Shown one piece after another: positions 1 through 32,987 of a stretch of 32,987 bases of DNA (its first letter is position 1; every line of letters begins with the position of its first letter). Source of the DNA: a virus; the IMG/VR virus record IMGVR_UViG_3300044796_000667, positions 1 through 32,987 of that record. The stretch is one strand, 5' to 3'. The position numbers were made by a program, and so were the translations under genes. Below the pieces are notes generated by a model. That model was not told the origin of the DNA. It saw only the letters and a program-made list of their open reading frames with translations, and ran no database searches.

Positions 1-3000
1 CTAATTGGTGTGCAGTAGCGACTCGTTTTGGCGCGCCAGTCCCTCGTTATTGAATACCGTTTGGAGGTCGCGACCGGCTGCCTTCGTTTGGCCGGTCACT
101 CGAACGTTGAACTGATGCTTACTACCCCGCGATGATCCATTCTGGCCATTCATCGATTGCGATACCGCGCGCGCGGTGCTTGTGACCAATTGTGTGGCCA
201 TCTGACTGAAATCCTTCGTAGGACCCATGATCTCGGGACCGTTCTCGCCAACAACACCGATACCGCCTGTTTCGAATCCAAGCAGATGCTCAAGCCCCTT
301 AAATCCTTCCATGAGCGCGATTCCAGCAGCAATTCCGAGTACTGGCCCGATAATCGGGATCGTTGCGGTAAAACCCGAGATGGTGTTGGCCACAGAGCCT
401 AACATTGTCGCATTGGCCTTCGCTTCTTCGCTATCGGCACCAACTTTGTTGCCGGCCGCGCGTAACACCTCCGCCTGGATCTCTGCCTGGATATATTTCG
501 TCAGATCGTCGGAAATCGCCTTGTAACCCTGCTCCGCGAGCTTCTCCTCGTTCGCCCAGCGCGCTTGCACCTTCTGCGTCTCAAGATCGGTGCGTTGCTG
601 CGTCAGTTGCGCGATCTTCAGGTTGTATTCCTGCGCGGAGATCGTGCCCTTTTGATAGGCCGCCAAATTGGCAGTCTGCTCCTTATCGAGCGAGAGTTTT
701 TTCGACTCATAAGCCAACTCATCGAACTTCTGCTTGGCATTAAGCTCGGTTTGCAATAATGCGATCGCAGAATTGACGCCGATGGTCTCAAGCTTCAATT
801 CGTCGGTCTCATTTTTCTGCTGAAGCTTGGCGAGATCGGCATAATATTTCGCTTCAAGCGCCGATTTTTGAAGCAGCTGTGTCTCGGTCAGTTGAACGCC
901 TTGCGCTGCGGCATCGCGGGCAAATTGCGTATCCGTTTCGAACTGCAATGTAAGCTCCGCGACCGTCTTAGACGTGCCATCCTTCATGTTGGCGATCTTC
1001 GCTTTGGCAAGATCGGTATCGAGCTGGATACCCAGATCGTGGCGCTGATGTTCGAGATCGATCAGCTGCGCTTCCGTCTCGTTCAGCTTGGATGCAATCG
1101 TGAGATCGTTCGGATTGACGATCTGGTTCGCGCGCAATGCGACCATCTTCTGCATGATCTCATCGATCTCACCATCGATCAGCTTAAAGCCTTCATCCTT
1201 CGGGAGTACTCCGATCTCGATCTTCTTTTTCGTCAGATCGCTGATCGATTTGTTGAACTCCTCTTTTACCTTTTCTGCATCGACGTGGACCTTGACTTCG
1301 AGCGTCAGTTCCTGCGTGGTATTGACGTTCTGTTCCAGCGTGGTCTTCTCTTTGTACTTGCCCTTTTCGGCCGTCATCAGCTTCAGCTTATCGACCTGGC
1401 CATTGAACACCGCGATCTTCTCTTTCTCGACCGCTAATTCATCGCTGGAACTGTAAGCCACGCCACGTTCGGCTGCTTGCAATTTGAGTGTGGTTTCAAG
1501 CTCCTTGGCCTTTTCTTCGGCAAGTGTCTTCGCTTCGGCGAGCAGGTTTTCGTTACCCTTTTTCTTTTTCGGTTCGGTGCCGTCGAACTCCTGACCTTCC
1601 TTGGCGATGCGCTTCAGTTCATCCTGGGTATCCTTGGCCTGAGCTTTCAGCTTCACATTCGCAGCAGCATACGCGGCGATCTGCGCATCGCTCAATTTCT
1701 GGCCATTAGCGTAACCGGTCGCGACGTATTCCGCCTGGCGCTCGTAGGTCGTCTTAGCATCATCGAGCGCGGCCTTTGCAAATTTCGTCTGAGCATCGAA
1801 TGCGTTGTTGGCATCTTCGATCGCCTTCTGATAATCGGCCTGTGCTTGCGCTGCGGCCTGCGCTGCATCGACACCGGCATCGCCAGCTTCCTTCGCTTTA
1901 CCCTTTTGATCGGTGAGCGATTTTGCGGAATCATCGATCGATTTCTTGAATGCGCCCACACCGGCAACGCCAGCCGTCGCGTACGATCCAACGGCCGATC
2001 CTACATCGGTGACGCCTTTCTTCACTTCATCGAAGTTCAGCGTAACGATGCCATGCAATACCGATCCCACACCCTGGAATGCTTTGATGAGCGATGCAAT
2101 CTCTGTCGAAACGAACGCGCCAATAAATGCCGCGACACCTTTCAGCACGGTCCAAATGGCATCGAACGCATCATGTACCGGCTTCACATTGTTGTAAAGC
2201 AGCACGGCTCCCGCTGCGAGCGCGACAACGGCACCGATGACAAGCCCGATCGGATTGGCCGTCATCGCCGCATTCAACAGCCATTGCGCGCCCGTGACGA
2301 CGCCCGTGGCCACCGCGCGAGCTTTCTCCGCGATCGTGACGGCCGTTGTTGATACCGCGTTCGCGTTCAGCGCCAGCGTGAGGATCCCGACGCCACCGGC
2401 AAGTACTGCGACGGCAACCTTGTTATTATTGATGAAATCGGAAACGGAACTAATGGCCGGAACGACATCGCTTGTCATCACGCCGGCAAGCCCCGTTAGG
2501 ATCGGGAGTACTGGCGAAAGGAACCCGACGATAAGCTGGCCGCCCGACGCTTCCATTTTCTTCGTCGTCTCATCGAACTGCTCCATCGCAGCGAGCTGCG
2601 GATCCAAGTTGGCCATGCCACCCAACGTGCCCTGCAATCGCTTGTAGAGCGCGTCCATCTTCTCAGCCGGCGTCGTGGCATTCGTAAACGCGGGACCCAA
2701 ATTGCCGATCTTCTTTTGCAGCGCATCGAGCGCCTGCTGCGAATCGGGATCGTTCGCACCGGCGATCACACCCTTGAGTGCTTTCGCTGGAATGTTGAGC
2801 TGCTCGAATGCAAGCCCGATCTCCGTGAGCTTGCCCTTCGCAGCGCCGGTAACGCCGCCGATGCCAACGATGGCCGTCTCGACCGATCGCACCGCTTCCT
2901 CGTGAACGTGATATTTCTGCGAGAGTGTATCGACTTCCTCCTGCGATTGCTTGAAGATCTCCTGCTGCGCCTCCTGCGACTGTCCGGTTCCCGCGATCGC

Positions 3001-3282
3001 GATCTTCAGATCGCTATTCGATTTCGCAAGCTCTTTGTATTTATCGATCATCTGATCGATACCTGCGAGGCCTGCGCCGACTGCAATCCCAGCGCCCAAT
3101 CCACCGAGCGCATCCTTGGCTTTTTCCTTCAGACCTTCAAGCTTCGACTCAGCTTCCGTCGTATCGACGGCGATCTTGGCCTTCGCATTCTCAAGTTCTT
3201 TTTCTTTTTTGGCAATGGAATCAATGGCCGCATCCGCTCCGGATGCGTCCACCGATAATTTCGCCATTACTTCGATTGCCAT
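1..3282 (-). CDS. Tail tape measure protein
   Basis: A 1093-residue protein that sets tail length and probably helps DNA cross the cell envelope. The N-terminus is Ala/Lys/Glu-rich and helical. Hydrophobic stretches lie near residues 245-310 and 340-400, including the TANPIGLVIGAVVALAAG segment typical of tape measure proteins. A long charged coiled-coil region (about 450-950) follows. The C-terminus has a hydrophobic patch and the GVVGENGPEI motif common at the end of these proteins. It is the last gene of the minus-strand late operon inside the window, downstream of a tail chaperone with a frameshift site, the classical order. The stop codon touches the window edge, so baseplate or tip genes presumably lie further left. 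An alternative ATG sits five codons downstream. The family assignment is firm; the length-ruler role is known for the family. Confidence 0.93.
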   Translation of the reverse strand: MAIEVMAKLSVDASGADAAIDSIAKKEKELENAKAKIAVDTTEAESKLEGLKEKAKDALGGLGAGIAVGAGLAGIDQMIDKYKELAKSNSDLKIAIAGTGQSQEAQQEIFKQSQEEVDTLSQKYHVHEEAVRSVETAIVGIGGVTGAAKGKLTEIGLAFEQLNIPAKALKGVIAGANDPDSQQALDALQKKIGNLGPAFTNATTPAEKMDALYKRLQGTLGGMANLDPQLAAMEQFDETTKKMEASGGQLIVGFLSPVLPILTGLAGVMTSDVVPAISSVSDFINNNKVAVAVLAGGVGILTLALNANAVSTTAVTIAEKARAVATGVVTGAQWLLNAAMTANPIGLVIGAVVALAAGAVLLYNNVKPVHDAFDAIWTVLKGVAAFIGAFVSTEIASLIKAFQGVGSVLHGIVTLNFDEVKKGVTDVGSAVGSYATAGVAGVGAFKKSIDDSAKSLTDQKGKAKEAGDAGVDAAQAAAQAQADYQKAIEDANNAFDAQTKFAKAALDDAKTTYERQAEYVATGYANGQKLSDAQIAAYAAANVKLKAQAKDTQDELKRIAKEGQEFDGTEPKKKKGNENLLAEAKTLAEEKAKELETTLKLQAAERGVAYSSSDELAVEKEKIAVFNGQVDKLKLMTAEKGKYKEKTTLEQNVNTTQELTLEVKVHVDAEKVKEEFNKSISDLTKKKIEIGVLPKDEGFKLIDGEIDEIMQKMVALRANQIVNPNDLTIASKLNETEAQLIDLEHQRHDLGIQLDTDLAKAKIANMKDGTSKTVAELTLQFETDTQFARDAAAQGVQLTETQLLQKSALEAKYYADLAKLQQKNETDELKLETIGVNSAIALLQTELNAKQKFDELAYESKKLSLDKEQTANLAAYQKGTISAQEYNLKIAQLTQQRTDLETQKVQARWANEEKLAEQGYKAISDDLTKYIQAEIQAEVLRAAGNKVGADSEEAKANATMLGSVANTISGFTATIPIIGPVLGIAAGIALMEGFKGLEHLLGFETGGIGVVGENGPEIMGPTKDFSQMATQLVTSTARAVSQSMNGQNGSSRGSKHQFNVRVTGQTKAAGRDLQTVFNNEGLARQNESLLHTN

Positions 3283-3350
3283 ATTAGATGTGCTTTGCTA
3301 TCAGGTGAAGTAGATCTGCGGAGCTATGAGGTGAGTGTGATGTGCGATCG

Positions 3351-3608
3351 CTAATTCGCGATCACGATCGTATGCGTGGTAGTAAAAGTGTTACCGGCGA
3401 GATCGTAGGCGATCGCGGTGACGGTGTGCGTGCCAGGGCTTGCGATCGTGCCGGAATATTTCGTGGTATCGATCGTGAAGGTCCACAAGCCGCCAGCGCG
3501 CGCGGCAACCTGCGTGTCCATCAATACGCCATCGACTTGCACGCTGACCTGCGCGACGCCATAAGTATTCGTCGCGAGCACGGTGAATGTGTGGGTTCCT
3601 GAAAGCAT
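3351..3608 (-). CDS. Ig-like domain segment, in frame with the upstream tail protein
   Basis: An 85-residue reading frame with the pattern of a bacterial Ig-like domain: SGTHTFTVLATNTYG, then VQVDGVL, then GTHTVTAIAYDLAGN. The ATG at 3608 is in the same frame as the 643-residue protein upstream, separated only by TAA and two sense codons (CGA TCG). The usual first strand of such a domain (compare PTVSITS) appears just before the stop, as GPITITG. The domain therefore looks complete only if the two frames are joined. This may be a C-terminal domain reached by stop-codon readthrough, a recent nonsense mutation, a sequencing error, or a reinitiated small protein. Ig-like domains on phage virion proteins are known to bind surfaces or glycans weakly. 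No Shine-Dalgarno precedes the ATG. Confidence 0.65.
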   Translation of the reverse strand: MLSGTHTFTVLATNTYGVAQVSVQVDGVLMDTQVAARAGGLWTFTIDTTKYSGTIASPGTHTVTAIAYDLAGNTFTTTHTIVIAN

Positions 3609-3614
3609 CGATCG

Positions 3615-5546
3615 TTACAGTCCCGTGATGGTGATTGGCCCGGTGTCCGGTGGACCGCCAAGCGTCGGTGGTGGCGGTGGACCGCCAGGCGGTGGCGCTA
3701 CGACGACGGTTGCCGGTGGCGGCGCAACGCCACCCGATCCCGAGCTGCCACTCGCCATTTCGATGAGCTTCAGTTCGGTATCGCCATCCGGTGTGCGCTT
3801 GACAGATAGCGTCGAGAACCGCGATACATCGCTTCCATTGATCGGCGGCGCGAGAATGCCAGGAAGGATATTGGCACCGCGCGAAAGAGGAAAGTCTGAA
3901 TAATCGAGAAGGCCGTACGTGAGCTGAGGCGGTGCGATCGGCTGTGGCTTCAGATTTATATCGATGCTTGCCGATTGGCCCCATGTTTCCATGCCAACGC
4001 CCTTCGAGGTCAGCGTAACGATCGCGCGCGGCCAGCCCCACCGATAGATGTTCTTCTGCGCATGAAGCGCCGCCCAGTCGCCATAGCCGTTCGTCGAAAT
4101 GTTATCCTCGCCGATCGTTGCCTCCGTGAGCGTGTTGCTCGCGTTCATCACCAAAATATCCCAGCCAGTTGTTTGCGGCAGGAGTATCATGCCCTGATAG
4201 GCAAAGCCTTCGAAGCGCAGAAGCGTCGTGTAACTTTCATCCTGACCGCCAAGCAGTGGGCTGTTCGCCACGCGCGGACCGGTCGAGCCGAAGACATCAT
4301 TCACCAATCCATCGTACGACGGTTCACTGATGGTGTATGTCGTGGCCCACGAGCCGCATGGATCGTATTCGATCGTCTCCACAAAGGGATCGAGCGCGAT
4401 CGTGAGCGGCGTTGCTTCGACATCGAGCAGAAGGAAGCGCGCCGATCCCTGGAATAATACGCTTTGAATGATGCCAGGATCGACATTCACATTCTGGATC
4501 TTGCTCGCCTGTTCGAGCGTGGGCAGCTCGCATTGCCAGTTGAGAAAGAACTCGCGGCACCATTCGGTCAATGCTTGCGCGAGATCGTTCCAATGATAAA
4601 GCGACGTGGACACCTGATCGGATGTGAGAGAGTGCGTCTGCGCTGTATTCTCATATTCGAAAAGCTGGCCGGAATTATTGATGTAGATCTGCGAGAGTTT
4701 TGTGGCTGGCGTCAGATCAGGTGGCTTCACGGTGATGCCAAGCTTGCCCCACGTTGGCGGCGGCGCGGCGAGTTGAAGCAATGCATCGCATCCACCGAGG
4801 CAATTTGCGTAGAGTTCAGCGGGAAGCATCTGCTGATCGGCCACGAGGAAGAACTGCGTGGGACACAAATTCCCCATGATCGCGAGCATCATATCGGATG
4901 CGCGCATGGTGGTACCGCTTCCCGGTCCACCGGTCCATCCGATCGATGCGTTGAGCATCGCCTTCACATGCGAGAAATTACTCCACGTCATCCACGGAAG
5001 GAATACCAATGCAAGCGTTCCATCGTGCGTGGCATTCTTGCGGATGACTTGCGTTCCACCGGTGAGCTGCTGGGAATTCACTTTTCCTTTGCAGGATTTG
5101 CGGTCGATAAAGCCCCAGAAGCAAAGCTTTTCCTTCACTGGCCATACCAGGCTTGCATTCGTGGGACGCACCGGCGCATCGTTAATATTCTGCACAAGCA
5201 CGATCTCGCACCACACATTCTTCGTCACGTCGCGCATACTTTCCACGACGATCTGAAGCGCGGGATCTGCAAGGAAATCTAACTCGATCGACGCATAGCG
5301 TGGAACTCCCTGCTCGAACTCGCTCTCGCTCTCGACCTGAAACGGCGCGATCGACTGAAGCAATTTCGAATCAAGCACCGTTGGCACGATCTGATTCGCA
5401 TACGACCAATGATCCACCGGCGTGAAGCCGTAAGAATTGGTATCGTACATCTTCACCGGCAGCGCGATCGGCACGCTATACAAGCGCACCTGGTAGGTGC
5501 CCTCGCGCGCGCGCGCCGTGATGAGAATGTGAAAGTCCTTGCTCAT
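3615..5546 (-). CDS. Large tail structural protein of unknown type, Pro-rich C-terminus
   Basis: A 643-residue protein between the tail assembly chaperone and the tape measure gene. Its position suggests a tail or baseplate-hub component, but I do not recognise the family. The body is mixed alpha/beta with many aromatic residues. The last 45 residues are a Pro/Gly-rich linker (APPPATVVVAPPPGGPPPPP) ending in DTGPITITGL and TAA. The linker followed by an in-frame Ig-like segment suggests that the natural product carried an exposed C-terminal domain. The start ATG overlaps the stop of the chaperone extension by four bases (ATGA), showing translational coupling. Confidence 0.75.
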   Translation of the reverse strand: MSKDFHILITARAREGTYQVRLYSVPIALPVKMYDTNSYGFTPVDHWSYANQIVPTVLDSKLLQSIAPFQVESESEFEQGVPRYASIELDFLADPALQIVVESMRDVTKNVWCEIVLVQNINDAPVRPTNASLVWPVKEKLCFWGFIDRKSCKGKVNSQQLTGGTQVIRKNATHDGTLALVFLPWMTWSNFSHVKAMLNASIGWTGGPGSGTTMRASDMMLAIMGNLCPTQFFLVADQQMLPAELYANCLGGCDALLQLAAPPPTWGKLGITVKPPDLTPATKLSQIYINNSGQLFEYENTAQTHSLTSDQVSTSLYHWNDLAQALTEWCREFFLNWQCELPTLEQASKIQNVNVDPGIIQSVLFQGSARFLLLDVEATPLTIALDPFVETIEYDPCGSWATTYTISEPSYDGLVNDVFGSTGPRVANSPLLGGQDESYTTLLRFEGFAYQGMILLPQTTGWDILVMNASNTLTEATIGEDNISTNGYGDWAALHAQKNIYRWGWPRAIVTLTSKGVGMETWGQSASIDINLKPQPIAPPQLTYGLLDYSDFPLSRGANILPGILAPPINGSDVSRFSTLSVKRTPDGDTELKLIEMASGSSGSGGVAPPPATVVVAPPPGGPPPPPTLGGPPDTGPITITGL

Positions 5547-5887
5547 TTCTTTTCGGTTGCCAAATAGATCTCGGTGCGTTTCATGGCAAAGCCGCGCGTG
5601 ATCTCCACTTCATCGCAGTTCGCTTCGATCCAAAGCTGCTCTTTGAAATCGCCATCGGCGAGGCGGAATGCAAGGAACGATGTCACTTCGCTTGCGGGCA
5701 ATACATCTTCGGGCGATCGGTGGCCGCATTGAAGCAGGGCGTCGAACGTCGATGGATCGTCCATCGTCTCTCGGGCCATGATCGCTTCAGCCTCGCGGTC
5801 CCGCTCTTCATCCGTCTGCCAGCCGAAGATCGGCCAGTCGCGACGGATGATCGCGGCTTCAATATTTATCGCGTCGGCCCGTTCACG
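5543..5887 (-). CDS. Tail assembly chaperone, -1 frame extension (T part of a G-T fusion)
   Basis: This frame has no stop from the slippery site at 5893-5887 to TGA at 5543. A -1 slip in the preceding gene would join its first 141 residues to these 114, giving a protein of about 255 residues. The junction region reads DWPIFGWQTDEERDRE, strongly coding-like. An internal ATG at 5779 would give only 78 residues and has no clear ribosome binding site, so a stand-alone gene is less likely. In lambda and many other phages the G-T fusion recruits tail tube protein onto the tape measure protein during assembly. The tape measure gene lies two genes downstream. The slippage is inferred from motif and frame, not measured. 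Confidence 0.8.
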   Translation of the reverse strand, partial: RERADAINIEAAIIRRDWPIFGWQTDEERDREAEAIMARETMDDPSTFDALLQCGHRSPEDVLPASEVTSFLAFRLADGDFKEQLWIEANCDEVEITRGFAMKRTEIYLATEKK

Positions 5888-6309
5888 AAAAAACCAATGG
5901 CCTCCTTGATCTCATCTTCAGGAATTTCTTCCCAGTCGATGTCGTCATGGCCGCGCTTCTTCGCACCATCGCCGTTTTCGTCATTCGGAATGTTGACGAT
6001 GAGCTTCAGCTGCGCGATCTCGGTATCGAACTGCTCTTCGTTGAGCGCATTGATCTTGCCAAGAAGCTGCTCGCGCTCCGTTTTGATCTTCTCTGCTGCC
6101 GGAGTTCCGAATGCGCCGGCAAGGCGTTCGTTGATGCCCTTCGAAAGCTTGAATGTTTCTAAGCATTCTTCCGAGAGCGCGATACTCTTGACGGTTAGCT
6201 CCTGCACCTGACGCTTGATCTTTAGCACCGGCGTTTTGATCGTGGCGCTGACGGTCTTACCGTCCTTCGTGGGAAGTGTGATGTTGTGATTTGGTCGAGT
6301 GTTCTGCAT
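5866..6309 (-). CDS. Tail assembly chaperone, G-like protein
   Basis: A 147-residue acidic, helical protein upstream of the tape measure gene. The N-terminal part is beta-rich with Lys (KTVSATIKTPVLKIKRQ). The C-terminal part is acidic (DDIDWEEIPEDEIKEAI), as in many lambda gpG-like chaperones. Seven codons before its stop it contains T TTT TTC in frame, a classical -1 slippery heptamer. Family membership rests on size, position and the frameshift signal, since sequence conservation in this family is low. It is expected to act in the cytoplasm during tail assembly and not to be in the virion. Confidence 0.75.
   Translation of the reverse strand: MQNTRPNHNITLPTKDGKTVSATIKTPVLKIKRQVQELTVKSIALSEECLETFKLSKGINERLAGAFGTPAAEKIKTEREQLLGKINALNEEQFDTEIAQLKLIVNIPNDENGDGAKKRGHDDIDWEEIPEDEIKEAIGFFVNGPTR
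5887..5893 (-). other. -1 ribosomal slippery site T TTT TTC
   Basis: On the minus strand the codons GGT TTT TTC GTG contain the heptamer T TTT TTC exactly in the zero frame (X XXY YYZ pattern). Slipping back one base enters a frame that is open for 114 codons. The site lies 18 bases before the zero-frame stop. I did not identify a clear downstream pseudoknot by eye, but the following 60 bases are GC-rich. Confidence 0.75.
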
Positions 6310-6365
6310 GATATTGGTCGATGAAATGTGGATCGTCGGCGATCATGGATGATCGCTCATCCGTG

Positions 6366-6920
6366 TTACATTAAAGCAAGCACCGAAGAGACGATGCTCG
6401 TAAAATCCTGCTGTTTGATGTCGAGCGCGGTTCCCGATGTTACCGTGGCATCGAGTTCGCGGTAATATTCGAAGCTCGCGGAATACGAGGAATCGAACGC
6501 CGTGCTGTCTTTGCAATAGACGATGATGTTGCCGTCTTCTTCCCAGAAGGCGTATGGCGTTGTGCCCAGCACGACGTTATCCCACGTCGATCGCGGCACA
6601 TTCACGATTCCGGTCGCCGATTTCTCGATCGTGATGTTGTTGCCGGCCACGCGCCGGAAATCCGCTGGCGGCGTGACCTGGTAGAGATAGCCGCCCGTCG
6701 CGGCGATCTTCGCAGTTCCCAGCACGATCGGGCTGTCGATCGTATCCGATCGCACGAAGGAATCGTCGGCCTGAGCAAGCGTTTCCTGATATTGCCCGAG
6801 CGTGGCATCGTAGGCGCGCGTGCGGCGCGTTGTGTAATCGGCATAGTTCGCAAGGAGCGGATTCTGTTTTTTCAGCTCGTTATCGAGATCGTCGATCGTG
6901 AGGGCGATGTAGGTTGGCAT
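6366..6920 (-). CDS. Putative head-tail or tail structural protein, unknown family
   Basis: A 184-residue protein in the late operon, immediately upstream of the tail assembly chaperone. The N-terminal 40 residues are helical (LTIDDLDNELKKQNPLLANYAD). The remainder is beta-rich, with YLYQVTPPADFRRVAGN and an aromatic segment AFWEEDGNIIVYCKD. No motif allows a family call. Position between the putative tail proteins and the chaperone fits a minor structural role. There is a 56-base spacer to the next gene with no terminator. Confidence 0.7.
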   Translation of the reverse strand: MPTYIALTIDDLDNELKKQNPLLANYADYTTRRTRAYDATLGQYQETLAQADDSFVRSDTIDSPIVLGTAKIAATGGYLYQVTPPADFRRVAGNNITIEKSATGIVNVPRSTWDNVVLGTTPYAFWEEDGNIIVYCKDSTAFDSSYSASFEYYRELDATVTSGTALDIKQQDFTSIVSSVLALM

Positions 6921-6938
6921 AGTGATGTGTCCGCGATA

Positions 6939-7520
6939 TTAAGATCCTAAATTGGAAACCGGTCCGCCAATAGCGGAAAAGGGATTGAGTGAACTGAGCG
7001 TCGTGAAGGAGATCGCGCCGTTGTGATCGAGAAGGTTCGTGACCTGGTACATCTCGAAGCCCGAGATATACCCCGAGATCGTTCCAGTCTGCGTGAGGAT
7101 CGAGCCGGTGTATCCCGGATCGCCCACCAATGCGATGCGCCGGTCATCCCAGCCATCCTTCGCATTACCGGACCAGTCATGCACGACAAGCTTTCCTTCG
7201 GCTGGCCAGAGCGGCCGCCCCACGAGCATGGCTACCGAAAGCGGACCCGAGAGAAGCCGGTCCATCGTTTGATAGTCCACGATCTCATTCTGTGCGAACT
7301 GGAACGTTCCCTGCGCTTCGAACCCGCTGCCGGTTGCGTTCTCGCGCTTCAAGCCATCGATCTCGCGAATGCGAGCAAGCTTGTAATCGAACCCCGCGAA
7401 GAGATGCCCGAGCTCGACCCACCCGGGGCTCTCCGAAGGGTCTGGGCGATCTCTCACCCAAAATCGAACGAGGCGTCCAAAATTGACGCGGAGAATATCT
7501 TTTGCAGCAGTCGTGCTCAT
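6939..7520 (-). CDS. Putative tail structural protein
   Basis: A 193-residue protein, mostly beta-strand and Gly-rich in its second half (SGYISGFEMYQVTNLLDHNG). No known motif was recognised. The start ATG overlaps the stop of the upstream gene (7517-7957) by four bases, so the two are translationally coupled and probably work in the same substructure. Location a few genes upstream of the tape measure is where tail tube and tail-associated proteins are found, but this is inference from order only. Confidence 0.7.
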   Translation of the reverse strand: MSTTAAKDILRVNFGRLVRFWVRDRPDPSESPGWVELGHLFAGFDYKLARIREIDGLKRENATGSGFEAQGTFQFAQNEIVDYQTMDRLLSGPLSVAMLVGRPLWPAEGKLVVHDWSGNAKDGWDDRRIALVGDPGYTGSILTQTGTISGYISGFEMYQVTNLLDHNGAISFTTLSSLNPFSAIGGPVSNLGS

Positions 7521-7957
7521 AGATCGGTAACGGCCACAGCGTTATTCTCGAAATCGGTGAACCAGATCGGCGCGGCTTGCACTAATGTGATCGTGATGCG
7601 CCGCAGTGGATCGATGTCGTCCACGCGCTCGAAGGCCATCGTTTCTTCAGCATCGAGCGTGTATTCGACCCATGTTTGCTTGCCGCCAACCATCTTCAGC
7701 CATTCGATCTTATGCGCATCGAAGAGGCGCTTGATGTTGCGAAGATTGATGCTATTCAGCAGGAACCCGGCCGCAAGCGTGAGCGCGCGCGATTCCTGCC
7801 TGGCATACGGCCTTCGGTTCAGCGTGCGCCCCACCGATCGCGTGGATTCACGATCGTAATCGTAAGAATCGCGATCGGTGAGCGGCGTAAAGGAGAACTT
7901 CGTCAGTAGAACATTCCCCTTCGCGTCGAACGTCGAAAGGCGTAGCTGTACAAGCAT
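7517..7957 (-). CDS. Putative tail structural protein
   Basis: A 146-residue protein beginning with beta-strands (MLVQLRLSTFDAKGNVLL) and rich in Arg and Tyr in the middle (DRDSYDYDRESTRSVGRTLNRRPYARQ, split here by function rather than motif). The C-terminal part contains VEYTLDAEETMAFERVDD and ends in a short acidic tail. No family was recognised. It is coupled by an ATGA overlap to the next gene, and lies just downstream of the putative tail tube candidate at 7977-8609. Confidence 0.7.
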   Translation of the reverse strand: MLVQLRLSTFDAKGNVLLTKFSFTPLTDRDSYDYDRESTRSVGRTLNRRPYARQESRALTLAAGFLLNSINLRNIKRLFDAHKIEWLKMVGGKQTWVEYTLDAEETMAFERVDDIDPLRRITITLVQAAPIWFTDFENNAVAVTDL

Positions 7958-7976
7958 TCACGATCGCCAGCTATGA

Positions 7977-8609
7977 TTAGGTACCGGCTACCCAGATGCC
8001 GTGCTGATTCGGCGCGGCAAGCGTCGGACCGGCTGAGATCGTGGAGATGGCGGAGTCGCCTGGCACCGATGCGATCGCGTAGCCATTGGCATCGACCGTG
8101 CGGAACTTGATCTTATTCAAGCTCCACTCGGTGGGCTTCTGGTTTACGCTGTTGACGGGCTGGAATTGCCCGATCGCAAAGCGCACCTGCGCCTTACCGG
8201 CAAGCGGCGCGCCGACGTACCACGAGAGCCAATAGGGCATCGTGACATCGCCCGAGATCTCCGCATTCACGAGGAGCGTACCGTCTTCCGCCGTGAAATC
8301 GGGATCTTTTAAGATCGATTGCGCGGTGATCGGTGCGAGCATCTCCATCATGTTCTTATGCTGGATGTCCATATCGAGCAAGGTGAAGTCGATCGTCCAA
8401 GCGCCTTTATCGTCGCGCGCCCACGCGGATTCCTGATGATACCCGAGGATGTGCAGCGAACCCGCTGGATCGCCCAGCGAATCGTTACCCGTCGATGGAA
8501 TGGTGAATACGCCAGCAGAGCTGCGATTCATCATGAGAAAGCCGAAATGGTTACCGCCGCCGCGAAGTCGCGAACCTGGCTGCGGCGCAATGAGTGTTGT
8601 TGCTGGCAT
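7977..8609 (-). CDS. Putative tail tube or major tail protein candidate
   Basis: A 210-residue protein in the tail part of the late operon. Size, beta-rich composition and position upstream of the tail chaperone and tape measure genes make it a reasonable candidate for the major tail (tube) protein, but no diagnostic motif is visible. The N-terminus (PQPGSRLRGGGNHFGFLMMN) is Gly/Arg-rich. The middle has alternating hydrophobic strands (GAWTIDFTLLDMDI) and the C-terminus is low in charge. It starts at ATG 8609 and is preceded by a 94-base spacer holding a strong hairpin, which could set its expression apart from the fibre gene upstream. Confidence 0.6.
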   Translation of the reverse strand: MPATTLIAPQPGSRLRGGGNHFGFLMMNRSSAGVFTIPSTGNDSLGDPAGSLHILGYHQESAWARDDKGAWTIDFTLLDMDIQHKNMMEMLAPITAQSILKDPDFTAEDGTLLVNAEISGDVTMPYWLSWYVGAPLAGKAQVRFAIGQFQPVNSVNQKPTEWSLNKIKFRTVDANGYAIASVPGDSAISTISAGPTLAAPNQHGIWVAGT

Positions 8610-8660
8610 GAGTTATGAAAATGAAAGTGAAAAAAAAACTTATGTAATCGCTCGCCCGCA

Positions 8661-8688
8661 CGGGGCCTCATCCGAAAATGAGGCCCCG
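8661..8688. terminator. Strong hairpin between fibre and tail genes (attenuator or weak terminator)
   Basis: A perfect 11-bp inverted repeat (CGGGGCCTCAT and its complement) surrounds a 6-base loop. On the minus strand a run of nine T residues follows, but about 22 bases after the stem, too far for a standard intrinsic terminator. It lies just downstream of the fibre gene on the minus strand, so partial termination or mRNA 3' end protection is plausible. Confidence 0.5.
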
Positions 8689-8703
8689 AACTTCAGCGAT
8701 GAA

Positions 8704-10719
8704 TTATAGCTCGGCTATCGTAAATGTCAAACCGCCATAATTTGAATTGCTACCTCCAGAGGTAACCTGCAAATCGAACCAATATGGAGTGCCAGCCGTC
8801 AATCCAGTGACAATAGCCGCTATCGTCATAGAATGATTGCCTGAACCGGGATTATAGATGGTTCCGAAAGTTGTCCCTATGGCGGCGTCACCCAACGCAG
8901 GGGCTGAGCCTCCGCCGTAAGCTAAAGCCGCAGAAGAGGCATAAGTAGCATCACCGTAAAAACCGGTGACAATAACAAGAACAGGAGTACCCTTGCTGGG
9001 TGTAAATGCCGCATTAGCACCAAGCATACAAGTACTTGGCATAGAGGTCGTAGCGGCTATCGCACCTCGATCATATTGCGCAGTTGCACCCGACACTAAA
9101 TTCGCCGCGCTGATATTACCGGTAACTGCAAGGTTACCGCCAGAAATCGTGGCAGCCGGTGTGCCGGTTGCATCGTCGTAGAACTTAATTCCACCCGATG
9201 CGCGCACATTGAACTGATGCGCAGCCGTGGCCGTGAGTGGTGCGGTTCCGTCGCAGAACGTGAAGGTTCCGTTGAAGCCGCCATCGTTCGCCGTGGTACC
9301 GAGCGCCACGCTCACCGTGCCGGACGTTACATTCGTGCTGCCCGAGTTCAGCACCTGGAACCCTGTGTTGGTGTTCGATGCACCGTTGACGATGCTCGAT
9401 GAGTTCACCGTGCCGCCCGTGACATTGATGTTGCCACCGGCCGAAATATTATTCAAAACCGAAAGCGCACCGGTGTTCAGCGTCATGCCAGGCGTCGAGC
9501 CGGTATTGTCTAAGAAGACGAAGCCATTCGAGAACCGCGCAGTGAACTGATGTGCAAGCGAGTCGGCAGTTGCCGCAGAGTTATCACCAAGGACGAAGGA
9601 ATTGTCATTGGTGGCCGTGGCTGCCGAACCCATCGCGATACTATCCCTTCCAGCCGCAACATTTCCCTCGCCTGCTGTGAATGAGTAATTACCAGATGAG
9701 GTGTTCGAGTTACCCGTGCTGAACGATTGAGTTCCGCTGACGGTATTGCCGCGCCCGATTGCGACGGAACCGCCCACGCCATCACCCGTTACGGCATTAT
9801 ATTTGCCGAATGCAGCGCTTCCGACGCCCGAGATCGTGTTCGTGGAATCGCCGACAAGAAGCGTCGTGCCGATCTCGCCCGTCCCATCGACATTGAAACT
9901 TGCGCTGGTTTGCAGCGAAGTTCCATTGTTAATACCTGCGCCCGTGAAATTGGCAGCAGAGATATTACCAGTGATAGCAAGATTGCCACCGCTTAATGTG
10001 GCTGCGGCTGTGCCAGTTGCATCATCATAAAGCGTAATGCCATTGGATGCGCGCACAACGAATTGGCCGGAAGCGGTATCGGCAGTTGGAGCCGATCCAT
10101 CGCCAATGACGAAGGAATTCGCATTGTTGGCCGTAGCGCTCATACCAAGCGCGAACGAGCGATCGCCAGAGGCGGTGTTGCTCTTGCCAAGCGCAAAAGA
10201 CTGATGCCCCGCCGACGTGTTGCTCTCACCGATCGCGGCAGAGAGATTGCCGGAAACGTTGTTATTATAGCCACTCGCGAGATCGTGAGTGCCACTGATG
10301 GTATTATCCGTTCCCTGAACGAGACCAGGCGAGCTGATGGTGTTATTCGTCGCGCCGATCATCGCGCCACCAGCCATCGTGCCGACGCCGCTGATGTTGA
10401 AATTCGCTCCCGACTGAGGCGATGTTTGATTGAGGATCGCAGAGGGAGATAATGCTTCCACGGCTGTGGTGAAATCACTTACCTGGCTGGATGTAATGGA
10501 GCCGATCGCCGTTCCAGGAATCGATCCATCCGTGATCGTGCTTGCATCGAGATTCTTCCACGCGGAGCCGTTCCATTCGCGCGCGGTTCCGAGCGTGGTA
10601 TCAAAATAAAGCTGGCCCACAACCGGTGAGCCAGGTGCGGAAGAAAGGTTCTGCAATGCGCCGTTCACGATCGCATTACCGTTAAGATTTACATCGACTT
10701 CGATATTCTCTTGTGCCAT
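8704..10719 (-). CDS. Tail fibre or spike with YadA-head-like repeats
   Basis: A 671-residue repetitive protein, probably a trimeric receptor-binding fibre. After an N-terminal segment with VGQLYFDTTLGTAREWNGSAWKN, common in phage fibres, come two blocks of about 14-residue repeats (SFALGKSNTASGDR type). These resemble the left-handed beta-roll of YadA-type adhesin heads. Three copies of a longer module follow the pattern HQFxVRASxGIxxYDDATGT...GGNLAxTGNISAAN, at roughly residues 215-260, 385-430 and 500-545. The last 125 residues are different (GTPVLVIVTGFYGDATYASS) and likely form the globular tip. That stretch is visibly more AT-rich than its neighbours, which suggests tip exchange. The gene sits in the late operon; there is no SD before the ATG. 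Confidence 0.8.
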   Translation of the reverse strand: MAQENIEVDVNLNGNAIVNGALQNLSSAPGSPVVGQLYFDTTLGTAREWNGSAWKNLDASTITDGSIPGTAIGSITSSQVSDFTTAVEALSPSAILNQTSPQSGANFNISGVGTMAGGAMIGATNNTISSPGLVQGTDNTISGTHDLASGYNNNVSGNLSAAIGESNTSAGHQSFALGKSNTASGDRSFALGMSATANNANSFVIGDGSAPTADTASGQFVVRASNGITLYDDATGTAAATLSGGNLAITGNISAANFTGAGINNGTSLQTSASFNVDGTGEIGTTLLVGDSTNTISGVGSAAFGKYNAVTGDGVGGSVAIGRGNTVSGTQSFSTGNSNTSSGNYSFTAGEGNVAAGRDSIAMGSAATATNDNSFVLGDNSAATADSLAHQFTARFSNGFVFLDNTGSTPGMTLNTGALSVLNNISAGGNINVTGGTVNSSSIVNGASNTNTGFQVLNSGSTNVTSGTVSVALGTTANDGGFNGTFTFCDGTAPLTATAAHQFNVRASGGIKFYDDATGTPAATISGGNLAVTGNISAANLVSGATAQYDRGAIAATTSMPSTCMLGANAAFTPSKGTPVLVIVTGFYGDATYASSAALAYGGGSAPALGDAAIGTTFGTIYNPGSGNHSMTIAAIVTGLTAGTPYWFDLQVTSGGSNSNYGGLTFTIAEL

Positions 10720-10748
10720 AAAATGTTATTCGATTTAAAAAATGATTC

Positions 10749-11210
10749 TTAATTGAGATAGGCTTTGCCGGCGAAGGCAGATCCGAAAGAAACTTGTATG
10801 TTGTTGCTATCGATATATTGCACCTGCGCGCTTTGCACGATGCCGGATGTATCGACAATAGTTACAGCCGGAAACCGTCCTGTGTTATGCGCGATGTTCC
10901 ACGGCGTGACGGGCGATGCCTGGTCGAACTCGTAGCCCTGCGTGCCATTGAGATACGCCTTGCCCGCGAACGGCGCATCGAACGTGACCGTCACATTGTC
11001 ATCGTCGATGTACTGCACTTGCGCCGAAACCACGTTCCCGCTCAGATCCACGATCGTGACCGTGGGATACATCACGAGATTGTGATTGATGTTCCAGGGT
11101 GTGGCAGCCGTGAGCTGATCGAACTCGTAGGATTGCAGGAACCCCATCGGTCCGGGCGGCCCTTGCACGCCAACTGAAAGCGCGGTCGATACTACTACGA
11201 TTTCGCTCAT
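10749..11210 (-). CDS. Small fibre-like protein with two tandem repeats and a collagen-like GPPGPMG
   Basis: A 153-residue protein made almost entirely of two copies of a 60-residue unit. Each has the pattern YEFDQ..TPWNI.HN....P.VTIVD.SG.V.SAQVQYID..N..V.F...FAGKAYLN. A short GPPGPMG collagen-like stretch precedes the first copy and could nucleate a trimer, as in other phage fibres. The unit is typical of small phage fibre or baseplate-decorating domains. It lies next to the large fibre gene, so a role in the receptor-binding apparatus is likely. The intergenic region upstream contains a 14-bp tandem repeat. Confidence 0.75.
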   Translation of the reverse strand: MSEIVVVSTALSVGVQGPPGPMGFLQSYEFDQLTAATPWNINHNLVMYPTVTIVDLSGNVVSAQVQYIDDDNVTVTFDAPFAGKAYLNGTQGYEFDQASPVTPWNIAHNTGRFPAVTIVDTSGIVQSAQVQYIDSNNIQVSFGSAFAGKAYLN

Positions 11211-11211
11211 A

Positions 11212-11253
11212 ATGGATCAGTGATGATGGATCAGCGATGATGGATCGGCGATG
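11212..11253. repeat. 14-bp tandem repeat, three copies, before a fibre gene start
   Basis: Three adjacent copies of ATGGATCAGTGATG, differing at one or two positions, fill the space upstream of the minus-strand start at 11210. A further near-perfect copy (13 bases) lies at 11642-11654, directly upstream of the start at 11640. Read on the minus strand, both starts are thus preceded by CGCTGATCCAT-like sequence instead of a Shine-Dalgarno. It may be a slippage product or a translation-associated element. Confidence 0.8.
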
Positions 11254-11259
11254 ATGACG

Positions 11260-11640
11260 TTAGATAGGCGTTACCCTTCCAGTGACCGTGAATTTACCGG
11301 CTGTGAAAAGGATCTCGAAGCCACCGATGGTACCCTTCACATCGCAGAAGTAATCGCCGGCCGTGATCGCCGCTGTTTGCGCGTTCGTGAGCTTGATGCC
11401 GATCTTGCCATGCGGCAGATCGACGCTCACGACGGTTAGCGCTACCACGACGGCACCGGTTATCGCCTGCGTCTTTCGGATCATACCAGTGAAGGTATAA
11501 CCCGAAAGGTTGTAAGGCGACGATAGATCGGGGTTCCCACCGCCATCCGGATTGCACAGCGTCAGCGGTACCCAGAGATCGCCGCCCTGTTGGGCGGTGA
11601 TGTCGAGCGCGGCCGGCGCATTCGGAGTGACGGATGCCAT
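11260..11640 (-). CDS. Small virion protein, phage baseplate/fibre-associated beta domain
   Basis: A 126-residue beta-rich protein. The pattern is GGDLWVPLTLCNPDGGG, then LSGYTFTGMIRKT, then GKIGIKLTNAQTAAITAGDY, then GKFTVTGRVTPI. It matches a widespread family of small phage proteins found near fibre genes (the N-terminal domain of some baseplate upper proteins is similar). I recall the pattern rather than having searched it. It sits between two other short fibre-like proteins. Function is probably structural. Confidence 0.65.
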   Translation of the reverse strand: MASVTPNAPAALDITAQQGGDLWVPLTLCNPDGGGNPDLSSPYNLSGYTFTGMIRKTQAITGAVVVALTVVSVDLPHGKIGIKLTNAQTAAITAGDYFCDVKGTIGGFEILFTAGKFTVTGRVTPI

Positions 11641-11653
11641 GATGGATCAGCGA

Positions 11654-12076
11654 TTAGACTTCAGAGAAGGTTACGCCGCTCGATCCGAGAACGACCAACA
11701 GGCCGTTATCGCAGAGGAAATGCACGTAGCTTCCCGCTGTGCCGTTGAAGGTCGCGGTGTCGTGCGATGGAAGGATCTTGTTCGCGGCAGTCGTCACGGT
11801 GTGAGCATGGCCGCCCGCATCGTAGATCCAGATGTGCTTGCCATCGTCGGTTCCAGCCGTTGGCGTGGCGAGTGTCATCGCATCGACTCCTGCGGTCGTA
11901 ACGCGAAAGACTCCGGATGCCAATGGAATAGCATCCGCAGATCCCGAAAGCGCCGTGACGCCAAAGGTGATCGCGGATGGCGTTTGAAACGTCGGACGCG
12001 AACCTGCGCCATTGGCTGTGAGAACCTGGCCGGCCGATGCCGGACTTGCTTCTTGAAAAATGTTGTCAGAGATCAT
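11654..12076 (-). CDS. Small fibre-like virion protein
   Basis: A 140-residue protein starting with ASPASAGQVLTANGAGSRPTFQTP, a segment frequent at the N-terminus of phage fibre proteins. A beta-rich part follows, with DDGKHIWIYDAGGHAHTVTT and FNGTAGSYVHFLCDNGLLVVL. The second half resembles the small beta-barrel or beta-helix domains repeated in fibres of several phages. It belongs to the group of four consecutive fibre-related genes (12076 down to 8704). A decorating or fibre role is inferred. Confidence 0.65.
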   Translation of the reverse strand: MISDNIFQEASPASAGQVLTANGAGSRPTFQTPSAITFGVTALSGSADAIPLASGVFRVTTAGVDAMTLATPTAGTDDGKHIWIYDAGGHAHTVTTAANKILPSHDTATFNGTAGSYVHFLCDNGLLVVLGSSGVTFSEV

Positions 12077-12111
12077 GTTAGTAATGGAAAAAAATTATTG
12101 CGGATTGTCTA

Positions 12112-12639
12112 TCATCCACAGAAGGCCATGCGTAATTTTTGGTTACCGGTCGTCACGCGATCGAGAAGTCCCGTCTCGGGATCGGCGGGAGGCGAGAGCG
12201 TCAACTGGATATATTGCGCGAGAATGCGATATGCTTCGGACTCCCACGCCATTCCAGTATCGACGGTCTCTGCTTCCGGCGCGAAGGTTTTCACTTCGCG
12301 CCCGATCTGCGAGGTCATCGGCGTTCCCGTGGCCGTTATTTTCCCGAGTTGGGAAACTTTTGCAAGCCGCGCGAGCGCGAGGTAACTTTCCGCCAGCGTG
12401 AAATCCTCTTTTTTGTCTCCGTTCGTCCAACCCTCGCCATCGGGATCTTCCTCCTCATCGCCATCGGTGATCTCGTAGATGTCAAGATAGTTCACATACC
12501 CCACGATCTCCTTCATGCGCATCGCTGCCGGCGCGATCGCCGCAGTGATTTGCAAGTCGGTGATCGCACCGGCGACCGGTGGCGCGTCCAGCGCGCCAGC
12601 CGATCGCACGGCGGATACCGTTGTGAGAGTGAGAGCCAT
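12112..12639 (-). CDS. Putative head-tail connector or head completion protein
   Basis: A 175-residue protein encoded directly after the major capsid gene, where head completion or connector proteins are usually found. It is mainly helical, with an acidic middle (GDEEEDPDGEGW), AESYLALARLAKVSQLGKITATG, and a C-terminal half with ESEAYRILAQYIQLTL. No signature residue assures the family. It starts at ATG 12639 with no clear SD and is followed by the fibre-type genes. Confidence 0.6.
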   Translation of the reverse strand: MALTLTTVSAVRSAGALDAPPVAGAITDLQITAAIAPAAMRMKEIVGYVNYLDIYEITDGDEEEDPDGEGWTNGDKKEDFTLAESYLALARLAKVSQLGKITATGTPMTSQIGREVKTFAPEAETVDTGMAWESEAYRILAQYIQLTLSPPADPETGLLDRVTTGNQKLRMAFCG

Positions 12640-12697
12640 GTTCGAACGAGTGTACTATGGTTACTGGTCGGTCTTATATGAGAATTTTCGAATGCGA

Positions 12698-14293
12698 TTA
12701 CGACGGTTTCACGCACGAGATCGCGTCGTAATTGACGAACTCGTAATCGCAATAGATCGTGAAGATGATGAGCAAGCCTTGCGGCACGGTGAGGCGCTGC
12801 ACCGTGATGCCGGTGTTACCCTGCGAACCGGTGACCATCGAGAAGACGAAGTTTGCAAGCCGCGTCTGGATGGCGTTCTGGGTCGCAATATAGTTCACCG
12901 GTTCCAGCGGGCGACCTTCGAATTTCTTCTCCACGCCATCGATGACGGCACGGATAGAGTCATAAGTGCGCTCGCCCATTTCCTTCTCGAAGCCGCGCTG
13001 ATCGGCGGTTGCGCAGATGATGGGCACATCATCCGGGAAGAACCGTGGGTTCGTGTTGATACCCGCATCGATGAGGGTATCGAACATCAGTTGCCGCTTG
13101 AAATTACCGGTCGAATGGTTTCCATTGTCGTACATGGAATTATTCGTGGCGGCGGTGAGCAGCTGGCCGGATGGGATCGTAAACGTCCCGTTGCCGTTCT
13201 GCGCGAGATACATCCAGCCTTTATTGAGATTGGTGAACGTCGTCTCGGTCGCATTGCCGGAATCGGCGGTTCCATTGAAACCGAGATCGACAAGATCATT
13301 CGAGAACTGCGTGCTGAACATCGCGAGCAGCTCCGCTTCCAGGCCAGGCAGATTGCTCTGATAGTTCATCTGCACTTCGTCCGGAATGAGCAGATATAAG
13401 TTGTTCTTGCGGTTGGTCACTTCGAGCGATTTGTTCACCGTTGTGGAACCAACATCGCCGGACGGCCACCCTGGTGGCTGGCGCTGGATCTTGCGCGCCG
13501 AAACGTCCGCGACAAGAAGCTCCGCGCTCACACGGCCAACCGGCTTCGCTTGGATCTTTTTCAGAAACTCCGATTGATCGACAACGGCATTGAAAAGCTC
13601 GCGCCCGAGTTCGGGATTGAGCGTTCCGCCAGGTGCGAAATCGGTTGGCGAGATCAGTCCGCCCTTCGAGACGCTGCGAATGCCGGCATCGTTAAGCCCG
13701 AGGATGCTCTTGGCAAGCTCGCCACGGCGCTTCTCTTTGAGCGCTTCGCGATCGGCAACCGTGGCCGGCGCTGCATCCTTGATCGAGATCTTATGGATCT
13801 TCGCGCTGTCAGGAACTTGCGCGGTCTTTGTGATGGCGGTTCCGCCTTTTCCGCTTTGGGATTTATTCCCTTGTCCAGGATCCGACATGCCATCGTCGGG
13901 CGGCTGTGTTTCGTTGCCGGCCGGTGCGTTATCGCCGGTTGGATTGGCGGGATCGCCAAGCTCGGGGTTTGGTCCATCGGCAGAAACCATCTTGGCTGCG
14001 AGGTCCGGCACGGCGATCTTCAACACTTTCGCAAGCGCCGTGATATTATCCGCTGTGAGTTCCAGCGTAGCCTGCCCGTTTTCCCAGCTGATGTACTCCT
14101 GCACATCGGTCAGGCCGAGCGCGGTCATCACGGCTTGCTCTGCAACGCCGTTCTCGATGCGGATCTGTTTGACGGCTTCACCCACATCTTTTTCAAGCTT
14201 GTAGGTTTTTTCGAGCGTGCCGTTCTTTTGCATCGTGTCCATCGATGCGCCGTTGGCAAGCAAATTTAAAAATTTTCGGAGAGAATGTTTCAT
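12698..14293 (-). CDS. Major capsid protein, P2 gpN-like, with N-terminal scaffold-like domain
   Basis: A 531-residue protein. From about residue 185 it follows the P2-type major capsid family (HK97 fold): LNPELGRELFNAVVDQSEFLKKI near 225-247, a conserved FNGTADSG...NLNKGW at 339-360, and later the EGRPLEPVNYI segment. The first 180 residues are different. They contain helical repeats (VMTALGLTDVQEYISWENGQ, NITALAKVLKIAVPDLAAK) and a Gly/Pro/Asp-rich linker (105-150), like the scaffolding part of phage protease-scaffold proteins. The prohead protease encoded two bases upstream would be expected to remove this segment on maturation. The protein forms the icosahedral shell. Confidence 0.85.
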   Translation of the reverse strand: MKHSLRKFLNLLANGASMDTMQKNGTLEKTYKLEKDVGEAVKQIRIENGVAEQAVMTALGLTDVQEYISWENGQATLELTADNITALAKVLKIAVPDLAAKMVSADGPNPELGDPANPTGDNAPAGNETQPPDDGMSDPGQGNKSQSGKGGTAITKTAQVPDSAKIHKISIKDAAPATVADREALKEKRRGELAKSILGLNDAGIRSVSKGGLISPTDFAPGGTLNPELGRELFNAVVDQSEFLKKIQAKPVGRVSAELLVADVSARKIQRQPPGWPSGDVGSTTVNKSLEVTNRKNNLYLLIPDEVQMNYQSNLPGLEAELLAMFSTQFSNDLVDLGFNGTADSGNATETTFTNLNKGWMYLAQNGNGTFTIPSGQLLTAATNNSMYDNGNHSTGNFKRQLMFDTLIDAGINTNPRFFPDDVPIICATADQRGFEKEMGERTYDSIRAVIDGVEKKFEGRPLEPVNYIATQNAIQTRLANFVFSMVTGSQGNTGITVQRLTVPQGLLIIFTIYCDYEFVNYDAISCVKPS

Positions 14294-14295
14294 GT

Positions 14296-14892
14296 TTATG
14301 AACGTGAGTGAAGTGTGATTTTCGCGCTCTTGATGACGCGCGCTTTAGAAGAATTTTTGATGATGCGAGCGGTCGAAGGTTCCGCTTGTTTGCGCTTTTC
14401 GTTGTCGGGTAATGCAGTTCCCGCCAGCGAGAGGCCACGCAATTCGCCGGATTTGACGCGCATCTTCGTCATATCGTCGGGCTTGATGGCTACGAGCCAC
14501 GCGCCATCTTTGGCTTCGGGATAGTTTTTCGCTTCGCCATTCTTGATGAAGCTTTCTACTACACCGCCATCGATCGGCGTGTAATCGTGCATGGTGTCGA
14601 CCATGCGGACCTTGCCTTTGATGAGGAAATCGTGAGCGGCCCGCTCGATCGTATCGGAATCCGCCCAATCGCCCTGCGTATCGACGGAATCCGGTTCATA
14701 CACGACGCCATAGATGATCCCCTTCTCCACATCTGCTTTCGCAAATTGAATCGGGAATTCAAATTGGATATGCGAGCTGTCCGCCGATTTATAGATCATC
14801 GGCTTCCGGTTCGCACCATCATCCACGACGGAGATGAAGTTGACGTTGAGATTGAGTAGCTTTGCCATGCGATGGTGTAAAGCTGCGTCCAC
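14296..14892 (-). CDS. Prohead protease, XkdF-like
   Basis: A 198-residue serine protease that trims head proteins during capsid maturation. The family pattern GVVYEPDSVDTQGDW at 62-76 is followed by a candidate catalytic His in MHDYTPIDGG (H102) and a Ser in GLSLAGTA (S155), as in XkdF-type proteases. There is no scaffold extension at the C-terminus; the capsid gene carries one instead. The start used here is GTG at 14892, preceded at 10 bases by GGGAG. An ATG eight codons in (14868) is also possible, and TTCTTTTG overlapping the GTG resembles a Bacteroidota -7 element, which would favour the later start. It is the first gene of the minus-strand late operon. Confidence 0.8.
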   Translation of the reverse strand: MDAALHHRMAKLLNLNVNFISVVDDGANRKPMIYKSADSSHIQFEFPIQFAKADVEKGIIYGVVYEPDSVDTQGDWADSDTIERAAHDFLIKGKVRMVDTMHDYTPIDGGVVESFIKNGEAKNYPEAKDGAWLVAIKPDDMTKMRVKSGELRGLSLAGTALPDNEKRKQAEPSTARIIKNSSKARVIKSAKITLHSRS

Positions 14893-14911
14893 AAAAGAAT
14901 TCTCCCATTCC

Positions 14912-14996
14912 CACCGGTAACTTTAATACCGGTACTCTACCGGTAGTGTACCGGTACGGGTAGTGTACCGGTACTCTACCGGTATTAAAGTTACCG
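14912..14996. promoter_or_regulatory. Divergent late control region: array of TACCGGTA palindromes
   Basis: Five perfect TACCGGTA palindromes start at 14927, 14938, 14949, 14966 and 14977, with a partial sixth at 14912. Their spacing is 11, 11, 17 and 11 bp, close to helical turns. A 19-bp unit, two palindromes joined by CTC, occurs as an exact direct repeat (14927-14945 and 14966-14984). The whole block is also bounded by a perfect 20-bp inverted repeat (14915-14934 with 14977-14996). It lies in the 148-bp gap between the divergent late operons, so it is most likely the binding site of a late activator or repressor acting on both promoters. I saw no other TACCGGTA copies in the window. Confidence 0.85.
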
Positions 14997-15040
14997 CTTT
15001 GCTTCTGAGCAATTCACACCGCGCGGAAGGTTAAGCTCAC

Positions 15041-15307
15041 ATGGATCACACATTCAAAATCGGCGACGTCGTTCGCTTCAAATCCGGCTCGCCGGACCTC
15101 ACGGTGCTTTCGATCGGGCCGCAATCGGTTTCCGTGGCGTGCTACGATGAGGAGGCTGTAGCCAAGGGCATCGCAATAAATTACAATGGCACCTATTTTC
15201 ACGGCGACCTGGAACTTGTGGCCGGCGTGAACACGGAAGCGAAGGCCAACCGCAGTAAATCGAAGAAAAAGGCTGCAACCGTCATCAAGGGCGATAAAGA
15301 GGATTAA
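15041..15307 (+). CDS. Small DUF2158/YodC-like protein
   Basis: An 88-residue protein. The N-terminal 60 residues match the pattern of small YodC-type proteins: FKIGDVVRFKSGSPDLTVLSIG, a cysteine-containing strand VACYDEE, then an acidic FHGDLELV. A Lys-rich tail follows (SKSKKKAATVIKG). These proteins are common in phages and hosts, with unknown function. It has a fair SD (GGAAGG, 10 bases before ATG) and heads the plus-strand late operon. Its stop overlaps the next start (TAATG), implying coupling. Confidence 0.7.
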   Translation: MDHTFKIGDVVRFKSGSPDLTVLSIGPQSVSVACYDEEAVAKGIAINYNGTYFHGDLELVAGVNTEAKANRSKSKKKAATVIKGDKED

Positions 15308-15930
15308 TGGAATCCTTTTCACTATCAGCCGACGCCTGGTCATCTGCACGGCAGACCATTTCTGGGCAACTTGAGATCCGCGTGGCGCGGGCGCTTACGT
15401 TTCTCGTGCAGGAACTTCAGAAGGCATACGATCAGGTGCTGACGCTGAAGGGCGGCAATGCCGGCAACTCGCTCACGCATGAGATCAAGCGATCGGGCAA
15501 GATTCTCGAAGCCACGATCGGACCGGGCGAATCGGCAAAATATCTGGCGTATCTCGAATTCGGTGTGCGTGGAACGCAGGGTTTGGCTCCATCGCGGGTT
15601 CCAGGCGGCGGTGGCGCACTCTATGCCAGATCGAAAGCGCCGCCCGTCCGGAATATCTATCAGTGGATACGCCAGGCAGGTATTGCAACGCCACAATTTG
15701 CGATGGATCGCGCGAAGGCAAATGCGTTGCGCGCCGTGAGTAAGCGGAAGCATCCGAAGTTCGATCAGAAGTCCGGTGCGCCGTGGTATTCCACCGATCC
15801 GGCGATGATCTTTGCATTCTTCATCGCAATGAAACAGAAAAAGTTTGGCCGTCCTGGCCTCCGCGTTATGGAACGCACCATTCAGGCGCAGACCGCGCGG
15901 ATGCAGGACATCATCAATCAATCAACATAA
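15307..15930 (+). CDS. Neck/tail completion protein, HK97 gp10-like
   Basis: A 207-residue basic protein. The core AKYLAYLEFGVRGT, then APPVRNIYQWIRQAGI, and a C-terminal GRPGLRVMERTIQAQTARMQDII match the HK97 gp10-like head-tail joining family. Compared with the usual 120-160 residues it has an insertion around residues 130-165. It probably sits in the neck between connector and tail. The gene overlaps the previous stop by one base and is followed by the lysis genes. Confidence 0.75.
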   Translation: MESFSLSADAWSSARQTISGQLEIRVARALTFLVQELQKAYDQVLTLKGGNAGNSLTHEIKRSGKILEATIGPGESAKYLAYLEFGVRGTQGLAPSRVPGGGGALYARSKAPPVRNIYQWIRQAGIATPQFAMDRAKANALRAVSKRKHPKFDQKSGAPWYSTDPAMIFAFFIAMKQKKFGRPGLRVMERTIQAQTARMQDIINQST

Positions 15931-15937
15931 TACACTC

Positions 15938-16189
15938 ATGAGCACTACAATGAAACACATCCTGCTTGCCTGCTTCGCGGCGGTTGCGGTGATCGTATTG
16001 CAATCGCTAACGGGTATCGTTCCGGCTGCTTATCAGCCGTTCGTTGCCGTGGCCGTTGCATACTTCACGCACTACTACCTGGAGAATGCACCGGCAGGAG
16101 CGCCGGCACTGAATCCCAGCGCACCGGCGAACGGTCCGCCAGCATCACCTTCTACATCGACTTCGACAACCGCTTCACCAAGCGCTTAG
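15938..16189 (+). CDS. Putative holin-like small membrane protein
   Basis: An 83-residue protein. The ATG at 15938 is chosen because longer readings run into the neck protein gene. Two hydrophobic segments (HILLACFAAVAVIVLQSL and PFVAVAVAYFTHYYL) are followed by a Pro/Ser/Thr/Ala tail of about 35 residues with no charge. Size, membrane topology and position just before a lysozyme-like gene and a spanin-like gene suggest a holin, but holins share little sequence, so this is inference. Seven bases separate it from the upstream gene. Confidence 0.6.
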   Translation: MSTTMKHILLACFAAVAVIVLQSLTGIVPAAYQPFVAVAVAYFTHYYLENAPAGAPALNPSAPANGPPASPSTSTSTTASPSA

Positions 16190-16312
16190 AGAAGTCATCA
16201 TCACACTCACTTGAAGCGGTGTGGCCAGATAGCAGTGCGTCGCGAGTATCAAACCTGGTGCTCGATGCTGCAAGCGAGGCTGGCCCACCCTTCCATCTTT
16301 CTCACTCTCATC

Positions 16313-17410
16313 ATGAAAAAACTCACCATTGTCTGCATTACGCTTCTTACAGCGCCCTATTTGCTATTGGCTTTCGGGGCATGCCGTGCCCAAACGAAAG
16401 ATTCCTTGATCGCGCTGACGGAGTACACACTCGAAACCGATTCGATCCAGGCGACGGACGGCGCGATGCTGCCTTTTGCTGCGGAATTCATCCATCAGTC
16501 GCGCAAGCATCATGTGCCCGCGCCGCTTCTGGCCGGAATAACACAGGTCGAATCGCGATTCGAACCCTTTGCAACGCGCACGGAGCCATCCTTTCAAAAG
16601 AATCCCATCGTGAAACGCTCTGCAAAGCAATGGAGCAAAGCACATCGTGGGTTACCAACCGTCGAAACGGAGTTGCAGGATCGGTCGCGGTCCTATGGAC
16701 TCATGCAGCCGATGGGCGAGCTGGCGCGGGAGCAGGGATATGACTCCACCTATCTCGCCACACTCTACATTCCGGATCTGAACATCGAGCAGGGCGCTAT
16801 CAAACTCGATTCGCTCTTCAAGCGATACAAGCGGGACACGATGGCGGTCATCAGCGGCTATAATTTAGGTTCCGCAAAGCGTTCCCACGGCGCGTTCGAG
16901 AATGCGCAGTATGTCTATAGCGTCCTCGTGGCCACTCATTTTTACGAAAAAGCACTTCATTATGCCTACCTTCACAATCAATCAGAAAAAAATCTACGGC
17001 TTGCTGGGCGCCATCGCGACACTGCTGATGGCTGCAGCCGCACTCAAGGATCTAAACTGCAACCCCAAAGCGATTCTTCCAGCATCGCACAAAACAACGG
17101 TCACGCGGGAGGCCTCAGCACGATCGCGGCCGGATACGATCTGGGTTCACGACACGATCCCCCTAAAGATCTACCTAAAAGCCAAAGCGAATACGTTTTT
17201 GAAGGACTCCCTCCCGATCTCTATCTCGGACTCGCTGCCATCCTCGCGGTTATCGTGCTTGGACTCACTTTGGATCTCCGGCGATACCTCCGCAAGCGGG
17301 CCAGACACCATCTCGATCTGCCACGACGAAGCGACCGACATTTTCTACCTCGATCTGAGATTCAGCCCTCGCGAACGGACCTTAGCCGCGCCTTTCATAC
17401 ACACGGATAG
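16313..17410 (+). CDS. Lytic transglycosylase (endolysin-like), SLT domain, overlapping 3' end
   Basis: A protein of 365 residues from the ATG at 16313, which opens a signal sequence (KKLTIVCITLLTAPYLLLAFGAC, possibly lipidated at C24). The SLT domain shows catalytic Glu in QVESRFEPF (E80), GLMQP at 129-133 and SGYNLG at 181-186. It cleaves peptidoglycan glycan strands. From residue 217 on, the sequence overlaps another gene in a different frame. This tail contains a possible membrane helix (LYLGLAAILAVIVLGLTL, about 300-318) followed by many Arg and His. Either this tail anchors the enzyme or it is simply overprinted. A secreted or exported enzyme working with the adjacent membrane proteins is likely. 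Confidence 0.78.
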   Translation: MKKLTIVCITLLTAPYLLLAFGACRAQTKDSLIALTEYTLETDSIQATDGAMLPFAAEFIHQSRKHHVPAPLLAGITQVESRFEPFATRTEPSFQKNPIVKRSAKQWSKAHRGLPTVETELQDRSRSYGLMQPMGELAREQGYDSTYLATLYIPDLNIEQGAIKLDSLFKRYKRDTMAVISGYNLGSAKRSHGAFENAQYVYSVLVATHFYEKALHYAYLHNQSEKNLRLAGRHRDTADGCSRTQGSKLQPQSDSSSIAQNNGHAGGLSTIAAGYDLGSRHDPPKDLPKSQSEYVFEGLPPDLYLGLAAILAVIVLGLTLDLRRYLRKRARHHLDLPRRSDRHFLPRSEIQPSRTDLSRAFHTHG

Positions 17411-17555
17411 CATCATCACGCTGAGGGACTCCACCACGGTGACTCAGCAGGCACCATCCTCACCAATGAAAAACTTCTGGGATAGCCTGCTTTCGGGCAT
17501 CGAAAGCATTGGATTGTTCATCGCTGGCTTTTTGGTGGGCAAGGTAATACCATAG
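16962..17555 (+). CDS. Spanin-like (Rz-type) membrane protein, nested in the transglycosylase 3' end
   Basis: A 197-residue protein starting at ATG 16962, exactly after the SLT domain of the overlapping gene. It has an N-terminal hydrophobic segment (IYGLLGAIATLLMAAAAL). A periplasm-type region follows with repeated short strands (DTIWVHDTIPLKI, DSIITLRDSTTVTQQ), and the C-terminus is hydrophobic (GIESIGLFIAGFLVGKVI). The DTI/DSI strand style is seen in small spanin-like proteins of Bacteroidota phages. Codon choice in this frame is as good as in neighbouring genes, supporting real coding. The 449-bp overlap with the transglycosylase in another frame is unusual but recalls Rz/Rz1 nesting. The role in outer-membrane disruption is inferred. 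Confidence 0.65.
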   Translation: MPTFTINQKKIYGLLGAIATLLMAAAALKDLNCNPKAILPASHKTTVTREASARSRPDTIWVHDTIPLKIYLKAKANTFLKDSLPISISDSLPSSRLSCLDSLWISGDTSASGPDTISICHDEATDIFYLDLRFSPRERTLAAPFIHTDSIITLRDSTTVTQQAPSSPMKNFWDSLLSGIESIGLFIAGFLVGKVIP

Positions 17556-17695
17556 CTTCCACACAGACCCCTTTACTCGTGTTTACTTTTGATTTTTCAA
17601 TGCTTCCGCGTCCAATGACACGCCGTTTTCAGCCACGGGCTTCTAATTGCGAAATGCGGAACTATTATATGCGGACGACAGGACGGAAATAACCA

Positions 17696-18112
17696 ATGGA
17701 TATTCAAGCGGCCTACACCTCATTCCTCACAGCGCTCGATGCGCTGCCGAATTGCGTCGTCATCGGGCCGTCCATCTTTTCGACGATGGATAGCTGGCCG
17801 CTCCCTGCAAATGGCGCAGCGTTGACGGTCGATCTCGATCAGATCTCGATCGGCACCGATAACGAATCGGCCGAATCCATTCTCGCAACCGGCCTCACGC
17901 TACCGATCTGCATTCATGTGCCGATCGATAAAACGAACTTTCGCGGCTTGCTCTCGCAATGCCTTACCATCCTCAACCTCATCATTCCTGTGATTACCGC
18001 CAACTTCCCGAATTACGCGACGATCATCAGCGATATGTACACCGCCGTCGTGCCGTTCGGTCGCGGGGAAGCATTCGGATGCGGATTCACACTCACCGTT
18101 TCACAGATTTAA
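17696..18112 (+). CDS. Putative tail terminator-like or minor virion protein
   Basis: A 138-residue protein with a helical start (DIQAAYTSFLTALDALPN) and a beta-rich rest, ending in GFTLTVSQI. Size fits tail terminator or head-closure proteins, but no motif is diagnostic. It is preceded by GGACGG about 9 bases before the ATG. The 140-bp gap upstream contains TACTTTTG at 17584-17591, which matches TAnnTTTG but lacks an obvious partner 20 bp upstream, so a promoter there is uncertain. It ends one base before the portal gene. Confidence 0.55.
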   Translation: MDIQAAYTSFLTALDALPNCVVIGPSIFSTMDSWPLPANGAALTVDLDQISIGTDNESAESILATGLTLPICIHVPIDKTNFRGLLSQCLTILNLIIPVITANFPNYATIISDMYTAVVPFGRGEAFGCGFTLTVSQI

Positions 18113-18113
18113 G

Positions 18114-19556
18114 ATGCCGTCAACATTCCAACAGTGGGTAAAAGAAGGTCAGGCATCACTCGCTAAAACGAGTTATCCCGCTACGCGCAAGCTCGAACCA
18201 TTGCCTGCAACCGCGCCAACGTCCGCACTCACAACCTCACGCCGCCATCCGATGGCACCGATCGATTCTGACGGCATGGCGAAGCTTTCCCTGCTATCCA
18301 CGAGCGAGATCCTTCCTGGTCTCGAACGGATGATGAAGGCGGAGATGAAAGTTGAAAAGTTCTTGGAGGACTATCCCGCTATCAACACGGTCCTCATCGA
18401 CCGGTTGGGAGCTGCGGTGAGTCCATTCGATCCGTACGTTCTTCTCACGCTGGTCGATAACTCGGGCTATCTCAGTGCCGCGATCACTGCGAAGGTTGCC
18501 GTGACGGTTGGGCAAGGCTTCGACGGCGATCCGGAACTTCTCGCGCATCTTCAAATGGCGAACGAGAACGAAACCTTTCAGGACGTGCTCGATCAATGGG
18601 CGCTCGATGTCGAGATCTATGGCAATAGTTACATCGATACCGTCCGCACGGCCACAACGGCCAATTTTTACAATGTCGCCGCACTCCTGACGCGCGTGAA
18701 GCCGCTGCGTGGATCGAATTACAAAGAGTTCGTGCATTATGCCTACGGGCTGGGAATGCTGCTTGCTTCGACAGTGGAAGAATTTCAGCCGTCGATCAAT
18801 CGCGGCATGAGGCAATTCCGCCTGGCAACGCGGCGCGGCAACCGGTATTATGGCGATCCCTCGTGGATCTCTGCCAAGAAAGCGCTCGTCATCAATTACG
18901 ACATCCTCTCGCTTGCAGAAAAGTTCTTCGAGAACTCCTTCATGGGCGATAAGATGCTTGTCATCAAGGGTGCCGATTATACCGATGACGATGTGGAGAA
19001 CATGCGTAACTATTTGATGCAAATGGGTATGGGCATCGATAACGCGCACAAACTGCTCGTGTTGCAAGTCGGGCCGCAGGAAGATGTGACGATGAACAAT
19101 CTGAACGTCGATATTAAAGATGCTTCGTTCCAGCCGCTCCGCGCCGATAACAAAGAAGAGATCGTGGCCGCCGCAACCGTGCCGCTCTCGATCGTTGGCG
19201 TGCAAACGCCAGGGAAGCTTGGGAATTCGGCGGAGATCCGTGAGTCGCTGCGGCTCTTCAAGATCACGTATGCGAACGCGCGCCAGAAAAAATACGAAGC
19301 ATGGTGGCAAAATCTGTTCCGCGATGCGGGCTTGCCGAAGTGGTATACGTTCCGCCTGAAGACGATCGATACCTTGCTCGAAGATTCCGACATTCCATCG
19401 CTCGCGCAGGCAGTCTCTGCCGGCTTCATGACGACCGAAGAAGCGCAGGAGCAATTGAACTCCGAAAAGCAAGCTCTCGCAAAGCAACGCTTCATGCCCG
19501 AAACGCTCGTGCAGCAACTCATAGCATTCAGAGAGGAGTTGCAGAATGGCAAATAG
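18114..19556 (+). CDS. Portal protein, P2/PBSX-type
   Basis: A 480-residue protein forming the portal ring through which DNA enters the head. It follows the P2/PBSX portal pattern. An N-terminal disordered part is followed by WALDVEIYGNSYIDTVR, then RYYGDPSW, then KFFENSFMGDKMLVIKG (the FFxNGaxP-like motif). The DNNLNVDIKDASFQPLR and VPLSIVGVQTPGKLGNSAE motifs come next, and a helical C-terminus with EDSDIPSLAQAV. Terminase genes follow immediately, giving the packaging order portal, small and large terminase. The small terminase start overlaps this gene by 11 bases. Confidence 0.88.
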   Translation: MPSTFQQWVKEGQASLAKTSYPATRKLEPLPATAPTSALTTSRRHPMAPIDSDGMAKLSLLSTSEILPGLERMMKAEMKVEKFLEDYPAINTVLIDRLGAAVSPFDPYVLLTLVDNSGYLSAAITAKVAVTVGQGFDGDPELLAHLQMANENETFQDVLDQWALDVEIYGNSYIDTVRTATTANFYNVAALLTRVKPLRGSNYKEFVHYAYGLGMLLASTVEEFQPSINRGMRQFRLATRRGNRYYGDPSWISAKKALVINYDILSLAEKFFENSFMGDKMLVIKGADYTDDDVENMRNYLMQMGMGIDNAHKLLVLQVGPQEDVTMNNLNVDIKDASFQPLRADNKEEIVAAATVPLSIVGVQTPGKLGNSAEIRESLRLFKITYANARQKKYEAWWQNLFRDAGLPKWYTFRLKTIDTLLEDSDIPSLAQAVSAGFMTTEEAQEQLNSEKQALAKQRFMPETLVQQLIAFREELQNGK

Positions 19557-20016
19557 GAACCTATCCGTCGAAAAGGCGGAAGCGAAGAAGCTCTACCTCT
19601 CCGGAATTAAATCGCCGGTGATGCTCTCGAAGATCCTCGACTTGCCACGGCAGACGATCGCGGCATGGATCACGCGCGAGGATTGGGCTACGCAAGCCGC
19701 GACGGATAACGTCTCAACGATGGAGATCGCGCAGCAAGTGATGAAGATCGTTCGCACGCTTCTGAATGAAGTCGAAGAGAAGAAGGAAGCCGGTGAACCG
19801 ATCTCGATGCTCACCGTGAAGGAGCTTTTGGGCTTCACCCGCGCCTTACGCCAGCTCGATGAGGATTACGACGTGCGCGGATCGCTCCTCTTCTGGTCGA
19901 ATAAGTTTATCAATTTCGTTTCCGCATTGCCGCCCGATACCGTTCCCAACCGAAAGGACTTCGTGCGCGGCTTGCAGGCAACGATGCCACTATTCCTAAA
20001 ATCGCAAGATCAATGA
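19546..20016 (+). CDS. terS: Terminase small subunit
   Basis: A 156-residue DNA-binding subunit that recognises phage DNA for packaging. Residues 10-48 form a helix-turn-helix (KLYLSGIKSPVMLSKILDLP, then RQTIAAWITREDWATQA), as in gpP/small terminase families. Helical oligomerisation segments follow (MKIVRTLLNEVEEKKE, LTVKELLGFTRALRQLDED). The start has a good SD (AGGAG, 7 bases upstream). The gene lies between portal and large terminase and overlaps both neighbours. Confidence 0.82.
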   Translation: MANRNLSVEKAEAKKLYLSGIKSPVMLSKILDLPRQTIAAWITREDWATQAATDNVSTMEIAQQVMKIVRTLLNEVEEKKEAGEPISMLTVKELLGFTRALRQLDEDYDVRGSLLFWSNKFINFVSALPPDTVPNRKDFVRGLQATMPLFLKSQDQ

Positions 20017-20285
20017 AATGCTTTCCAATGATATGCCCGAAAGGGTTGGTGGAAGAAGGCGTTACGCCATCCGAGTTCTACGAGCATGGCGATGAGCGCT
20101 GCGAACTTACGCTCGATGATCCGCCGCGCCATGATCGCTATACCATGAGAATTAAATGCGATAAGTGCGAAGCGATCGGACATGCGACTCTCACAACCGA
20201 GAATGATGAATACGTGAGCGCAAAAAAGTTAACGGTCTATTTGGCATACGCAAGTGAACTCCCTCATCAAGCGCCGGAAGCGTAA
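20013..20285 (+). CDS. Small hypothetical protein with a CxxC pair
   Basis: A 90-residue acidic protein of unknown function fitted between the terminase subunits. It overlaps the small subunit by four bases (ATGA) and the large subunit by 32. It contains RIKCDKCEAIGHATLT, one CxxC that could bind zinc together with other cysteines at residues 3, 8 and 30. Its position makes a packaging accessory role possible, but nothing shows this directly. Confidence 0.65.
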   Translation: MKCFPMICPKGLVEEGVTPSEFYEHGDERCELTLDDPPRHDRYTMRIKCDKCEAIGHATLTTENDEYVSAKKLTVYLAYASELPHQAPEA

Positions 20286-21828
20286 GCAGTTTAGCGACCA
20301 GGCATGGGCGCGAGAGATGGCGGTTATTCGCCAATCGCTCGATCGGCTCACGCTCTTCGACGATTTGAAGTCAAGCAACGAACGTGTTGCGGAGTGCGAA
20401 GAGAACTTTTTCCTCTTCTGTAAAACATACCTGCCTCATTACTTCACGGCTGCCACGCAAGCAGATTTCCATGAAGAGTTGCTGCAAATGGCGCAGACCG
20501 AAGAGATCCCTGGTGCTGCCGCATGTCCTCGCGGTTTCGCGAAGAGCACGATCGTCAGCTTTGCGTTGCCGCTTTACTCATTACTCTATGAGAAGAAGAA
20601 GTTCATCGTGCTCTGCATGGAGACCGAAGAAAAAGCCATCATGCAGGTATGGCGCATCCTTCTTGAGTTGCAATTCAACCGTCGCATCATTAACGATTTC
20701 GGTGCGCTCATCAGCAAGGACAATGCCCGTGGCGATTTTACCACGATCTTAACCGGCGATCGCAAAACGACAACGCGCGTCTATGCGATGGGCGCGGGAA
20801 TGTCAGCGCGTGGACTTATCAACGCGCAATACCGGCCCGATCTCTTCATCTGCGACGATATGGAGTCGCGCTCGCTTGCTCGTAACCCAAAACGTGTTGC
20901 AAAGCTGCTCGAACTCATTCTCGCGGATTATATCGGCTGCATGTGCGCGGAACATTGGACGTTCATCGTTGTCGGCACGATCATTTGCATCGGCTCGATG
21001 CTGGAACAGTTGATGGAGAACGAGTCCTTCAACCGTTTGCGGTACAAAGGACTTGAAACCGATGCGAAAGGGAACGAATACTCGCGCTGGCCGGAAGTGC
21101 ATTCCGTCATTACGCTACGCCGATTGCGTACCTACATGGGTCCGACGAAGTTTTCTGCGGAGATCCAGAACGATCCACAGGAGGACGAAGGAAAGTTCAA
21201 GCAAAAATGGTTTAAGCTCCATTGGGATACACTCCCGATCGGCATAAACAGAAAAGAGATCATTCTGCAAGTCGATCCCAGCTACAGCGATACCGGCGAC
21301 AATAAAGCGATGGATTTAGGCTTGCGGTACCAGCATACCAATCAAGCTGCCGATTTTGGGAAATGGCGCTATTCCGATGGCACATTGATACCCGAAGGCG
21401 ATTACACTATTCACTTGGAACTCTTTAATCGTAAATGTTCGATCGATGAGATGATCGTCACGATCTACAGCATTTACCGGCGCTGGAACCCAAAGCAAAT
21501 CCGCATCGATGGTACCTACGCGCAGAAGATCATTTTTCAGCGCGAGTTTGCACGCTATGAGGCCAATGTGGAATATGGCCGCCTGCCACTCTTCTTCATC
21601 GATTTACACGAGTCGAAGCATGAGCGTATCCTTGCAATGGAATCGCCGCTCGAACGCGGACTCCATCTGTGGCCGTTGCCTTCGAAGGACTATCAAGCGA
21701 CAGTGCAACAATTTGTGCATTACGGTGAGCCGGGTGTGAACGACGACGGCCCCGACGTCGTGGCTGCGCTCGATGAATACCTCAAGCCACGCAAGCGCAA
21801 GGCCAAGCTGTTCACCGGTTCGAGGTAA
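20254..21828 (+). CDS. terL: Terminase large subunit (ATPase and nuclease)
   Basis: A 524-residue motor that pumps DNA into the prohead and cuts it. The ATPase shows a Walker A variant CPRGFAKST (91-99) and Walker B DLFICDD (196-202). The nuclease (RNase H-like) part has Asp in ILQVDPSYSD (D341), in IRIDG (D419) and in DDGPDVVAALD (D501). The predicted start is GTG at 20254; ATG at 20317 is a later alternative. It is the last plus-strand late gene before the oppositely oriented lysogeny operon. The 23 bases to the convergent neighbour hold no clear terminator. Confidence 0.9.
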   Translation: MNSLIKRRKRKQFSDQAWAREMAVIRQSLDRLTLFDDLKSSNERVAECEENFFLFCKTYLPHYFTAATQADFHEELLQMAQTEEIPGAAACPRGFAKSTIVSFALPLYSLLYEKKKFIVLCMETEEKAIMQVWRILLELQFNRRIINDFGALISKDNARGDFTTILTGDRKTTTRVYAMGAGMSARGLINAQYRPDLFICDDMESRSLARNPKRVAKLLELILADYIGCMCAEHWTFIVVGTIICIGSMLEQLMENESFNRLRYKGLETDAKGNEYSRWPEVHSVITLRRLRTYMGPTKFSAEIQNDPQEDEGKFKQKWFKLHWDTLPIGINRKEIILQVDPSYSDTGDNKAMDLGLRYQHTNQAADFGKWRYSDGTLIPEGDYTIHLELFNRKCSIDEMIVTIYSIYRRWNPKQIRIDGTYAQKIIFQREFARYEANVEYGRLPLFFIDLHESKHERILAMESPLERGLHLWPLPSKDYQATVQQFVHYGEPGVNDDGPDVVAALDEYLKPRKRKAKLFTGSR

Positions 21829-21851
21829 TTCGTTCTTTGACAATTGAAATG

Positions 21852-22283
21852 CTATTGCGCATCGCGCATGACGATGCGATTTGAGGGTGGCTGCTCACCG
21901 GTCACAACATAATAAGCCCAAACATGCTCATTCCTATCGCGCTCAACCTGAACAATAGGTGAAGACTGAATACACTCCAATGTGAATGTTACGCTATCAC
22001 CAAGAGGTGTACGACGCGCTTTATATGTGCATTGTGTCAAATCGCTCGTAAGTCCCGTTTCAAGAACATAATCAGTTGCCGTTACAATCTTTGTGTCAGA
22101 ATATTGTGCGATGAAAGATTGCGCTCTACCCCACGCATCATTTGATGAGCTCTTGGGAATTGTGAATGTTGATGGCTGCGCTTCTGCCTTCACAATATAA
22201 TTATGCTCTAAGCGACTCCATTCAGGTTGAGGCCGCTGGCATCCAATGATGAAAAGGATAGTAAGAAGAAGCATTTTTTTCAT
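21852..22283 (-). CDS. Lipoprotein of the lysogeny operon (candidate conversion or exclusion protein)
   Basis: A 143-residue protein with a lipoprotein signal: KKMLLLTILFIIGCQRP, lipobox IIGC, predicted Cys at residue 15. The mature part is hydrophilic with several Cys (TQCTYKARR, LECIQSS) and no known motif. It is AT-richer than the flanking late genes, suggesting a separate origin. It is coupled by an ATGA overlap to a 33-codon gene, itself coupled to the repressor, so it is probably expressed in lysogens. Surface lipoproteins made by prophages often block superinfection or alter the host envelope; this is inference for this protein. Confidence 0.75.
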   Translation of the reverse strand: MKKMLLLTILFIIGCQRPQPEWSRLEHNYIVKAEAQPSTFTIPKSSSNDAWGRAQSFIAQYSDTKIVTATDYVLETGLTSDLTQCTYKARRTPLGDSVTFTLECIQSSPIVQVERDRNEHVWAYYVVTGEQPPSNRIVMRDAQ

Positions 22284-22381
22284 TTGATAGTCTTTCTATT
22301 TCGATAATGGCGCACGAACGCCTTGATGTTGATTGCAACGATGCCCACAATACAGATTCCTAAAACAATATTTGAGATCAT
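22280..22381 (-). CDS. Small membrane peptide (33 residues) between repressor and lipoprotein
   Basis: A short open frame with ATG at 22381 and TGA at 22280-22282. It encodes one hydrophobic helix (SNIVLGICIVGIVAINI) followed by a basic tail (KAFVRHYRNRKTIK), a typical single-span topology with the basic end inside. The start overlaps the repressor stop and its stop overlaps the lipoprotein start, both as ATGA. It exactly fills the gap between those genes, strong evidence for real translation. Function unknown; immunity or exclusion is a guess from the operon. Confidence 0.7.
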   Translation of the reverse strand: MISNIVLGICIVGIVAINIKAFVRHYRNRKTIK

Positions 22382-22995
22382 TGTAAATCCCTCCGCACCT
22401 CTACTACACGGATAAGTTTGATGATTTGTTCCTCGGGTACATAAATCGTGGGGAACTCTTTGTTGCTGGGGATTAGAGAATAAGCCTTTGCGCGCTCATC
22501 TCGCCGCACGCGCTTAAGTGATTGTTCTCCATCCCCAACGACTGTGGCATAAATTTTTCCATTGACGAATGGCTCCATTGGGGAGCAGGTCACTATATCG
22601 TCTTCCTGAATCTCTGGCGACATTGAAAAACCAGTCACAAGAAGGCCAAACGCATCAATATCTTTAATCGTACTTCGGAAATATCCTATAATCCCACCTT
22701 CTCCAAATCCTTGCGTCAAAGGTCCGGCTGGAATTCGATCAATAATAGGTATTTCGCGCTCGATCTCTTTCTTGTTTTGTGCCGATCTTGGGGTAAGAAT
22801 GTCAAGTACTTTCATTCCGCGTGAGATGGCGAATTTTTTAAGTTGCTCATGTTTGGGCGTAGCTTCACCTCTCTCGAATGATCCCCACGTTCGAACGCTC
22901 ACGCCCACAATATCAGCCGCCTCTGCCTGTGATAATTTCGGTGCGATTTTTCGAAGAAAAGCGAGTCTTTCCCCTATTTCTTTAGGGTCTGCCAT
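22378..22995 (-). CDS. Phage repressor, CI/LexA-type with autocleavage domain
   Basis: A 205-residue repressor that maintains lysogeny. Residues 5-65 are a helix-turn-helix (LSQAEAADIVGVSVRTWGSF, ERGEATPKHEQLKKFA). The S24 peptidase part shows an Ala-Gly cleavage site in IPAGPL (90-91), catalytic Ser in GFSMSPEI (S124) and Lys in SLKRVRR (K161). The Ser-Lys spacing of 37 equals that of LexA. RecA-stimulated cleavage and SOS induction are therefore expected. It is divergent from the early genes, with the putative operator between them, and is the first gene of a three-gene operon. Confidence 0.9.
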   Translation of the reverse strand: MADPKEIGERLAFLRKIAPKLSQAEAADIVGVSVRTWGSFERGEATPKHEQLKKFAISRGMKVLDILTPRSAQNKKEIEREIPIIDRIPAGPLTQGFGEGGIIGYFRSTIKDIDAFGLLVTGFSMSPEIQEDDIVTCSPMEPFVNGKIYATVVGDGEQSLKRVRRDERAKAYSLIPSNKEFPTIYVPEEQIIKLIRVVEVRRDLQ

Positions 22996-23022
22996 AGAAA
23001 ATAATTATTTTTAGGAAAAAAA

Positions 23023-23048
23023 TCGGCAAACCTCTTGACTTTTGCCGA
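23023..23048. promoter_or_regulatory. Candidate repressor operator (inverted repeat over early -35)
   Basis: TCGGCAAA and TTTGCCGA form a perfect 8-bp inverted repeat with a 10-bp spacer, 18 bp apart centre to centre. The repeat brackets TTGAC of the early promoter, so a bound dimer would block it. It lies 28 bp upstream of the repressor start, so autoregulation is also possible. The assignment to the adjacent repressor is inferred. Confidence 0.7.
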
Positions 23049-23065
23049 ATAATTGCGTATCTTTG
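23035..23065 (+). promoter_or_regulatory. Early promoter, Bacteroidota-type
   Basis: TTGAC at 23035 is followed, 18 bases later, by TATCTTTG (23058-23065). This matches TTG ... TAnnTTTG, the promoter type of Bacteroidota primary sigma factor. It would start transcription near 23072 and read the early operon, about 50 bases before the ATG at 23121. The inverted repeat at 23023-23048 overlaps its upstream element. Confidence 0.72.
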
Positions 23066-23120
23066 TGTTAACAGTTTACGCGAACACAAATATACGAAGA
23101 ATTTTCGGACTACTTAACAA

Positions 23121-23357
23121 ATGGTAACTACGCCAGATTATTCAGCCATTGCGAAGGAATTACGCTTGCACGATCGCGAGATCGCCGAGCTTGCCGGAAC
23201 ATCGCATGTGACGGTCAACCGCATCCGCAAGGATTCGAAGGACGGCATCTGCTCCAACGCCACCCGCGAGCGGGTTTTTGCCGCCATCGAGAAATTGCGG
23301 CTTCAACGGCTCGAAAATCTTTCACGCCTTTCTAACGGTAATTGTATTCCACTTTAA
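23121..23357 (+). CDS. Small helix-turn-helix regulator, Cro/Ner-like
   Basis: A 78-residue protein with a helix-turn-helix (ELRLHDREIAELAGTSHVTV, NRIRKDSKDG) followed by a basic helix. It is the first gene of the early operon, divergent from the repressor, where Ner or Cro normally lies, and could turn down repressor and early transcription. No SD precedes the ATG, in line with Bacteroidota-type initiation. The exact family is not certain. Confidence 0.75.
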   Translation: MVTTPDYSAIAKELRLHDREIAELAGTSHVTVNRIRKDSKDGICSNATRERVFAAIEKLRLQRLENLSRLSNGNCIPL

Positions 23358-23412
23358 AACGGACACGCGTGACCGAAAAGTGACTTAACTCCTTATTTTT
23401 CAACAAACCACA

Positions 23413-24381
23413 ATGCCACAAGAGCTTTCTAACATCGAAATCGGAGCCGAAGGGATCGAGCTTTCCGAGCCGACCCGCGCCCGATTGCTCGAAGACTCAC
23501 ATAAACTCCTTCATCATAGCCATCTCCGCGAATGGCAAGGTATCATGATGCGCGCAGCCGCATTCTGGAACATCAAAACCAAGCGGCTTTTCCTCGCTGG
23601 AGATTGTAAGACCTTCGAGGAATATACTTCGTCGCTTGGATACGAGGAGCGTCAGCGCCGACGCTTTGAGAAGATCGGCCAGCGCATGTTCGAGTCCGCA
23701 TTCGCGGCTGCGCAGGAAAGAGATGAGCCGATCGATCCCATGACGTTTGTATTCACACAAAAGCTCATCGCGGAACAATTCGAAGGTTTTTTCACGAACG
23801 GGCATGTGGTTACGATGCGTGGGCTTGCTCAGGCATCCGCCAATCTGCAATCGTTCACCGGCTACCTTCGCGGCGACCCAGTGAACGAAGATCATGCCAT
23901 CAAATGCCTCGAAGAATCCAACGTCGTGAGCGAAAAGCGATTGGAAGATGCCACGCGCGAGCGCATCAGCACGACGAAGGATTTTCATTTCCACATGCGC
24001 GAGATCGCAAAGGAGAAAGGGCTAAAGTGGAACAAAGAGAAATTCTGCTTTGAGAACATCGATGGCTCGCCGCTTCGCGAAGATCAGCGCGTGGAGCTTA
24101 CCACACGCGAGAGTGGCCTCTATGTGTGGCAGCAATCCTTCAAGGAGTTGCGCCAATCGAAGAAGCGGCTTGCCACCATCGCCAGTAATTTCGGCGAGAG
24201 CTACGCACTCTACGACCGGGTTCCCGATACCAACTTCCACACCATTGTAACCGAGATCGCGCAATCCATGCGGAACGAGATCGAATCCTACGAGGAGATG
24301 CTCGAATGCTTGCTTGCAAAAGATTTCAGCCGCATGGAAGAACTCGCCAAAGTTCGCGCCGATGAGGAGGTGAACGCATGA
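23413..24381 (+). CDS. Early protein of unknown function (322 residues)
   Basis: A mostly helical, charged protein. An N-terminal motif resembles those in phage and plasmid proteins that bind DNA through a helix-turn-helix (KTFEEYTSSLGYEERQRRRF, at about 75-94; compare FEEYCxxxWGYSRRxA patterns). The rest is coiled-coil-like (FKELRQSKKRLATIASNF). It may be a replication or transcription regulator, but this is not shown. It lies second in the early operon, and its stop overlaps the next start (ATGA). Confidence 0.65.
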   Translation: MPQELSNIEIGAEGIELSEPTRARLLEDSHKLLHHSHLREWQGIMMRAAAFWNIKTKRLFLAGDCKTFEEYTSSLGYEERQRRRFEKIGQRMFESAFAAAQERDEPIDPMTFVFTQKLIAEQFEGFFTNGHVVTMRGLAQASANLQSFTGYLRGDPVNEDHAIKCLEESNVVSEKRLEDATRERISTTKDFHFHMREIAKEKGLKWNKEKFCFENIDGSPLREDQRVELTTRESGLYVWQQSFKELRQSKKRLATIASNFGESYALYDRVPDTNFHTIVTEIAQSMRNEIESYEEMLECLLAKDFSRMEELAKVRADEEVNA

Positions 24382-24602
24382 GCATAGAACTCGATACCAA
24401 GCCGGAAGGGCTGACGGCGCTTACCATCGCGAAGATGGAACACGCGCTCATCGAAGTGCAGGAGGGCATTCAGCATTTCATGGATCGGTCCGCGCTTGGC
24501 GACAAATCCATCAACTGGATCGCGCTCGATCGGCTGAAGGCGCATCACCGGCAAACGCGCGAGGAATTCGAGGCATTCAAAAAATCACATCAGATCACCT
24601 GA
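24378..24602 (+). CDS. Small early hypothetical protein
   Basis: A 74-residue helical, charged protein with no recognised motif. It is coupled to the upstream gene by an ATGA overlap and has a strong SD (GAGGAGGTG) about 5-9 bases before its ATG. The following 35 bases contain an imperfect direct repeat, ATAGCTTC(A/G)CAC, at 24602 and 24622. Confidence 0.65.
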   Translation: MSIELDTKPEGLTALTIAKMEHALIEVQEGIQHFMDRSALGDKSINWIALDRLKAHHRQTREEFEAFKKSHQIT

Positions 24603-24637
24603 TAGCTTCACACCTCGCACTATAGCTTCGCACATCT

Positions 24638-25033
24638 ATGGACAAAAAGGATAGACAATTTTTAACGGACCTGTTTCGAATGTTCGCAAGAAAGCTCGAT
24701 ACATCGTTCCAATCCATTCACAATAAACTCGACCATATCATGACAAATCAATCCGATTTCGACGCCTCGCTGGCCAAGCTCAAGCCAGCGATCGACCAGG
24801 TGAAGAGCGATTTCGAGGCCTACAAAGCTGCGGCTAACGCAGCCGGTGTAGATCTCTCCACAGAAGAGACGGCGCTGGAAGACAGCCTCAGTGAACTCAG
24901 TGATCTCCACACGGAAGTGTCGGGAGGAACTGCGACATCTACGGATGCAACATCCACGGATGCAACCCAGCCCGATCCTTCAAGCGATCCATCCACAACC
25001 GGCGCGACTCAACCCGCATCATCCGGTAGTTAA
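24638..25033 (+). CDS. Coiled-coil early protein with Thr/Ser/Pro-rich tail
   Basis: A 131-residue protein. Residues 1-95 are helical with heptad-like spacing (LFRMFARKLDTSFQSIHNKL, LAKLKPAIDQVKSDFEAYKA). The last 35 residues are low complexity and contain ATSTDATSTDATQ, encoded by imperfect DNA repeats. Function unknown. It is followed at once by an intrinsic terminator, so it is the last gene of the first early transcript. Confidence 0.65.
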   Translation: MDKKDRQFLTDLFRMFARKLDTSFQSIHNKLDHIMTNQSDFDASLAKLKPAIDQVKSDFEAYKAAANAAGVDLSTEETALEDSLSELSDLHTEVSGGTATSTDATSTDATQPDPSSDPSTTGATQPASSGS

Positions 25034-25042
25034 TTCATCAAC

Positions 25043-25076
25043 GGGAACCGTCAGTAATGGCGGTTCCCATTTTTTT
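25043..25076 (+). terminator. Intrinsic terminator between early genes and the MuB-like gene
   Basis: GGGAACCG and CGGTTCCC form an 8-bp stem (10 bp counting a U-G and a C-G pair), followed directly by A and seven T. A classic Rho-independent terminator on the plus strand. Genes beyond it need another promoter or read-through. Confidence 0.88.
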
Positions 25077-25091
25077 ACCCTAAACGCTAAC
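25076..25091 (+). promoter_or_regulatory. Repeated intergenic motif TACCCTAAACnnTAAC, copy 1
   Basis: This 16-base sequence begins in the T-run of the terminator and lies 10 bases before the MuB-like start. A second copy (14 of 16 identical) lies at 30895-30910, after the other intrinsic terminator and before another gene. Their same placement suggests a shared promoter or regulator site. Confidence 0.45.
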
Positions 25092-25101
25092 CCCTAACAA
25101 C

Positions 25102-25932
25102 ATGCCACGCTTAACATCATCGCAGATCAAATGTATGATCCCCACGCAGTCCGCATTGGAGCAGCGTGAGATCGTACTCCTCAAAGGCGGTTCCAATGGC
25201 AAAACGCGCATTTCCTTCGAAATGCAGGAAGCCCTTGGCTACCAGGACTCGATGGGCCGGTACCGCACGAAAGCGCATCCCGAGAATCCCACCGTCGAAT
25301 TCGTGAACATTATCATTCCCGGCTATTATGCCGTGCATGAAACATACTTCCAGCGCGCCATCCTGCGCGAGATCACCGGCGATGCGCCACGCGGATCGCT
25401 CGATGTGCAGGCACGATTCAGCGCACTACTCAAAGATTATGCGAACCCCACGCTCGATCGCGGTCCGCGCGTGATCTGCGTTGTGATCGATAACGCTGAA
25501 ACGATGCCGGCCAAAGCATTCGGCATCGTGAAGTCGCTGAACGAAAAGCGCGATACCGTCATCATTCGCGAAACAAAGGAGCGCCGGTGGATCGGTTGTG
25601 CATTCCTCATCAGTGGGCATTACCACAAGCTGAAAGCGCCACTGAGCTTCTATCGCCATGCAACGGAGATCATGGTCGGCAAGATCGAACGTTCCGAGAT
25701 CCGCGAAGTGATCGCGCACCGGTTCCCATCCGAAGCGATGCACTTCGATGAAGCAAGTTTGGAACGCCTCGCGCAGCTTGCGACGACCAACGATCTTTTT
25801 GCGGCCGTGCGTAACTCCGTCCGGCTTCGCCGCGAGAACCGCACCAAGATCATCGACACGCGCATCGTCGAGAATGCGCTCAAACAATTCACGCAGCCCT
25901 TCGAGCTTGCTCCATCACTTCAAACGTACTAA
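25102..25932 (+). CDS. MuB-like transposition ATPase with degenerate ATP-binding motifs
   Basis: A 276-residue AAA+-type protein expected to deliver target DNA to the transposase. Walker A region reads LLKGGSNGKTR (27-36), one residue shorter than the standard loop. Walker B reads VICVVIDNAE, with Asn where most relatives have the catalytic Glu (D130-N131). FLISGHYHK resembles the MuB FLxGNH sensor strand. The C-terminal domain ATTNDLFAAVRNSVRLRREN resembles the MuB C-terminal domain. It lacks the N-terminal helix-turn-helix of MuB; a similar domain is encoded separately at 30931. The gene precedes the transposase, the opposite of Mu order. Confidence 0.8.
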   Translation: MPRLTSSQIKCMIPTQSALEQREIVLLKGGSNGKTRISFEMQEALGYQDSMGRYRTKAHPENPTVEFVNIIIPGYYAVHETYFQRAILREITGDAPRGSLDVQARFSALLKDYANPTLDRGPRVICVVIDNAETMPAKAFGIVKSLNEKRDTVIIRETKERRWIGCAFLISGHYHKLKAPLSFYRHATEIMVGKIERSEIREVIAHRFPSEAMHFDEASLERLAQLATTNDLFAAVRNSVRLRRENRTKIIDTRIVENALKQFTQPFELAPSLQTY

Positions 25933-25935
25933 TTC

Positions 25936-25967
25936 GCACCAAACGCATGAGCGATCATGCGTGGTGC
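25936..25967 (+). repeat. Hairpin just after the MuB-like gene
   Basis: GCACC-aa-ACGCATG pairs with CATGCGT-GGTGC across a 6-base loop, with a two-base bulge. It starts four bases after the stop. No T-run follows, so it is not a standard terminator; it may modulate translation or RNA processing. Confidence 0.5.
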
Positions 25968-25974
25968 TATAACC

Positions 25975-26304
25975 ATGCCCTCACAATCAGCATCCCATCC
26001 TTTCAGACGGCCAGTGAGCGAACGAGCGATCACCGGCGAAACCTTGCGTCCACCCGATGGCTTGACGCCCGTTCTCACGCAGAAAGATTACATCGCGCCG
26101 ACCAATGAGCCGATGCGAGTACTTTCCATCAATTATTGCGTGGGCGATGATGACGACATGACTACGCTCATCATGGAACTTCGACCTTCATCAATGATGA
26201 AGATCTATGAGTTATTCAGGATCGTCAACGTCATTCATCTCAACATCACAGAGATGACGCGCGAAGAATTTGCAGCATTGGAGCCAATGGAGAATTCACA
26301 GTGA
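25975..26304 (+). CDS. Hypothetical protein between MuB-like and transposase genes
   Basis: A 109-residue protein of unknown function. ATG 25975 is chosen because ATG 25957 lies inside the hairpin. The 13 bases from 25975 (ATGCCCTCACAAT) are identical to the start of the gene at 28251. The N-terminus is polar and Pro-rich. The rest has MRVLSINYCVGDDDDMTTLI and an amphipathic helix. Its stop overlaps a GTG of the next small gene. Confidence 0.6.
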   Translation: MPSQSASHPFRRPVSERAITGETLRPPDGLTPVLTQKDYIAPTNEPMRVLSINYCVGDDDDMTTLIMELRPSSMMKIYELFRIVNVIHLNITEMTREEFAALEPMENSQ

Positions 26305-26447
26305 ATATCAAAATTTCAATTTTCCTTTCCTTCCTTTATTGCTTTGGAACGATATTCGTTCTTCAAGGTGGAGTATTATGTTATTATGGGATAGCACTCC
26401 TTTCCTGCGCTTTTGTCATGACCATAAATGAGATAATCTCTCAATGA
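26301..26447 (+). CDS. Small two-helix membrane protein (48 residues) before the transposase
   Basis: An open frame from GTG 26301 to TGA 26445-26447 encoding 48 residues. Two hydrophobic segments (SIFLSFLYCFGTIFVLQGG and YYGIALLSCAFVMTI) look like transmembrane helices. The start overlaps the previous stop (GTGA) and its stop overlaps the transposase ATG (ATGA), so it exactly bridges two genes. It is more AT-rich than its neighbours. Function unknown; membrane location is predicted by composition only. Confidence 0.65.
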   Translation: MNIKISIFLSFLYCFGTIFVLQGGVLCYYGIALLSCAFVMTINEIISQ

Positions 26448-28012
26448 GACACACCATCGATCCATTATTGCTCACGTCGATCCGCGCGGATTACCTTGCG
26501 TGTGAAACGTCGCGTGAGCGCCGCGCACTCATCGAAGCGTCGGCGCAGAATCTTGGCGTGAGCGTGGCAACACTCTACCGCAAATTGGAACTTTCGCAAG
26601 TGAAGCCGCGCAAGCAACGCGCCATATCGTCGGCAACCGAAATAAAGCGTGAAGCGCTCGATGCTTACGGCCGCACCGTGTTCGAATTCGCGCAGCAGAA
26701 CTCGTTCGATCATGCAACCTGCACGTACCGCATCGCATTCGAATTCCTGCAAGCTTCGGAACAAATACCGAAGTGGGTAACGGAGCAGATGATCTACAAA
26801 GCGATCGCGCGGCAGGATCTGGAGAACGAATGGTCGCCGGTGGCGCGGCGATTCGAGCGTGAGCACGCGATGTCGATGTATCAATGCGATTTTAGCGTGA
26901 GCCGCCATTTGAAGCATGTCGGCAACGGAAGGCTGATGGTTCGCAATCCATCGGCAACGAAGATGACGCTCGACCGGCGCCGTTTGTGGGTTGGCGTTGC
27001 GATCGACGATGCAAGCCGCGTGATGCACATGGAATACTTCCTTGCAAAAGGCGAATCCGCGATCGAAGCGCAGAACTTTTTGCTTCGAGCGTTCGCGCGC
27101 AAGCCATTCGTCGCACATCATCCGAATGATTTCCTTTTGCAGGGCATCCCACAATCAATCTACGTCGATCGCGGATCCGGATGGATGGATGGCACAACGC
27201 AGATCGGCCTGGCGCGCATGGGCGTGAAGATGATTATCGGCGCGAATGAAAAAGATGCGATGGGCCGCGTACTTCCACGCTCGAATAAAAAAGCGCGCGG
27301 CAAAGTGGAGAAATCAGTGCAGACACTGAAGCGCCGCTTCGAGATGATGTACTCGCTGAAGCATCCGCACGGCACAGAAACCGATTTGGCCACGCTGAAC
27401 TTCGAGCTTCACGCATGGCTTGAAGAGTGGAACCAAATGGCGCATCCCACGCGCAAGGCCGAAGATGGTTCGAGCCTGGGCAAATGGAATCTTTTCTATC
27501 CGGCGCTCCAAAGCGCGATGTTCCCGGATGAGAATGCGCTCGGGCTATTCTCGCGCACGAAGAAATGCAAGGTGCGCCAGCGATTGGTGAACGTGGCACC
27601 GAACGTCTTTTGCATCGCGCCATTGTGGGCGAATGATGGCGATGAGATCGAAATCTTTGCGGTGCATGGATTTTATTTTACACTCCATGACGGCCAGCGT
27701 CACGAACTCATTCTTCAATCGAATATGACAGCGCAGCCCATTGGCGAGACGATGCGAATGCAGATCGAGCGCGACGATGACCTACTTAGTGGCAGCCAGG
27801 TCAACGCGCGATTCTCGGATGAACTGATGAAGCTATCCAATGGCCGGTTTGGCATTGCGAGCATTCCCACCGATATATGGGAGCAGATCGAAAGCTTTTT
27901 CGACACGCCTCAAACTATAGGATCGATCAAAGCAAAGGCCACAGCGATCGATGAGATGCTTGCAGTGCCGGTAATGATGGTGGATGAACTCGGTAACTTA
28001 ACTATGAACTAA
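26444..28012 (+). CDS. MuA-like DDE transposase
   Basis: A 522-residue DNA transposase that carries out strand transfer for integration and replicative transposition. An N-terminal helix-turn-helix (EASAQNLGVSVATLYRKLEL, 31-50) is followed by an RNase H-like catalytic core. The catalytic triad appears as D149 in MYQCDFSVS, D242 in IYVDRGSGW and E289 in ARGKVEKSVQ. A C-terminal beta-barrel region follows (about 360-440). Its ATG overlaps the upstream 48-codon gene. Target-site and end sequences were not found in the window. Confidence 0.9.
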   Translation: MRHTIDPLLLTSIRADYLACETSRERRALIEASAQNLGVSVATLYRKLELSQVKPRKQRAISSATEIKREALDAYGRTVFEFAQQNSFDHATCTYRIAFEFLQASEQIPKWVTEQMIYKAIARQDLENEWSPVARRFEREHAMSMYQCDFSVSRHLKHVGNGRLMVRNPSATKMTLDRRRLWVGVAIDDASRVMHMEYFLAKGESAIEAQNFLLRAFARKPFVAHHPNDFLLQGIPQSIYVDRGSGWMDGTTQIGLARMGVKMIIGANEKDAMGRVLPRSNKKARGKVEKSVQTLKRRFEMMYSLKHPHGTETDLATLNFELHAWLEEWNQMAHPTRKAEDGSSLGKWNLFYPALQSAMFPDENALGLFSRTKKCKVRQRLVNVAPNVFCIAPLWANDGDEIEIFAVHGFYFTLHDGQRHELILQSNMTAQPIGETMRMQIERDDDLLSGSQVNARFSDELMKLSNGRFGIASIPTDIWEQIESFFDTPQTIGSIKAKATAIDEMLAVPVMMVDELGNLTMN

Positions 28013-28251
28013 TGACAAAGCACGAATTCCAAATAATTGTGATGGATTGGATGGCTGGACTTCCAGAAGATGTAGATTTTGACGCTGCAATGATCGTCGC
28101 GCTCGGTCCCGTCCACGATGGAGACAAGCGTAGCAATTGGATAGGGCACGAGGGAACTGTGCAGTCCTACATGGACTGCATTGGCGCTCTCGCAGAAAAT
28201 GGCGCAAAGCATGGCTTGCTTCATAAAACAATTTCAATGGAGAAGAGATAA
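28012..28251 (+). CDS. Small early hypothetical protein
   Basis: A 79-residue protein with an acidic centre and no recognised motif. It overlaps the transposase stop (TAATG) and shares a base with the next start, so it is part of the tightly packed early operon. Little can be said about function. Confidence 0.6.
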   Translation: MTKHEFQIIVMDWMAGLPEDVDFDAAMIVALGPVHDGDKRSNWIGHEGTVQSYMDCIGALAENGAKHGLLHKTISMEKR

Positions 28252-28805
28252 TGCCCTCACAATGGGATTTTTCGAACGAGGACCTCGCGAAGCTACAAGA
28301 GATCTTCAGCATCGTGGTTGACCGGCGCAACTTCTGCTCGCAGTTCGATCAGAACGCGATCATGGCGATGTACAAGAAGCATGGGGCGGTCAAAACTCAT
28401 TTCGTGATTCATCACAGCATGGGCAATGACTGGCTGAAGGCTCCACGATGGGATGAATTGATGGACCTTGTCGAGAAGCATGGAATGGACAAGGTGCTCT
28501 CCGCGATCAAATCGCTTAATAAGCTTGAGAATCATTCCATCGACATGGTAGAAAATATCTGCCTTCATCCGGAGCTTGCCAAGCGCAAAAATCCGAACGC
28601 GCAGCCCGAGCCGATGCGCCGCAAGGCAGATCCCATCGAGCGGCCTTACCCAACGAAGGATCACATTTACGACTCACGCGCAGCCGGTGAATGGCTTCGC
28701 GCGAAGGGCCTCAATTTCGAATGCTGGCCGGAGTACTTCGATCGCGCCGGCAAGCATCCACTTTACAATTTTGATTTAGTCACTTTAAAACCAGAATACC
28801 GATGA
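28251..28805 (+). CDS. Early hypothetical protein (184 residues)
   Basis: A helical protein with a conserved-looking central part (MDLVEKHGMDKVLSAIKSLN, NHSIDMVENICLHP) and a C-terminal domain rich in aromatic and charged residues (WLRAKGLNFECWPEYFD). The position after the transposase resembles that of small regulatory genes in Mu-like phages, but I do not recognise GemA or similar. It has a good SD-like GGAGAAGAG before the ATG. Confidence 0.6.
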   Translation: MPSQWDFSNEDLAKLQEIFSIVVDRRNFCSQFDQNAIMAMYKKHGAVKTHFVIHHSMGNDWLKAPRWDELMDLVEKHGMDKVLSAIKSLNKLENHSIDMVENICLHPELAKRKNPNAQPEPMRRKADPIERPYPTKDHIYDSRAAGEWLRAKGLNFECWPEYFDRAGKHPLYNFDLVTLKPEYR

Positions 28806-29332
28806 AAAAAACATTAGAATCCATTGCCGATGTGGAGTTGGCCTTGAACGAACTTCAGGAGATCGAAGCAAAGATAGATCTCGAAACGGCCGGTGCCAAT
28901 CAGGACATCGCCAATATTCGCACCACGATCATTCCAACCGTGAGCAAGCTCGAAGAGCAAGCCAAGCGCATTCGTACCAATATCGAAACGTGGGCTGAAG
29001 GCAACCGCGACGATGAAGAGCTATTCCCCAAAGGAAAGAAAACGCTCGAACTGCAAGCGGGAACCATCACATTCCGCGAGAGCGCGCCATCGCTCGTATT
29101 GCTCGATGGATGGAAGGTAACGGACGTCGTCGAGGAATTGCAGGAAGCCGATGCCGCCATTAAAAAGGCCGGTATCAAGCTTGCGGATCCCACGCTCGAC
29201 AAAACGGCGATCAAAAAGCTCTATGACCAGGGCAAGATCGACGATAAGACCTTGAAATCGATCGGACTGAAGATCACGACATCCGAGACGCTGACGGTGT
29301 CCACCAAGAAGCTTGAGGCCTACGCAGACTGA
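28802..29332 (+). CDS. gam: Gam-like host-nuclease inhibitor
   Basis: A 176-residue Gam-like protein that binds DNA ends and protects them from host exonucleases. It has a long coiled-coil N-terminus (VELALNELQEIEAKIDLETA, KLEEQAKRIRTNIETWAE). Then come ELFPKGKKTLELQAGTITFR and LVLLDGWKVTDVVEELQEA. This is the Mu Gam / Ku-related pattern, and length matches Mu Gam (174). It is coupled to the previous gene by ATGA. Its presence supports a Mu-type replication strategy. Confidence 0.82.
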   Translation: MKKTLESIADVELALNELQEIEAKIDLETAGANQDIANIRTTIIPTVSKLEEQAKRIRTNIETWAEGNRDDEELFPKGKKTLELQAGTITFRESAPSLVLLDGWKVTDVVEELQEADAAIKKAGIKLADPTLDKTAIKKLYDQGKIDDKTLKSIGLKITTSETLTVSTKKLEAYAD

Positions 29333-29514
29333 TGGACGACAAGCAATCGCGAGCACTTTTGGGTGATACTATCGCTCAGGCGAAAGAGCGATTGACATTC
29401 ACGCGCGTTCGAACACTTACCAGTGAGCGCGTGACCGCCATCCAAAGGGCTCTCGATAATCTTCTCTTGCAACTTCCACAATTCGGAGAGAATACAGTTT
29501 ATGAGCAAGAGTGA
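29332..29514 (+). CDS. Small early hypothetical protein (60 residues)
   Basis: A short helical, charged protein (LLGDTIAQAKERLTFTRVRT). Its ATG overlaps the Gam stop (TGATG), and it overlaps the next gene by 14 bases. Tight coupling supports its reality; function unknown. Confidence 0.6.
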   Translation: MDDKQSRALLGDTIAQAKERLTFTRVRTLTSERVTAIQRALDNLLLQLPQFGENTVYEQE

Positions 29515-29971
29515 ACGTCCGAATCCTACTTACACCGAAGCCGTGCGGCTCGATGCGTTGGCGCATACTCCGTTAGGGGAAGACGACTTTGGGCAGTCGT
29601 CAGGGTATCTCCAGCCATCGCCGCCGCGAATGCTACGCTTGAGCGAGTCTCAGCTGGAAGCATGGCACAAGGTGCGAGGAAAGATTCAGGACGTTCACCT
29701 GCTCATTTTATCGGTGCTCACGCGATGCGGCGAGGGCTGCATTCGTTCCGTGCATGATGAGACCGGCATCGAAACGAGCACCATCAGCGCGCGCATGTTC
29801 GATCTGAAAAAGCTCGGACTCATCGAGCCGGTGATGCAAGCCGATGGAACACAAAAGCGCATTCAATACACCGTGCGCGGCAAGAACAGCAGTGGCGATG
29901 CCTGGAAGGCCCGCGACGACTGGAAAGAATTTCTGAAACATGTGCAGGGCTATCTTGGAATTTTATTATGA
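29501..29971 (+). CDS. Winged-helix regulator
   Basis: A 156-residue protein. Residues 65-130 form a winged helix-turn-helix: VHLLILSVLTRCGEGCIRSV, HDETGIETSTISARMFDLKK, and a wing QKRIQYTVRG. This is typical of MarR-type or similar DNA-binding proteins. It could control late or early genes. The first 60 residues are polar and likely disordered. Overlaps both neighbours. Confidence 0.7.
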   Translation: MSKSERPNPTYTEAVRLDALAHTPLGEDDFGQSSGYLQPSPPRMLRLSESQLEAWHKVRGKIQDVHLLILSVLTRCGEGCIRSVHDETGIETSTISARMFDLKKLGLIEPVMQADGTQKRIQYTVRGKNSSGDAWKARDDWKEFLKHVQGYLGILL

Positions 29972-30201
29972 TTATATTCTATATTGAAAAAAATTATTTG
30001 GGATATGCTGTCAGGAATGAGGATGGACGGTTTATCGGGTGCCTTTCTCGAAGTGGTAGAGATGCAAGGTCGAGATGGCTCTATGAAGCGCTTAATGGTT
30101 CGAAGCGAATGCTTTCCAACAATCTCAAAAAAAGCCTTACCCTTCTCAATATGAATGTGCAATGGAAGGAAATATTAACGGTTTTTAGGGAGGTAAAATG
30201 A
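29968..30201 (+). CDS. Small paralogue A of a tandem pair
   Basis: A 77-residue protein of unknown function. Its C-terminal half (GSKRMLSNNLKKSLTLLN, MNVQWKEILTVFREVK) matches the next gene (GTRKLFSNMNKSLLAIN, SNVKWMEQLTHFGEVK), so the two arose by duplication. The N-terminus begins MIIFYIEK. ATGA overlap with the upstream winged-helix gene. At its end lies a strong SD (AGGGAGGT, 30187-30194) serving the following start. Confidence 0.65.
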   Translation: MIIFYIEKNYLGYAVRNEDGRFIGCLSRSGRDARSRWLYEALNGSKRMLSNNLKKSLTLLNMNVQWKEILTVFREVK

Positions 30202-30224
30202 TGACCTGGTATATTCGATGGTGA
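30198..30224 (+). pseudogene. Displaced 5' end of paralogue B (apparent frameshift)
   Basis: A 9-codon frame, MMTWYIRW then TGA, follows a strong SD (AGGGAGGT). The peptide resembles MIIFYIEK at the start of paralogue A. The downstream frame (VNTNRFNVLDHDGR) also aligns with that protein, but is shifted by -1. One extra base between TGG and GTG would restore a full-length gene. This is either a real frameshift, a translational frameshift site, or a sequence error. Confidence 0.6.
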
Positions 30225-30421
30225 ACACCAATCGCTTCAATGTGCTCGATCACGATGGCCGGCACATGGGCATTCTTAAAAGAGACAATCTAACATGGGT
30301 GTTCGAAGTGAGTGGTGGGGGTACCAGGAAGCTTTTTTCGAATATGAATAAATCGCTTTTGGCGATCAACTCCAACGTGAAATGGATGGAGCAACTAACG
30401 CATTTCGGGGAGGTGAAATGA
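30218..30421 (+). CDS. Small paralogue B of a tandem pair
   Basis: A 67-residue frame homologous to the preceding gene (FNVLDHDGRHMGILKRDN against NEDGRFIGCLSRSG, and shared C-terminal SNVKWMEQLTHFGEVK). The ATG at 30218 has no SD of its own. The good SD upstream belongs to ATG 30198/30201 in another frame, see the displaced 5' end. Function unknown. Confidence 0.6.
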   Translation: MVNTNRFNVLDHDGRHMGILKRDNLTWVFEVSGGGTRKLFSNMNKSLLAINSNVKWMEQLTHFGEVK

Positions 30422-30831
30422 ATAATCCTGGCGATATGACTGAGGAGGAACATCGTGCCTATTTGGAACGAATATCTCCACGTCTCAGGAAATTTCATTA
30501 TGACATCCCTTCGACTTGGCGCTGGCCGCGAGAAGGCGATTTTATTGTTAGTATCGGAAAGAAGGGCATCGGCACGATCTATCATGTTTTCAATATCCGC
30601 AAAGTTAGATCGCGCATCGCAGAAAACCGTTTCGAGGTAGAAGCAATGCCTGCACCCGATATGCTCCCATTTGCCGAACTTATCGATGGATATGCGATTG
30701 TACGGGGACATGTAGCTTATCCTCTTGAATGGGCCCCTCGTTTGAAGAAGTCAAGAAATTCCACAGTAAGATCCAATGGCAGTAGAGCGTTGCGAGTCGA
30801 TGCTCGAAGGAAAAGTGCCGGATCGCATTAA
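30418..30831 (+). CDS. Early hypothetical protein (137 residues)
   Basis: Start ATG 30418 is preceded by a strong SD (GGGGAGGTG) and overlaps the upstream stop. The protein has an acidic helical start, then FHYDIPSTWRWPREGDFIVS and a basic C-terminal tail. I recognise no family. It is the last gene before a strong intrinsic terminator. Confidence 0.6.
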   Translation: MNNPGDMTEEEHRAYLERISPRLRKFHYDIPSTWRWPREGDFIVSIGKKGIGTIYHVFNIRKVRSRIAENRFEVEAMPAPDMLPFAELIDGYAIVRGHVAYPLEWAPRLKKSRNSTVRSNGSRALRVDARRKSAGSH

Positions 30832-30843
30832 CGGCAAAACAAA

Positions 30844-30874
30844 TCCCCCGCCGATTACTCGGCGGGGGACTTTT
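30844..30874 (+). terminator. Strong intrinsic terminator ending the early operon
   Basis: A perfect 11-bp stem (TCCCCCGCCGA and its complement), 4-base loop TTAC, followed by C and four T. On the opposite strand an ATTTGTTTT tract follows, so it may act in both directions. It closes the early transcription unit. Confidence 0.85.
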
Positions 30875-30894
30875 ACGCATCATCGCTGATACGC

Positions 30895-30910
30895 TACCCT
30901 AAACCATAAC
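30895..30910 (+). promoter_or_regulatory. Repeated intergenic motif TACCCTAAACnnTAAC, copy 2
   Basis: Second copy of the motif at 25076-25091, again downstream of an intrinsic terminator and upstream of a start (30931). No TAnnTTTG element is seen in this gap, so a phage-specific promoter element is possible. Confidence 0.45.
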
Positions 30911-30913
30911 GCG

Positions 30914-30925
30914 CTACGATCGTAG
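30914..30925. promoter_or_regulatory. 12-bp perfect palindrome CTACGATCGTAG upstream of HTH gene
   Basis: A perfect palindrome ending six bases before the ATG of the helix-turn-helix gene at 30931. The position suits an operator, perhaps for autoregulation by that protein, but no protein is shown to bind it. Confidence 0.5.
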
Positions 30926-30930
30926 TAACA

Positions 30931-31254
30931 ATGGAGAAGAAGATAAGCTCCCCACTATCATCCGATGAATTGCGCGCGATCGTGCGAGAGAAAAAGATTT
31001 CGCTTGGGAAACTATCTTCCGAGATAAATTATTCAGTCACCACCTTAAGCTTGTGGCTCCGTGGCATCTACCCTAACGATGCCACGCTTCTTGAATGTGC
31101 ACTCTCGCGATGGATCGCTTCCGAGAACCTATCGCCGCGCGATCGCAGAAAGTTTGCTTATATCACTGATCTTCTCGATAATGCCGAAGACAAACACGCA
31201 CTCCTCGACACCATCCTACGATCCACCACGAGCCGAACGAACAAAGCAACCTGA
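30931..31254 (+). CDS. Helix-turn-helix protein resembling the MuB N-terminal domain
   Basis: A 107-residue protein. Residues 13-52 (RAIVREKKISLGKLSSEINY, then SVTTLSLWLRGIYPNDATLL, then SRWIASE) fit the HTH that begins MuB-type proteins (TxSxxLxGKYxGD...RWLE style). The MuB-like ATPase of this phage lacks that domain, so this gene may supply it in trans. A general Cro-type regulator is the alternative. A palindrome lies directly upstream. Confidence 0.6.
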   Translation: MEKKISSPLSSDELRAIVREKKISLGKLSSEINYSVTTLSLWLRGIYPNDATLLECALSRWIASENLSPRDRRKFAYITDLLDNAEDKHALLDTILRSTTSRTNKAT

Positions 31255-31435
31255 TAGGCATCCCGAATGCCCTCATTGCCATTCACGGATGGGATCGTAT
31301 GTCAGGGTCACGCAGCCCTGGCGATCGGTGTGGCAACGGGTGCGCGTGTGCCTCTGCTGCCGAAAGGAATTCGAGAGTGAAGAACGATACTTTGTGCGAC
31401 AACATGAAATGGAGGAACTCCGTGGACCTGGGTAA
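31181..31435 (+). CDS. Zinc-ribbon protein, possible regulator
   Basis: An 84-residue protein. Cys pairs C30/C33 (CPHCHSRM) and C57/C60 (CLCC) with basic residues between them form a zinc ribbon, as in NrdR-like domains and in small phage transcription or translation factors. ATG 31181 is chosen as the only ATG close upstream. It overlaps the preceding gene by 74 bases, so the true start may be later. It precedes the MuF-like head gene. Confidence 0.55.
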   Translation: MPKTNTHSSTPSYDPPRAERTKQPDRHPECPHCHSRMGSYVRVTQPWRSVWQRVRVCLCCRKEFESEERYFVRQHEMEELRGPG

Positions 31436-31562
31436 AACATTCGGCATCGCGATGATGTGCCTGCAAGTGTGCGCGTGCCTTTGCTATGCGCTTCAGAAAG
31501 ATTATCACCGCGCAACCTATTGGTTCGGCGCGATCGTCGTCACGGGTGCAGTAACATTTTGA
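31422..31562 (+). CDS. Small two-helix membrane protein (46 residues)
   Basis: GTG at 31422 is chosen for a GGAGGA Shine-Dalgarno about six bases upstream. ATG 31404 is the in-frame alternative. Two hydrophobic stretches (FGIAMMCLQVCACLCYAL and TYWFGAIVVTGAVTF) flank a short polar loop. It overlaps the zinc-ribbon gene by 14 bases. Function unknown; a holin-like or exclusion role is only a guess. Confidence 0.5.
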   Translation: MDLGKTFGIAMMCLQVCACLCYALQKDYHRATYWFGAIVVTGAVTF

Positions 31563-31565
31563 AAT

Positions 31566-31772
31566 ATGCGAATTTCTTTAATACCCGATTCTAAACAAAT
31601 TCGATTTCTTGTTGAGGCCGATACCTCTTCAGATGTCGCATTACTCTCTCTCTTCATTGGGCCCAATGTTGGCCCAAAAATAAAAATCGATTCATCTTGC
31701 TTTTCCTGTGACGTTAGAGGAACAACGTCATTCTCTTTCTCAGCAATCAATGACAACACTCCAACGGCTTGA
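31566..31772 (+). CDS. Small hypothetical protein (68 residues)
   Basis: A short beta-rich, AT-rich reading frame, starting three bases after the upstream stop. It has no known motif and overlaps the beginning of the MuF-like gene by 23 bases or more depending on the start chosen there. Real coding is likely from packing but not certain. Confidence 0.45.
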   Translation: MRISLIPDSKQIRFLVEADTSSDVALLSLFIGPNVGPKIKIDSSCFSCDVRGTTSFSFSAINDNTPTA

Positions 31773-32721
31773 ATTAAAGTACTATTCTGATGAAGTGCTC
31801 CTTGCGCTGATCGACAAGATGCTTTTAAAAAAAGCAGTTGCGAACGATCCTCACGCGCCTATCCACCAGGAGCTTATGCTTCGCGCAGCACTCTACGATG
31901 TGTGGGATGCGCAGGTAAAGAGCGCCGTGCAAGCGATGCACCATTATTCGATCTTGGGTTCGCTCATGGGCGGTCCGTCGATCGCAGAGGTGCCGAAGAT
32001 CATGCAGGTGCTATCGCACTCGCTCTCGGGACCTGCTATCGCGCAGCGCGTGCAGCACGTCGCGCAGCTGACGATCTCGCAGGGCTTCCAAAAAGGGAAG
32101 GACACCGTGAATCAGGATTTTGCCCAGGCGAAAAAGCGCCTGGTGAAAATGAACGATATTATGTTCGGCGCGGTGTTCGGACTGACGGAGCAGCATGCGC
32201 TCGAAGCGCTCACGCAGCAGCTGATGATCGCAGCCGGAAGTTTTTGGGACGATCAGTTGCAGGAGTCGATCAAGAATGAGGTGGAAGGATTTTTCTCGGG
32301 TACCATCACGCGCGACGATCTATCGGCAAAGCTGATGTCGATGGTGAACGATCGTCTGCTTGCCAGCGATGCCGGTACGCTATCGAAAAGTTACTTTGAC
32401 AATTTGTCAGTACACATCATCAATTCATCGCGCAATATTGGCTCGACGTATCAGCTGAAGTCGCTTGGCGTGACGCATTACACGCTCTACAATCCGCGCG
32501 ATAAGCGAACTAGTCCGATCTGCCAGGCTGTTACGAATGGGCAGGTGTTCGAGATGGCGCATGCGGAAGATACGGTCACAGCGAAGCTGCAAGCTCGCAC
32601 GACTGAGGATCTGAAGCAATCGGTGCCATTCCTGACGCCAGAGACGGCCAGCAGCGCGAAGGGACCCGTCCCGCCGCTCCACTGGCCGAAATGCAGAACG
32701 AAAATGCACGGGGTATTTTGA
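31750..32721 (+). CDS. MuF-like head morphogenesis protein
   Basis: A 323-residue minor head protein. The C-terminal MuF-type domain reads NSSRNIGSTYQLKSLGVTHY, then RDKRTSPICQAVTNGQVF, and ends PPLHWPKCRTKM, the typical PPxHxxCRc finish. A helical N-terminal part of 200 residues precedes. ATG 31750 is chosen; a GTG at 31708 is possible. The usual place for this gene is next to the portal gene, but here the two are 12 kb apart with the early region between them. Confidence 0.8.
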   Translation: MTTLQRLELKYYSDEVLLALIDKMLLKKAVANDPHAPIHQELMLRAALYDVWDAQVKSAVQAMHHYSILGSLMGGPSIAEVPKIMQVLSHSLSGPAIAQRVQHVAQLTISQGFQKGKDTVNQDFAQAKKRLVKMNDIMFGAVFGLTEQHALEALTQQLMIAAGSFWDDQLQESIKNEVEGFFSGTITRDDLSAKLMSMVNDRLLASDAGTLSKSYFDNLSVHIINSSRNIGSTYQLKSLGVTHYTLYNPRDKRTSPICQAVTNGQVFEMAHAEDTVTAKLQARTTEDLKQSVPFLTPETASSAKGPVPPLHWPKCRTKMHGVF

Positions 32722-32723
32722 GA

Positions 32724-32987
32724 ATGAAACCGATTATTGAAGCTAAAGATTTTACTCCTGAAGGATCGCTCAAAATCAATCCTATTAGCGCTATGAGGAT
32801 TTTTTGCGCTTATTCTGATGACCAAATCTGCCATGCTCTCGATATAACTAAGATGCAATTGGATGCCTGGGAACGAGGCGAGGATCCTTTCACAAAATTG
32901 GAGAAGATAAGACGAAGCGTGAAGTTCGCATTCAAGAATTTTTTTTACAGGCTTTCCCGCATTCGATTAGTTATTAGAGATGAATGA
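32724..32987 (+). CDS. Small hypothetical protein at window end
   Basis: An 87-residue protein starting at ATG 32724, three bases after the MuF stop. The middle (YSDDQICHALDITKMQLDAW, ERGEDPF) looks like a helix-turn-helix, and the C-terminus is strongly basic (FKNFFYRLSRIRLVIR). It may be a small DNA-binding protein. Its stop is the window edge; what follows is unknown. Confidence 0.5.
   Translation: MKPIIEAKDFTPEGSLKINPISAMRIFCAYSDDQICHALDITKMQLDAWERGEDPFTKLEKIRRSVKFAFKNFFYRLSRIRLVIRDE

Follow-up and report, generated by a model that had tools for sequence, protein, structure and literature searches.

Among the described systems closest to the locus reported here are the late control regions of phages P2 and Mu. 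In a P2-like phage, two divergent late promoters occupy the same coordinates and have the zinc-finger protein Ogr as their activator (PMC3931495). In P2 itself, we found that the gap from the terminase gene (P) to the scaffold gene (O) measures 173 bp, compared with 172 bp at our locus, and that a single central annotated activator site (3057-3087) serves both pO and pP; the centre of that site is 56 and 55 bp away from the start sites 3016 and 3127. In phage Mu, late transcription comes from four separate weak promoters (lys, I, P and mom), activated by the dimeric phage protein C bound upstream of −35 (PMC4461284).

Our analysis concerns a viral-contig record of 32,987 bases, hereafter called the window. 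It starts and stops exactly at ORF stop codons, which suggests that it is a provirus trimmed at gene borders. Its genes include those for a MuA-like transposase and for Gam, and the place of MuB is taken by an ATPase (at 25102, with a weak AAA match); judging by this gene content, the phage is probably transposable and in this respect like Mu.

Two late operons diverge from a short gap

The following features define the setting of the locus:

14869-15040, no strand: divergent intergenic gap of 172 bp, which contains the array
14296-14868, minus strand: head maturation protease, gene 1 of the head/tail operon, ATG at 14868 (phrog_3017, E 1.6e-36)
12698-14293, minus strand: major head protein, same operon (phrog_1623, E 2.8e-18)
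15041-15307, plus strand: small DUF2158-like protein, gene 1 of the plus-strand operon (PF09926)
18114-19556, plus strand: portal protein, plus-strand operon (phrog_12, E 2e-19)
20254-21828, plus strand: terminase large subunit, final gene of the plus-strand operon (phrog_38, E 1.8e-55)

The minus-strand operon opens with the protease and the major head protein, continues with tail genes and has the gene for the tape measure protein at its far end. The plus-strand operon comprises the genes for the DUF2158 protein, a transglycosylase, the portal protein and the terminase, and thus carries portal, terminase and lysis functions. These gene assignments agree with an earlier note on this DNA, made from its letters, which had placed the array between a head/tail operon on the minus strand and a neck/lysis/packaging operon on the plus strand. 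Within the minus-strand operon we also observed a tandem 14-bp repeat, ATGGATCAGCGATG, in 3.2 copies (11212-11256). A minor head gene at 31708-32721, called MuF-like by motif only, with no match in Pfam or PHROG, is located where the early region ends and stands outside the two late operons.

The gap holds a mirror-symmetric array of octamers

Four overlapping elements make up the repeat structure of the gap:

14912-14999, no strand: symmetric array of eight TACCGGTA-type sites, five exact and three degenerate
14915-14996, no strand: 82-bp quasi-palindrome with arms of 41 nt, 83% complementary, dyad at 14955/14956, outer 20 bp perfect
14927-14945, no strand: 19-bp unit TACCGGTACTCTACCGGTA, copy 1
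14966-14984, no strand: 19-bp unit TACCGGTACTCTACCGGTA, copy 2

Exact TACCGGTA octamers begin at 14927, 14938, 14949, 14966 and 14977, confirming the five palindromes at steps of 11, 11, 17 and 11 bp that the earlier note had described. A script search added three degenerate copies, CACCGGTA at 14912, TACGGGTA at 14955 and TACCGCTT at 14992. The eight sites together are offset by ±3, ±14, ±25 and ±40 bp from a dyad at 14955.5, about which their steps (15, 11, 11, 6, 11, 11 and 15 bp) are mirror-perfect; the 17-bp step between exact octamers is in fact 6 + 11 bp, because the degenerate copy at 14955 sits between them. The two copies of the 19-mer are identical, and a perfect 20-bp inverted repeat (14915-14934 and 14977-14996) bounds the block, both as had been claimed. 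The arms of the quasi-palindrome are 83% rather than 100% complementary because the 3-bp spacers (CTC, GTG on one side; GTG, CTC on the other) come in mirrored order without being complementary.

The quasi-palindrome scored 27 (matches minus mismatches), compared with 12 for the runner-up in the window; in 20 simulated windows, the highest scores ranged from 9 to 15. In total, TACCGGTA occurs six times in the window against an expectation of 0.04, a count that was seen in 0 of 100 shuffles. The sixth copy, at 9117-9124 within a large ORF (8704-10719), corrects the former statement that the octamer has no other copy in the window. No ORF of at least 50 aa in the window covers the array, and its dyad lies in mid-gap, with 87.5 bp separating it from the protease start codon (14868) and 85.5 bp from the start codon on the other side (ATG at 15041). 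The array is real, unusually symmetric and far beyond chance.

A repeat of this kind could also act at the level of RNA, as an element or terminator, if transcripts across it folded into a long hairpin. The predicted fold is strong on both strands (z about −7) and there is one weak terminator-like match. However, any inverted repeat yields such a fold, a terminator is not needed between divergent genes, and the best Rfam match fell far under threshold; of all the readings weighed here, we give this one the least credence. For a cruciform or RNA function, nothing spoke in favour besides the repeat itself.

Promoter elements in the late gap and the early switch

A promoter scan of the late gap returned no sigma-70-like promoter, and the TAnnTTTG-like elements found there, although on the correct strands, are all imperfect, as expected for promoters that depend on an activator. 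The early switch region contains two face-to-face TAnnTTTG promoters, one for the repressor gene and one for a Ner-like gene (23045-23100), inside an inverted arrangement CGTATCTTTGTGTT...AACACAAATATACG. We take the TAnnTTTG form to be the promoter type of the Bacteroidota group, and for this reason our guess for the host is a member of that group.

These regions bear on whether the array might be a repressor operator, through which a repressor, either that of lysogeny (22378, minus strand) or another, would silence both late operons in the prophage. The symmetric position between divergent operons would fit such an operator equally well, short palindromes in an array would lend themselves to cooperative repression, and the window does encode an XRE/S24 repressor. 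Yet TACCGGTA, with up to one mismatch allowed, is absent from the early switch region (22996-23120), where the repressor would be expected to act; the two promoters there are surrounded by a different inverted arrangement; and the late-gap promoters look weak, so that repression would be less needed. We therefore consider a repressor operator unlikely; with no octamer in its own switch region, the lysogeny repressor is also the less likely binder of the array.

Dyads at the same place in distant phages

Searches for close relatives yielded none, either with proteins (protease, head, terminase and transposase) in viral contigs or with DNA among known phages. One contig, L004, is distantly related in its protease and portal, and there the protease gene lies on the strand opposite to the endolysin, terminase and portal genes. 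Its gap contains a 58-bp quasi-palindrome built from two palindromes that differ from TACCGGTA. Four further contigs were found via the portal (L102, L103, L105 and L106), and in each of them the portal gene is followed by a terminase-sized gene, both heading away from the gap. The facing gene across the gap was confirmed as a protease in three of the four; the contig of the other, L105, ends there. All four gaps carry a conserved dyad of the CACTC-N16-GAGTG type before the portal gene:

L102, 9670-9695: CACTC-N16-GAGTG-type dyad
L103, 9670-9696: CACTC-N16-GAGTG-type dyad
L105, about 205-231: CACTC-N16-GAGTG-type dyad
L106, 1722-1748: CACTC-N16-GAGTG-type dyad

The octamer itself was present in none of these five late gaps (0/5). 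The check suggested in the earlier note, a search of related phages for TACCGGTA arrays at this location, thus favours the location but not the octamer, as dyads do occur there in distant contigs but are made of other sequences. In most protease-aligned loci whose upstream genes were readable, the protease gene and the large genes upstream of it shared a strand, as is usual, and among the protease-aligned loci only L004 showed a divergent packaging operon. Taken together, these comparisons suggest that a late control gap recurs by place across distant phages, whereas its binding sequence does not.

Tandem short palindromes at 11-bp steps are reminiscent of centromere iterons, which is a point for a partition-like site, and the packaging genes nearby would suit a site of DNA packaging or cleavage; in either case, the gap would not hold an operator of transcription. 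Partition genes were, however, not recognised among the proteins scanned, and the gap dyads of the relatives and of P2 match transcription control, which makes such a site highly improbable in our judgement.

The octamer also occurs in replication-initiator-like genes

Arrays of TACCGGTA in viral contigs could be sorted into three groups, namely coding repeats of low complexity, repeats between genes, and replication-initiator-like genes. The third group includes L013, L116, L124, L129 and L137, as well as L145 and the genome contig L021. Pfam cut-offs for phage O or HTH_36 were passed by L116, L124 and L129, and the initiator assignment of L013, L021 and L137 rests on weak matches or reading by eye. 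A Staphylococcus phage gene annotated as encoding a replication initiation protein likewise has a TACCGGTA array inside it. Several of the arrays in initiator genes, which belong to unrelated phages, are spaced at 11-, 22- or 23-bp steps. With only this octamer counted, TACCGGTA gives the impression of an iteron word that recurs among O/HTH_36-type initiators.

The array in the window could accordingly be a replication iteron cluster, bound by an O-, HTH_36- or DnaD-type initiator and marking an origin, a former origin or an incompatibility site. It resembles O-type iterons in that the octamer comes in clustered, often helically phased copies, and L013 has the 19-mer TACCGGTACTCTACCGGTA too. 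By contrast, O-type iterons lie inside the initiator gene, whereas the window array is outside any gene, in the late gap, and a phage with a MuA-like transposase and Gam would be expected to replicate by transposition. Because no initiator of the phage O, HTH_36 or DnaD type was recognised among the early-region proteins of the window that we scanned, we hold an origin to be quite unlikely. It is more doubtful still that TACCGGTA is recognised both by replication initiators and by a late switch, whether because an initiator-related winged-helix protein turned into a late activator or because replication and late transcription are coupled.

Several other repeats came to light in these searches. 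L117 (1232-1399, apparently intergenic), L123 and L138 contain six to nine copies of TACCGGTA at exact 20-bp steps. In L020, a Clostridiales genome, five copies of TACCGGTAATC at 11-bp steps lie between genes (3888-3939); such arrays are rare, being found in 2 of 398 genomes sampled from the phylum of that genome, one of them L020's own. L010 contains direct repeats of TGATACCGGTA at 11-bp steps (420-490), located between a gene that by eye resembles an ArpU-type regulator and HNH- and terminase-like genes, and these repeats may represent a late promoter array of a further phage.

Other leads were set aside. A 26-bp match to a Phocaeicola plasmid (H25) contained one imperfect octamer in apparently coding sequence and was at chance level. 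Many viral-contig arrays of at least three octamers lay in low-complexity coding repeats and were uninformative. An ACTTT spacer common to the window and Staphylococcus phage arrays was given no weight, because the match had been selected by similarity. A literature search for the octamer returned only unrelated papers among the matches listed.

Candidate binding proteins

Three candidate regulators are encoded at the end of the early operon:

31181-31435, plus strand: 84-aa zinc-ribbon protein with a CX2C...CX2C motif, the best candidate binder
29501-29971, plus strand: winged-helix protein, an alternative candidate (weak HTH matches)
30931-31254, plus strand: HTH_3-like protein, an alternative candidate (weak HTH matches)

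The 31181 protein, whose gene lies near the end of the early operon, showed 29% identity to P2 Ogr over 55 aa in a single pairwise BLASTP comparison (E 8e-4). The Pfam Ogr_Delta model (PF04606) matched no window protein at E 10, that of 31181 included. Foldseek listed NrdR and RNA polymerase zinc ribbons for it, with non-significant E-values. The structure model for the 29501 protein was not of usable quality. The window regulators and early proteins scanned gave no match to the C/Mor activator family. Our best guess from these sequence comparisons is that the zinc-ribbon protein would be the array binder.

A putative bidirectional late switch

We think it probable that the array serves as the operator in a late control region acting in both directions, by which both late operons would be switched on together. 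In favour of such an operator, the array is non-coding, non-random, symmetric and central between divergent operons, and the corresponding gap contains dyads in distant relatives and an annotated site in P2. The binder would be a DNA-binding protein of the phage, dimeric or oligomeric, produced towards the end of the early phase; it would occupy the eight symmetric octamer sites cooperatively and bring RNA polymerase to two weak promoters pointing away from the array. The head/tail operon on the minus strand and the neck/lysis/packaging operon on the plus strand would then start together, by activation rather than repression. A point against this reading is the MuF-like gene at 31708, which belongs to neither operon and lacks an array site, so that not all late genes could depend on the array.

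Further findings count against a late switch. The other TACCGGTA arrays were found in replication-initiator genes or coding repeats and none in late gaps, no close relative was found, and the TGT-N12-ACA site of P2 is absent from the dyad. The late gap does have one off-centre match to this site, at 14876-14893, and the whole window has only one more, at 31707-31724; this count is not above chance. The second match is located at the start of the MuF-like gene.

If the late-switch reading is correct, one 88-bp element would drive the two late operons of a transposable phage whose host group is little known, acting as a compact and symmetric bidirectional promoter. It would also mean that a divergent late control gap of the P2 style recurs in distant phages with a lineage-specific binding sequence.

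Comparison with known late switches

The phage probably shares with Mu a transposable lifestyle, as suggested by the MuA- and Gam-like proteins, but the late promoters of Mu are separate, whereas the window has one divergent site. The P2 PP/PO region resembles the window in layout. There, portal/terminase and scaffold/capsid operons diverge from a gap of nearly equal length, with one central site acting both ways; in the window, capsid/protease and portal/terminase operons diverge, and the gap has a central dyad, which may likewise serve two promoters. The two differ in the site itself, which in P2 is a single element of the TGT-N12-ACA type bound by Ogr and in the window consists of eight symmetric TACCGGTA-type octamers. 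They differ further in that the window, unlike P2, yielded no Ogr_Delta match, the 31181 protein being only weakly similar in pairwise comparison; in that the lysis genes are on the opposite side relative to P2; and in the host promoter type, which in the window resembles that of the Bacteroidota group.

The earlier note had proposed an undescribed bidirectional late switch. The bidirectional part has good support by analogy, through the shared site annotated in P2 and the dyads of distant relatives, but 'undescribed' does not hold, because P2 PP/PO is already a switch of the same kind. Most likely, the switch of this phage belongs to the known P2 kind, and its site is an unusual binding design that would make it a new version.
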